Positions 1 to 64,000 of a DNA stretch of 64,000 nt are shown piece by piece. The stretch is taken from contig NC_091931.1 of the NCBI RefSeq assembly GCF_041260155.1, forward strand, positions 10,149,861 to 10,213,860. Direction: 5' to 3'. The number at the start of each line of letters is the position of its first letter. The stretch's first letter is position 1. Below the pieces are notes generated by a model, which saw nothing but the letters and a program-made list of their open reading frames with translations, ran no database searches and was not told where the DNA came from. This DNA is from Ptychodera flava. Taxonomy: Eukaryota > Hemichordata > Enteropneusta > Ptychoderidae. The translations under genes were made by a program, and so were the position numbers.

Positions 1-3000
1 ATTTGCGACGGATTCTGCAGCACCTCCACGCCTTTGAGATGATATTTGGTTACCCATGATGCTATATTTTCACAAAAATTGTGGAATACGTCATAAAACA
101 AAGTCAAAAGCTTCAGTAGCTTTGCGAGTGTGAAGGAGAACGAATGCTAAGTATAGTAACTTGGTTGCGTTCTATCGTTCTACGGCGATTTCGTGACGTA
201 CTACAGTTGCGCCGATTATGTAGAACGCCCTCAAGCGGTAAATAGTGGGAAATATTAAAGATTAGCGAAGTAGACACTAAATTGTGATGTCTGAACCGGG
301 TAATTTTCAAGCATTAAACAGAGAACAAATTGCAAATTCCATGAGCATTGGTAATAAGTAAAAAAAATCAGGTCTAGTAACTTTTATTACACTTTTATGT
401 TCTTCGCTGGGCAATGAATGCCCCGCCAAGTGAATTCTCGCGTATTGACGCGTGATCGATCTGCTCCCTCCCAAATAAACGCTGTGTGATGAAAAACCAA
501 TAATGATAGTTTATAAAACAGACAAAACAAAACAAAACAAATAAACAAATAAAAAATACTATACCAACGAATAGTAGATAGACGCACAAATATATAAAAA
601 AAACAAATCATTATTATTTAATAGATGAACGAATGAATAAGTAATAAAAACTAAACCAAGCAAAAATCTTATTCTTGAGGCTCAAAAGTAAACTTTGACT
701 GATAAACTGAGCTATGCTTCGATAGTGAAATAGCGTTGATGTTTGAATCACCATTTTATTTAATGCCATACTGATGTGTATTAACCAACAGATATTCTAT
801 TTCCAGCCGTAAGGCAAACATCGATAAACAATTTTGTAGCAAAACATTTTCTGATAGCATTTGATCTTAAAAGACTAATCATCCAATAAATAGAAAACTT
901 TATAGTGATCAGATATATCTACTGTTATATCATACCAGTATATTGATGGTGCAAATACAGCGATCTGATTGGTCGAGACGTGAAAAGAACCGTGGTATAT
1001 TCGCGATGTAGCACGGTTGGCTTGCGCACGAGCTCTCGGCAATAGCAAAAATGCTTTTTTGACTTTTCATGCTAGTATTTCAATATACTGTTATGATCAC
1101 ACACCCAGCGACGGTACACCACTCGGTTTTGACCAGTTCGCTTCATATATGCATTCGCTATAGCTCGTGCATATATGTCATGAACTGGTCAAAATCTCGT
1201 GGTACACGTCGCTGGGTGTGTGTTATTGCTTAAATACATGTTGATATCTTTCAAGTTGTGCCGAGCGTCTTTAGCTGAAATGTACTAAACGAGGTAAGAT
1301 AAAAAAGCTGTGTAGGTCATATTTTTAAAACACAGATTTGTATAAAGTATTCTTCCTTCTTCCCTGTCATCAAATGGTTGAGTCCGGCCTTTGAGTATCC
1401 GACAAGATTACATGATTGAAGCTAAATCATGCAATACAAAGGACAGGGGAATACATAGGGATATGTAGGATGACGTATGGTGCACCCCTACCCTTCTCTA
1501 AGTTAAGAAAACCAGCTTTAAATTTTTGATATTATTTTCTTGTTTTTGTTTCATGAAAAACAATTTTTATGAGTATCAGCATGTTGAAAAAGAAAATACA
1601 AGCCTTGCCCATACAATGTATTGAACACAATATAAAACGTTACCGCCATCAATTGATATAAGTCAATGAAGAATGCGCCGAGGGGAACACATTTTCGGGC
1701 TCCTAATAAATTTTTTCAATACCTGTCTGATCTACCACTCGTGGGTGAGTTCATTTTGAAGCTGATGTAGATGAAGTAATCTTCACGTTCGCATTTTTGT
1801 AAGAATCCAAAATTCAGTTCTCTTCTTGTTCAAATCCCAACAGCAGGATGAATGCCAAGTGTTTAGCTTCGCAACAAGGCAATGTGTGTGCAAAAATATG
1901 TAGCTTTGTTATTGTCAAAATTGCTTTCAATTCCGGACTTGAATTAATTTAATTTGTCAACAGTAACAATGGTAGTGCTACATATGGAGACTATGTATAA
2001 CATCTGTACACGGAACATTTTAGGATTTATGTAGGGAGTAGAACAAGGGACTAGAGTTAACTAGTCAACTATAGTTAGTTAGACTAAGTGTAAAATTATG
2101 CTGGTTCTGCTGTTAAATTCCAGCGCCACATCGATGGCAAATCATAGCTACATGATAATTGTTTGATAAACTAATCATCAGATCAACAGTTTGACCAGTG
2201 ATAACATTTTACGATTGGTAAATTGAAGGGGGTTCACATTGAATGAATACTTTGAGAGGGGTTAACTTTCACATTTCTTACGTTGTTCTAATTCCTCCGC
2301 TCCCTCCCTGTAAATAATGAAGGTTCCCTTAGACTTTTTAGACAGTATTTTTATTTTTCTGTGTGCTACGGTTCCTTCTGTGTTCGGTTGTTGTCGGTGG
2401 TGAGATATTACGACTAAGCTTTGATATGTTTACGCTCTTTCAGTACAGAATTAATGTCTTCAGACCCTCGTTCTGTTAACAATAATTTTCCCCTTTTGCG
2501 TTGTTTTGCATATAGCGTAAGGCGGTTTATGCTCATCTGGGTAATTAATTCATCACGTATACGCTGAATATGTTTAAATTATTTCCTTCTGCGTTCGGTG
2601 CCTCTGATTGCATTTTCTTCCTGCAGAAACACCGTCTTTCCCCGCTTTCCGATTCTTTTTCCCTTTCCGTACTTTCATTGCTCCCCAGTTCTGTAGCAAG
2701 ATTTCATTCTTGTTTTCCTAGTGTGAAAACAAATGACTGATATAAGTGGAAGAGCAATTCATTGATGCCACGAATAATTACGTGTCATATGATGAAAACT
2801 ATTTCTAGGATCCCCTGAAAATAGATTTTTGACCATTTCCAGAAATGTCGCAAAATACGGAGGAATTATTATTGTTATTATGAAATAATGCTACTGTACG
2901 GTCCTCGGTTTCAAGTACTGAGTGGCGTTCGTGTGAATTCTACTGGAGTGACTCATGCGTGGTTTCGATAATATAACTTTATTTGCTATATTACAGCTTT

Positions 3001-3460
3001 GTCAGTGAATTTTGTGACGCCATTCTCGAAGATTATCACTGATAATGCATCCCATTATCCGGGATTGTGGCCCCAGATGTCTCTACAGCTACAAATTCAT
3101 TTGCATTGCCAAAACTACAAGATAATGGCATACTATACGGCTTCCCCGGCCTATAATGGACTCAAGCAAACTTTGCATTCCATTGTGTAGTCCATCAACA
3201 GCTAAGTGGCCATGGGTGTATAATCAATGCGTTGTAACCTGCTGAAATAACTTTGTTTCACATGTGATGGAGGCTTTAAATAGTGATGGCGCCCTCATAG
3301 GTCATATGCAGAACATGTACTCTGAGCGTCAGTCTGCCGTAGGACAGAAGAAAACAGCCGTGCTTCTGGTAGATTCTGCAAGAACACAGAAATTACGATA
3401 TCTTCGTAAAGGAGAAACATATCTGCCTCTTATCAAGTCGAAAAGAAATTGAGGTATAAT
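1..3460. other. Gene-free stretch with scattered repeat remnants
   Basis: No reading frame here looks like a gene on either strand. Recognisable pieces are the palindrome at 1097-1223, a right half of the CTACTCCC palindromic MITE family (about 1957-2053, ending GTAGGGAGTAGAACAAG), and a degenerate G-run element end (about 2222-2335) ending in CCCTTAG. Confidence 0.5.
1097..1223. repeat. Foldback palindrome (about 127 bp)
   Basis: The left arm begins CACACCCAGCGACGGTACAC and the right arm ends with its near-perfect complement, GTGTACCACG inverted through CGTCGCTGGGTGTG. The arms also share the GACCAGTTC/GAACTGGTC and CATATATGCA/TGCATATATG blocks. It looks like a short foldback MITE or the tip of a larger one, since 961-1090 has the composition of similar mobile elements. 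Confidence 0.75.
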
Positions 3461-3466
3461 AACATT

Positions 3467-3600
3467 AGTCTTCCATGTTGTTCCAGGGCTTTGCAAAAAT
3501 GCCGGACTGCGTCGGGGGAACAACTGTGAGTGCGAACCCACGAGTTTTCAAATTTCCAATTTTGAAGAGAACGAAGTATCCACCCAACTAAGCCGGCGTT
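3467..3600 (-). mobile_element. tRNA-derived SINE copy 1
   Basis: On the minus strand it reads an A-box-like GGCTTAGTTGGGTGG, then GATACTTCGT, and a B-box-like GTGGGTTCGCACTC at tRNA-like spacing enlarged by an AT-rich insert. The tail carries TTCCCCCGACG and CCGGCATTTTT. A second copy lies 1 kb away at 4443-4600. Pol III promoter boxes with a conserved non-tRNA tail indicate a SINE rather than a functional tRNA. Confidence 0.6.
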
Positions 3601-3844
3601 AGAATGTGTAAATTTACGCTATTTAAACCTTCGCTCATAGTGTAGAGATCGTTCGGCAAGTTATATGCATGGGAGGTAACCTCCATGATATGCAGCTGCG
3701 TGAAAGGATCAGAAGTTTTAGGTCGTTGGAGACTGCTAGCGAGAGCTCTCTCGCCGGCATTACGATTACAAAGCGGCCATACAGCCGATTACGAATGTTC
3801 GATAGGCGCATGTACGGAAGTAAAGTACCAGAGCGGGACCGTGC

Positions 3845-4275
3845 CTAGTCTGGCAGAGACCCTGCGATTCGCGTTCTTCCCTGTTGGAACACGCGCGCGC
3901 CCTTCATAGACGCGACGCGAATCCCAGGGTCTGGACGTTCTTGCAAGCGACCGGTCGGATTTCTGCCTGATCCGGGTACTTTATAGAACTCCACGCATCC
4001 GTTAATCAACAAAAAATGACAAGTACCATAGCCAAATAAAATTAAAAATGAAAAATAAAAACATACTGCGTATATAAGTCTACCAGCTAATAGTAAAAAT
4101 TTTCTCCGCCCAGTTAGATAGGTGTTTCTCTTGACGACACTACCCTTATGAATATTCATATACTTGCAAGAACCGACAGTCGCTGTGTCTGGCAGCGCGT
4201 GCTCACAGCTAGCACAGCGTAGCCTTCGAATGGAGGCCCATCGTGGGCGCGCACAAAACAAGGCACAGCGACTGT
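3845..4275. repeat. Two local inverted repeats between the SINE copies
   Basis: GACCCTGCGATTCGCGT (about 3858-3875) pairs with ACGCGAATCCCAGGGTC further right (about 3913-3936). CGACAGTCGCTGTGTC near 4174-4190 pairs with GCACAGCGACTGTGG near 4262-4276. Both are hairpin-like and look like foldback remnants. Confidence 0.5.
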
Positions 4276-4442
4276 GGAGAGTCTAGGGAAGACCGTGCCG
4301 TGCACTGTTGGTGCGTGTCCAGCACGTAGATTCACTGATTCTGCTGACCAGTCCGTTGCAGATATAATTCAAGCTTAATATTGGCAAATGAGAAACAAGC
4401 CTGTACTTTGACTCTATAAACAGAAGCCTTGTTTTGGCAATT

Positions 4443-4600
4443 TTAGTCTTCCACGTTTAGTTCATGGCCAGTAAAAATGCCGGATAGCGTCGGGGGAACT
4501 GGGTGTGAGGCTCGAGCCTGAACTCGATGCTCACGGGTTTTTTCAAATTTTATTATTTTTTAAGAGCACGAAGTATCCACCCGACTGAGCCGACACTTTC
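4443..4600 (-). mobile_element. tRNA-derived SINE copy 2
   Basis: It has the same layout as the copy at 3467-3600. The A box reads GGCTCAGTCGGGTGG. The B box is weaker (GAGTTCAGGCTCG). The shared tail (TTCCCCCGACGC, CCGGCATTTTTA, GTGGAAGACTA) defines the family. Both copies face the same way. Confidence 0.6.
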
Positions 4601-4925
4601 TTGGGGGCAACTTTAAGCTATATAGGCCTAAACCTTCATCGTCGGTTTGCGGGAGATGGTTCACCAAGCAGGTCGAATGCTAATTCAGAGCAATGCGAGA
4701 ACTCTGAGAGTACAAGATTTTACAAACATGTTATTTTTGGTATTGCGGGAAGTTTTGTTGTTCTTGGCGAATGTAGGGGTACGTAGGCCTAAGTGACTCG
4801 GAAGAGATGATGAAAATATTTATATTAAACACAAGTTTGATCCATAGAGCGTCTTGAATTTTTGAGTGTGCATAGCTAGCCGCTGTCAATACATGTTTAT
4901 TCGGTGTCTGTGGATCGGTAGAAAT

Positions 4926-4976
4926 AACCATAAGCTTAGACCCTCGAGAAAAACAAAGGGTGGGTCTATGAAATAA
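4926..4976. repeat. Mini-palindrome with TAGACCC ends, copy 1
   Basis: CTTAGACCCTCGAGAAAAA is followed within about 15 bp by GGGTGGGTCTATG, so the ends are inverted copies of CATAGACCC. The same end sequence forms a near-perfect 38-bp palindrome at 45716-45753. Confidence 0.5.
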
Positions 4977-5007
4977 CTTATGAAGGGGGAAAGGGTGGGA
5001 TATATAG

Positions 5008-5010
<3 letters not shown>

Positions 5011-5074
<64 letters not shown>
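5011..5074. repeat. (TA)n microsatellite
   Basis: About 32 uninterrupted TA dinucleotides. Confidence 0.98.
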
Positions 5075-5081
<7 letters not shown>

Positions 5082-5586
5082 TCTTTGAAATCACAGAGAG
5101 AGTAAGGTACAGGCACATACAACCTTTCCTCAAATCGAGCGGCACATTTCTGATATACTTCAAGCTTGTGATAAAAAATGTTAAAATGTTCTACAATATA
5201 TTACGAATAAATGTTTATTAATTCTCATAGTTAACAAATCGAGGTATTGCTTATCGGTCCCTGTGTGGTTTCAACCCATACCAGTTGCAGAAAATAGCGG
5301 TGGTAACTAAAATTTCGGATTCGCGCCGATATTATATGTTTTATCTCATAAAACATTACTACGCAAAAAGTTTGCTCGGCGAACAGAAGTTCGATTGACG
5401 GCTCCGCGGTATTCCGAAATGATAAATTTCCTTGATAAGAGATGTTTCCATGGTATGTGCGCTGTACACAACGATTTTGCAGAATTGATTTGAGGTAGTT
5501 CGCCTCGAAAACGAGCGACATACTGTTGCTCAAATTTTCCCCAATGAATCTTCACCCATTCACTTTCAAATCAAGAAGAAAAATCG

Positions 5587-5840
5587 GGGGTATACCGTGC
5601 AAATTTTGGTACTAGAGAAACAAATTACTCAAAATTTGCAGATATTATTTGAAATTCAAAATGGCCACCACCCCTCTATTAACGTTATGAAGAGATCAAA
5701 AGAACTTAAAGCTTATGCGGTGAAAGTTTTTCTTACTCGAAGGGCATCAAGATGAGCCTTCACCAAGTGGTAGATCAGAAAAGATTTGGAAATGTTTGAC
5801 TGTCCGAATACCAGTGTCCCCGAGGCGCATTCTACTTTAA
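5587..5840. mobile_element. TTAAGGTAGAATG-type MITE, partial copy
   Basis: It shares ATACCGTGCAA, ACTAGAGAAAC, GAAATTCAAAATGGCC and the terminal GCGCATTCTACTTTAA with copies at 40333-40574 and 52461-52804. The right end sits on a TTAA. The left terminus is not recognisable. Confidence 0.6.
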
Positions 5841-6682
5841 GGTGGGTGTATTCAAACTTGAAGATTTTACAGAATAACATTTTGCATTTGGTTTATTTGA
5901 GACATGGACCTAGTGGTGAGATCGCAGTGAGCAAGTTGAGTCAGTTTATGAGGACTGTACAATCCCGATATGAACTGTATACTGCAGAGAAGTCAAACAT
6001 CTCTTTACATGTAATTGGGATGCAGTTGCCTGTCGATAAATTGAAAGTTCCTGAATATATGAAAATACACATGTTTTACACTGGGGGGCTGCCACGTGAG
6101 GCCTGACAACAATAACCGATAACTGAACTGCACCGTCGGTTACAATTTATGACAAGCATACCGTATTCTTTCAGCGCTGTTACTTATGTAACCTCGAGCA
6201 TGATATAAAATGTCCAAATATCTCGAAGTTCATAATTTGTCTTCTGCTAACAGTCTAAACGATTCGGTTCAGATTGACCCACATTTCGACGTCACTGGAA
6301 GAAAAATTGTTATTTAGTTCCAGGCGCTTGATGTTGCAACATATTGCAATCGTCGACGAAAAGAGACTCAGCAACCACAAATTTGGATTTTTCACGCACG
6401 TGATTGATATTAAATCATTTGATTCGTTATACCACGATGGGAATGGAAATGCATCGTAAGCTTGCGCTATTCCAAAAACGGCACGCTTACAGACAAATAA
6501 CCGAAAACGAATTTGAATTTGAAATAACATTGAGTTTGTCCAGGAGGTCATAGGTCGCTGGTTATCAATATGTCTGCCACCATAGATCAAAACGTGTGAA
6601 TTCGCTATGCCGTTATAATCAACAGAATTTCAGCGTAGTTTTGACTGCTCAGTTTCTAGAACTTGACCGCATTGCATAAATT

Positions 6683-9600
6683 ATGGTGTGTGGAATAAGC
6701 GCACGAATGTTTGGAAAGAGGATACTGTTGGAAAGACATATAGTTTCGAACTTAAAGACCCAAGCTCTCGTCGGTCGGTGTCACCTGTCTGTCTGTATCC
6801 TGCGACACCCGGGCTTGCTACCACCCGCTACAAGATGCTACAGCAGCACTAAATCACTGGTAACAACCCATTTTAATTTCAATTTCTTCGCCCTAGCCCT
6901 GCACTGGTACCTGCACAGGTCTGTGTATTTCGGGCGTCGCACGGTTTCCACGAGGCTTCTCCCCACAGGCGCCAGTGCGTTGGGTAGCTGCAAAATTGTA
7001 GCTCTACGCACGGTTACTCTACAGTAACCGTGCTCTACGGTCGGTTTTGGTTTTTGCGACGACCTCGCTCACTACACTTGGTTCAAGACACATGAGAAAC
7101 TACTGCAAATGATTTTATTTTTAGAAATTCACCGACTTGAACCAAGTCTACTCACTCACCAGTAGCACTACAATGCTGAAGGCCCTGTAGCGTCCTACTA
7201 ATTACTGCCCGTGACTGCCCGTAGCTGTCTGAGGACTGCCCGAGAACTGCCCGAGCACTGCCCGAGGAAAAAGTGGGCCAAATTTCGCCCATTTCAACAC
7301 TAGGCCAATAGGTTCAGTTTATATCATATCCAGCCAACCAAAAATATCATTGATTTGGCGTTAACCTGATGTTTTCTCCGGCAGTTAAGGAACACGGAAG
7401 ACGTCGGTCTTCAGGACGTCGCCAGCTTGATAGTGAGATCATACCATTCAGTCCGAGAGGTCGCACAATAACCTCGCCGAGCGCGTACAGCCTGACACCT
7501 ACCACCCCTTGCACTGAATGGTATGATCTCTAAATCAAGTTGGAGACGTCTTTCTCGTTGAAAGCCCGGCGTCTTTTGGGTTCTGAAACCGCTACAGAAA
7601 ACACAATGATATTTTTTGTTGGCTGGGCATATTATAAGTTCAACCTATTGGCTTAGTGTTAAAAATGGCGAAATTTGGCCTACTTGCTCCTCGGGCAGTC
7701 CTCGGGCAGTCCTCGGGCAGCTACGGGCAGTCACGGGCAGTAATTAGTAGGACCCCCCTGTAGCGTTCAAAATAAGTGCGTCGCACATGATGACGCGGCA
7801 TTTTGATGTGAAATCCCACATATTTACTGCATTTAGTCGTACCGATTTATCACTACTGAAGACTGAACACCATACTACACTAACCTTGGTCGTTTTGGGG
7901 TATGGTATTTGTTCAAACACGTCAATCGCGTTCCAAAAATATTTCTGGGAGCAGCCATTACCAACTTACGGTAATGGCGGCTCGAAGTGTTTGAACAAAT
8001 ACAAAGCGAGGTCAGAGCGAGGTCGCAAAACCAAAACTCACTGACCGCCTCACTGTAGAGGTACAATTTTGTAGCTAGTGCATTGGGTAGTCTGCTATCA
8101 ATCTACCCTCTACTGCTTAGGAAGTTAGGTTGCAGTGGAGGGCAGATTGAGTACGCGATCGATAGCTGCAGTAGAGAATTCATCAATCTAGCACACTACC
8201 CAACACACGGGCACCTGTTCTTCATCTCCCCACCAGGGGCAAGAGAACAACCATGCTCTGGCTACCTGTGGTCGACGGTCTATTTAGCTACTTGACATAA
8301 ATTTGCCACTGCCTACTTCTTTAATGGACCATTCCTTGTAGTAATGTTATATTCTGGTTACTGCCATAGAGGTAAGTACCTCTATGTGACTGCATACATA
8401 TTCCACATTACTGCGCACATGATTTCAGACACGCACAGCAATCAGTGGTAGAGAGATATGTACAAATAGTACAGTAGTACTGTGTGGTACATGGTCCTCA
8501 ATGACAGTATGACACGCCTGCCAAAACAAAACTTTAGATGGATTGGTAGGTGTATAATATACAGACCTGTGTGTGTATGTGTGTTTGTGTGTGTGTGATT
8601 TAAAGGGGTAAATTCACTAAGGCTAATTTTTCATATGTGCTAACTTTGGGTCTCTTAATATTCCGGAAAGGCCATTTTCTCTGCTCAAAGCTCGCGAGAT
8701 TTTTTTACAAAGACGGACAAAAATAGTGGTGGAAGTTGCAGTTTATGGCTTTATCAATGTAATGTATTTTTAATCGTGGGAAAAAAGCACCAACCTTTGC
8801 GCGCTTTTATCACGTGATATGCATGGCAGGGACCATCTTCTGATGGATATGGCATTGTCGACTCACTCATGTTCGCCCAAGGCTATGCATATTTGCATAG
8901 CATAAACAATAGTTATGCAAATATGCGTGGCCTGGTGTGAACACAATGACAATGCCATACCCATCGGAAGATGGTCTCTGCCATATCACGTGATGAAAGC
9001 TTTTTTCCCCATGATTCAAAATACATTAAGTAGATGAAGCCATAAACTGCAACTTCCCCCACTATTTTCATTAGTTTCTGTAAAAAAACCATGTGTATCC
9101 ATAAATGACAAAAATGGCTTTTCTGAAATAAACGACCCAAAGCTAGCACATTTGTAAAAATCAGCTTTGTATAATAAAATCTTTAAGTTACGTTTCATAC
9201 ATTTATGTTCATATTTCATTTGAAATTATCAGTTGCATTCTGAACTGAAGAGGCTGATTAATCTTTTTTCTGTGTCTTTTTCCTCTCTCAGCAGTGGCCA
9301 TTGAGAACACCAACATATAGAATTAATCAACAGATCCGATACATTCAGCAAAACAATGTAATCAGGAAAGCATCGAGCCTGAGCCAGGATGCAGGTCAAA
9401 GTTCAGATAAGGGTCAACTCGTCTACCAAGGGCCGGCAACATCGATAGTGAGAGGTGTCAAGTTCTTCTCGCTGTCAACTAGTGTGATTACATTGGCAAT
9501 ACTACCCTGGTTCTTTATGGAGGCGGGAAATGAGTTCATGAAAGTCTTTGGTGGTGCCCTGAGTGCTGTTGTCTTCATAACTCCTGTTATGCTGCATATA

Positions 9601-9897
9601 TTGGCAAGATCATATGTCACAAAAATGTACTATAATTCAGTCAGGGACACTTTCACTGCGGTGACCTTCACTTTGTTTCTCAGGAACAGGTTCACCGAGT
9701 TCACAGCAGATGATGTAGAAATTCCTGGTGTGACCAATCTCCTCACAACGTTCAAGGTCAAAGGCCAGTCCTTGTTGGTTGATCCCAATGCTTTTCCAAA
9801 TCCCAATGATTATAATCATCTCATGGGATATGACAAGTATGAGAGAATCAACATGGAAGAACTGATGAAGAAAGTTGATGGTCCTAAAGACATTTAA
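6683..9897 (+). CDS. TMEM70: TMEM70, mitochondrial ATP synthase/complex I assembly factor (2 coding exons)
   Basis: Coding exons are 6683-6859 (59 codons, phase 0, donor CTG|GTAACA) and 9292-9897. The protein is 260 residues, the same length I recall for human TMEM70. Exon 1 is Arg-rich with almost no acidic residues and ends near RCYSSTK, which fits a matrix-targeting presequence with an Arg at -3 for cleavage. Exon 2 matches the family: a GVKFFSLST segment, two hydrophobic helices at about residues 117-135 and 144-164 joined by a short turn, an ITPVMLH motif, then a matrix tail with LLVDPNAFPN and HLMGYDKYE. Family knowledge: TMEM70 is an inner-membrane hairpin protein that helps assemble the ATP synthase c-ring and complex I. 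The acceptor is a CAGCAG tandem site, so a one-Gln-shorter form (exon from 9295) is possible. The 2.4-kb intron is almost wholly repeats. The exon 1 link rests on phase and presequence character, not on homology. Confidence 0.88.
6960..8090. mobile_element. Outer inverted-repeat block enclosing the foldback element
   Basis: TTTTGCGACGACCTCGCTC (about 7052-7070) pairs with GAGCGAGGTCGCAAAA (about 8016-8031), and GCAAAATTGTAGC near 6990 pairs with GTACAATTTTGTAGC near 8061. The 7193-7752 element therefore sits inside an older inverted-repeat element. Confidence 0.5.
7193..7752. mobile_element. Foldback DNA transposon with long inverted arms and target-site duplication
   Basis: The left end TCCTACTAATTACTGCCCG and the right end CGGGCAGTAATTAGTAGGA are perfect inverted copies, and similarity runs inward about 170 bp on each side. 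The outer arms hold repeated ACTGCCCG/CGGGCAGT units. CCTGTAGCG flanks both sides, which is a direct duplication of 8-10 bp and fits a hAT- or Mutator-like insertion. No transposase frame is inside, so it is non-autonomous. Confidence 0.8.
8622..9165. mobile_element. Long foldback element in the TMEM70 intron
   Basis: The two arms, each about 250 bp, are inverted copies. GTGCTAACTTTGGGTC at the left matches GACCCAAAGCTAGCAC at the right, and GAAGTTGCAGTTTATGGC matches GCCATAAACTGCAACTTC. ACCATCTTCTGATGGATATG faces its complement near the centre, around TATGCATATTTGCATA. No coding capacity is seen. Confidence 0.8.
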
Positions 9898-10004
9898 CCC
9901 ACTGAGAGATACTGAGTGATCCAATGAGGTGTTGATGTTTTAAAGGGCCTGTGTAGCTATATATCTTTTCATGAATTTTTTCACTTATTTCGTTTTGTAT
10001 TGCA

Positions 10005-11425
10005 ACTTCTTGTCCTGCTCCCCAAGGCACTTGGAAACACTAACTATTTGGCATGTCGACACAGCTTCTACACGTGTATAATACACTGTTACTGTTTACA
10101 TTTGAATTCTAGTCCAGACCAGAATTCACCTGTCAACAATAACAATGCAGTTTACACATGTACAGGCTGAGTTGACAAGCTGAATACATAGGCGCACGAC
10201 GAATTTTAAAATCACTTATCTGAATTTTTAATGTTGAAACATGCATTTATTAAAAAATGTGCGAACGGAAATCGTGCGGCCAGATTTTGAGGCATACAGT
10301 GAACAGTGCCCATCACTACACTACAGTGCAGTGCACGGCTGTGGCCGTTTAGCTCTGCTGTTACTTATACACTCGGCGAATTTTAAAACCACTTGTCTGT
10401 AATTGAATGGTGAAACATGCATTTTATTAATAACTGTGCAAACAGAAATCATGCGGACAGCTTTTGAGACATACTGTGAGCAGCGCCCAGAACACGGCTG
10501 TGGCCGCTCGGCTGTCTTGTACACATTACTCTAAGGTACGAAACTATTGGGAAAATAATTTAAATAAAATCCGTAAGATAAAACGTTGTTGGCAACCCTG
10601 GGGATTCAAACTTCTCTGTGTTGTCGCATGTGTGGTACTAAATCGATCAACTGGGTTCACAAAAACTGCACCAGGCCATGTAATTGCTGGTAAGTCGCTA
10701 AATTTTACCTCCGGACAACTCCCGTGACACCGCCATTTTGAAGGCTCTCATATCAGTACGAATAACAATGATGTATTGGTTTAAAAGGAAAGTATGCGCA
10801 TGCGTCAACTTCAAGCTGCACACTTTGAAAATGGCGCTGGCAGGGGACTTGTCCTGTAAAAAAAACATTGCGCTAATTATCAGCCGTAGATAGGGCCGAT
10901 CTAGACTTTACAAGTTAGGAAGCTGATCGATCGATTTGTGTAAGTATTCCCTTGATTAATTGAAGTTTGAATCTCGAGGATGGCCAATAACTGTTAATTT
11001 TGTCTAATTTAAGAATTATTTTCCAAATACTTTCGTACCTTTAGAGTAATGTGTACAAGACAGCCGAGCGGCCACAGCCGTGTTTTGGGCGCTGCTCACT
11101 GTATGTCTCAAAAGCTGCCTGCATGATTTCCGTTCGTACAGTTATCAATAAAATGCATGTTTCAACATTATAATTGTAGACAAGTGATTTTAAAATTCGC
11201 CATTTCTATAAAGTTAGTAACGTTAACAGTAGAGCTGAGCGGCCACAGCCGTGCACGGGGACTGTTCCCTGTATGTCTCAATAGCTGCCCGCACGATTTC
11301 CATTTGCACAGATTTTAATAAATGCATGTTTCAACATCAAAATCACAGACAAGTGATTTCAAAAGACGTCGTGTGCCTGTGCTGAATACTGTGTATCTTA
11401 AGATGCCCTTGGGGAATAGAACAAG
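10005..11425. mobile_element. 1.4-kb inverted-repeat element, long form of the CTACTCCC family
   Basis: Arms of about 400-500 bp (10013-10545 and 11030-11420) are inverted copies sharing ACATTACTCTAAGGTACGAAA, GCGGCCACAGCCGTG and ATGCATGTTTCAACAT in inverse order. The ends carry the GGGGAATAGAACAAG / CTTGTCCTGCTCCCC terminus seen on the short palindromic MITEs elsewhere in the window. The unpaired 480-bp centre has no gene-like frame. Confidence 0.7.
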
Positions 11426-13228
11426 AAAAGAGTTACTATAATTTGTTAAAAACACAAATAGTGAAACACTCATCAAAAGTTAAGGAGATATTAGTCTGTT
11501 TGATTCACATTACAATGAAAGTCTGTAGTCAGTGCAGACCTGTTGGGTCTTGAATTGTATAGGTAATTTCAAAAAAAATTGCAAAACTATCCACTCAATA
11601 ATAGGAAAAACTTACACACATTTACCTTAATTTCCGAGTAGTGTATCGTGTATGTGTGTGTGTATTTCCTATGTGCTCAGACCTTTATGATCAGTGAAAG
11701 TTCCAGATCTATTCAGCATGGGGAATTAGGCACTGATAACACAATGTATGAATTGAAATGTATCAGGACACATTTAGAACAGCAGCAGATTTACGATTGT
11801 ACATCATTTCTTAAAATTTGATTTTGCTAAGGAATTAAATGAATGTGGAAACTAAATGAACCATCTCAGATTGTTGCAAAAGTTCAAAAAGGAAATTAGG
11901 GCAGAGAGAGTCCCATGTTCCATTTATTAAGTTCTATTTGGTTAGTGTAATTCATGTATGTACTTACACTGTGACCATCAGAATGTTTTATACTTGAATA
12001 TCAAACTACTTTTAACAATAGACTGTGTCAATTTTGCTTGCTAACTGTGACTTTGTGTGTGTGTCTCTCCTGAACACAAGCTTGACATTCATATTCTCAG
12101 TGTCCTGGCATGTGATTTCAAGATTCTGATTGCATTTGAAATTCTACTCGAGCTACTAAGCATAAAAGTGCCTCGTATTTCTGCATTACAATGTCATCAG
12201 AGTGGAAGAGAAACAAAGAATAGTACCGGTAGATGTTGTCAGAATCCTTACGAATACTCAAACTCTGAAACCCATACATGTGTCTACAAACTGTTAGCAG
12301 CAGTGAAGGGCCTGACATTGGGAGGTAGTTCAAGGGCGCCAAAATATCCATCACAGCTGTAAAGATTCTTCATATGACTGATATGGAACATAACAATGTG
12401 ACAAGCAAGTACATGTATTATCTCAGACATAAACTCTCTGCTTGTTTAACGTTTGGTTCAGAGGTAGGGAAGGGGTTTTGATGCAGAAAATTGGATTTCA
12501 TTCGCTGAATGTATAAACCAATTGTAGACAGTCTGTAAGGGTTTGTGAACTGCAAAACGGCAACTTTGTAGCAGAATATTGTTTGCGCCAGTGGAAAAAA
12601 GTGGTAACAGAAGATTTCTATGATTCATCAGTGTTCTAGAAAAACTTTTGATGTAGCAGGCAATAAATATTCAAAAATGGTCTTCCATTAAATTTTTATT
12701 GTTACTGATTTTAAAAGTCTTTGATTTGTCATTTTCTGATGAAGAACGATGTCCAAAAAAACAGTCGTGACTTTTAATTCATGTGTACATACAAATGGGC
12801 TGTTGTCTGCCATGTCTGTATGCTGATGCAATATCTCAAGAAGATTAGATATAGACTGGATTAGATTGAAGTACAATAAGTAGATTCTCCTTGGTAATGG
12901 CAAGAACTGATTAGTTTTTCATGTGCACTGCTTCATTACTATTTCTAGTTTGCAAAATTAATTATTGAGGATATTATTAGGATATTAACCTGGAAAGAGA
13001 GGTCAGAGTTCATGAAACTTTCCACATATACTGGTACATAATACAAAGGTGTGAGAGTTGTGATAGACATATAGCAGTTTCACATCAACCAACTTGATAT
13101 TTATGATAGTAATAGCTGTGCTGTCAGCAATGTGGAGCTTGTAGGATTGAGCAACAGTCTGTCTATGTGCCCTGTCCTCGATTAACTTTGCACATCTTGG
13201 AAACCCCTGCTCAGAAAATGTTCTTGTT
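11426..13228. other. Gene-free stretch
   Basis: No supported gene, RNA gene or complete repeat is seen. The sequence around 12896-12925 (GGCAAGAACTGATTAGTTTTT) recurs at 48777, so at least one dispersed repeat fragment is present. Confidence 0.5.
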
Positions 13229-15048
13229 AGTCCCCGCGGACGAAGTCCGGCGGGGACTTATAGATTGGGTCCCGTCTGTGCGTCCGTCCGTCCGTCCGTC
13301 CGTCCGTCCGTCATCAACAGTTTCTCAGACACTGCTGAACCAATTTCGTTCAAACTCAGCACAAAGGCATAGCACTATGACCTACAGATGCACGTCGATT
13401 TATTTTGTGATACGATCCAATATGGCCGCGAGGCGGCCATTTTGTTGCGATTTTTCATGTCTTTGGACCATAACTCAAACATCCTGGAACAGATTCTGTT
13501 CAAACTTGGCACAAAGGCATAACACTATGGCTTTTATATCCATCTTAAATTATATCACGATACGATCCAATATGGGCGCGAGGCGGCCATTTTGTTGCGA
13601 TTTTTCATGTCTTTGGACCATAACTCAGACATCCTTGAACATATTCTGTTCAACCTTGGCACAAAGGCATAACACTATGGCCTACATGTGCATGTCAAAT
13701 TATTTGCGATACGATCCAACATGGCCGCGAGGCGGCCATTTTGTTTGCGATTTTTTCATGTCTTTGAACCATAACTCAAATATCCTTGAACCGATTCTGT
13801 TCAAACTTTGCACAAAGGCATAACACTATGGCCTACATATGCTTGTCAAATTATATTGCGATACGATCCAATATGGGCGTGAGGCGGCCATTTTGTTGGG
13901 ATCTTTCATGTTTTTGGATCATAACTCAGACATCCTTGAACAGATTCTGTTTAAACTTGGCACAAAGGCATAACACTATGGCCTTCATGTGCATGTAAAA
14001 TTATTTTGCGATACGATCCAATATGGGCGTGAGGCAGCCATTTTGTTGCGATTTTTCATGTCTTTGGACCATAACTCAGACATCCTTGAACCGATTCTGT
14101 TCAAATTTGGCACAAAAGCAAAACATTATGCCCTTCATATGAACGCCACTTTATTTCATGATATGATCCAATATGGCCGACAGGCGTCCATTTTTTGCGA
14201 TTTTCTCATGTCTCTGAACCATAATTCAAACATCCTTGAACTGATTTTGTTCAAACTTGGCACAAAGGCAAAGCACTATGGCATACATATGCATGTATCA
14301 ATTAACCTTGCGATAGGATCCAATATGGCTGCAGAACTGCCATTTTGTTGGAATTTGCATGTCTTTGAAGCATAATTCAAAGGTCATTAAACCCATTTTG
14401 TCCAAACTTGGCACAAAGATCAAGCACTATGGCACACATACATGTATACATGTCAATTTACTTCGTGACATGTTCCAATATGGCTGCCAGATTGTCATTT
14501 TTGGATTTTTCATGTCTTTGAGGCTTAATCATATGCAAATATTCCTTATCCAATGTTGTTGACGACTTGGTACAAAGATAAAGTACTATGGCATACTTAT
14601 GCATGTCTACTAATTTTGTGCTACGATCCATATGGTCAATAGACAGCCATTTGATTTCAATTTTATAAACATAGGTCACTGTCCTTCAATGGACTGATTT
14701 TGTTTAAACGTGATATGGCTGCATTCTTGTGCACATTAATTTGTTTCATTATATGATCCAAAATGGCTGATTACAACAACATACCCGATCCCATACCATT
14801 TCGAAAATTCCACCAAACCATGTGTATAGTATGTGCTGTCATGACACTAGAGGCAGTGAGGGCATCGTTATGTGTGATGTAATCAAAAGTTCCTTTAGTG
14901 GTCAACACCGGCAGAGATGAGTCTTTTATTGAACGTTCCTCAGATTACTTTATTATGCAAGTCACAGGCCTGATGCACCCGTTGCATCAATGTCATTCCA
15001 CAGCTACCTAGACACCAAAGATTATAACAAAATGGACAAGCGGGGACT
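13229..15048. mobile_element. 1.8-kb non-autonomous element with CGTC microsatellite and about ten 150-bp tandem units
   Basis: The left end AGTCCCCGC is part of a hairpin (CCGCGGACGAAGTCCGGCGG) and the right end GCGGGGACT (15040-15048) is its inverted copy. Just inside the left end is a (CGTC)n run (about 13281-13311). Then come about ten 149-154-bp units, each carrying ATACGATCCAATATGG, GCGGCCATTTTGTTG, TTTTTCATGTCTTTGGACC and ACTTGGCACAAAGGCA. Identity falls off towards the right. Hairpin, microsatellite and core tandem repeats together resemble Helentron-associated elements of marine invertebrates, but this assignment is inference. Confidence 0.75.
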
Positions 15049-15517
15049 GTGTCATCAACGATGACTTGTTTAGTTTGTAAGACACTTTGGATACACAGAC
15101 TAGAATTTGTTCAAATGATGATGAAATTTGCATAAGCAAATAAGTGATCTTCCTGTTGCTTTGAAATTTGGTATTTAGATCCCTTGCAATGATTTCAACA
15201 AAGTAAACAAAATAAGGTGTAAATGTAGTTTGAATGTTATTTTATTTTAGAGAGTGCTTGTAGTATGTTTTCATAATTGTTAGAAACCACTCCTCATTGT
15301 AAATAGTTCACATGAGAGTGATATATGTGAGTACAGCTGCCTTCAATAGCATACCTCTTAACATGACACAGCCCACTGGTGTGTTCTAATGAACAGTAAG
15401 CATTGCCTTGTAAACCCAGTGACAAAACCAAATATCAGTTCTTAAATGCAACTTGACCATGAGTCATAGTCCTTGCCCTCCTAGAGGGCTACAGAATTCT
15501 AGAAATTCAAGGTAACA

Positions 15518-15957
15518 GTTTTTTTCCAGCCACGGACTACACAAAATTGTGTTGTTCTCTGTATGCGCACCTTCTCTATGGAACTCATTGCCTCCTGATA
15601 TTCGTAATGCCAGATCCGTTGACTGTTTAAGCGCGTTTTAAAGACTCACCTTTTTGCAAAGCACTATTACTAATGTTTTGGAAGGTCACCATTTACCGGA
15701 ACCGCTGATGCTTGATTTATTTTACGTTTTCTGCTACTTACTCTGTATAATTTTTAATAATGTTGTTTTGTATTTTAACTGTTTTTACTCTGCAGAAATT
15801 TTCATCATTTTTAACCATTTATGTTTTTAGCCTAATTTGATTGTTTTTAACATTTTAGTTTGTCATGCTTGCTGGTATTTTATCAATTTTAAATGTGTAA
15901 AGCGCACTGAGACGTATGTGTAGTGCGCTTTAAAGAAATAAATATTATATTATTATT
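15518..15957 (+). mobile_element. 5'-truncated LINE, 3' end
   Basis: A short frame reads APSLWNSLPPDIRNARSVD, the end of the reverse-transcriptase ORF2 in CR1/L2/RTE-type LINEs, then a stop in place of the usual KRLLKTHLF continuation. The 3' UTR ends with GCGCACTGAGACGTATG ... GTAGTGCGCTTTAAAGAAA and a TTATTATTA tail. A 5'-truncated, decayed copy. Confidence 0.75.
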
Positions 15958-18900
15958 GGAAAGCTGACATGTTGTTGATAAAAAATTCCTGTTAAGCAGT
16001 GTCTTCTATGCCACATATACAACTTTATCAGTGAGAATTTACTTCATCTTTGGTCAGCCAGAAATTATGTACAGAAATTGGTATAGATATTGGTTACATA
16101 AGTATGAGTCACATGTTCATGGGTTAGGGTCACCATAGGTCAAATAGAATAGTGGTAGTCATAAGACATGACAGAAAAGTCCAGAACAATAGAATGTCAC
16201 TCTCTCAGCATTCTTACAATGTAGAAATCACAGGTAAACTGTGAATCTTAAAATGTATAGGTCTTTTCATTACTCTTTTCAATTTTATGAATAGTTGAGT
16301 GTGACCTAAAACAAGGAATTAAGAAAACATATGTCTTGGCCAGTACAGAAATGAAAAACAGGATTCCATCACCACAATGATTTGCAAAATAACCTTGTAT
16401 GGTAGCCAGATAGTCACAATTTGATGTGAAGAAAGAATTTTTCAAATCTAATTACCTGCAGCTGTAAAGCATTTATTTCTTCTGCATCAACACCACATCT
16501 TGCCAGTTATCATTTGCTGCTCAAGCAATACACAAAATTCCAAGCTGCCTATGAAGCAGCTGCTAATTTACTTTATAAATATTTGGACATCATCAGCCAA
16601 ATATTCTAGATAAAGTCAATAACGGCCATACCAGTAAGTTATTAAAAGGAGGATCTTTTTAGTCACAGGTATGACCATCGTTTAAATACAGCTCAATCAA
16701 TCCTGCTATTGATGTTAATAGATTAATCTGTTATTGAATGACAATCGAGTTGATTTTCACCACTAGAAGAGTCTCTGTACATTGGGGGTCAGGGGGTTGG
16801 GGGAGGGGGTTGGTGTTAATCTTGAAGCACATATAATGTTTACAAAGCTAATTAGATCATCACAACTATGCACAGGTAACATTCTAACTGAGGTAACATT
16901 CATATGTGAATGGTATTTTAATGCCTTGGAGGGTATACTTTCTTTCCATGTTGTTTTAGCTAGTGCATGAATCATTCTGCTTTTTTCGGAAATACTCCTG
17001 CATACTTGGTTATCACATAGTAAGCAGTCTTTAGATGGAATGCTCAATGAACTTTTGCATAAAATGGAGAATGGAAGATATACTGGGTGGTGTAACCAAA
17101 CTAAATCAAATCAAAATTGTATTACTTGATAAATCAATAGACCCAATTGTTAAAAGTGTTTCAGGGGTTCACACAGCAGCTCTCATTTCCTACAGAGTTC
17201 TGCTTGCTCTGTTATTCTTGAAAGTATTTTTTTCCGCCATCAGCATGGAGTGCCATGTCTACATGGCTGTAGAATGAGTAAAGACAACAATTATAAGTGC
17301 AAAGGATTGATCTAAAAAAGGGTCTCAGTGTAAAAGAGGGAATCTCACAAAAATGTTAAACAATTAGCCATAAATTTATCAACTGATGGCTTTCTTTGAA
17401 AGAGAAATTTATTCCAACATCAATAACATATTCACAGTTATAAGAAAGCCGGGCAGCTCCAGAGATGCATCCGGACGATGTGAACCTCACTAACTCGTTG
17501 AGGGCGCTCTTATGGTCGCCACCATAAGTGCAGTTTGTGCGGACGTCAGTAAACACTAATGGCATTAGTATAATACTGCTCATTTCCTGCACCAGTTTGT
17601 TTTCAGTCAGTAAACATCGAGGTTACGGTAAGCTAGCGTAAATTATGACAGTACTGAATTTGAAGTGAACATTAGTCACAACAATCTTATATCCGTTTTT
17701 ATCACCGATGAGAAACCCATCGAACGTACATCAAAACGGGTTCCATAGAGCAGGTGCACAAACAGAGAATGCTCTCTTTCCATATGTCTTGTTTTATTTA
17801 ATTTTCCAATCGGTGGTGGGGGCACCAAAAATTGTCAAGCATCTCGACGAAGGCCGGAAGAAGTAGAGATGCTAGACTAATCAGATAGTATTTTATTTTT
17901 TAATGCTGAAAGCATTCCTGATAGTGAGAGATATCAGAAGTCTTCAACTGTATCAAGCATGACGTCACCTTGAAAGTTTGTATAAATTTAAAAGATAGCA
18001 TAACCACTCAACTTTGGGACGATGCAGGCAATACAAAATTTACAATATTATGAACAATAATCAGCAATTTCACAATCTTTCACGACAACAATTACCTCAT
18101 ACAAGCTTGCAAACAAAGCGAACGTAATTACCCAGGTGTGGTCTGGCATGGTCCTCCTATCTCTCCATAGCAGGGTAATTAGGACCGTTCCACCTCATGA
18201 TCTATGAATTAATCTCTCGCGACATGTTGGCTGATTAATTTCATCTTCCGATAAATAAGGTCAGCACGATAAGTGATTAGACAGTGTTTATGGACTGATA
18301 ACAGCAGTGCATGGTTAAGGGACGTCGACCAATACTTTATAGCAAATATCTGTCTGTCATAAATGTAGAATGTAGAAGATTGAAAAGGGAAATCATGCAT
18401 GGACCTTTTCTACTAATCCCTGTGGTCAAATCGGCCACAAGTGGGGACCTCACTCTTACCGGCATTTCCAACAATTCTTCATTCAATATTTTTTGTGCTA
18501 CACGAAGTAACATAATGAATGGTTTAGAATTGAAAGACGCAACAGAGGCTTGTAAGAGGAAACACCAGGAATTCAAGTTCGTCTTGACCAGTTGGTGGGA
18601 CTAAAGTCACCCTTCAATAATTTGTCCAAATGTGGCAACTTTGGGCTTTGATCATTATGATCATGGATGCTTGTTTAAACTTTGTGTTAAACTATTGAGA
18701 AATTGCTCGACTCTTGTGACCATAGAGTAGAACTCAAACAAGAACTGTTTTATAGTAGTCGTCGAGATAAAATAGAATCCGATTCTACACCATGTTTTAG
18801 CCTAATAGGGAAACCAACAGCCATCACACACAGACACACACATACATTGTATATAGAGAGGCGAAACAGCAAATTGAGAACAGTAGAGCATTGACGGGGG

Positions 18901-19625
18901 TAAAAGCCAGAGACAGGCAAGAGCAATGCCGGAATTCTCTTTATTTTTTCCTTGCCTAAATTTTAATTTAGAGATAAACAAAATGTATTGCAATTTTCAG
19001 AACACAAATCTCACGGATACGTACACAAAGGGACACTCAAAGACAGGCCCATATATCCGGACGATATACAGGGCATGGCAGTGTGCTTGGTTGAGAACCT
19101 TGATGCCCAGTAGTGATCGAATACCTAACAAAGGCAGATCTCTTGAACATCCCAAATTTTGAGATATGTAAAACCCACACACTCTAACAGGAAAAGAATA
19201 CATACTTTAATTTCTTCAATATCTTGTACACAATCGCCTCATTTGAACCTAGCTGATACATGTACCAAATAAGAATAATTATCTATTTTAAACTTGAAGA
19301 TTGACATCAGTTCAATATTTTTTCAAAAGAAGCATAAATACCGGACTAAAATCTGACAATACTGATTAGAAGTATTTCTAATAGAAGTACAATACATATA
19401 TAAAGTTACAAAGGCTTATTTAAGATACGCTTGAAAATACCACAATCGCAAAAAGTAAAACACAGTCGTAAGACTTAGCGATGATACTGATTAGAACTAT
19501 TTCTAATAAAAGTAATATAATACAAACTTCTTTTTTTTAAACTATGATACTCAGAGCAGTAACATCTTGTCAATGATCACGTTTTGTTGAATATCATGAA
19601 ATAATATTCTTTACTCAGTAATTGG
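15958..19625. other. Gene-free stretch upstream of nothing recognisable
   Basis: No open frame here has gene character. The only clear local structure is a G-run stretch at about 16784-16814. The interval from 19200 down to the NACHT stop is AT-rich and probably holds that gene's 3' UTR. Confidence 0.4.
16784..16814 (+). other. G-run tract able to form a G-quadruplex
   Basis: Four or more runs of at least five G lie within about 30 bases, separated by TCA, TT and A. The first run carries the GGGGGTCA motif seen in the G-run elements further on, so it may be a fragment of one. Confidence 0.5.
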
Positions 19626-22339
19626 CTAATCGACAATGTCCATCGATCCTCTGCTGAAATTATCTTGTAAAATTACACCACTTACTGTACTGACTCTACA
19701 TTCACGCAAGTCGAGATCAAAGTTTCCGAAATCATCGTATATCAAATTTGCCCTACCTAATTCTGATATCTCACCATTGTTCAAAGTATTACCTGTTAAT
19801 GTCACTTTTCGCAGTCTGATGGAGTCTGCCTTTGCCAAACAGAGGCCTTTGATCATTGGATGGGGCTCGACATCATGGGTACTACGATCTGAGGGTAAGC
19901 ACTTGCCCAAACTAACATATTCAAGCTTTGTGAATAGCTTTTTCCATGCAGCTTCCCACATCTCAGGATTGCTGTGTTTCCCTGGGAATCTCCATCCAGA
20001 AATAGCCAACGAATCTAAATGTTTCATGTTGCAAATAACATCTACAAATTCTTGAAATCGATTCAAACTTACGTAGTCATTATTATCTCCTATCGGATGG
20101 TTCATACGTAGGCTCACTATCTTAGTATTCTTGAGCTTTTTACAGAAATCAATGTAATCGCATTGAGACATATTACAACGGTTGATTTGGACACACATTT
20201 CTACGTCGGAGAGATTTACATACTGCACAAGGGAGTCTTCGTAGGGTTTGAAATCGGAACCCTGAAATATGAATTGGCATTGGCTATCAGCATAAAGAGC
20301 TGGATCGTAAGTGCTGCTCATGTGAACACCGAAATTCTTCCAAAAAGAGAAACCCAGAGACATATGCTTTCCTACCTTTTCTCGCCAAAAACAATCTATG
20401 AACGTTGGCAGACACATGTCATGCCCATGAATGGCAAATATTTCAAGCGATCCTATTTTTTTCCGGTCGCGAAAAAGGCTGTGAAGTACTGATGCTTCTA
20501 CCAAGCAGCATGTGATACTTAGAGTGTTGATTAGTTTACCAACACCGCATTCGTCAATTAAAGAAAACAATTGAGCAAAATCTTCCGATCTCGTAGTGGA
20601 GACACATTCTGAACTGCGAACATCCGTTTTAGCTACCGATATTGTTTTACCGGTATTTTCCTCGTCATTTTGGGGGCACCTTGTCAGTTTGGGTGCATTC
20701 TTGGTTAGGTTGTCAGAGTAGGTGTTTTCAAAAGTAATTGAAAGGCTAAGAGGTATTTCTTTTGATTTTAAAATTTGCAAAAGAAGCTTAAAATTGGCGA
20801 GACATTCACCCCGCTGAGCTTTCAAAGATAAATCCAAAGGACGTGGCTTGAAAGGTAAGGTCGACAGTAGCCGTTCAATTATATCCTTCATAAGAGTCTG
20901 CTCTGCATCAAGGGAAACAGTGATATTCCTGTCCCACTTGATATACTTGACTGCAGATCTTATCAGATTCTCGGTGGCGTCGGTTTCCATGAGGCATTGC
21001 GATACGAATTCCAGGTCATTAAACTGAAAGAAGTTGAATATTAAATAGGACTTTTGATTCAAATGTCCTGCAAGAAATCGGAATAGTGTCTGACATTCTG
21101 AGGTCGTCATACGGACAGAAAATCTCTTCGCTATTGTCTCTACGTTTTCAGGTTCTGTCTCGCTGAAAGAAGCTATGTACTTCGCGGCAAAGAATTCCTG
21201 AAAGGTCTTATGGTGGATTACAAACGAAGCTCTTGGATCCGAAGAGAGTAGTCTACTATCCAAATATCTAGTTAGAAATCCCATTCTCAGAATGTCTTCG
21301 TTTTCTTGTAAATGAAGATCGGATTTGTCAAATTTTACTCTGTCAGCAAGAAAGATATCGACGGCGAGTTTACCAAGAAAAATAAATTGCCTGTCAACGT
21401 CCTCAATTGTGATTTGACGTTCGTCATATTTCTCACGGTACCGTTTCACAATCAACTGTAATATTCTGTCATACAGTGGTGTGATTTTTATCAGCATACT
21501 ACCAGACGCTGCCCATACATCACACATGAGTAGAGCGTTCATAGGACATGCCATCAATGATAAGATTGTTTGTTTATTTTCAGACATTTCAATTTGTTGG
21601 ATAAGTTTCCCTGCATCTTCTTGTGTCTGTTCAGTTGCAACGAAATGCCTGTGGATGAAGTCTTTCAGCGACGATGGTGAGAAACCGCGAATGGATAAAA
21701 GCCTATCAAAGTGGGCACGACTTTTGCGTAAGGCAGCAGCCTGAGCATTTTCATTATTGTCATCAGCATGAATTTTTCTCGATGTTAACAGCACTTTACA
21801 GTGCCGCAAAATTCTACCCTCAAGTAACTTTCCAATGTCATCGTTTGCGGAACATATCATCTCGTCCCATCCATCTAACAACAACACTATTTTGTCTTGG
21901 TTTCTCCTTACAAACTCCATCAAACTGCTCCTATCTATTTGGCAGTCTTTCGGTAACAAGTTTTCAAAGATAAAATCTTCTAACTTACCCTGACATTGCC
22001 GTAGATTGAAAAGGAAAACCAATCTGTAATCTCGAAAAGTTTCAACTCTGTCTCTTGCCCAGTCATAAGCAAGTTTTAAACAAAACGTTGATTTTCCATA
22101 GCCCGGGTCTCCTTCTAAAAGTATACGTCTAGGGTTATCGCAGTCAATGTTTGCATTGAAAAGTTCATTTCTTTCAAAGTCATGACTCCCCTTCCGGGTT
22201 TCAAGTTCAAGTTCGGTATACACATCATCAAGCTGTAAGGAGTTTTCCCACCATGATAATGGCTGTATGCGAGAAAGTACTTTCTTGTACATTTCACGAA
22301 GAATGTCCTCGCATTTGCTGGCTGCATCGTCCAGAGGAT
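19626..22339 (-). CDS. NLR-type NACHT domain protein (large NACHT exon, 5' exon missing)
   Basis: One open exon reads from an acceptor (TGTATTTCAG, exon base 22339) to a stop at 19626: 15 codons upstream of the first Met (22292), then 888 residues. Numbered from that Met, it shows Walker A GDPGYGKST (61-69), Walker B IVLLLDGWDE (135-144) and the sensor-like VLLTSRK (about 167-173), followed by the helical winged region typical of NACHT proteins. No clear leucine-rich repeats are visible in the C-terminal half. NACHT proteins are STAND NTPases that oligomerise on ligand sensing and signal through an N-terminal death-fold or other effector domain. That domain should be encoded by an upstream exon, because this exon starts with the last two bases of a codon, so 22292 is not the true start. 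I could not identify the exon at higher coordinates. The reading frame is intact throughout what is seen. Confidence 0.85.
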
Positions 22340-24500
22340 CTGAAATACAGTTTTGAACTCATTGAAGAGCATAACAAGTGCTGTTGCTGTGACAGTGAGG
22401 GAAATGGGGTCATCACTGTACCTTGCTAGGTAAAATATAAAAATAACATTTCTGTTTTGAAGCATATTCCTGGGATAAAAAAAATGACATTACACCAAAA
22501 GAACTCACATAAATAGTGGAAAGTTAGTTCTGCGAGGCACAGCTGTGTGGCGATAGGCCTCCCACCTCCGCAGCCCTGCTGACTGCCCCGGGTTGGGGGC
22601 CTATCGCTGGTAACACACGACCTTTCAATGCGCTGCTATATGTATGGCAAACTTTACATATTATGGCATTAGCTATTTGAAAGAGAGTGCTTGATGCAGT
22701 ATTCAATTAATTCAGGCAATAAACATTCTGCTAGTAGGTTACTCTGCTATATTCCACATACGGAGCTCTGTCACCAAGGCTGTAATTTGATGGCCACAGA
22801 AGGGGAAATTATAAGAAAGAAGTGGTGTAGGAAGGGGGAAGTACCAAGTATGGGAGACAATGCTGGTACGAGTACACCGCCGTGGAAAGGTTTCAAAAAT
22901 CTACCGAAGGCTGCGCTCACAAAAAGAAACGGTGATGGGGGATTCGAAAATTTTGGGGGTAGTTGAGGGGGACCTCGAAAGTTTTGCTCTACCTATAGGG
23001 GGACCTGAAAATTTTTTGGTTCCCTTTTACTTTTTACATTTTCCGATTCCAAGTTTTGGTAGATAATTCAATAAAAATGAATACCGTTATTATGTCATCC
23101 AATTGTTCTAATGTCAGTAATAATAAAACAAAATCTAGAACCATTTTTGTCATTTCATGACTTTTATCTCGAAAACATCTAAACATGTATGATTTGTCGT
23201 AAAAAACAAACTTGGGCCTAGTAACAGAGCACAAGCTGCAAATGTTGATGATTTTTGCAATATCGCTATGTCAACTACAGTTTCTTCCTGTCTCCCTACA
23301 GCATGCTGAAACACACAATATTCACTTTGTCGACAAAGCCTGTATATATATTAATATGTATTGGGTGATAATTTAATTAGAGTCCAGACTGACGGTCAGT
23401 TGTCAGTGATACAAATGCGGGGTACATATACACAGGCTGTGTTGGCAAGCAACATGCTGTAGGGAGTAGAACAAGAACGCAGTCGTATAAACTGAACAAA
23501 ATATTGTCAAAATTATCAAAGTTAATACAGCGACTCCTACGGGCAGTGTCACTATCAGGTACTGCCCTGCTACTGCAGTGTCACTGTCACTGCATACCTG
23601 AGCATTGACAGAGATAGCTCTGACCCTGATGTTGTAGATGACAGAGTTTGGGTCAAATGACGCTCTTGACAGTGAAACATACTTGTACACAAGATCAGGC
23701 CAGAGAACAACACATGGAAGACACAGAGACTTGAGCAGTTATCTGGGCTATTTGAATTCTGGCATACGAGAATAATCAAATATTAAAGAAAAAAGATGGG
23801 GTCACCATGGTTGATTTTCTAAATTTTCACATTCTAATCATAAAATAAATACAAAAGTAAAACTTTGAACAGCAAAGACTAATTTGAATGAAAAAATATT
23901 ACTAAATGGAATTATTTATTTTTGGCATTATTACACCCAAACTTTAGAGATTAAAACATTTATTCATGGAATATTTTAACCTTCCAGTATTGTTAATTTT
24001 GAGCAGCATCTGAGTCATATATGTCGTGTACTTTGAAACAAATATTTGGTAGTTCACTGTGCTCAGTTTTTCAATTTATTTTTACAATATAACAATTAGC
24101 CAGGTATTCAGAATTTGCCTACACTCTCATGATCGTCATTATGTGTGCTCTTCAGCAGGAGACATTGAGTTGGATTAACTCAAGTCGGCTTAGACTGATA
24201 TCCAAAAAGTTCACTGATGAGTTTAAAATGAATCAGTCTAAGAACTTGCCTTAGGAACATGACTTTACAAACTGCTAATAACAGGTAGTGTTGAACATCT
24301 GCGAGCAGAACTGCACGATACGTGTGTGCAATGGCGCAATCTGAGAGGTGTTTCAATTTATTTCGCACAAAATATGGAGTGACCCTTTTTTCCTCTCGAC
24401 ATTTTGAGCAACCCCTCCCTTAAAGTTTTCAATTTTTTGAGTGACCCCCTCACATTCCTCCGACCCCTAGGCCGTAAATAATGACTGCTTCCTCAATATG
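22340..24500. other. No coding exon recognised upstream of the NACHT exon
   Basis: This is where the NLR's N-terminal exon would be expected. Apart from the MITE at 23282-23476 and G/C-run stretches near 22935-23030 and 24380-24490 (degenerate ends of the G-run family), nothing with death-fold or other effector-domain character is visible on the minus strand. Confidence 0.4.
23282..23476. mobile_element. Palindromic MITE, CTACTCCC family
   Basis: The left part (CTGTCTCCCTACAGCATGCT) and right part (AGCATGTTGC inverted; GCTGTAGGGAGTAGAAC) are inverted copies, with inner CACAGGCTGTGTTGG / AAAGCCTGTATAT blocks. About 195 bp, non-coding. Confidence 0.7.
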
Positions 24501-24519
24501 AATTGGGGTCCCTTTAATA

Positions 24520-26297
24520 GCGTTCAGTTATTATGGCCGGGGGTGGGCCGGCAAAATCCAGGGGGGGGTCACCTCAAATTTGAAAACTGCAAAGGGGGGG
24601 GGTCATGTATTTTTCAAACAGCTCAGAGGGGGGTCACTTAATTTTCATAAGTATCCGTCCTGTCAAAAAGCAGTTTCAGTGTTCAGAAATATTCTGGGAG
24701 ATAAAAATGATTCGTTGCATGATTTCATTCTCTGAAGTTATTCACCTGTAAATCTGAACAAAAGTATAATTATCTGTCACATGAACATCTTGACTTGACA
24801 ACTCTGAGGCTTGTCTTATTGTAAATCAAGCTCACTGCACTGAGGGCAATGAACAATTCCTATTACTTACATATTAGAGATATAGCAAGTTTTGTCAGGG
24901 AAATTATTTAACAGTTACCTGTACTGAGACTACTAGTACCATGAAAAGTTAAATAATACTTCTAGGTGAAATTCCAATATCATAATTGTTGTCCACATCT
25001 GAACTTTTAAATACCCTATTTGAATCAAGTACATTTGTATCAATTATCAAACACCTATAAAAGCACAAATTAATTTAGTTTAGCATTGTAAAAAGATTAT
25101 TCTTAGTTTTCTCATAGATTCCAGTGTATAGTGAATCAGCATTTCGGTGAAATTCCAAAATCTAATTTCTTGCACACATATCAACCTTTAACCATCCTAG
25201 GCTAACTAAGTACTTTAAAATGAATTATCAAATGCCTATAAATACACAGATTTTGATAGTTTTGTATTGGAAAAAAATTATTCATATTTTCCTCATAGAC
25301 TCCCATATACAGTGAATCTACATTTTGGTATAATTCCAAAATCCAATTTCTGGCGAACACATCCTTTTGTTACCACCCTAATCTAATCAAGTACATTGAT
25401 ATCAATAATCGAGAGTACATAAATACATGGGTTTACCTATTTTTGTATTGGAAAAAAATTATTCATACTTTCCTCATAGACTCCCATGTATAGTGGATGA
25501 ACATTTTCAGTGAAATTCCATGATCAGATTTCTTGTACACATAATATGCACCTTTAACCATCATATTCTAATCAAGTACAATTATGTTAATTATTGAACG
25601 TCTGTATATGCACAAGTATACCAAGTTTTTAATTGGAAAAAAATTATTCACAATTTTATCATTGACTCCCATGTATAGTGGATGAACATTTTTGGTGAAA
25701 TTCAAAGGTCAAACTTTTTGTCCACATGCCAGTTGTAACAGCCCTATTTCATTTAAGTACATTTATGTAAATTATCAAATATCTATGAATGCATAGATAT
25801 AGTTTTGCATTGAGAAAGTATTACATAGATTCCTCATACATGTATGAGAAAATATTTGTATACCATGTATAGTGAATCAACATTATCAACAGCTGATTTT
25901 TAATTAAATCCAAATATCAAATATGTACACACACGCTTGCGCAAAAATATTGCGATCCACCAGTAATTTCTGTCCAACCCCTTTGAGGGGTAATTTCAAA
26001 ATTATAACAAGTCAGAATGGGAAATCTGAGCATTGACACCTTTTGAGTTTGTAAGGAAGGTCATTTGAAAAAATCTAAACTCTTTTGGGGGGATTCTATC
26101 GCTCCATACCCTGAGGTGCTTGTGTGTGCAGCTAATTTACTCAAGCAATGGGGGGGGGGGGGTCATGAAATTTTTGTCATCTTGAAAGGGGGGGTCATAA
26201 ATTTTTTGGTACAATGGGTAGGGGGGGGTTCACTTATTTTGACTGATGCGCAGGAAGAATTTGCCGGCCCACCCCCGGCCATAATAACTGAACGCTC
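24520..26297 (+). mobile_element. G-run terminal-inverted-repeat element 1 (1.8 kb) with internal 180-bp satellite
   Basis: Its ends, GCGTTCAGTTATTATGGCCG and CGGCCATAATAACTGAACGC, are perfect inverted copies extending inward through GGGGGTGGGCCGGCAAA. Just inside each end lie three (G)6-13TCA motifs about 35 bp apart, and all are on the plus strand at both ends. The centre (about 24957-25900) consists of five to six tandem units of about 180 bp. No transposase frame is present. A GGGA-type end and TTA-like flanks in related copies hint at PIF/Harbinger, by inference. Confidence 0.75.
24957..25900. repeat. 180-bp tandem repeats inside G-run element 1
   Basis: Units start near 24957, 25133, 25314, 25493, 25678 and 25870. 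Each has GTGAAATTCCAAAATC-like, AATCAAGTACATTT-like, TTGGAAAAAAATTATTCA-like and GACTCCCATGTATAGTG-like blocks. Divergence among units is substantial, so the array is not young. Confidence 0.75.
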
Positions 26298-26300
26298 CCT

Positions 26301-26888
26301 AGGGACCGTTCAGTTTTTACGGCCGGGGGGCCGGCAAAATCCAGGGGGGGGTCATCGTAATTTTGGAGTCCGCAAGGGGGGGGGTCATCGCTTTTTCACT
26401 GGTAGGAAAGGGGGGGGGGGGTCACCACATTTTTAAAAACATAATACCAACAATAAAGTTCACTTTATGCCATGGCCATGATCGACCCTCTTTACCGGCG
26501 GGCCGCCTTTGGCGAACCACTCCAATAAAGTTTACTTTATACAATGTCCATGGACATGAGTTGTCTATGGAAATGAAGTTAAAAATTGCCTTACAGTCGT
26601 CCTAATTAACAGACGTTTCAATTGATGTGGCTGAGAAGTTTGTGCACTGGCATCTCTGCTACACGAATAAAGTGCGCCGCGTACCGGAGTTCAAATCCAA
26701 ACCATGCGGGTAAATTTGACATATGGGTTTTGGTTATTTTTCATGGGGGGGTCATCATTTTTTTTGTCTGACAAGGGGGGGGTCATCTTTTTTTCACAAA
26801 AATGCAGGGGGGTCTATATTTTTTTGAACACCAGCGACAAGATTTTGCCGCCCCCCCCCCCCAGGCCGTAAAAACTGAACGCTCCCCC
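26301..26888 (+). mobile_element. G-run terminal-inverted-repeat element 2 (0.6 kb)
   Basis: The left end GGGACCGTTCAGTTTTTACG and right end CGTAAAAACTGAACGCTCCC are inverted copies. Inside each end lie two or three (G)7-13TC[AT] motifs, all on the plus strand. It directly abuts element 1 with only TA between the two termini, so one inserted at the edge of the other. Confidence 0.75.
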
Positions 26889-27062
26889 TTACTGAACAAA
26901 GCCGCATATCTGTCCTGGATATCTGTAAACTCTATCTTAGTAAGGCGCAGCTGTAACCATTAAAATCCAACAAGGAAACTTCCATCACGTGCATAGCCTT
27001 ATTTGATTCACATCTTGTACCTTACCTTAATGTAAATTTGATAATTTTGGCAGTATTTCAGC

Positions 27063-27290
27063 AAGGTTCTTGTTCTATTCCTTCTAGCATAATTAATTGT
27101 TCAGTATTCAGCCAGTCAACACGGCCTCAGTGTGTTTGTGTACTGTCCATTTGCATCCTAGACAAATGAATTTCAGTCTGTACTCTCAGTCAATCGTCAA
27201 CAATAGTGTATACTTATACAGACCTTGTTGACAAGATGAATATAATGTGTTTCAGCATATGTAGGGTGACAGCAAGAAACTGTAGGCGAT
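27063..27290. mobile_element. Palindromic MITE, CTACTCCC family, diverged copy
   Basis: Ends CTTGTTCTATTCCTTCTAG and GTAGGGTGACAGCAAGAA; inner CAGTATTCAGCCAGTCAAC and GTTGACAAGATGAATA; centre near CTAGACAAATGAATTTCAG. Confidence 0.65.
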
Positions 27291-27782
27291 ACATTGAATA
27301 GAAATATTGAAAAAAAATCAACAGTTGCAGCTTCTGTCTCCTGTCAAATGTTGTAATTGTTTTTTAATGAAAATTTCATACTATTTTAGATTTTTTCGAA
27401 ATAAAAGTCATGAAATGATATACAATAATTTCAGAGTTTAACTATTATTTATATTAGAGCCATCGGATGACACAACAATATTATACAGTGGCTGTCATTT
27501 TTTATTACATTGATACATATCAAACTGTGGATTCTAACACAGACACAGACAAGTATATATTATATATATAACACTGCTGGTGGACAGAATTGTGCCCGAG
27601 GTTATCGTTCGCCCAGTTAAAGCGATGAAACTCGTTTCTTCGCTTCGATAAAGCGTGTATGTGCGATGTATGATATTGAGCATGCGTGCGTGAGTGCTTC
27701 ACGAAATCTACAACGTGTTGAGCGGTCTCAGTCAGAAAAATGTAACAACTTAGCCGGCTATTGAACCACTCTTTTTTGGGAG

Positions 27783-27875
27783 TGGAGATTTAGCCAAGTG
27801 GTTCTGTCTGTGGCCTCTCAGCTAGGCGACTGATGCCGTATGTTGTGGGTTCGAATCCGATTGAAAACTATCCGT
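27783..27875 (+). mobile_element. tRNA-like SINE head or tRNA pseudogene
   Basis: A box TAGCCAAGTGG (27791-27801) and B box GGTTCGAATCC (27848-27858) are at the spacing of a long-variable-arm tRNA (Leu/Ser type). The sequence after the B box does not pair with the 5' end, so there is no acceptor stem. It is followed at once by a (TA)n run. Confidence 0.55.
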
Positions 27876-27884
27876 ATATTATAT

Positions 27885-27896
<12 letters not shown>

Positions 27897-27966
<70 letters not shown>
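27897..27966. repeat. (TA)n microsatellite
   Basis: A continuous TA run of about 70 bp at the 3' side of the tRNA-like sequence. Confidence 0.97.
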
Positions 27967-27969
<3 letters not shown>

Positions 27970-28664
27970 GCGGATGAATATCTTTGCTCAAGTGTACTGA
28001 TCTGCAGCTGGTTGAGATTTTGTTTATTGCCTTGGTAATGTTGACAAAACTTTTCGCCCTAAAAGTAGGACTTAATAAGATGAAAAGATGCCTACAAACG
28101 GAGATACAGCTAAAGAAAACAGAACAAAATAAGACTAGTGTCCATCTTTATCAAAATGTTGAACATATTTTACAAACTGAATGAATTACCATTTCTTATA
28201 GAGTGTGACGAGTCTTACCGTTTATGTGTGGCGCGGAATTTAAATTTAGCCACAGTCTCCTTGTTTGAGATTTAGCAGAGTTTGTGACTCTTTGGTATGA
28301 CTAGCGTACCTTTCTCAAGTTATAACACCGGCGGCAGTGGAAAAGCATAGACTACTACGCATGTCCGAATAGCAAATTACAAAAGAGTAGTCACGTTTTG
28401 CAGCAATGTAGAAATTAGTTTAGCATGCTTGAAGAGTCATATCATTTAGTCCGTTTGGTGCTTAGGGACTGGTCAGTTTCTTCGGCCGGGGGGGGGGGGG
28501 GGGGGCGGTGGATTATTTTTTGCCAACGTCAAAAAGTGGCTGACCCCCCCTATTCCAAATTTTGAAAACAGGGTGACCCCCCTATTCCAAATTTTGAAAA
28601 CAGGGTGACCCCCCCGCACGCGACAACTGTAATATGTAATAATATAATACTGTAAATATATATG

Positions 28665-28667
<3 letters not shown>

Positions 28668-28737
<70 letters not shown>
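28668..28737. repeat. (TA)n microsatellite
   Basis: A continuous TA run inside G-run element 3. Confidence 0.97.
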
Positions 28738-28739
<2 letters not shown>

Positions 28740-29209
28740 ACATACATTTATATTTTAACAGTCATTCTGTGTTTTAATGAAATTGTTGGCATGTCAGTTG
28801 TAAGATACGAATTTCAAAGTGTCAATCTTAAAGTTTGAATACAGTACATTTTGAATGAGCTGTGAATGTATTTCACACTTTCTATGCTTAACCAGATGTA
28901 CTGAACTGTTGTACAGAAATGGATGTCAATCATTAATATTAAACAGGAAAAAGCAGTAAATCAAAAACTTTGATGGGTGTTAAGACTTGCCAGCCATCAA
29001 ATTAAATCTCCTGAGTAACCATAGAGAGGCATTTTAGCCAAATCTGATGTGTGCAGAGTCTGAGATGACCTTTTCTTGGAACATTGATATTTGTGCATGT
29101 TGCTTTCTCATACTGAATTCTCATAGAGAGAACAGAAAAGTATCAGGAATTTGTCATGCTTTTCATATGAAATGCAGATTTCATAATAGTACACTTTCAC
29201 TTAGCAAAC

Positions 29210-29500
29210 ATCAAGATATCTCTGGCATATATTTCTGATTTATTAAAGTATGGCGCCCGAAGGGCGCGGAGAAAAATATGAAACATCCTGATATCTCTGA
29301 TATATATGTCTTGTATATTAAAGTAATGCACAGGAAGGGTGTGCTGAAAATGTCTGATATATTAAGTAATGCGCTCAAAGAGCACGCTGAAAAATATTGA
29401 ACATACATATATCTCTGATATATGTATGCCTGATATGTTAAAGTTGGGCTTGCTGAAAATTATGTCTGATTATTAGTTACGCGCCCGAAGGGCGCGCCGC
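29210..29500. repeat. Irregular tandem repeat with GCGCCCGAAGGGCGC hairpins, inside G-run element 3
   Basis: Four to five units of about 60-80 bp carry ATATCTCTGATATAT, a TTAAAGTAATG-like block and a small palindrome, best preserved as GCGCCCGAAGGGCGC (29251, 29480). Confidence 0.7.
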
Positions 29501-29826
29501 AAAATGCAACTAGATAAAATTTGTGGCTGACACGATGCATTTTAGGCAATGATGAGCCTGTGTCGAAATTCAAAAACACACTGACCCCCCCTATTGGGCA
29601 TTTTAAAAACATGGTGACCCCCCCTATCACCAAAGTCAAAAACAGGGTGACCCCCCCCCCCATGAATCCACCGGCCCCCCCCCCCCCAGGCTGAAGAAAC
29701 TGACCAGTCCCTTAGTCCCGCCTCTTAATATCCAGTGACCCTCAGGTGTTTGCTAATCTATGGACGATTGCCTTGTATTAGGCAGAGTGCTGTGAGGTTC
29801 ACATACGCACGGTGAATAAGCTACTA

Positions 29827-30660
29827 CTACGAAGTGTTTTTCACCTCAATGGGTACTACATCTGTCGATCGATCAGATTTGTTTGAGTCGATGTGTGAAC
29901 TGTGGCCATTACGTCTCTTAAGGAATGGGAGCGTTGTTTTTCTTTGTAGGATAAAACGTACACATTTACAGTTGAAATCATCTTTGATTTTAGAGGAATC
30001 GTCATTCTCCTCCATGTTTTCGTTGAAAGAACAGCAAGCGAGTTATTGGGTCTGATTTTCAGTTTCATCTGTTTTGATAGACAATATCACCAATGGTTGC
30101 TGGTCTAGATAATGGATGGTCCAGGCATTTTGCTTTTCCTACGAGTTGATTGTTCACCGAGGATTGTTTGGTTTTCAAAGTTGATTTCAAGGAGACTTTT
30201 GATCGCCGTGGATCAGACGTTGAAACCCAGGGTATTCTGTTCGGAGACATATTTTAGGAGTATATTTCAATAAGTCAGCTCGAGATATGTTAGAGGCACG
30301 ATCAATTTATAGTTTTACTTCGTAGTTACAAAGTTATAGGTATGCAGGGCGAATTCTTTCAATCTAACATCACACCACAGACATATTGCATATGCGACGG
30401 ATTCTGGTGAACCAGAATAGATGATTGATTTATAAGCTGGATGACAACTAGTTAGCAGTAGGTAACGATGAGAAGTTGTAGGTTTACTGTACAAGTCAGT
30501 TTCTGTAGTCTGTGCTTAAATGGATGAAGGCGAACATCTAGATACGGAATTGAAAGATTTATGATTTTTACAGTAAACTTAATGTTATCACATGGCGTTG
30601 AAAACTTGGTAGGGCTAACATATTTCTCGGTAGATGCTGCCAGGTGCCCCACCCCCACCT
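29827..30660 (-). mobile_element. Decayed Penelope-like retroelement (reverse transcriptase end plus endonuclease region)
   Basis: Minus-strand fragments in order resemble the end of a Penelope-like reverse transcriptase (IPYLDVRLHPF; then LYSKPTTSHRYL with SCHPAY; then a region like the family's RIRRIC and ELxxxFxxRGY blocks) and a C-terminal part with FNCKCVRFIL and IDSNKSD, which recalls the linker and HRSD segment of the GIY-YIG endonuclease. The copy is an incomplete fossil with several breaks. Assignment to Penelope-like elements rather than another retroelement class is a judgement from motif order. Confidence 0.5.
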
Positions 30661-30777
30661 TTGAAAAATGAACAAAATCAACATGATAAAGCCATCTTAG
30701 TGATACTCAAAAACACCCATCACACATAAAAATGTTTAAGTAATCCCCTGCATGTATAATGTACTATGCATCATCTT

Positions 30778-30806
30778 CTGACTGACTGACTGACTGACTG
30801 TCTGAC
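30778..30806. repeat. (ACTG)n microsatellite
   Basis: About six tandem CTGA units followed by a variant TCTGACTATC. Confidence 0.9.
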
Positions 30807-31296
30807 TATCCTATTCCCCTATTCCAAGGTCGTGAGTAAGGACGACTTAATCAGTCACAGCGCTCTCACCGTCCGCACGCGGGTATCGTGAATTACAGTT
30901 TGTTTATCCTTTATTATATCTGATCAGAAATATAGCATTCCCTTGCAACAAAGTTACTAGAAAATTGAGGTTTGTATTTCGCTTTTGTCTCTTCTATAAG
31001 CTTATGAAAAGACATTCGACTAGCGTTGCTATGACCCTGCCTCTTTAAGTTTAACTGGTGGACCAACCCTTTAGGCCTACCTCTGTCGGCGACATACGAT
31101 CAGAAAAGCGAACTCTTCTTTATCGGTTTGAAAATTAAAATATGAAGTGACTCGATAATTTATTTGAATTAAAACTCTACCAGTATTATTAAAACTCCTG
31201 ATTTCAATCAAATTGACACAAAAAGCTGTGCCAACCAAGATTTCGTTACATGTATTATTATGCACTACGTTAGGGGAGCCCACTTAGTCACTTACA

Positions 31297-31423
31297 GCCA
31301 ATCAGAGCGCGTCTCTCTCGTGCGTCATCAAAAGCTTTGCGACAGACGACCAACTCGCTCGCAAAGTGTGAACAAGGAAGCGTTATTCACACATTATCAT
31401 ATGATCATAAATAATCACATCAG
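31297..31423 (+). promoter_or_regulatory. Candidate promoter and noncoding first exon of the HMG-box-like gene
   Basis: A CCAAT-type motif, GCCAATCAG (31297-31305), lies in a short, relatively GC-rich patch. About 110 bp further on is a good donor, CATCAG|GTGAGG, with the exon ending at 31423. Because the first coding exon of the HMG-box-like gene opens with 19 untranslated bases after an acceptor at 32463-32464, an upstream noncoding exon is required, and this is the best-looking one. No TATA box is seen. The start site itself is not visible. Confidence 0.4.
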
Positions 31424-32483
31424 GTGAGGAACCCATCATCTGTTTTCGTAAATTTACGTTGTTTATCTTTGTAAACCAGCCCAACACCATTATCATTCAG
31501 TGTGTAGCCAGGCTGTAGCTGCTGCTTTTAGCCGTAGGTTCGTGTAGTTTTGGCGCCAAGTGATGTGGTGTCGACATGTCCCTATGTGATTTTTTTCCTC
31601 CATGTTGAACGTGCAAAGTGCATAATAATTTTTCAAAGTATTTTAGATAGTCTAACAGGTTGAATAGTTGAGAAAGTATCATCATAAACACTCATTAATA
31701 GGGGTTGTGTTGCTTTCAACCAATTATATTTTTCGAAACAAAAACTACACAACTTTATGCCTTTACAGAATTTAGTCATTTTGCCGTTGACATTGGTATA
31801 ATGGTAATGAGCAAGTGGATGCAACGACAAACAAACTATTATACCAACCTATAAAGACCAAGATTGTACCATTACCTTATGAACCGCTCAGATCGCAGTC
31901 TTACGACGGCGTCTGCTGGGTTCAAATACACAGATATGCTATAACAAGGCAATATCGCGTTATATTTCGGTTTGTTTATATACAACTGAACATAATATCT
32001 CCACATCCCAATGGCTACAATATATTGCAGCTACTTTCAACATCTGCCAGTGCCACTAACCGATAACATATGCTCAGAATTATGTAAAAATATTGATAGC
32101 TACTCTCACCACCGTGCTTTATCGTGTGCATACTATATTCCTCAAATAGGATGGATGGATCAATGTACAAAGGAAAAAATCCGGCCTAAAAGGATGGCAA
32201 TGGGATGCCATATAAATTCGTATAAAAGTAGAAGAAGAGAACTAACTTCCCATAACGACAACAGATTGCATAACTAGCTTGCTAGCTGACTAGCTTTAGA
32301 CCATATATTGTATGTATCACATAATGCGCACCACAGAGGTGGAATGGAGATTTTGACACACCTAGGCTTCTGCTGCTGTCACAAATTTGTAATCTGACGT
32401 ATTATCCAAACACAAAAGAAGTGTCATGGACATACAATTATTGTAGCTTTGTTCTTTTTTGCAGATTCGTTGCTGCCAGAAAA

Positions 32484-35400
32484 ATGCTGACGGGAAGCAA
32501 AATAAGATCTCCTTGGAAGCCGACTGCCACACCTACAAAACGTGACAGGGAGTATTATAAGATGTTTCTGAATAAGGAGAGAAATCTGATGAGTGTAAAG
32601 TATCCCTTTCTCACACCTCAACAAATCGCCAGGAGAGTGAAGTCAACATGGCAGGCAATGACAGTCGATAAAAAGAAGAAAGTCATATTACAGCTCTCAG
32701 TTTCGTGAGTGTTGGTCACTAATATTGCTCTATTACAATCTGTTTAAAAATTTCACAACTACACATACTGTTTTCACTTTGTGTCAGTTGAACAATTTCT
32801 TGAAATTATTCAAGAATGAGAAACACTGCCAGTAGATTCTGCCTGGTATATTCTTTAGGTTTAAAAAATAACATCATGGTGCTTTTCACACACCTAGGCT
32901 TCTGCATATGGTGAGGTACTTATTGTGGAGGGATTATTTCTGGAGGCATATATATAAATAGTCTCGCTTTCAAGACCTCATTGCTTTGCTGAAAAAGTTT
33001 AATAATCAAGGCAAATCGCACAGCATGCAGTACGGAAAGACAGTTAAAACCTTCACTGCAAAGTTCTTTACTCCCAACACTACGGCAGATTTTACAATAA
33101 TTTTATGCGCTTGTGATGTGACGAGGCCTGGAAATTGAGAGAATAATCAAGGCAGTTGGTTAGAGGAGCCCTGTGTTAAGGTCTGCACAATGATATCCAA
33201 TGGACCTTGACTACTTCACTTCACTAATCCAATGAAGCTTCACTACTTGAACTTTAATTTATGGGGAGTGAAGGCCTTATCAGTATAGATAGAGGGATTG
33301 AGGCTAAACTTAAGAAAGTAAGATGATGATATTCTTGATATCATCCCTAAGACTTTCGTCGCATCTCCACAGACAAGCACCTCGGAAAAGTCCCCCGAAG
33401 ACAAAAGCCCAAGTTCAAAATCCAAATGAGGACTCACTGTTACAACACACTCTAGTAGACAGTGAAGACTCTACACCACATGTACCGGTAGAGACACCAA
33501 TCCATACATTTAGATTTCGTAAAATGAAGAAGCTACCAGTTGGAGAAGTAACAAAATCTGTTGCTGCAATGGACAGCATTCTCATTGAAAGGTATGGTAT
33601 TTTCAAAATTAAGTGCTAAAATTAGAAAGTCCAGTAAAATCTATAGTGTACTGGCTGGCAAATTATATAATATTCCTTGCTATCACTGATATTCAAGTGG
33701 GCTTCATGAATCATAAATGTTAATTATGAAAACTTTAAAATAGAAAATAAAAGGCATTACAATCACAGTTTTATTTTTATCCCCAAATTATAAACTTGCA
33801 ATCTTGTAATAAAAATAATGGCTCTGTCGAAAGAAAATTGACAGCAATACTTATTTTCTATCATTCTTTATGTTTAAACTGATCTATTTTTACTTTCCAT
33901 CAGAAATAAGAGAGCAAAGAAGTGCCAGCAAAGAGTGAGTTTTTGTATCGATGATGATGGCAGAGAAAGTCCTACAAGTGCTGATAAAGGTAGTTGTAAT
34001 GGAGAGATGGATAGTTTGACTGCTTTTGCAGTTGAAACTAAAGAGTGTCCAGACAACAACCAACTGTTTAGTGCAGGCCAGGAGGGAGAATATTCCTCTG
34101 GGAATTTAAGAAGAAACAACCCGTATGATGTGGCAACAGTCAAGGAAAAGATGAAGAAAGAGAATATGCCAGCAAAAACAAGGAAGAGGAGTTCTTGTGG
34201 ACAGGAGGGTGGCAATATGAATGCACAGCTGGTGTCTCCATTTCAAGAAACTCTGCATAGTCCATTATCAACACAGAGAAGTCGGAGAACCAATGTCAAA
34301 TCAGCAAAGAGAACCAGTGTGGTTGTACCATCAAGGGAGAACACAACTAGTGATAGTGAACTTGCAAACCCAGTGATCGTATCTACAGGTAAGCTGCTGA
34401 GGAGAAGTCCAAGGATCAAGTTGATGGAGAGTTCAGCTGTCTCTTGTGCAACTGTTGGTCAAGCTAAAGCTGAAAGTGACGTGAAAGTTGGTCAGAAACG
34501 TATCTCAGACGGTGAAGTTCATGGCAACAACAGTGCTGTTGATGGTGCAAAAGAAAGACAGTCTGTGTATGGTTTTAACAGAGAGAGACACACCAATGGA
34601 TATGTGAAAAAGTCTAATGACACTGATGTCTATGATGTGGAGAGTGATTTCAACAGGAAAGAACTGTATGAGAATGAGCCGACCCATGGCATGGAGGATG
34701 ACACAAGTAGATTGCAGTTAGATTGCAAGGATCGCTTTCAGAAGAGGATCTCCTTTGAGCAGAAGGTACTCCCGATGGAAGTATGTGAACAGTATTACGA
34801 CATTGACAGTGAAATAAACAGAGTAGAACTTGGAGGAGACTACATAGGAGATACCATTGGAGCAAAATCTGTGAAAAGAAAATCGTCTTTGTCAAAAAAC
34901 GCTGCTGGTCATGGTTTCAATGTGAACAATAATAACGACAATAAGGATATTGTAATATTGGATGAGACTCCATGCGATACTGACAGTGATGATGACGTTG
35001 AAGGGAAAGTTGAACAGATGCAGTGCATGCTAAGAAAATGTGATGCTGTGGTCCACCTGAACCGAAACAACAAAATCAGTAAAATTGTACCCAAAGGTGG
35101 TTATGATTCACAGAGTTCTGATGAACTTTTGCCAAAGACAAAATGTACCGGTAATCTCCAAGCTGCTGCTGTAGCTGTCAACAATGGTGACAATGTAATA
35201 TCTTTCTGCAGTGATCAGGATTCAAGCTTTCATTCAGAAAGTTTTGAACAGCCGTTCCAGTATGGAAGTGTGTCTTCAGAGCCTGAACCAATCGATGTTT
35301 TACACAATGATGGATGCCCAGCATTCGAAGGTACCACTGACATGAAGACACCTGTTGATCAGATCATACCTAGTCCAACTTTTTCAAGTCTTTCTCTAAC

Positions 35401-37681
35401 AAGTTTTGGCTCTGTTGAACCATCTCCTATGTCATCGCAAGCATCATTTCCATTATCACTATCAGGTGTGTCTACGGTAAGTGCATTCATGATAGCTCAG
35501 GTACTTTGATTCCATAGGGCTGTATTTTATGGGATGTGGGTATAATGCCAGTATTAGGTTTATGGGATATGGGTATAATGCCAGTATTAGGTTTATGGGA
35601 TATGGGTATAATGCCAGTATTAGGTTTATGGGATGTGGGTATAATGCCAGTATTAGGTTTATGGGATGTGGGTATAATGCCAGTATTAGGTTTATGGGAT
35701 GTGGATATAATGCCAGTATTAGGTTTATGGGATGTGGGTGGTATTAGGTGGAGCTTCTGTGCCTTTCCAGTACTGTGTTTATTCAAAGAACTTACCATTG
35801 TGCATTCAAATTTTACACGCAAGGCATCTGTTTCAACAAAGTTTACCATACATTTAATGTAACGCTACAGCTTAGATAGCAAAGTATATAATGTGGTGCA
35901 TAGTTTATTTTCTGTCGACAACAGTGTGGTTAAATATAAAGTATACTTGTTCTCCAGGGAAATATTATTCAAACTCTCACTGTCACAATAGTTATCAAAG
36001 TCACATAAAATCTAGTTAGCTCTTACAAAAGAAATCTGTAGCCTGTTTCAATGAGATGCTATATATATTCAGCAGTTTATGTTTTCTTAATGCTTCACAG
36101 CTTTCCAGTATAAGAAGCAACAAAAGCTCTTCAATAGAGTATGTTCATGAGGAGCAGGGAAAAACTGAAGATTTGGTAGATGGGAAGGAGGACAGAGACA
36201 ATGATGCAGATGATATTTTTGAGGCAGATGAAGATCAAAATTCTGACTGTGAAGAGACAACCTGCACTGACAAGGTGAGGAATAAGCAAGAATGGGCTTG
36301 TCATTGAGTTTCAAATTCAAATCGTTAGTACTGTGAATGATCTTCCCATTTGATGTTCCAGCATTTTCCTTGCACTTCATTAACGTGACTGAAAAATTCA
36401 TATCGTATCACACAAACATTTAAGTTCTCCACTCTTTTTGACTTTGCAAAAGAAAGTTGATTATCAAAGCTTGCAAAACTTACATTGGTTAATTTTCAAC
36501 AGACACTTCCAAACTGTATCCTGTCGCAATGTTCGGAAAAATGGGTATAACTAACTATTTTGGTAAGAATGGTAGCTGCTTAGCTGTAGTGAGAAGAACT
36601 TGGTGTCATTTACAAGAAAAAACCATAGTAACTCAAAGTCAGCAGCATCTATACATCTCGGAGTATTGTTTGTCTTAAGTAGAAACCTTTCTCATTGAAG
36701 TTTTTGAAACATATAAGAAAAAGGGTTTAATACAACACAGGAGGAATCTATTATGAAAACGCAAGAATCTTTTACAAATTGTACCACTGGTTTTGGCAAT
36801 GAGTATTGCACTCTATTGCACTCTACCATTGCTGCATCATATACAACAGATTGAAATTCAGCAGTGTATTCGAGATTTGCTGGTAGTCCTCATTCCATCA
36901 CATTATCTGTTGGCCAATTTGAATTGCTTCAGCTTGATGGATTTTTAAACACAATGCACTTTACAGGTCGATGACAACTTGTTTGAATCAAAGGAATCAT
37001 GTGCTCAGCCACAGCAAAAAGTGATCTCACACCTGTTCAGAAGGATCACACCTGAAAAGAATGAAGCAACCAAAGCTAATTCCCAAAGAAGGTATGTACC
37101 GTGAATATGCATGCACTTATCATTGACAGTGTCTACGTCTGTACATCACCTTCACTCTACAAACACAAAGTGATGTATAGGGTTAAAATCAATCCTTTCA
37201 TCACCCACAAGTATGTGTGTTACAATCTCATTGTTTTCAATAGGATTAATGGATCCATATGCTAGGAGTTGTGGGTGAGAGGGTTAAGGAGGTGGATTTT
37301 CAAAAATATTGATACGCAGAATTCATTATTTAGCTAGGAGAAAAAAATTAACCTGTACTATCTGTATTTGTTAATCAAGATGATAATCAGTAAGAAATTA
37401 CACTCTTGAGATAGGGGTGCTGAAATACACAAAAGCTGTACACACTCAAATTGTTGCAAAGAAAACGCTTATACTAAGTGCAATACTTATTGTTAAATGT
37501 ATATCGGTATGGCAGGCTCTGAAAAGTTTGTCAAAAGTGATCGACATCCAATCAGTGTGTGAAATAATTCTATCTGATAATCAGTATACAAACTTTATAT
37601 TTCAGAGTGTTGGCTAGTTGCTCAGTTGAAGGAGAAGCAAACTTCAGTCAACTTTTTACAGATGATGGCATTTTTCTATAG
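32484..37681 (+). CDS. Unrecognised 795-aa nuclear protein with N-terminal HMG-box-like domain (6 coding exons)
   Basis: Coding exons are 32484-32704, 33373-33591, 33904-35476, 36101-36274, 36967-37091 and 37606-37681. All have GT-AG borders and their phases join exactly (2388 nt, 795 codons plus stop). Residues 18-70 look like a divergent HMG box: basic start, REYYKMFLNKER helix, LTPQQIARRVKSTWQAM helix, then a KKKK run. HMG boxes bind and bend DNA or chromatin. The long third exon encodes a low-complexity, Ser/Thr- and Lys-rich region with a RRSPRIK motif, followed by an acidic stretch (exon 4, rich in Asp/Glu) and a short C-terminus ending FSQLFTDDGIFL. The pattern suggests a chromatin or chromosome-cycle protein, and RRSPR-type motifs occur in cohesin regulators such as sororin, but I do not recognise an orthologue. 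The 5' end of coding exon 1 carries untranslated sequence from acceptor 32464. Candidate poly(A) signals lie at 38664 and 38821. Confidence 0.75.
35526..35746. repeat. 33-bp minisatellite in an intron of the HMG-box-like gene
   Basis: About seven near-identical 33-bp units (core TTTATGGGATGTGGGTATAA) lie 50 bp downstream of the donor at 35477. Because 33 is divisible by 3 and the unit has few stops, several frames stay open on both strands, giving false ORFs of 72-120 residues. Confidence 0.9.
37190..37287. mobile_element. TTAA MITE, CACCCACAA subfamily
   Basis: CCTTTCATCACCCACAA pairs with TTGTGGGTGAGAGGGTTAA. The centre TCAATAGGATTAATGGATC resembles the copy at 61531-61620. It lies in the last intron of the HMG-box-like gene. 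Confidence 0.65.
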
Positions 37682-37751
37682 ACCATGAAGTCAGCTGTTC
37701 AACTTAAGGGCCACTTTTGAGTTTTTTTCACTATATTAGTTTTGTTTGTAA

Positions 37752-38000
37752 TGTCAACTACAGTTTTTGTTCTACTCCCCATGGCACGTTAAGATACACA
37801 GTATTCAGCTTGACAACTCAGCCTGTACATGTATGGACTGCATTGTTATTGCCATTGTCATTGTTCACAAGTGAATTCTGGTATGGACTAGAATTCAAAT
37901 GTACAGAATGATGGAGCATTCTTAACGTATCAGGCTGTGTTACCAAGCTAAATAGTTGGTGTGTCAACATGCTTTGGATTTTATATCAAGAACTTGCAAT
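37752..38000. mobile_element. Palindromic MITE, CTACTCCC family, in the 3' UTR region of the HMG-box-like gene
   Basis: The left arm is well preserved (TTTGTTCTACTCCCCATGGC, GATACACAGTATTCAGCTTG, CAGCCTGTACATG), with the central palindrome GAATTCTGG/CTAGAATTC. The right arm is diverged and ends near TATCAAGAAC. Confidence 0.7.
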
Positions 38001-39479
38001 TGACAAGTATTACAAAAACTGAAAAATAATCACAAGTTTTAGGTACTGGCTCTTTAAATTTGCTTCGAGGAAAAAGTCCGAAACAATGCATTTTATATTT
38101 TGTGGAGAATCATTGATTTTTTTGGACCTGACTACCCAGGCACTGTACCCACTCTGACAGAATGGTGCACTTTTACCGAGATACCAAAAGGCTACACTTT
38201 TGCTGTTCAGCTTACCAGTATGTTTGTGAAGACATGCAGATACTCTTAATTTTCATCCTATTCGTGTTGGAAAAACACTGCTGAATGTCAACAAATTTTG
38301 GTTGTTGTGATTGTTTTGTGTTTGAATTACAGTACAAGTATAGGTTTTAACAATGGAGTATACTTTTAACAATGTACCAGTAGAAGTTAAAACTAACATT
38401 GTGAAAGAAAACGGTAAAACTTTATGTACTTTCCCAGTTGAAATTGTTCCCTTTCAGTTTTGATGTGTTGTTAGAAAGTTCACTTGACTTGAATTGGCTT
38501 TATTGTCTACACAATTTCACTTGTTGGAACCATGTATTGTTGATCTACAAATGTGCAACTATTGATGTACCAGCTCCAGTGATAAGCATTTTACAACTTC
38601 TGACAGTCATACTTGACCATGGTACAAACCACCCTGTTCAACATACAGCAGATCTCTTCTTGTAATAAAGTATGATTGCTTTCAAAATAACTGTTTCTGA
38701 TATTGAAAAAGACTTAAAGACTGATATTTTAAGAGTGTTGTCAATAGTTTTCCCTTCAATGTGATTTGCATGTCCTGAAGATTTTATTGTTGTTTTACAA
38801 AGAGTTTTTGTATTCTATTCAATAAAACGTTATATTGCATTCTTGCCCCATTGTGTTACCGCACTACAGTATTTTATTGTATAAAGCAATAACTATATGA
38901 CAGTGGAAGTGATGTCCTAGATAGGGACCATGCATCACTTGAAATTATTAGTGTCATTAAAGGTAAACGTCACTGCAAATTTTGATTTGTCTATATATGG
39001 TAATGAGTGCCAGTCAAGTTTACTGTAATTATAAAACTGCAGTAGCACTACATAGTTTTATTATAGAAATAAAGGGCGGCGCCCCGACCATTAACGTTTA
39101 TTTATGGGCAAGGCTGAGAGGAAAGCTAAAATTAACATGTGAAGCTTGCCGAGCCTGTTAATTTTGGCTTTCCTCTTGCCTGTGCCCATAGATAAATGTG
39201 AATGGTCAGGACGGATTCTGTTATTTCCATTATGTAATCAACAAACCCAAGAAAACCGCAAAATTTACGAAAATTTCCCCTGCGAAAGACAACAGAATGC
39301 ACTGTCACCCGCTCTAAAAATTTAGCAAATCCAGAGATTTTTTTGAAAAAAGTAGTTAAACTTGGCCCACAAGTGCTCCATTTTAAATTGTGATTGATTA
39401 TCTTTGTACAAATCACAATTTACATTTTAGCTGCAAAGTTATCATGTAACAATAATGTGAGTGGTTACTCCCCTGAGTG

Positions 39480-40330
39480 TCAAAAATACTGTAAAACAGT
39501 CTTTATAACCAGCCAAGTCTGTCAATTCACTTAAATTTAAGATGCCCCAATTTAAACTTTTCCCCATATTTACCTTGGTAAGGATAGCATTTTAGCTGAA
39601 TTAAAGACCTGCTGATTGCAATGAAAATCCAAAAGCTGTGCACTTAACCCCTTGACTGCCAGTCTATTTTTGTCCCCTTTATAAAATAAACCCCAGTCAA
39701 TTTTTCTAAGATTTTTGTCAAAATTTTGAGAAAAATCTGTAGCAAATGAAATGTGATGTCTATTTGGTCCAAAATTATCAAAAAATTATAGAAAAATTCA
39801 TAAAAATTGATAAAATTTTGCAGTAAATTTTGGCAGGAGAAAATTACAGTGCTCAAAGGGTTAATTCATAGAGTTTTACAGTATTCATCAGATTTTCTGG
39901 GCAAGCTTTGAGTTAAAATAGTGCAAGCCTCAAGCGTGAAAAACTTGCTCAAACTTCTCATAGAAATTTTCAGGCACTCTATAGCAGTTATATACATGTA
40001 GCAGTCAAGACACCCCCCCAGGGTCAAAAATACTGTAAAACAGTCTTTATAACCAGCCAAGTCTGTCAATTCACTAAAATTTAAGATGCCCCTAATTTAA
40101 ACTTTTCCCCATATTTACCTTGGTAAGGATAGCATTTTAGCTGAATTAAAGACCTGCTGATTGCAATGAAAATCCAAAAATGCTTAAAAGCCGTGCACGT
40201 AATTCATGGAGTTTACAGTATTCGTCAGATTTTCTGGGCAAGCTTTGAGTTAAAATAGTGCAAGCCTCAAGGGTGACAGAAACTTGCTGAAACTTCTAAT
40301 AGAAATTTTCACGCACTCTATTTCAAATAT
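39480..40330. repeat. Tandem duplication of a repeat segment (about 290 bp per unit)
   Basis: Copy 1 (about 39482-39965, including an inserted element) and copy 2 (about 40024-40315) share AACAGTCTTTATAACCAGCC, CTGAATTAAAGACCTGCTGA, AGATTTTCTGGGCAAGC and AGTTAAAATAGTGCAAGCC almost without change. Only copy 1 holds the 221-bp TTAA-flanked insertion. Confidence 0.9.
39644..39864. mobile_element. TTAA-flanked MITE (piggyBac-like termini), inside duplication copy 1
   Basis: The element starts TTAACCCCTTGA and ends TCAAAGGGTTAA. In the duplicate copy the site reads GTGCACGTAATTC with no insertion, so borders and target are visible by direct comparison. CCCTTT-type termini with TTAA duplication are the piggyBac signature. 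Confidence 0.85.
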
Positions 40331-40332
40331 CA

Positions 40333-40574
40333 AGGGTCACCTTTCAAATTTTGGCACACTAAAACTAATTACAATACATTTACCAATATTTGAAATTCAA
40401 AATGACCACCATCATATTAACTGTATGGGGAAAAAACTAAATTTTCAATTTTCAAAAAAAAAGCTTAAAATGATGAAAACTATTAGTTTCAAACACAAGT
40501 GGCAGACCAGAAAAGTTCTAAAAAATTTGAGCCAGGCATTCAAATATTAGATCCTGAGGTGCATTCCACCTTAA
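40333..40574. mobile_element. TTAAGGTAGAATG-type MITE, partial copy
   Basis: It shares GAAATTCAAAATGACCACCA and the terminal GGTGCATTCCACCTTAA with the copies at 5587 and 52461. It is continuous on its left with the tandem duplication, so that duplication may be part of the same family. Confidence 0.6.
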
Positions 40575-40849
40575 TATTTTAAAAATACCATCAAGGACAG
40601 AGTGCTCATATTTGGTTTGAATTGGTACATCAAGAAATATTTAAACCAGAAAAACAAGAATGACAAAAGTAATAAGGTCTGAAACTTTAGGTACTGGAGG
40701 TCAACTTTAGGAACAGGCTTAGCAGAGGAATGTTTCAACACAGTCCTTCATGGTTTCAGCAGGTCTACCAATATGTATCAGTTCATGAACAATGACAGGA
40801 ACTGACTCAAGGTCAGCCTGTTTCAGTCACTGCCACCACTCCTACACAT

Positions 40850-41135
40850 AATAGGAACACTGCATACAATAGGTTACAGATTACAGAATCTCCACCTCAG
40901 ATGTGTGGGCTGTTTTAGTTAATGCCACCACTCCTGCACATTTGCAGGATTTCCCCTTTTTCTTACCTCATTTGCATATTTTTGACACTGACATGTTCAT
41001 TTGACCAACGTCACACCTCAACCCCTGGGTCTACCTGTACACCAAATACTGTGATGGTAGGTGCGGCGGTTTGGGAGCTTTTGCATGTGACGGACATAAA
41101 TCCGCACATACATACAGACGCCACTGTAAATTGTT
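40850..41135. mobile_element. 3' end of a tandem-array element, short copy
   Basis: TTACCTCATTTGCATA, CTGTACACCAAAT and GACGGACATA...CATACATACAGACGCC recur at 61068-61250, where the same terminus follows a longer array. Confidence 0.6.
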
Positions 41136-42283
41136 TCTCATAGATCTCCTTTCCTTATTATGTCATGGGATAAGTTATTAGTATGGATGACAACAAATGA
41201 AAATGTTGAAGATGATTTTCCTGACTTGAGAAAAAATATTAACATCAGCAAAGATTTGTGGCAATTCATGGGATCATTTTCTTGACTCTTTGGAGTTTTA
41301 TCACTCCCAGAATGAACAAATACAGCATAGCAGAGGATCAATATCATGACATCATGATCAATCCATCGTGTCTCAGAGACAGAGACTCTGTTTCATTAAA
41401 CTTTAATGTCCCAGTATTCCAAGCAGCAGATTGGTAACATCACAAACCATCTAAAAAATTCAATTACAAAGTACCCTATTAACAGTAATTACAGTTAAAG
41501 TCACATAAAGAGATTCTTTATAGATAGTTTATTTTCATAGTTTTTACAAAAAGTATTGGAATTGATGGTTTTCGAAACAATTTTAAGTTAATGACATTAT
41601 GACTCTAAACAGGACAGGACATTTTTTTCTTGACGGAGTATTATTTGGCAGCGGTGAATTCATTTAGTCTCCAACCCCAACCATTGTCACTACAACATAA
41701 TACGAATACGTACTGTACCTGAGGATCATTTCCAACACAAAGAGACATGTTATATCCCTTTATTTTGTACATACACCAACTGTTATGTGTACACCAACCC
41801 TACCACACTGAACATGAAATGAAGAACTGAGTAACAACGATATAGGCCTCTGCAGATTATTGGAAAAAAGTCTGTAAAGTCATACAGATCTGTCAAGTTC
41901 TTCACTCGTTTTTGGAAAGCTAATGTAAATCCTCCTATGGTTAAAATTCTAGCAATCTATACTGGATTACAATATCTAGTTTTCAAGTATCCGGTGACTT
42001 TGTGAAATGGTAAATCTAGATTGATACAAAACAGTACAAGTCAAAAAAAATTGATAATTCCGTTGCTCATTTATCTTATGAGACACAGGAAACTTCAAAA
42101 GAAAAAAGTCAAGTCCGGTTTGTCTGTGATATTAAAAAGATCACCCATTACTAGGAAGTGGACAGTATTGTTTCATTCTGGGCAAATAACATTTCACTAG
42201 TTTGTAGTACAGAAACTTGTCTACGTAAAGTAAACATCAAATAAACAGGAAAACAAAAGTTGACATGGAGAGAGTCCGGAGAC

Positions 42284-45200
42284 TCATTTTTTGGAAGTTC
42301 CAAACCCTGAGAATCCCATCATTGCCATCATGTCAGGATCTGCATTGTAACTCAAATCATCCGTGGCTTTCCTTTTTCTCTCTTTGCGGACTTCTTTTCT
42401 GTATGCCTTCTGTTTTTCTTCCTGAACAATGCAAAGGATATGAGAAAACATATGACTTTATACACTCACACAATTTCCTTGAATTTAAAAACATAAATTC
42501 GTAACATGGACCAACATCTGAGAGCAGTTTCATTGGATAATGCAGAATACACCAACAATATGAATACTGTTACGAACAAATCAGGTGGATAGGGGCTGAT
42601 TTTTTATTTTTGATTGAAAGACATTCTACCGGTACTTATTCTTCCTGTCACTCAAACATCATGAAATACAAAGTATTCCCCTTGTAACTCCACGTAATTG
42701 TAAATTGTTGACAAATTAATTCAAGCCTGGACTAGAATTTTTTTGTCAACAACAATATTTGAAAATACAGATAGAGGTCATGTTGACACATTTAACACCA
42801 GGCATCATTGTGGGATCACAAGAAACTGTCTGTTACAAATACGACCAAAATGACAGAACACACATCACAAGTTACACCTGTAAGGATGCCTTTTCATTTC
42901 TTTGAAACAAGTATTTGATGCTGAAAAATTCGAGCTGAAACATGCAATTCACACATACCTCTTCCCTAAGTTCTTCCATTCTCTGTTCAAAGTCGTACTC
43001 TTTCTTCTTTTCTTCCATCTTTTTCTTGTTGAGTTCAAATCGTTTTTTGACTTGGTCAAGCGACGACCTTTCAACTCTCATGGACATCCCTAAGTTCCTT
43101 TGATCTGTTTAAACACATCAGAAGAGATGCAAATTTGTGGATAGACAGAGCTGCTGTTTTTCATTGTTCAAAACAAATTTTGAAGCCTACTTGACCTCCA
43201 ACCAAATTAATTATGTTGAAAGTCTCATCAGTGTAACATCTACCAGTATGATAATAATCTTTGGTAACTTTTCTGACTTTCTGTATGACAAAACCATTGT
43301 AAAAGGTCAATTCCACAGCAAGTAACACACGGCCAAATTTGCATAGTCTTTTGTGATGCAGTGCAATCTTTATCACTCGTTCGGGTGAATTTTCACTGAC
43401 CCAGGCATAGGGATAGGTGTGATGTTTGCAGTTCAGAAAGAGATTTTGACGCAGTATTGAAATCAAGACGACAACTTACGTTTCTTTCCATTGATGTGAT
43501 CGAGGAAATTGATGGAATCTTTCACAACACAGTCACACACATTGCAGTAATAGCCACCTTGCTGCGAGGATGGCGTGGTCTTTGTTATCACCTGAGACTT
43601 TCCAAGCTTGGATTCAAGATCTACTTTGTACTCTCTCTGTTTCAAATACTCTCTTCGTACTGGCGGTTCTTTCTTGCCCTTCTCTGTAAAAGTGAATGCA
43701 AAAGAAAATGGCATACTTTAGGATACAAGTTTGGAGGGAAATACTTGTATACATCAAAAGGTGCATGGTGATCAGTGTTGGAATAATATTTATTTGTGTT
43801 AATATTTGTTTCATTACTCAAAACGGTAACCAGGTAACCGTTACCATGGTCCCTGCTCAGTACACCATAGAGATCACACAATTGTAAACCAGTGGCGTTA
43901 CTGGTCATCCAAACTACTTTCTGTTAGGGGATGGTAGCTATAGCTTTTGATTTTTTTTTTGGGTGCATTTTAGTTTTTAATGCCGTCAACAGTGTATTAT
44001 TCTTCTCCCTACTGCATGTTGAGATACATAGCATTCAACTTGTCAGCTCAGCCTGAACAGCATTGTTATCGTTGGCAAGCGAATTCTGGTCTGGATTAGA
44101 ATTAAAGGTGGTGGTTGTCGCGCTGCACATGCTCGTGACAGGGTTCCTCCTAATGTAAACATATCCAAGAACGCCACACTAAGTTACAGGTTGATTACAA
44201 TGGTTGCGATATTGCCACTTGTTAAAACAGCGGCCGGTCTGTCACAAGCATTCCCACTTTACAAAGCTAACAAGCAATAACTGGTCAATTAATCTGAGTT
44301 AAATATCTGCTGAATATTGAACAGGAATTACGCACTGTACTGAGATCACATTTGATCATGATTTCCTTGAATTGCGCTCGGCAACTCATCGCTCGAGCAT
44401 ACTTGAGAGCACTTACCAGTAGGCATGTTACAGTAATATGCCCACACACTATCAAATGACCGGGCTCTAGTCCATGACATCGCTAGCCAAGACGAGAGTT
44501 TTATTTCCAGAGGCCAAACAGGAGTCCAGTTGACAACAACGCAAGTGACAGAAATCTACAGCTTGCAGAGCAATGCCCGCTGCAGCAACTGACCAAGGAG
44601 AATCTGTTCCGCGGTCTGCTTGAATGTCCGGTGTCAAGAGAGCCAGGTATATGGAGCACCCCATTCAGCTGTGGAGAATTCAACTCCGCTATGAAGTTTG
44701 CCCCCATGGTTTGGTGCAACTGAGAATTCCGAGTACAGGTATCAAGTCAAGCGAAGGACCTTTCATAGGTCTTTTGTGGGTTTATCTAATTTGAACGAGG
44801 ATTCAGACCTGCCAAGCACTCGGAGGTAAAGTTGCAGCTTTAGACGGACACTAGGCCGCACTGTCATGACTGTTGTAGTCACATGATCTCTTGACACATC
44901 CCTATGCGTAGCCGTGTGATTGTCCCGCCAAATGCTGTGAAAACCCACTCGCTTTGTCTATTTTCCTGTCATTTGATGCCAGGTATAACTATAAGTTAGC
45001 AATTGTGATCAACAGTGTGTCAAGGGTCAAGTCTGTCGCGTGGTCGGATTCTCTTATATCAGTGTATGTCAATGCATAGACAGTAGAGAACTACTGTGTA
45101 TGGTCAACACAGTGACCATTCTCCCTCATAGATGCAACAGCATCTCCCGTGCCCCGCTCTTGCTTGCCGATCATGGTGTGTAATTTTTCTGTGAGGCATT

Positions 45201-47055
45201 CTGCTTGTTGCTTGCCTAAATATATATACAATGTTGATCATTTTAGTGATGTTTTATTACTGTACTGTACATAGCATTGTGTACAACCATATCATGCGCG
45301 CGATCAAACCCAATTTGTTCACCGTGACTGCATGCGGTAAACTCAGCGATATAATATGCTGAGTGTATTATCTCAATGTTTGTAGCCTTACATGAGTTTA
45401 TAAGTAGAAATACACTACATTACTGAAGTTCATTTCCGATCTCAATATTTTACTGTCTGATAATCTTGAGTCTTACAGAGACATTTACAAACTGAGGGAC
45501 CACTTCCATCTCACTACGATGGAAGTTGAGAAGACTTATGATTACAAAAATTTATGTTTATCAACATAAAAGTAGCGCATGCACAGTGCAATGACCACTC
45601 CCTTTTAAAATGTAAACAATAATGGTGCTTTTTATGTGTATGGATGCTGTGTTGACAAACTACACACAGTAATGGCTAGTGCACTTCATTATTATGTCAC
45701 AGCAACAAGATCAAATCATAGACCCTCGAGAAATTTTTCTCGAGGGTCTATGATCAAATCAGCAAATTTCTGTATTTTGCAGCAGTAATGTAGTGTAGGT
45801 GGAACCTATTGAAACTTGTGTTTTGTCAGTAGTACTGAACCATGATTCACTGTAGTTATTCAGTGACAGTCTTTCACAAATATTTGACTGCATTTGAGTT
45901 TTACTCCATTCACGTGACAAGTCATTCTTGATATACATTTTCTTCAGAGGAGTGATTTCAACAAAAAATGTCAGTTGTGACCTTGCAATGATGTAATGAT
46001 ATGCCATGTCAATTTTTCATACCTACTGTGAAAGAAACAGGCTACTGTGAGGATATCTTTCACACATACCACACATTTTCATTCACAAATGTTTATTTCT
46101 TAATGCAATTCTTGTAAATGCGACCAAACTTCAGGCACATGACAATGTTGTATAAGCCTTCATCCATCAATGAGCAAATACTTTTGAAAAGTTGTCTCTC
46201 ATACTGAAAAGAACATGATATGCAAAACAGGGTTAATATTACTTCTTTTGATAGTTGATCTGTACAGTATCTACTCTGATGAATACCTTTTTCTTCTTGT
46301 TCCCTCTCTTCTTTCTCAAGCCGCTCCTTGGCAATTTTTTCATATTCCTCTCTGTCCCATTTTTTACGATGGTCATCAGGTTTCTGCAGGGAGAAGAAAT
46401 TATTTTCTGAATGACTAATACTAAAATGGCTTTGGGCAAAGTGCTACTTATCAGACCCATAGTTACATTTTTCGGACGGTTCCCGAGTAGCTAGACAAGA
46501 TGACATGACACATGATTATATTATCTTTCCTTTTTCCTTTGTATGTTTTTATTTGTAATCTTTACTCCACAGTGGAGGTGCTCCTATACAAAGGAGGGAT
46601 TTATGCATACTGAACTGAACATGACGTACAAATGTCACAAATAAATTTGTTACGCATTGGAACACGCAAACAAGGTGGCGCTCTTCTATGTGAGTAATCC
46701 ATGCCCAACGAGCACATTTATAGCTATCGATTATTCATCTAAACTAACATTTATCACATATATTACAGAGTGCTACGTGTACTCTCAAGGAAAAAGTTAA
46801 TTCCTTCTCTGTGACCATCAAACTTTCAACGGATGAAGCCTGAGTAAGCAGTGAAATTACATGAAGACCGGTCATCCTGCGGTATTGCACTGCCACTATT
46901 TCACATTCAGCGTTTACCATAATGGAAGGGCCCGGCTGTTGAGCGTCACTATGAATGTGTGATAAAACTTGAATGAAAAATATCGTCAAATTTAAACAGC
47001 ATGAAATATGATTGAAAACAAAGAGTGTACAACTCACTGCACTATAAGCCGCCAT
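42284..47055 (-). CDS. ZMAT2: ZMAT2 (Snu23), spliceosomal matrin-type zinc finger protein (5 exons)
   Basis: Minus-strand exons in order are 47055-47038, 46383-46287, 43683-43480, 43104-42959 and 42421-42284. Phases join exactly to 200 codons plus stop, against 199 residues as I recall for human ZMAT2. The protein shows the family blocks: [16 protein letters not shown] near the N-terminus; [11 protein letters not shown]; the matrin-type finger [10 protein letters not shown] with C85, C88, H101 and H107; the basic helix around [16 protein letters not shown]; and the conserved end [16 protein letters not shown]2/Snu23 is a U4/U6.U5 tri-snRNP protein that joins the B complex before spliceosome activation. 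The chosen start lies in AAGATGGCGG. An in-frame ATG 39 bases upstream (47094) would add 13 residues unlike any ZMAT2. It is head to head with the zinc-finger gene at 47207. A minus-strand AATAAA lies at 41764-41759. Confidence 0.97.
42650..42835. mobile_element. Palindromic MITE, CTACTCCC family, in ZMAT2 intron 4
   Basis: Weakly preserved: ATACAAAGTATTCCCCTTG on the left, the TTGTCAACAACAATATTTG centre and AGGTCATGTTGACACATTT on the right. Confidence 0.5.
43985..44110. mobile_element. Palindromic MITE, CTACTCCC family, left half, in ZMAT2 intron 2
   Basis: TTCTCCCTACTGCATGTTGA, CATTCAACTTGTCAGCTCAG and the GAATTCTGGTCTGGATTAG centre match the family. The right half is missing. Confidence 0.6.
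45716..45753. repeat. 38-bp near-perfect palindrome flanked by TCAAA repeats
   Basis: TCATAGACCCTCGAGAAA is followed by its exact complement with a one-base centre. TCAAA lies directly on each side. It could be a minimal MITE or the joined ends left when a larger transposon lost its interior. Located in ZMAT2 intron 2. Confidence 0.8.
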
Positions 47056-47206
47056 CTTGAAAAATTGTTGATGACCCTCTAGGTTCGACAACATTCATAA
47101 CTTCCGGTGTGAGCTAAACCCTCAGTTTAGTGATCTTGGTTGGTTTCCGCTGGGCGACGTTACTCTTCGGTTGCCTGAGCTGAGTTTCTGAATCCTGAGA
47201 TACAAG
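47056..47206. promoter_or_regulatory. Bidirectional promoter between ZMAT2 and the C2H2 zinc-finger gene
   Basis: Only 151 bp separate the two start codons. The interval holds an ETS-type site ACTTCCGG (about 47100-47107) and, spanning the ZMAT2 start, GCCGCCATCTTG (47049-47060), a YY1-type element often found at initiators of TATA-less housekeeping genes. No TATA box is seen. Both 5' UTRs must be very short or overlap in this interval. Confidence 0.6.
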
Positions 47207-50200
47207 ATGGAATCGGTGGAGAAATCAGTCGCAGAGAAGGCATTATTCGTCAAGCGTGGTAGAGGTCGCCCGAGGAAGTCTGAATCAGAAAAGTTAGAGC
47301 GACGAATGGCATATGATCGCGCGCGCAAGAGAAAGCGGACAAAGGTTACTCTTTCAGAGGCTGTGTTCAATAGATGGAAAGCATCCAGGGCGTTGGTTAA
47401 AGCAAAATCAAATGATGAATTTGCTGATTTTCTACTTGAACTGCTTGATGTGGAACTCCAGAAGACGGTGTAAGTCTTCAAGTGTACTTGACCGATAACA
47501 TTTGATGATAAAGACTGTCTTGATGCTGCATGCATGGGGCTAGCTGCAGTAGTAGCTCGAGGGTTTGCCTGGTATTTGCCATCGCATCCGACCCAAATGC
47601 CCACTGGGAAAAACCTCGAGCTACTGTACTGCAGCTAGCATGGGGCTAGCTCCATGCTGCATGTAGCCACGGCTTTCCCCAGTGATTTTGTGTGTTGGGG
47701 AAAGTTGTGGGCTATAAAGCGACAGCAAGTGTAAAGCATGAAGTTGCCTTTATGTTTTTCCCCATGTATATACAAACGCAGTCCCTCCCCCGTGGTGCAA
47801 GACATACATGACAATAGCTGCAGCAGTACCAGTAAAGGTTTTGTCTTGGATTTTGGATTGTCTGTGGTTGTAATCACAACCCCAGGCAAAACCTCGAACT
47901 GTTCTACTGCAGCTTAAAAAACTGACAGCAGATCAGAAGAAAATGGCCTGCTTGAATCTGCTGTTTATGATGTAGCGCATGGAGGCGGAAGCGATCTCGC
48001 TTTTACCTCCATATTCAGCTTAAGCTGCTATAACAAATACACTTTATTACCAAAGGAGCTCGCAGCTATTGACCAAGCTATGCGATGATGAAACCTGACA
48101 GTAACAGGGTCCAGACATTTCACACCAAAACCAGGTCACCCCATACAACTTTGTCCTAAACCATTTTGTACCAAAACCACCTCGTCCCAATGTAATACCT
48201 CCTCTCACGCATCTTCCCCCCCAAGTAAAACCACTTCATTCAAACTGTAGTAACATCATAATACTTCCAACTTGTCCTAAATCAACAATGACACGATTTA
48301 TCACAGCGTTGTTTTTACCGGTGGCAGGACGTTTTGGCTACCATGGACCATTTATTCTTGCATAAAACCATACATGGTAGAATCGCAAATGCAAACTACT
48401 AAAAGCTACAACTGATGCCTTGCGCAGAATTGCGCTATGTCTATTTCCTAGTAATGTACAATTTCAAGGCTTTTACAGTCCTGGAATGATGGATAGGTGA
48501 CGAAAACTTTGATGGCAGTGGTTTGTTATTTTTAGCTTGACAAGTTGTGATAGTTTTGGGCGAAGTGGCATTTTTTAGGGGCGAAATGGTTTTTAGGTGA
48601 CATGACTGGTGGGGTGAAGAGGTTTTTAGCTCACGTGTTAACACACATGAGCTTATGTTGCAGTGATGCCTGTCTGTCTGTGTGTCTGGTTTGTGTGTCT
48701 GTCTGTCTGCCTGATATCTCAAAATTAGCTCATCAGATCAGAATCAGATCTGGTACATAGATTCAGTTTGCAAATGGCAAGAACTGATTAGTTTTTGGTG
48801 AGTGTACAGTGTTTTCTCTGCATGTTCATTGAAAGGGGCACTTTCTGCCCCATTCATCAAAATTAGGGGGCAGACTTGACATTTTAGGGGGCAGTCACTT
48901 TTGATGTGAATTTTGCCTTCCTATGAAGCGCTTCCTAGATATCATTACGGTCGTCACCCAGTTCAGTTGCGTCGTCTATGTCGTATGCAGCACATATGCA
49001 TAAACATCGACATGATGACGTTTGTCAGCTTTTGATGTGCTCGGCTGCTGTCTATCTTCTGTCTAATTGTCAGCTACAAGTTTCCCCGACTCAGGATTTG
49101 ACATACATGTTCCCTCAGATATGATTCGGTCAGAATTTAGGGGCTTAAATCCATAAAAATATGCACCGATCCCCATGCGCCGATCAAACGATAGTGTTGC
49201 ATTGCTACACACGTGCCTACACAATGCTAAAGCTCGAATTTTCCCAACTTACATCATTGATACACACAGTACTATGCGCTTTGGTCACTCTCATATATCA
49301 ATATATGTGGACATCTTTGCCTGCTGTGTTCTGTGCGCGATTTTCGCGCAGTCAGTGACTTTTTCAGGGCAGACAATGACTCGAAATGCGCAATTTGCAC
49401 AATCGCGCAGTCGAGAGAAAACCCTGAGTGTAGCTTGCTTACCTTTTGCTCATTTGCATAATTAATGATTTTAGAAAAAAAGGGATATACATTGAGAACG
49501 ACTGTACACAATTTGATAAGATTTGCTACAAATGTTGATCCCACTAAGATATATCAGCCGTGAAAGGTATTATTAAGGTGTGACATGAAAGATAATTGCA
49601 CATTTACTGAACTTTCCTAATTAGCGACATATATCTGAATTGACCTAAATCAAAATTTACGAAACTTGGCATGTATATTGAAGATACTATGACTTAACAT
49701 TATTGAAAGTCATTGAGCGTTTTAAGTTAAGCCAATTTCTAATTTGCATATTTAATGAACTATTCTAATTAACCCTTTCACCACCGTGGTTTGGCCCAAA
49801 CCCATTTTTATCAATAGTGATTATGGACCTGTTTACAGGAAATTGGGGTTAACAGGTTATAGAGATATATCTGAATTGACTGGACCAAAGTTGATGAAAC
49901 TTGCTACATATATTAAAGTTACTATGATACAACATTCATGAGAGTCATTAAGCATTTTTTAAGCCAATTCCTAATTTGCATTTTTAATACATTTTGAAAA
50001 AAGGGGATATACATTTGAATTGACTCGACCAAAATTGATGAAACTTGTTATGTACATTGAAGATACTCTGATACAACATACTTGAAACTAATTAAGCATT
50101 TTAACTTCACCCAATTCCTATTTGCATATTTAAAGAACTTTCTTAATTAGGAATATATATCTGAATTAACTTGATCAAGGTTGATGAGATTTGCTATGTC

Positions 50201-53200
50201 CATTGAAGATACTATGATACCACATTATTGAAAGTCATTAAGTATTTTAACTTCAGTCAATTCCTTATTTGCATATGTAATGAACTTTCCTAATTAGGGA
50301 CATAAATCTTAATTTACTTGACGAATCTTGCTACATGTATTGCAGTTACTATGATACAGCATACAGGGTCATTAGAACTGTGCTCAAAGGTTGTGTGGGA
50401 TCCATACAACAATTGTAAACACTGACTCCAAGGTATGTTGGCAAGTGATGTAGGTTAACGTTTATCATAATGTGCATCATAAAATTAAAATGTTGCAGTT
50501 GTGCTGACTTGATGCTTCTAGATATTGAGCATGAAATACATTGTTTGTAAACAAGAAAGTCACACAGGCCAAAGTAAAATTTTAATGTTGCATCTATGTT
50601 GACATGATGCATTTAGATGTTGTGCATGAAATACATTGTTTGTGAACAAGAAAGTTGCTAAGGTACATTTCTGATGACCCTTTTCTTTTAATGTCTGTCC
50701 TGGGCACTTCTGAGTTCCTGAACATTACCTTTAAGAGTAATGTCATGTTCAGGATTATTTGGATGTTGGATTCTAGAGTTCTTTTGCCTTCGGGTCTTGT
50801 TTTTTGTCCGTATTTTTTCTTGTATATTGTACATGCACAATACCCAGATGTCCATCTGTCAACTTAGGAATCTCCATTGACAGAGCTAGGAATGTTTGGT
50901 ATCTTTTTTTGTCATATTTTCCATCCTAAAGTTACCACACTTTGACAGAAGCAAGGAACTATGTGTGCTGTAATTTGTAATTGTAGCTCCGGGGCCATGG
51001 GGTTCCAGACACTTTGCACCGAATCTAGGTCATGTTCCCCCAACCACCTTCACCAATAACAACAACAACAACTAGTTAGTCCCCAAGCCACCTCATCCCA
51101 TGTACTACCTCATCCCACATCACTTTGCCCCAGAGTTCAACCTCTCACCAAAATCAATTTGCCCCAAGTATAGTACAAGCGCTCCCAAAATCACCATGGG
51201 TCATTGTGTTATGTTTTAACAAGGAACCTGGACGCATTACTGTGTCAAGATATTTTGGCTATCACAAAGATTGCATCCTCCCAAAAACTATTAAATAAAT
51301 ACCACAAATGTGCTGACAAACCACATTCGTACACTCATACATGTAATCCGACAAGATCAGTACAATGTAATAGTGTGGTGAAAGTGTCAGGTTATGACAA
51401 CCCTGTTTCCCTACGTCTTCATATGGCTTGTAGAAGAATTGAGTGATGTTATTTTTTCAAAATGTGTTCACTTTGACGACTTTGGTCATGCAATAGATGA
51501 GCAATGAAATCTTCAGGGGCATTGGTGTGTTGTTTTCAGCTTTACTGGTTGGCAACAGTTTGGGGCGAAGCGGTGATGTTTTGGGGATGAAATGATTTTT
51601 CAGACTCAGTAGTTCTTGGGACAAAGAAGTTTTAGTACTGCAGGGTTGTTTTGCTGTGAGGTGGTACAGGACATGGTAGTACTGTATGGTGTGACTTGGT
51701 TTTAATGTGAACTGTCTGGCAGGGGGGGGGGCTATGCACTTGCTTCTTCTGTAGTGTTGGTGCCAGCCCATGGACAACATTGCCTGACCACTGAATACTC
51801 AGAAATTATGCACAGTACCATGTACCAGTAGATCTACTGTGCGCAGAAACAATGCCACATTTGGAGAGATCTCACATTGTGTGGCAAGATTGCGGTGGAT
51901 TAGAAGAAAAACCTGGCTCAGAGGCATTAAACTGTCATTTTCCAGCCTGAAGTATCACTGTCAACTATTCGTTAACATACCGGTAGATAGCATTGCTTAT
52001 GACTAGGAAAGACTATGGTGAAATAGGGGAAGATTAAATGCCCATGTGACCGTTTCTGTGCACAGCAGATCTATGGTTAAAACAACTGACTGCAGTTCAA
52101 ACAGGTTGTTATCAGGGTATAAGTAGAGTACATCTTCATAGTAACATGAATTAAACAGACATCTGTTTAGCACATAGTACTCCCATCAATTGGGACTTAG
52201 AACAACATTTTTACTCAGAAATCCATTCCATTAACTTTTTTTCACAAAGCAAAACTGTGCTGTGCAACTTTACAATAATGCATTGTAACCTTATTCTAAA
52301 CTATGTGAGGACTTGTGTTAATTCTAAGACTTGTAAATTGAAATTTCATTTGCCATCAAAGCAGGGCTGTCACCACAGACGCCTTTGAGCTTCCGCTGTC
52401 AAATGAATGCTGAGATTGTAAAGTGCCATCTTTGTACATGTACCATGTATATTGCCCTCTTAAGGTAGTATGCGCTTCAAAAGTGAAAGACTTCAACTTT
52501 TGCTCAAACTTTCCTCACTGAAACTTTCAACTATTTTCTCACTATATACAGTAGTCAAGAATAAAAATAAGGGGTTACCGTGCAAGTTTTGTGCTAGAGA
52601 AACATGTCATCAGACTTTTCTCGTTTTTTGAAATTCACAAATTGCCGTCATCCCTGTGTTAACTCTATGGGAAAAAATTCACATTTTCATGTTTTCAACT
52701 GTTACTGCAAGAGCTTTACAATGAGCCCTCACGAGTGATAGACTGGAAAAGTATTTATAAAATCGAGAGTCTGACTATCTGTTCCAAGGCACACTCTAAC
52801 TTAACCTGTTCACCCCCAATTCCCTGTAAACAGGTCCGCAATCACCATTGAAAACAATGGTTTGGGCAAAACCATGGTGGTGAAAGGGTTAAAGGATCCA
52901 TGTATTGCACCGAGAGATGAGGAAAGTACAAGTCATAAGGTGGTGTTTTTCCCAGAGAAACTGCTAAACGTTTAATTCATTTACCTATCAGGAACCCTCT
53001 TTAAGTTTCTTTTAAAATCATTTTCAGAATTAGAAAGACCAGCTGTGTCTCTCAACCGATGTACCGCAATGAGAAGGTCACTGACCAGGCACCGCAACCT
53101 GGACCATCCCATACAACTAGGTGAGGATTTTTATTTTCACATAACCTGTTGTCATTTATGATACTTGTACATGTATTTCAATTAAGACATTTCCCTTCCA

Positions 53201-56083
53201 AAAAACATGAATTATATGAACACCTCTGTTAAATAGAATAAGGATTGCATTGCACTATATTGGTAGTTGTCAATGCTCATACTATGTACATTGTAAATTT
53301 CAAAGAGCTTTATTTCATGAAATATACCGGTATGTACTTTAGATTACAAAAAGACACCGATTCTTTGGACTCAGGTAGCTTCAGACATTACATGTACCAT
53401 ACAGTACTGTATTTACAGTATACACATTACAACTTACAGTTGGCAGTTTCACCATGGCTAGTCAGCTGTATGGCATGTGCTTGGTTTTTGATGTAAATGT
53501 GTGCCTCAAAGAAGATTGCCGGTAGGTAGCACTGCAGGCAGAGAACAACCACTAGGTAAAAGCCTACCAAAATAAAGCGTTTCTGAGACACTTGTCAAAG
53601 CTAGAGCCATAAGTGTTTGTGTATTGGGTTTTGCTGGAGTCAAATTCAAACCTTCAAAATTGATTTGTTTCTCAGTGACCAAAGTAGCCTTCTTTTTCAA
53701 TGCATGACATTCATTCTGATTGTCTATTTTTATTGTTTGCAGACCTAAAGAGGCTTCTCATGAAAACCATGAGAGTGGGATCAACCAAATGATTGCAAAA
53801 TACCATGGAGAGGCTAACAGAGTTACAGAGAAACACTCATCAAGGGTTAGTGAGAGACATCCAGGAATGGACCCGGTGACACATTGGACAGGGTACAGCA
53901 GTGTTCATCCCAGTGACAGAGACCAGAGTGGTGAGGGAAGGTGGGCACATGTTGTGGTGAAGACAGAGCCACAAGACGCAGAGGAGTACCAACCTGATGA
54001 TGCACTTGAATCCGAAGGGTGTGACTCTGACACAGATGATGAACAGATCATTCACGATGACTCTGGGAGACACCAAGGAATGGAAGCCGAGGAAAGAGTA
54101 CAGGAAGCAGGCACCCTTATTCTGCATTGTTTTGATGGTGAGACTGCAGAAAGTTGCGATGATAATGCTACAGACACTGCAGATGAAGAAGACACATATG
54201 CTGATGATATTAACAATAGTACGACAACAAGTTCAGATTTCAACAGTGAGCACTGGGGCAATTTTCAGGAATATAACACAGAACAAATTACTGAGCGTGA
54301 CAGTGCTGGAAAAGCTACTAATTCTGTCAATATTGGACGAGATGGTGTGTCTAACAAAACAGGACCAGTTAGTAGGTCTGATAATATCGCTCTAGGACAG
54401 GTGCATGTAAGTGTACCTGACAACACAAAGCAAGTAAGTCAGTCTGGCAATATACATGTAACACAAGTTAGAAAGTCTGACAACATGGGGCTGGTGCATG
54501 TAAGTAAGTCTGATAACGTAGGACAAGTTCCTAAGTCTGATAACGTAGGACAAGTTCCTAAGTCTGATCATGTAGGAAAAGTTCCTAAGTCTGATAATAT
54601 AGCACAAGTTCCTAAGTCTGATAATATAGCACAAGTTCCTAAGTCTGATAATGTAGGACAAGTTCCTAAGTCTGATATTGTAGGACAAGTTCCTAAGTCT
54701 GATCATGTAGGACAAGTTCCTAAGTCTGGTAATGTAGGACAAGTAATTTTATTGAAATCTGACAATTTGGCGCAAGTTAGTAAGTCTGATGGTAAAGGAC
54801 AAATTAACAAGTCTGACAATATTGGACAGGTAATTTTATTGAAATCTGACAACTTGGTGCAAGTTAGTAAATCTGGCAATACAGGACAAGGGACTCAGTC
54901 TGGCAATATGGGACAGATAATTTTAATTAAGCCTAACAACACAGGTCAAGTTCAAATGTCTGGCAATATAGGTCAAGATAAAAAGTCTGACAACATAGGG
55001 CAGATGCATGTAAGACAGTCTGACAATATAGGACAGGTTGTTAAGCCTGACAGCATGGGACACTTACCGGTAATTGTGATTAAGCCTGACAACATAGGGC
55101 AAGCTAATAAATCTGATGATGTAGGACAAGTCTCTAAGCCTGGCAGTAAACAAAATGTGATTGTAATTAAGCCTAACTACATAGGGCAAGTTGGTAAGTC
55201 TGGCAGTACAGGACATTTTAATAAATTTGTCAATTTAGTGCAAGTTAATCAGTCTGCTCGAAAAGCCAATCCGCCAATGGTCTCTAAACGTAAGCCGCCT
55301 CTGGTGTGTTCAAAGTGTGGGTATGTGGCTAGCCACAAGCTTACACTGATGCGACACAAGGCCAAGCACTACCCAACCAGATTCAAGTGCCACCTGTGTG
55401 AGTACGCCACTCACATTGAGTACCTGCTGGAAAATCACATCCGGAGGTGCCACACTGCGCACTCGGATAAGCTGTTCATCTGCGCCTGGAAGGACTGCAA
55501 CAGGAGATTTGCCATGGAAGTCGACCTCAAGGTCCACTCCCGGGTGCACGAACAGGACTCCATGTGTCACATCTGCGGGAAGAAGGGCAGCATCAACTTC
55601 CTGGTGGGACACTTGGCCAGAGAGCATGGAGTGCGGAAAGGCAGCGAAGACAAGGAGACTGTGAAGTGTAAGCTGTGCGGCAAAGAGTATTCCTCCAAGA
55701 GTCAAATGTCCTTCAAACAACACATGATGAAACACAACAATGAGAAACCGTTCAAGTGTCGCTTCTGCAGCAAAGGATTCGTGAGCACCAACTTCCTGCT
55801 GGCCCACGAGAGAATCCACACGGGTGAGAAGCCGTACAAGTGCCAGATTTGTAAGTTGGCCTTCGCCAAGGACGCGCAGCTCATCTCACACGTCAGGACG
55901 CACACCGGGGAGAAGCCATACAAGTGTAAACAATGCAGCTATGCGAGTACTTGGAATATACAGCTTAGGCAACATGTCAAGGCGCACGGAGCTGCCACTG
56001 AGGTCTCGTGTATGACATGCGACATTTCCTTCATCAGTGAGAAAGCATTGAAAATCCACTATAGGAAACATCATACTTCTTAG
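47207..56083 (+). CDS. C2H2 zinc-finger protein with AT-hook-like N-terminus and 9-residue repeats (3 exons, 898 aa)
   Basis: Exons are 47207-47469 (donor GT|GTAAGT), 53028-53120 (CTAG|GTGAGG) and 53743-56083. All junctions are phase 2 and sum to 2697 nt. Exon 1 encodes KRGRGRPRKSE (AT-hook-like GRGRPRK), a basic stretch and an amphipathic block ending DEFADFLLELLDVELQK. Residues about 205-290 are acidic. Residues about 338-621 are repeats on the pattern KSDNVGQVP, nine of them consecutive and almost identical, then diverging with ILLKSDN and VIKPDN variants. Residues about 640-895 hold nine C2H2 fingers. Fingers 6-8 are joined by TGEKP linkers, which indicates sequence-specific DNA binding. 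Finger 3 has C-x4-C spacing. The protein is probably a nuclear transcription regulator with an unknown target, and I do not recognise a named orthologue. A candidate poly(A) signal lies at 59513. The 5.6-kb intron 1 is rich in transposon-derived repeats. Confidence 0.87.
48112..48625. mobile_element. Foldback element with CCAGACA ends, copy 1, right end lost
   Basis: The left part GGGTCCAGACATTTCACACC, ACCAGGTCACCCCATAC and CACCTCGTCCC match 50992-51190. The right part (GGGCGAAGTGGCA, GGGGCGAAATGG) matches 51563-51600 in the same direction and is inverse to the left part. It is interrupted at its right by the TTAGCTCACGTG hairpin element. Confidence 0.65.
49446..50350. repeat. Tandem array, about 148-bp units
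   Basis: Unit starts (TTTGCATATTTAATGAAC-like) fall near 49446, 49597, 49741, 49974, 50119 and 50267. The one long interval (49741 to 49974) is explained by a 92-bp TTAA MITE at 49769-49860; without it the spacing returns to about 140 bp. Confidence 0.8.
49769..49860. mobile_element. TTAA MITE, 92-bp subfamily, inserted into the tandem array
   Basis: It begins TTAACCCTTTCACCACCGTG and ends GTTAACAGGTTA. The body matches the inverted copy at 52801-52892. Confidence 0.8.
50992..51735. mobile_element. Foldback element with CCAGACA ends, copy 2
   Basis: The left GGGTTCCAGACACTTTGCAC pairs with the right GTGAACTGTCTGGCAGG, and GGTCATGTTCCCC / TGTGACTTGGTTTTAAT and CACCTCATCCCA / GGGACAAAGAAG blocks are inversely arranged. 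The unpaired centre (about 51200-51450) has no convincing gene. Confidence 0.65.
52461..52804. mobile_element. TTAAGGTAGAATG-type MITE, full-length copy (344 bp)
   Basis: Left end TTAAGGTAGTATGCGC, right end GCACACTCTAACTTAA. The internal TACCGTGCAAG, TAGAGAAACATG and ATGAGCCCTCA blocks match the partial copies at 5587 and 40333. It shares its right TTAA with the next MITE. Confidence 0.75.
52801..52892. mobile_element. TTAA MITE, 92-bp subfamily, complete
   Basis: TTAACCTGTTCACC at the left and GGTGAAAGGGTTAA at the right are inverted copies at 12 of 14 positions. An inner palindrome, ACCATTGAAAACAATGGT, lies at the centre. Confidence 0.85.
54510..54745 (+). repeat. 27-bp coding minisatellite in the zinc-finger gene
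   Basis: Nine consecutive units encode KSDNVGQVP-like nonapeptides with only a few substitutions (N/H/I, V/I, G/A, Q/K). Flanking sequence out to about 55250 carries older, diverged units. The close identity suggests recent slippage or unequal exchange, so copy number is probably variable between individuals. Confidence 0.85.
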
Positions 56084-56487
56084 GAGTAAGACATATCTGG
56101 TGGGCACTAACATTTAAGTCTTTAAAACGGTACTTGCGTGTACACATCGTATGTATAATCAAGTTACCTTTGATATGGTCTATTATTAGATATATAAGTC
56201 TCTGAACTCAGAATATTATTGAAAGACAATGTACACCATTAATACACGTTAGAACGTAGTTGTACACACTGCATACATGTGCATATGTATACATTTCTCA
56301 ACATTACATACAGTGACAGTACATGTACCGTATGTATGAGGCATGTTCACATAGCGATGTAATTCCTACATGTACATGTACATTGACTTGGCATTTCTTT
56401 AAGTTTTAGATTCCCTTTATCAGTGTACAACTGGATGTCAGTGATGGCTACCATTTAATATGTAGTTCCTGCAGATTGTAGCTGTAC

Positions 56488-56566
56488 TTAACCCTTTGCA
56501 CCCTGACCCCCTGGTACTCTATGACGTCATCGGACATTTCTGTCCGAGCCGGGTTCAAAGGGTTAA
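56488..56566. mobile_element. TTAA MITE, 79 bp, in the zinc-finger gene 3' flank
   Basis: TTAACCCTTTGCACCC and GGGTTCAAAGGGTTAA match inversely at 15 of 16 positions. The interior contains ATGACGTCAT. Confidence 0.85.
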
Positions 56567-58272
56567 CCAACTGAGATTTGAAATTTCACGTCACATTATG
56601 TCTTTGGCAAAGTTTTAGTTGGCCAGGCTGTCATTAATGAGAGAAGACAGCCATCTTTCCAAGCCTACAACAAGACTTTGAAATACAAATTGTATGTTTT
56701 GTGTCAATCAATATCAGTTGATCTCATCATTTGAATGATGTCAACAATCTTCACGGACAGACTGTCAGTATGTCAACATAGAGCACTGGCTGAAATACCA
56801 TGACATGATTGTATTAACAACCAATTCAAAGGACTTGGCTCATAAGAATTATTGAAATGAAAGCTTTAAATTACTGTACCATATTTCTCTGAACTTTTGT
56901 AATTTGTTTTAGCTTCACAAAATACCATCTTTTCTTTTTTAAGCTTATAGTTACTAGTAATCTTGTTTCTCCCATATTGTGAAGTTTGCAATAACCAGAC
57001 ATGCTTGACAGATTTTACTGTAGTTACAAGAATGTTTACCGTGTGAAGAATTTGATGACACACTGCCACAGTGTTTCATAAAAGTTTCATTTGGATTTGA
57101 TCAGTTATCTGCTAGAAAGCCAATCAACAGACTCAATGAGTGTGTTTGATTTGAAGTCAATATCAATATCACACACTGTCAAGCTGTTGGTAGCTACAGT
57201 CATTTTGAACTTGACTTTCTCAGTAAATGTGTTTAAGAGATATCATGGACTAAGAAGAGACTTTTCACGAACTCAGTGAGATGAAAAAAGAGATTCAAAC
57301 GCAGCTTGATAGGGAAGTGGTCAGTTTTAAGAATGACTACCTTGCTATTTCACATCAAGCAAAATTAATCACTAAATCCCATGGGGCATCTTAATTTAGC
57401 CTAAGATGACCTGTTTGTTCATACAAAAGAAACGTTACACAATACTGTACAGTAGAATAGTGTTAGAAGAAGCAATATGGATTTCAGAAGTCAAGGTTCT
57501 GTGAACTATATTGGTCAATAGACGACATAATTGTATGTATATTCTTACCAGATGACAAACCTTTTTATCAGTATTTTTGACAAATGACTTGTTGAAAGAG
57601 TTTATGGAGCTAAACTGTGAGAACCAATGTACATGTGACATATGAATTGAAACACACTTCATCCCAACTCTTTGTTGCGATTCGTTAATTTGCGGTCACA
57701 TGGTATGTGTCATTTTGATGCTGATAAATGTAAATAGCAAATTATACCAGTTAAGAGTTTCCAAAACTCTTAACAAGTGAACAGTGCAGAACAACTGTTG
57801 ACAGAGGAAGTTTGAAAGTACCATCTACATGTATGCATGCGCACAATCTAGAATGCGTAAAGAAGATGGTAGCATTGTCTGTGATTGGGATGTGTGCAGG
57901 ATGATGATAGCGGAGGAACTTGTCACTTTCAATAAGGAAAACAGATGAGATGTGTTTCAAAACATATATTGACTGATCACATTTGGGTAACAGCATATGT
58001 TTGTGTTCCCTCAGGCCTGAGAGTTGCCCAAAACAGTCTGTTTTTCTCAGCTTACAGACCATATATGGGTGACTCTGAGGCCCTTGGCAACAAATGTGTA
58101 TTGATACCCTCATGGTCAGTCTATATCATATGTGTACATTATCATGTACATATAACATTCACTATTTCTGCCATTGTAGGAATTAATTCCAGATAAAGTG
58201 AAAACATTTTATGGAAGGTGTTGGATGGGAATTGTTATTCCATCGGTGTTGGTTTATAACATCCTGTGTAGC

Positions 58273-58364
58273 TCAACCTGTTCACTCCAATGCCTTGTAA
58301 ACCAGTCCACACTCACCATAGATTACAATGATTTGGGGACAAACCACTATGATGAGAGGGTTTT
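58273..58364. mobile_element. TTAA MITE, 92-bp subfamily, diverged copy
   Basis: CAACCTGTTCACTCCAATGCC, the CACCATAGATTACAATG centre and GATGAGAGGGTTTT align with 52801-52892. Both TTAA ends are mutated. Confidence 0.65.
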
Positions 58365-59692
58365 ACAAAACCATGTAAACAGACAACTGAAGTACTGGTT
58401 AATCTCTCACTGAATTGTCCTGTCATTTTCTGATTGTCTTGAAATCCAATACTATGAGAAATCCATGTGCCTAGCAATCATAGCATACTGATCTTGCTTT
58501 GCAATAGAGGATAATTCCATGATGGATTTTCTGAGAGGACTGTTAAATACAAAATATTCTTGGAACAGTACTCAGCCAATGAGAATTGGTTGGTAGACAG
58601 ATTGAGAGCAACTTCATCATCAGCAATGCGTTCACTTTTGTCTTTTCTTCCAAATATTTGTAATGGTGTAAAACTTGCATGTAACTTCAAACAGCAGTTA
58701 TTTTTATAGTTTTTGGTCTTTATAGCTAACTTTTGGTTTTGTTTTTCAAATTATATCATTTAACGGCATTCATGTGTTTCTGTTTCAAAATGCTTTTTGA
58801 GGATTTAGTCTGCATTATCAAAAACATTGTGATTTATACAGCTCTGTCCATTAGAATGGGAATACATTATAGCCCAAAGGAGGGACTACAGTACGTGCCC
58901 AAGGGCAGATGACTTAGTTTTTGTCTGACATCAGGAGGGCAAATACTCTCCTGCCTTGAGATGAGAGTACATAGTCCCTTGTTTGGCCTACAATGTTTTT
59001 ATTACATATGCCTCTTTTACAGAGTGTTCATCCAAAATTGTCATATTTATTTGCAAATGACAATTTGCTTTATTTCAATGATAGAAGGAAATCCGTTTAA
59101 AATTAGAATGATTTTCATTATCCAATGGCACTTTGATATTTTTAAATCACTGCCATTTGGTTTATCAAATTAAAAAAAAATGGATTTATTGATCAATTTT
59201 AAATCCCGCAGTTATCAAGTTTAAAAGAGTTCCGCTTCACTTTCAGTCAAGTGATGACTATGCGGCCCGCTATGTCACCAACAAGTTACCACTAAATCCT
59301 ATGGTTCAATATATGAGGCATGTAAATATTTCAGTGCTCTGCAATAGCTCAGTAAATAGTTCACCGTGTTTGTGAATGATCTATGAATATATTAGTTTAC
59401 AATCCCTACACTGTACTTTGTACATCAAGGAAGTTTCCACAATCTATAATGAGCACTGCTGCTTCCATGTATGTGTGCCACACTGTAGATGTGAATGTTC
59501 TTGAAAAATAGAAATAAAAGTAGACTGATGAGAACAAAAGTCTGTGAATACTTTTGTTAGCTGTCATGTAGAAAAAAATTTGCTAATATTGACTCAGAGT
59601 TTCACCTGTATTACTGTGGTGATACAATTTGGTTGTTTCCATATGGTGAAAGCTCACTGGGGGTTTTGAGCTGGCAAGATCACAATATCATA

Positions 59693-59818
59693 TCTCTCTC
59701 TTTCTCTCTCTCTCTCTATCTATCGGTACTATATATTAAAATCAGTGATCGATGCTAAAAGCAGAACGTTTTATATATATATATATATATTTATATATAT
59801 GTGTGTGTGTGTGTGTGT
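59693..59818. repeat. Compound microsatellite (CT)n, (TA)n, (GT)n
   Basis: A CT-rich run at 59693-59722, TA units at about 59772-59800 and GT units at 59801-59818. Confidence 0.9.
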
Positions 59819-60179
59819 AGCTTTTTTTGTGGACAAGAAAAGAGTGCCCTCGCTCGGTCTCTCTGCTCAGTTGGAAAAGACAATCATCTCACTCTATGAT
59901 TTACAGAGACAGGTCCATGAAGTGATCTGGTGAAAACAAGCCTCTCCATATTCCATGATGATTAGCCCAATATTCAATGCACTTGACACTACTGCCCAGA
60001 AATGTCTCTACGGAAAAATTTTGGTGCTTTATACCACTCAAGCTCTTGACTAATTATATTGGGTCAGATCAAAAAAGCGTCAGTGAACGACACTTTGCTC
60101 ACCCTTGGTTAGATATGGCATGCCCAAGTGAGTGTATGTACAATATTTTGCAAACTTTTATTGGCAACTGTTGCAATAG

Positions 60180-60278
60180 ACATATACACACACACACATA
60201 TATACAGCGCCATGCAGCCTGGTACATCACTGAACACACACACATATATACAGCGCCATGCAGCCCGGTACATCAAAA
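60180..60278. repeat. About 50-bp tandem duplication with CA microsatellite
   Basis: CACACACATATATACAGCGC followed by CATGCAGCCTGGTACATCA occurs twice in direct succession. Confidence 0.9.
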
Positions 60279-60419
60279 TTAATGATGCAATTTACCATAC
60301 CAAAGTAAAGGCATGCTCTTATATTGTATTACATGGAATTTATGTCACCATTATTTGGTAATTCATCAAGCAGTAATATTTAAGAAAACAACTCATTATT
60401 GGCTTGAAGATTTGTGCTT

Positions 60420-61250
60420 ATTTTTCTGTACAAATCACACCCAATGTGTATCACAGTTACCAAGATTTTCACCAGGTTTGCACTTTTGCTGCTCATTAGC
60501 AAAAATGGGTAAAATTGCCCAAAAAAACAAAAATAATAAAATACCACAATTCGAACAATTATAACAAAGCTCCACCCTAGGATCATGCGTATCAAGTTCA
60601 AAAGCAATCTGATGAGTAGTTTCAGATGAGATGATTTTTTTACCATAAAATGGAAACATTGCCCCAAAATTACAATTAAATTTTGCATAATTTGAAAACT
60701 CAACTGAGGTCACCCCTAAGAATGCCGGTATGCATATCAAGTTTTGAAGCAATCAGACACCCAGTTTCAGAGATGATTTTTTTGACCAAATGTGGAAAAA
60801 GTTTCTGCTAAAAATAAAAATATGAAAATTTCTCCACAATATAAATAGACCTGAGGTCAACCTTAGGATCATGTATACCAAGTTTCAAAACAGATTTTTT
60901 GACCAATAACAGGAAAAATTGTCTCTAAATACAATATGAAAATCTCACCACAATTTGATCAAAACTAAACTTAAGTCAATCTAACTAAAGTTACCTGCAC
61001 AATAAGTTTCAACCCAATCTGGCCTGTCGTTTGAGACCTTCAGCAATTTGCAGCATTTTCCCTTTTTTTTACCTCATTTGCATAATTTGACTCTAACATT
61101 CATTGGAACAAATTCACATCTCCACTTCAGGGTGCATCTGTACACCAAATTGATGGTATGTGTTTGAGTTTTTGACATGGAGGGACATACTGACATACAT
61201 ACATGTATACACGCATGCATATGCCACTGACTTAATATCAGTTAAGCACT
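60420..61250. mobile_element. Tandem-array element, long copy (about 130-bp units)
   Basis: Four to five diverged units carry CTGAGGTCACCCCTAAGAAT-like, ATATCAAGTTTTGAAGCAAT-like and GATGATTTTTTTGACCAAA-like blocks. The right end (TTACCTCATTTGCATAATTT, CTGTACACCAAATTGATGG, GACATACATACATG) is shared with 40850-41135. Non-coding. Confidence 0.7.
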
Positions 61251-61530
61251 TTTTGGTATACATACTTATACCAAATGTGGGCTATTAAAAAAACAGCGAA
61301 TATCAAATATTTTTTGACAAGTTATTTTTTATTGATTCATAAAATTCTCAGCAAATGATCAATTCATTTTCTTCTTGACAAAAAAATTTAAATTCAACCA
61401 GGACTGGCAAATACTTAAAGCTTTTCAGACCCAGCAACATCGTTTGCAATCGTAGACAAATCACACAATTAACCAAATGTAGAAAGGAATGAATGCACAT
61501 GCAGCAAATGAGGCCACTTGGAGAACCGTT

Positions 61531-61620
61531 TTAACCTTCCACGGCCATACTTTTGGTACATCCTCATGGTTTCTAATAGGATGAGTGGATCTATATACAT
61601 GGGGATAGGGGTGGAAGGCT
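61531..61620. mobile_element. TTAA MITE, CCTTCCAC variant
   Basis: TTAACCTTCCAC at the left pairs with GTGGAAGG at the right. The centre TCTAATAGGATGAGTGGATC resembles 37190-37287. Confidence 0.6.
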
Positions 61621-62204
61621 ACAAAAAGCCAAATTAGAAGAAATGTTGAAATAACTTCCCAAGATGATGGTGGTTTTGCTGCCAGGCCTGAAAAGTAGAG
61701 TACAGTGTGTGCAGCGTAGCGTGAACAAATGCATGCATCGCTATGCAAATGAAAATTGTATTCTCATATACTATTAACCGTGAAGTCATTGATCTTTGTG
61801 ACTGTCACACCAAAGTGTCTTTAACCTGAAAACACTTCACAAAATATAAACCTTCAATTTTTTTTACTGAATGTCAATCACAAAACACTGGCACCTTCAT
61901 GTTTCCCTGTCGCCTGATGTACGCATGATGCAGTTAATAGCTGGCTATTTTTTTTTCTGACAACTCACGAACAACAAATACAGGATATTCCAGTGTGTAT
62001 TTAGATTTATCTGCCTGGCAAAAGAAGATGCCTTCCAGCATCCTTTTTGGTTTGAAAGTTCCAGCCTTTGCTAGGAACTTGTGACATCCTATTTCCTTGC
62101 ATAAAATGCTTCATTGATGCCTAAAGGTCAAAGTCAAAGGCAACATACTTAAAGCATATCCATTGACAAAAGGTAACTGCATTATTACACGTTGCCAACT
62201 CAAT

Positions 62205-62298
62205 AGACTGAAAGATCTGTCACTCAGGGACGCTCTCTGCACTCCCTCTTACGGAGAGGGGGATAGACAGCGCCCTCTAGTGACGAATCTTTCAGTCT
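62205..62298. mobile_element. 94-bp MITE with AGACTGAAAGAT ends
   Basis: AGACTGAAAGATCTGTCACT and AGTGACGAATCTTTCAGTCT are inverted at 18 of 20 positions, with a GC-rich inner hairpin around CTCCCTCTTACGGAGAGGGG. No convincing target duplication is seen. Confidence 0.75.
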
Positions 62299-64000
62299 AC
62301 CGACTCAAGAAATTCCAACTCAACTGTTTACATCATAAATTATGTCCAAAAGAGAAAATGTTTCCATCTATGAGGTGGCTGCATAAACACAACTGCTTTG
62401 ATAGTTTGCTGTTTGATGGACAAGCCATGGGGAAGATTCTAGCTTCTTTCCCCTTGGGGATTCAGGGGAACTCTGTGCAGTATTTATACCGCAAGGATGA
62501 TTTCTATGTAAATGTGAAAGTGTAGGCGTTTCAAAAGATGAGTAGGTACAGCAAGAGATTCCAAAAACATCTAAGCTGCACAAACACTGTTGCATAAGAT
62601 AGAAATCGTGATGTGGAGATACCACACTGCTGAGGTTCTACAGCAGGAGACAGAAACAAATTAAAAACATGAGTGGAAAAAAATAGATTTTCTCTAAATA
62701 TTGCTATGGGAAATATGCAGTTTGCATTTTGTATTAAGATTTCAAATTGATATGAACATGTACAGTATCGCCTAAACTGATGATTGAGAATTTTACCAAA
62801 GTGAATTTGAAAACTGCAGTTACAGCGAAAAATTTGTAACATCTAGCTAGCTCTAATTGAGCCTCTACACTGCACAACATTGTTTCTCTCTACTCTCGTA
62901 CATTGCACACAGACCCCTGATTTTCATTCTTGTTATTTAAGTGGTGGTTTAAAGTATCCTTGAGCAAAGTAGCAAGGTCAAAAGTTCAAAAGCTCAAAAG
63001 TTCAAGTTTGTGGTGCATACCGGTATACCTTTACTTTAACGTACTCCAGGGGTGTATCTTTCAAGATGCAAGGCGGGTGCAAGATAAGTTTGCCAAATTG
63101 AAACAAAATTTTGTGAAATCATCACCGAATTGCATTGCTCAGCAGACACTTTCTGATATGGACATCTTGATAATTATACAGTTCGTTGCTTCAACTTCAG
63201 GATTAAAATACTTCTGATTCACCTGAACAGGCAAAAAATATTGAAATAGCTTTGTGCAAGTCTTGATTCCAAACAGACCTGTACGCAGTAATCTATGTTT
63301 TGTTGAACGACAACAACAAGAGAGCACAATAAACGTACAGTGGAAACGGTTATTCATAAAGTCATTTTCCAGCTAAACATCACAAAAAGGCAACACAGGC
63401 TATACATGAGTTCCATACCTAACTAAATAATAGATTTGTTTATAACAAAGAAAGAACAACATTGAAAATTATATTTAGTTTTCTTTTCAACAGCCTCATT
63501 TCAGTATTTACCGAGAGTCTGTTCGATTCTTTTGATTAAAACCTATTGGCACGGTAAAAAAAATAGACTGGTAAATGAGAACAGGACTCAACTGCAAAAC
63601 TTATCAGCTCTTCTATAACTACAGTATTATTATACTCCATGCTTCAACTTGTAGATGAATTCTGTGTTTAAAAATCTAAACCTAAAGCAATATGAGCCAT
63701 CTGCAGTTGATCAACCACTGCATTACTTGAAATCAAGAGTAAAATGCTAAAAGCAAACTAAAAGTTGTCTGTAAATTCTATTTACATATTTTTTTTGCAG
63801 TTATTGCTTTTTTGTTTAACTGCTGTCAGCACCAAATCTATATTTTACATGTACATGTATATCTTGTAACATATACAATACATAAAATTTTTGTTTGTTT
63901 GGATGTATATTTACAACTCTAGAATTTGTCAAGTGTTTGAAACTGTCATTCAAAAATTCAACACAAATTTTAGAGGTTTCATAATGGTCAAAACCTGAAA
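62299..64000. other. Gene-free right end of the window
   Basis: Nothing with coding, RNA-gene or complete mobile-element character can be supported here. Confidence 0.4.

Follow-up and report, generated by a model that had tools for sequence, protein, structure and literature searches.

Three short elements (A, B and C) lie within the window, the whole 64-kb stretch of DNA that we analysed. In each, the two tips are mirror images, whereas the repeat arrays just inside the tips share one direction. How could such a layout arise, and what would it do? We give about an even chance to the following answer: the elements belong to a Harbinger-like family of MITEs, their repeat units are predicted docking sites that make the two ends inequivalent, and the layout comes from a single array that was opened. 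Published work cited by PMC number is represented here by excerpts, and statements that rest on it extend as far as those excerpts do.

Tips and arrays of the three elements

We found that the tips of A, B and C are inverted copies, approximately 40-50 bp long (Table 1). The left tip of A was 97.5% identical to the reverse complement of its right tip across 40 bp (BLAST), and the C tips matched each other, inverted, at 88% across 51 bp. Over the first 23 bases, inverted identity within an element was 20/23 for A and 22/23 for both B and C; between elements it was 12-21/23. Five of the six tips start with GGG (GGGA in the A right tip), and the A left tip starts with AATA. A and B are arranged head to tail in the same direction, two bases apart. 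An earlier note on this DNA had placed the three elements at 24520-26297, 26301-26888 and 28465-29711. We kept its bounds for C and refined those of A and B to the ones in Table 1. The unit counts, spacing, array comparisons and inner-remnant tests described below used bounds of B and C that lacked a single base at one of the tips, and the counts are unaffected by this.

Table 1. Positions in the window of the elements, their ends and one further candidate
Feature	Position	Strand	Remarks
Element A, non-autonomous, 1784 bp	24516-26299	+	G-rich strand +
A left tip (inverted repeat)	24516-24557	+	
A left array	24561-24636	+	units begin 24561, 24594, 24628
A right array	26150-26232	+	units begin 26150, 26188, 26221 (last: TTCA)
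A right tip	26257-26299	-	
Element B, non-autonomous, 585 bp	26302-26886	+	G-rich strand +
B left tip	26302-26341	+	
B left array	26344-26424	+	units begin 26344, 26376, 26410
B right array	26745-26815	+	units begin 26745, 26775, 26807 (last: TCT)
B right tip	26841-26886	-	contains C12 run
Element C, non-autonomous, 1247 bp	28465-29711	-	G-rich strand -
TTA target-site duplication of C, left copy	28462-28464		
C window-left tip	28465-28514	+	contains G18 run 28488-28505
C window-left array	28541-28615	-	cores 28541-28550, 28574-28582, 28606-28615
C window-right array	29582-29661	-	cores 29582-29591, 29615-29624, 29648-29661
C window-right tip	29665-29711	-	
TTA target-site duplication of C, right copy	29712-29714		
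Candidate D, possible decayed solo end	24366-24493	-	tip-like sequence, three G-rich units, two with TCA

Inside the tips, each of the six ends has exactly three units. A unit consists of a run of 6-13 G, TCA, five bases, a T-run at a fixed place, and about 12 variable bases. At least six G followed by TCA were present in 16 of the 18 units; one unit had TTCA and one had TCT. With C read on the minus strand, all 18 units were forward and none was reverse. G6-13/TCA motifs had been described before as recurring every 30-40 bp. The spacing from TCA to TCA was indeed 30-37 bp (mean 32.8, 12 intervals), and the unit turned out to be more sharply defined than that. The gap from TCA to the next G-run was 20-23 nt (sd 1.0, 12 intervals), despite G-runs ranging from 6 to 13. 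Positions 6-9 after TCA were T in 16, 17, 18 and 17 of the 18 units, respectively, and TTTT was at its fixed place in 17/18 units, compared to a mean of 2.0 and a maximum of 9 in 5000 shuffles. A strict three-unit pattern matched four of the six ends, but nothing in 100 dinucleotide-shuffled versions of the window. Between elements, linkers outside the motif were little conserved (mean score 3.8 vs. 2.8 when shuffled), which would be expected were the motif maintained rather than the repeat in its entirety. The window-left array of C has identical 24-nt linkers in two neighbouring units.

We compared the left and right ends of each element in direct and inverted orientation. The arrays matched directly, with scores of 43 (A), 52 (B) and 87 (C), vs. 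13, 15 and 14 when inverted. The tips matched when inverted, with scores of 75, 53 and 62, vs. 12, 12 and 10 in direct orientation. When G-runs were cut to three, the direct array match was clear for B (39 vs. 22) and C (70 vs. 23) and marginal for A (28 vs. a maximum of 27; 500 mononucleotide shuffles). Since the G-rich strand is plus in A and B and minus in C, polarity is a property of the element and not of the genomic strand. That is, the combination of inverted tips with same-direction subterminal arrays is confirmed in all three elements. The earlier note had claimed this layout for the family and had put the motif on the plus strand at both ends of A and B and on the opposite strand in C; the unit counts bear out both claims.

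Leave-one-out models recovered the arrays of the omitted element with E-values of 1e-5 to 1e-13. Leave-one-out tip models gave 1e-5 to 1e-10 for the tips of A and B and only 0.03 and 0.12 for those of C; BLAST linked the C tips to the B tips (E = 5e-5 and 1.7e-5). Run on the reversed window as a control, the array model still matched with E = 0.0009 and the tip model with E = 0.13, so weak E-values carry little weight for low-complexity models of this kind. The copies compared are the three elements of the 64-kb window. They look related, and their common layout may represent one inherited event.

Superfamily and interiors

The sequence features of A, B and C point to non-autonomous PIF/Harbinger-like MITEs of one family. 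For this superfamily we looked for a 3-bp TWA duplication, the tip motif G(N)5GTT, which comes from plants (PMC2213677), and tips of 25-50 bp; 3-bp duplications and tips of this length are reported for Harbinger (PMC9179366). The duplication at C is perfect (TTA/TTA), and its flanks read CTTA before and TTAG after, so that only 3 bp are repeated. A and B have TTA nearby, not cleanly on both sides. The duplication of A is uncertain because the flanking TTA (24514-24516) overlaps the mutated AATA start of the left tip; B has TA on the left and CC followed by TTA on the right, an imperfect duplication. The plant-derived motif fits three of the six tips (A right and both of B) and fails in the others, with GGT at that place in both C tips and a mutated start in A left. 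The tip length of approximately 40-50 bp is within the Harbinger range.

A, B and C resemble the Tourist-like MITEs of PIF/Harbinger in the TTA duplication of C, the roughly 40-bp GGG tips, the presence of G(N)5GTT in three of six tips, and no coding capacity seen, and the assignment to PIF/Harbinger in the earlier note agrees with the first three of these. They differ in that each end bears a three-unit G/T array and the two arrays face the same direction, an arrangement not met in the excerpts returned by full-text literature searches. There is a small chance that another superfamily with identical anatomy is involved, such as Kolobok or a different TTA/TTAA inserter. The GGG...CCC tips fit the purine-start, pyrimidine-end rule of Kolobok (PMC9587614), and seeing no transposase counts in the same direction. 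However, Kolobok duplications are TTAA (PMC9587614), and the flanks of C repeat TTA only.

Searches with Pfam detected no transposase in 10 ORFs from A, B and C, or in 10 further ORFs mostly from elsewhere in the window. An ORF1 of this family was likewise not seen. These negative results count against the Harbinger-like reading, as do the three tips that lack G(N)5GTT and the imperfect duplications of A and B. At 129 aa, the longest ORF that overlaps A, B or C passes through arrays and across the A/B junction, and tRNA and Rfam scans found nothing on the elements. As in MITEs, the elements are short (585-1784 bp) and non-coding and have inverted tips. MITEs also tend to have a uniform, high-copy interior; here there are three copies with differing interiors in 64 kb. 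The interiors had no similarity to each other within the controls used. That is, the ends persist while the interiors change.

Role and origin of the arrays

Strand-specific docking of a protein is the likeliest role of the arrays. The outer inverted tip, about 40 bp, would be a putative cut site for transposase, and the three-unit block inside it would be the docking site for the DNA-binding partner of transposase. In this superfamily the partner is the Myb-like ORF1 protein, which here would come from an autonomous relative located elsewhere. With the blocks facing the same way and the tips mirrored, the bound protein would face the tip at one end and face away from it at the other, and these inequivalent ends would make a correct left-right pairing distinguishable from a wrong one. 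End recognition in this superfamily is divided between two proteins and is poorly known. If the layout holds genome-wide, it would be a clean natural test of whether the orientation of accessory sites, and not their number alone, lets ends be discriminated.

Docking at inequivalent ends is favoured by the uniform direction of all 18 units and their presence in threes at every end of elements from 585 to 1784 bp, and docking itself by the composite motif with its fixed inner spacing. There are also precedents. Excision of mPing needs the Myb-like ORF1 protein, which is suggested to bind the ends (PMC2836001). Motif arrays of CACTA elements are bound by TNPA-like proteins (PMC2613891), and Hermes combines an asymmetric motif layout with functional asymmetry (PMC10368747). 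In contrast, no common promoting internal sequence was found for mPing and mPong, and the authors favour a role that is not sequence-specific (PMC9921582). This result counts against subterminal docking as a general rule in the superfamily. In addition, the identical neighbouring units in C indicate repeat turnover, and conservation may partly reflect copying.

The same-direction layout probably goes back to a single tandem array that lay between the tips and was then split by interior DNA, perhaps through incomplete repair of the gap left by excision. If the layout holds genome-wide, it would suggest a simple route to MITEs whose ends stay constant while their interiors change.

It is also conceivable, though on balance unlikely, that a MITE consisting of tip, array and tip was simply interrupted by captured DNA and that the arrays are passive, with no function at the ends. 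The arrays of the two ends are related in direct orientation, C being the clearest case (direct score 87, or 70 with G-runs cut), and the two identical neighbouring units in C fit as well. In MtPH-A6-4 of Medicago, a PIF/Harbinger group with variable interiors, subterminal tandem repeats are sometimes present at both ends and can fill almost the whole interior, which is explained there by abortive gap repair (PMC2213677). But three units at all six ends and a fixed inner spacing in elements that have diverged exceed what passive arrays need, although common descent could give both. The Medicago repeats are 60 bp and number 2-35 per element, compared to 33-bp units and three per end here, and where they occur at both ends they are oppositely oriented, unlike those of A, B and C (PMC2213677).

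We are doubtful of a stronger version of the docking model, in which the triple arrays within mirrored tips would give a Harbinger-like lineage both left/right identity and direct homology for gap repair. Interior lost after excision would be rejoined array to array, and each abortive repair would produce a short element that is complete and mobile and has either a new interior or none.

A composite origin, in which two short same-direction elements were moved jointly by their outer tips with host DNA between them, is improbable. The arrangement of A and B is a plausible precursor, and the interiors are unrelated. However, a composite predicts remnants of inner tips bordering the arrays on their inner side, and one of 12 tests passed the 99% shuffle level, about what is expected by chance. 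The one that passed was in B, inside L3 (score 17 vs. 16, with a shuffle maximum of 18).

G-quadruplexes, fork stalling and R-loops had been proposed in the earlier note as roles for a G-rich strand, with one strand of each copy marked. Both ends have runs of 6-13 G on a single strand. A canonical pattern (four runs of G3+, loops of 1-7 nt) matched none of the six arrays, and neither did loops up to 12 nt. Inside the elements it matched only the G18 run in the C tip; outside them it matched at 16784-16809. With loops up to 30 nt, four of six ends matched a four-run pattern, some by including the tip run. The linkers of 20-23 nt plus TCA make long loops, and a quadruplex has no use for the T-run and TCA, which are tightly conserved. 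Moreover, the tip G-runs are inverted and at one end lie on the opposite strand, so G-runs occur on both strands and the marking of a single strand is not clean. We regard action through such structures as very improbable.

Related systems and further copies

Docking arrays as we propose them for A, B and C have partial parallels in other superfamilies. CACTA elements (En/Spm, soybean Tgmt*) have subterminal motif arrays with GC-rich and AT-rich halves that are asymmetric between ends (PMC2613891), but they have CACTA tips, both direct and inverted motif copies, and unequal numbers per end. In the hAT elements Hermes and Herves the ends are inequivalent and carry several short subterminal sites (PMC10368747, PMC3143072); their tips and superfamily are different, and their sites are 4-8 bp and not a fixed 33-bp repeat. 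The Mutator-like Muta1 of Aedes has a terminal motif followed by subterminal tandem repeats, and its derivatives combine the same ends with foreign interiors (PMC5225508). Its repeats lie within a 145-bp inverted repeat and are hence mirrored, unlike those here, and its duplications are 8-9 bp (PMC5225508). The expectation in the earlier note that a normal element with inverted termini has mirrored arrays agrees with the Medicago Harbinger subfamily, but it is overstated given the asymmetric ends published for hAT and CACTA.

Candidate D was not accepted as an established fourth end. Its strong model scores were circular, since the models had been trained on D as well. Models trained without D gave E-values of 0.21 (tip) and 0.53 (array), and BLAST using the ends of A-C gave no match to D. 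It is excluded from all totals.

Scans of viral contigs with exact tip patterns gave no matches, except for two in one scan, which were in unrelated phage-like sequence without units. An exact two-unit pattern found no further copies. Motif strings occurred in 50 papers, and among the matches listed, 20 in number, they looked like primers or promoters, judging from titles and abstracts. The three-unit G5TCA pattern matched 17 stretches in viral contigs and at least 117 in bacterial and archaeal genomes, and no tip-like sequence was found over these 134 stretches. By inspection, the 25 with the most AT-rich linkers were taken for unrelated short tandem repeats. Two of the three-unit matches, L058 and L134, were superficially alike in their AT-rich linkers.

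Arrays and their units

We found that A, B and C, three transposon-like elements within 24.5-29.7 kb of the window, have inverted tips and arrays that run in one direction. The two tips of each element aligned with each other when inverted (scores of 75, 53 and 62 for A, B and C; 12, 12 and 10 when direct). Over the first 23 bases, tips were identical at 20/23 (A), 22/23 (B) and 22/23 (C) positions within an element, and at 12-21/23 between elements. Inside the tips, every end contained exactly three units of the type G-run, TCA, T-run. The left and right arrays of an element aligned directly (scores of 43, 52 and 87) and not inverted (13, 15 and 14). All 18 units pointed one way within their own element and none pointed the opposite way, in line with the same-direction arrays claimed in the earlier note. 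A strict three-unit pattern matched 4 ends, compared to 0 in 100 dinucleotide shuffles. With G-runs trimmed to three, the direct match was still clear in B and C and marginal in A (28 vs a shuffle maximum of 27). The polarity is not a genomic-strand bias because the G-rich strand is plus in A and B and minus in C. As A, B and C may descend from a single ancestor, their agreement in direction is a firm description but statistically thin.

Features in and around the three elements (strand of A, B and C is that of the G-rich strand)
Feature	Position	Strand	Description
Element A	24516-26299	+	inverted tips
Element B	26302-26886	+	inverted tips
Element C	28465-29711	-	inverted tips
Repeat in A interior	24965-25703 (to ~25884)		181-bp tandem repeat, ~four to five copies, 74% matches
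Repeats in C interior	28656-28736, 29206-29505		extended TA run; 75-bp repeats containing GCGCCCGAAGGGCGC-like palindromes
Candidate solo end D	24366-24493	-
G-run/T-run units	22935-23016		three ~20-nt units, spacing 31, 31, GGGGGACCTCGAAAGTTTT type
Inverted pair	23150-23417, 27148-27418		flanks A and B
NACHT frame	19626-22358	-	910 residues, Pfam E 5e-21
C2H2 zinc-finger frame	53720-56083
Coding repeats in that frame	54505-55005		27 bp
Tandem repeat	35526-35739		33-bp period, 6.5 copies, 97% matches
Vault RNA matches	3495-3599, 4473-4596	-	above Rfam gathering score

We aligned the units on TCA (n=18 units). T was found 6, 7, 8 and 9 positions past TCA in 16, 17, 18 and 17 of 18 units, and TTTT was present in 17/18 (shuffle mean 2.0, maximum 9; 5000 shuffles). 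The next G-run began 20-23 nt from TCA (12 intervals, sd 1.0). Because these positions are fixed while G-runs vary in length (6 to 13), the unit consensus is G6-13, TCA, N5, T4+, and ~12 variable bases. Linkers outside the motif had a slight excess of similarity between elements (3.8 vs 2.8 shuffled). Linkers within C were closer to one another, and two adjacent ones were identical across 24 nt, indicating recent repeat turnover in C.

Kinship, assignment and origin

Leave-one-out models recovered the arrays of the left-out element at E 1e-5 to 1e-13; for A and B they also recovered the tips, at E 1e-5 to 1e-10. The C tips were weak in these models (E 0.03, 0.12); BLAST tied them to the B tips (E 5e-5 and 1.7e-5). 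Similarity between the interiors was never above shuffled controls (30 shuffles each). Pfam identified no transposase in 10 ORFs picked from 34 (at least 50 aa) overlapping 24516-29711.

D, tried as a fourth end, was non-significant when excluded from model training and was left out of all counts. The units at 22935-23016 follow a similar plan, G-run then T-run, with a different middle. They matched the leave-one-out array models weakly (E 0.12, 0.41), and we found no inverted tips in their surroundings. Perhaps they are a decayed or sister family.

Judged by anatomy, A, B and C are most likely PIF/Harbinger-like. Harbinger elements are described as having 3-bp duplications and tips of 25-50 bp (PMC9179366). 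A TTA stands on either side of C, and a 4-bp TTAA duplication does not fit. A and B also have TTA close by, with minor flaws: in A it overlaps the altered left tip; on the right of B, CC comes ahead of TTA; the A/B junction sequence is TA. Five of the six tips start with GGG. Three of the six fit G(N)5GTT, a criterion drawn from the mining of Harbinger elements in Medicago (PMC2213677).

These elements are of a known kind, MITEs with subterminal repeats. Same-direction triple arrays inside inverted tips appear to be new, but may well be recorded elsewhere, such as in subscription papers or Repbase entries: our searches of open full texts showed no Harbinger element with this layout. The simplest history would be a single array between two tips, then split open by interior DNA. 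That tandem repeats can fill a Harbinger element is shown by a Medicago subfamily (PMC2213677), although where its repeats occur at both ends they are reported to lie in opposite orientations, in contrast to those of A, B and C. It is possible instead that two neighbouring elements merged into one, but we looked for inner tip remnants in A, B and C and saw none.

Possible function of the arrays

In CACTA and hAT elements, short sites arrayed inside the tips are known to serve for docking, and their layout often differs between the two ends. The fixed composite unit suggests that the units here are likewise putative docking sites. PIF/Harbinger movement is reported to require two distinct proteins, the transposase and the Myb-like ORF1 (PMC2836001). 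Units would point toward the tip at one end and away from it at the other; the two ends would be inequivalent because same-direction arrays sit inside mirrored tips. Everything past the layout itself, docking included, is what we infer. An argument against subterminal docking comes from mPing and mPong, in which a search reportedly revealed no common promoting internal sequence (PMC9921582).

The G-quadruplex, fork-stalling or R-loop mechanism raised in the earlier note is very improbable: none of the 6 arrays has the canonical pattern (the sole one inside the elements is a G18 run in a C tip) and the inverted tip G-runs put G-runs on both strands of each element, although 4/6 ends match if loops of up to 30 nt are allowed, some by including the tip run.

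Neighbourhood

Reading frames identified by Pfam in the window include NACHT, TMEM70 and C2H2 zinc-finger. Together with the two vault RNA matches, these frames mark the DNA as eukaryotic and most likely animal. The NACHT frame is a predicted NLR-like gene adjoining the three elements. The inverted pair around A and B has 75% identity over ~281 aligned positions (BLAST).
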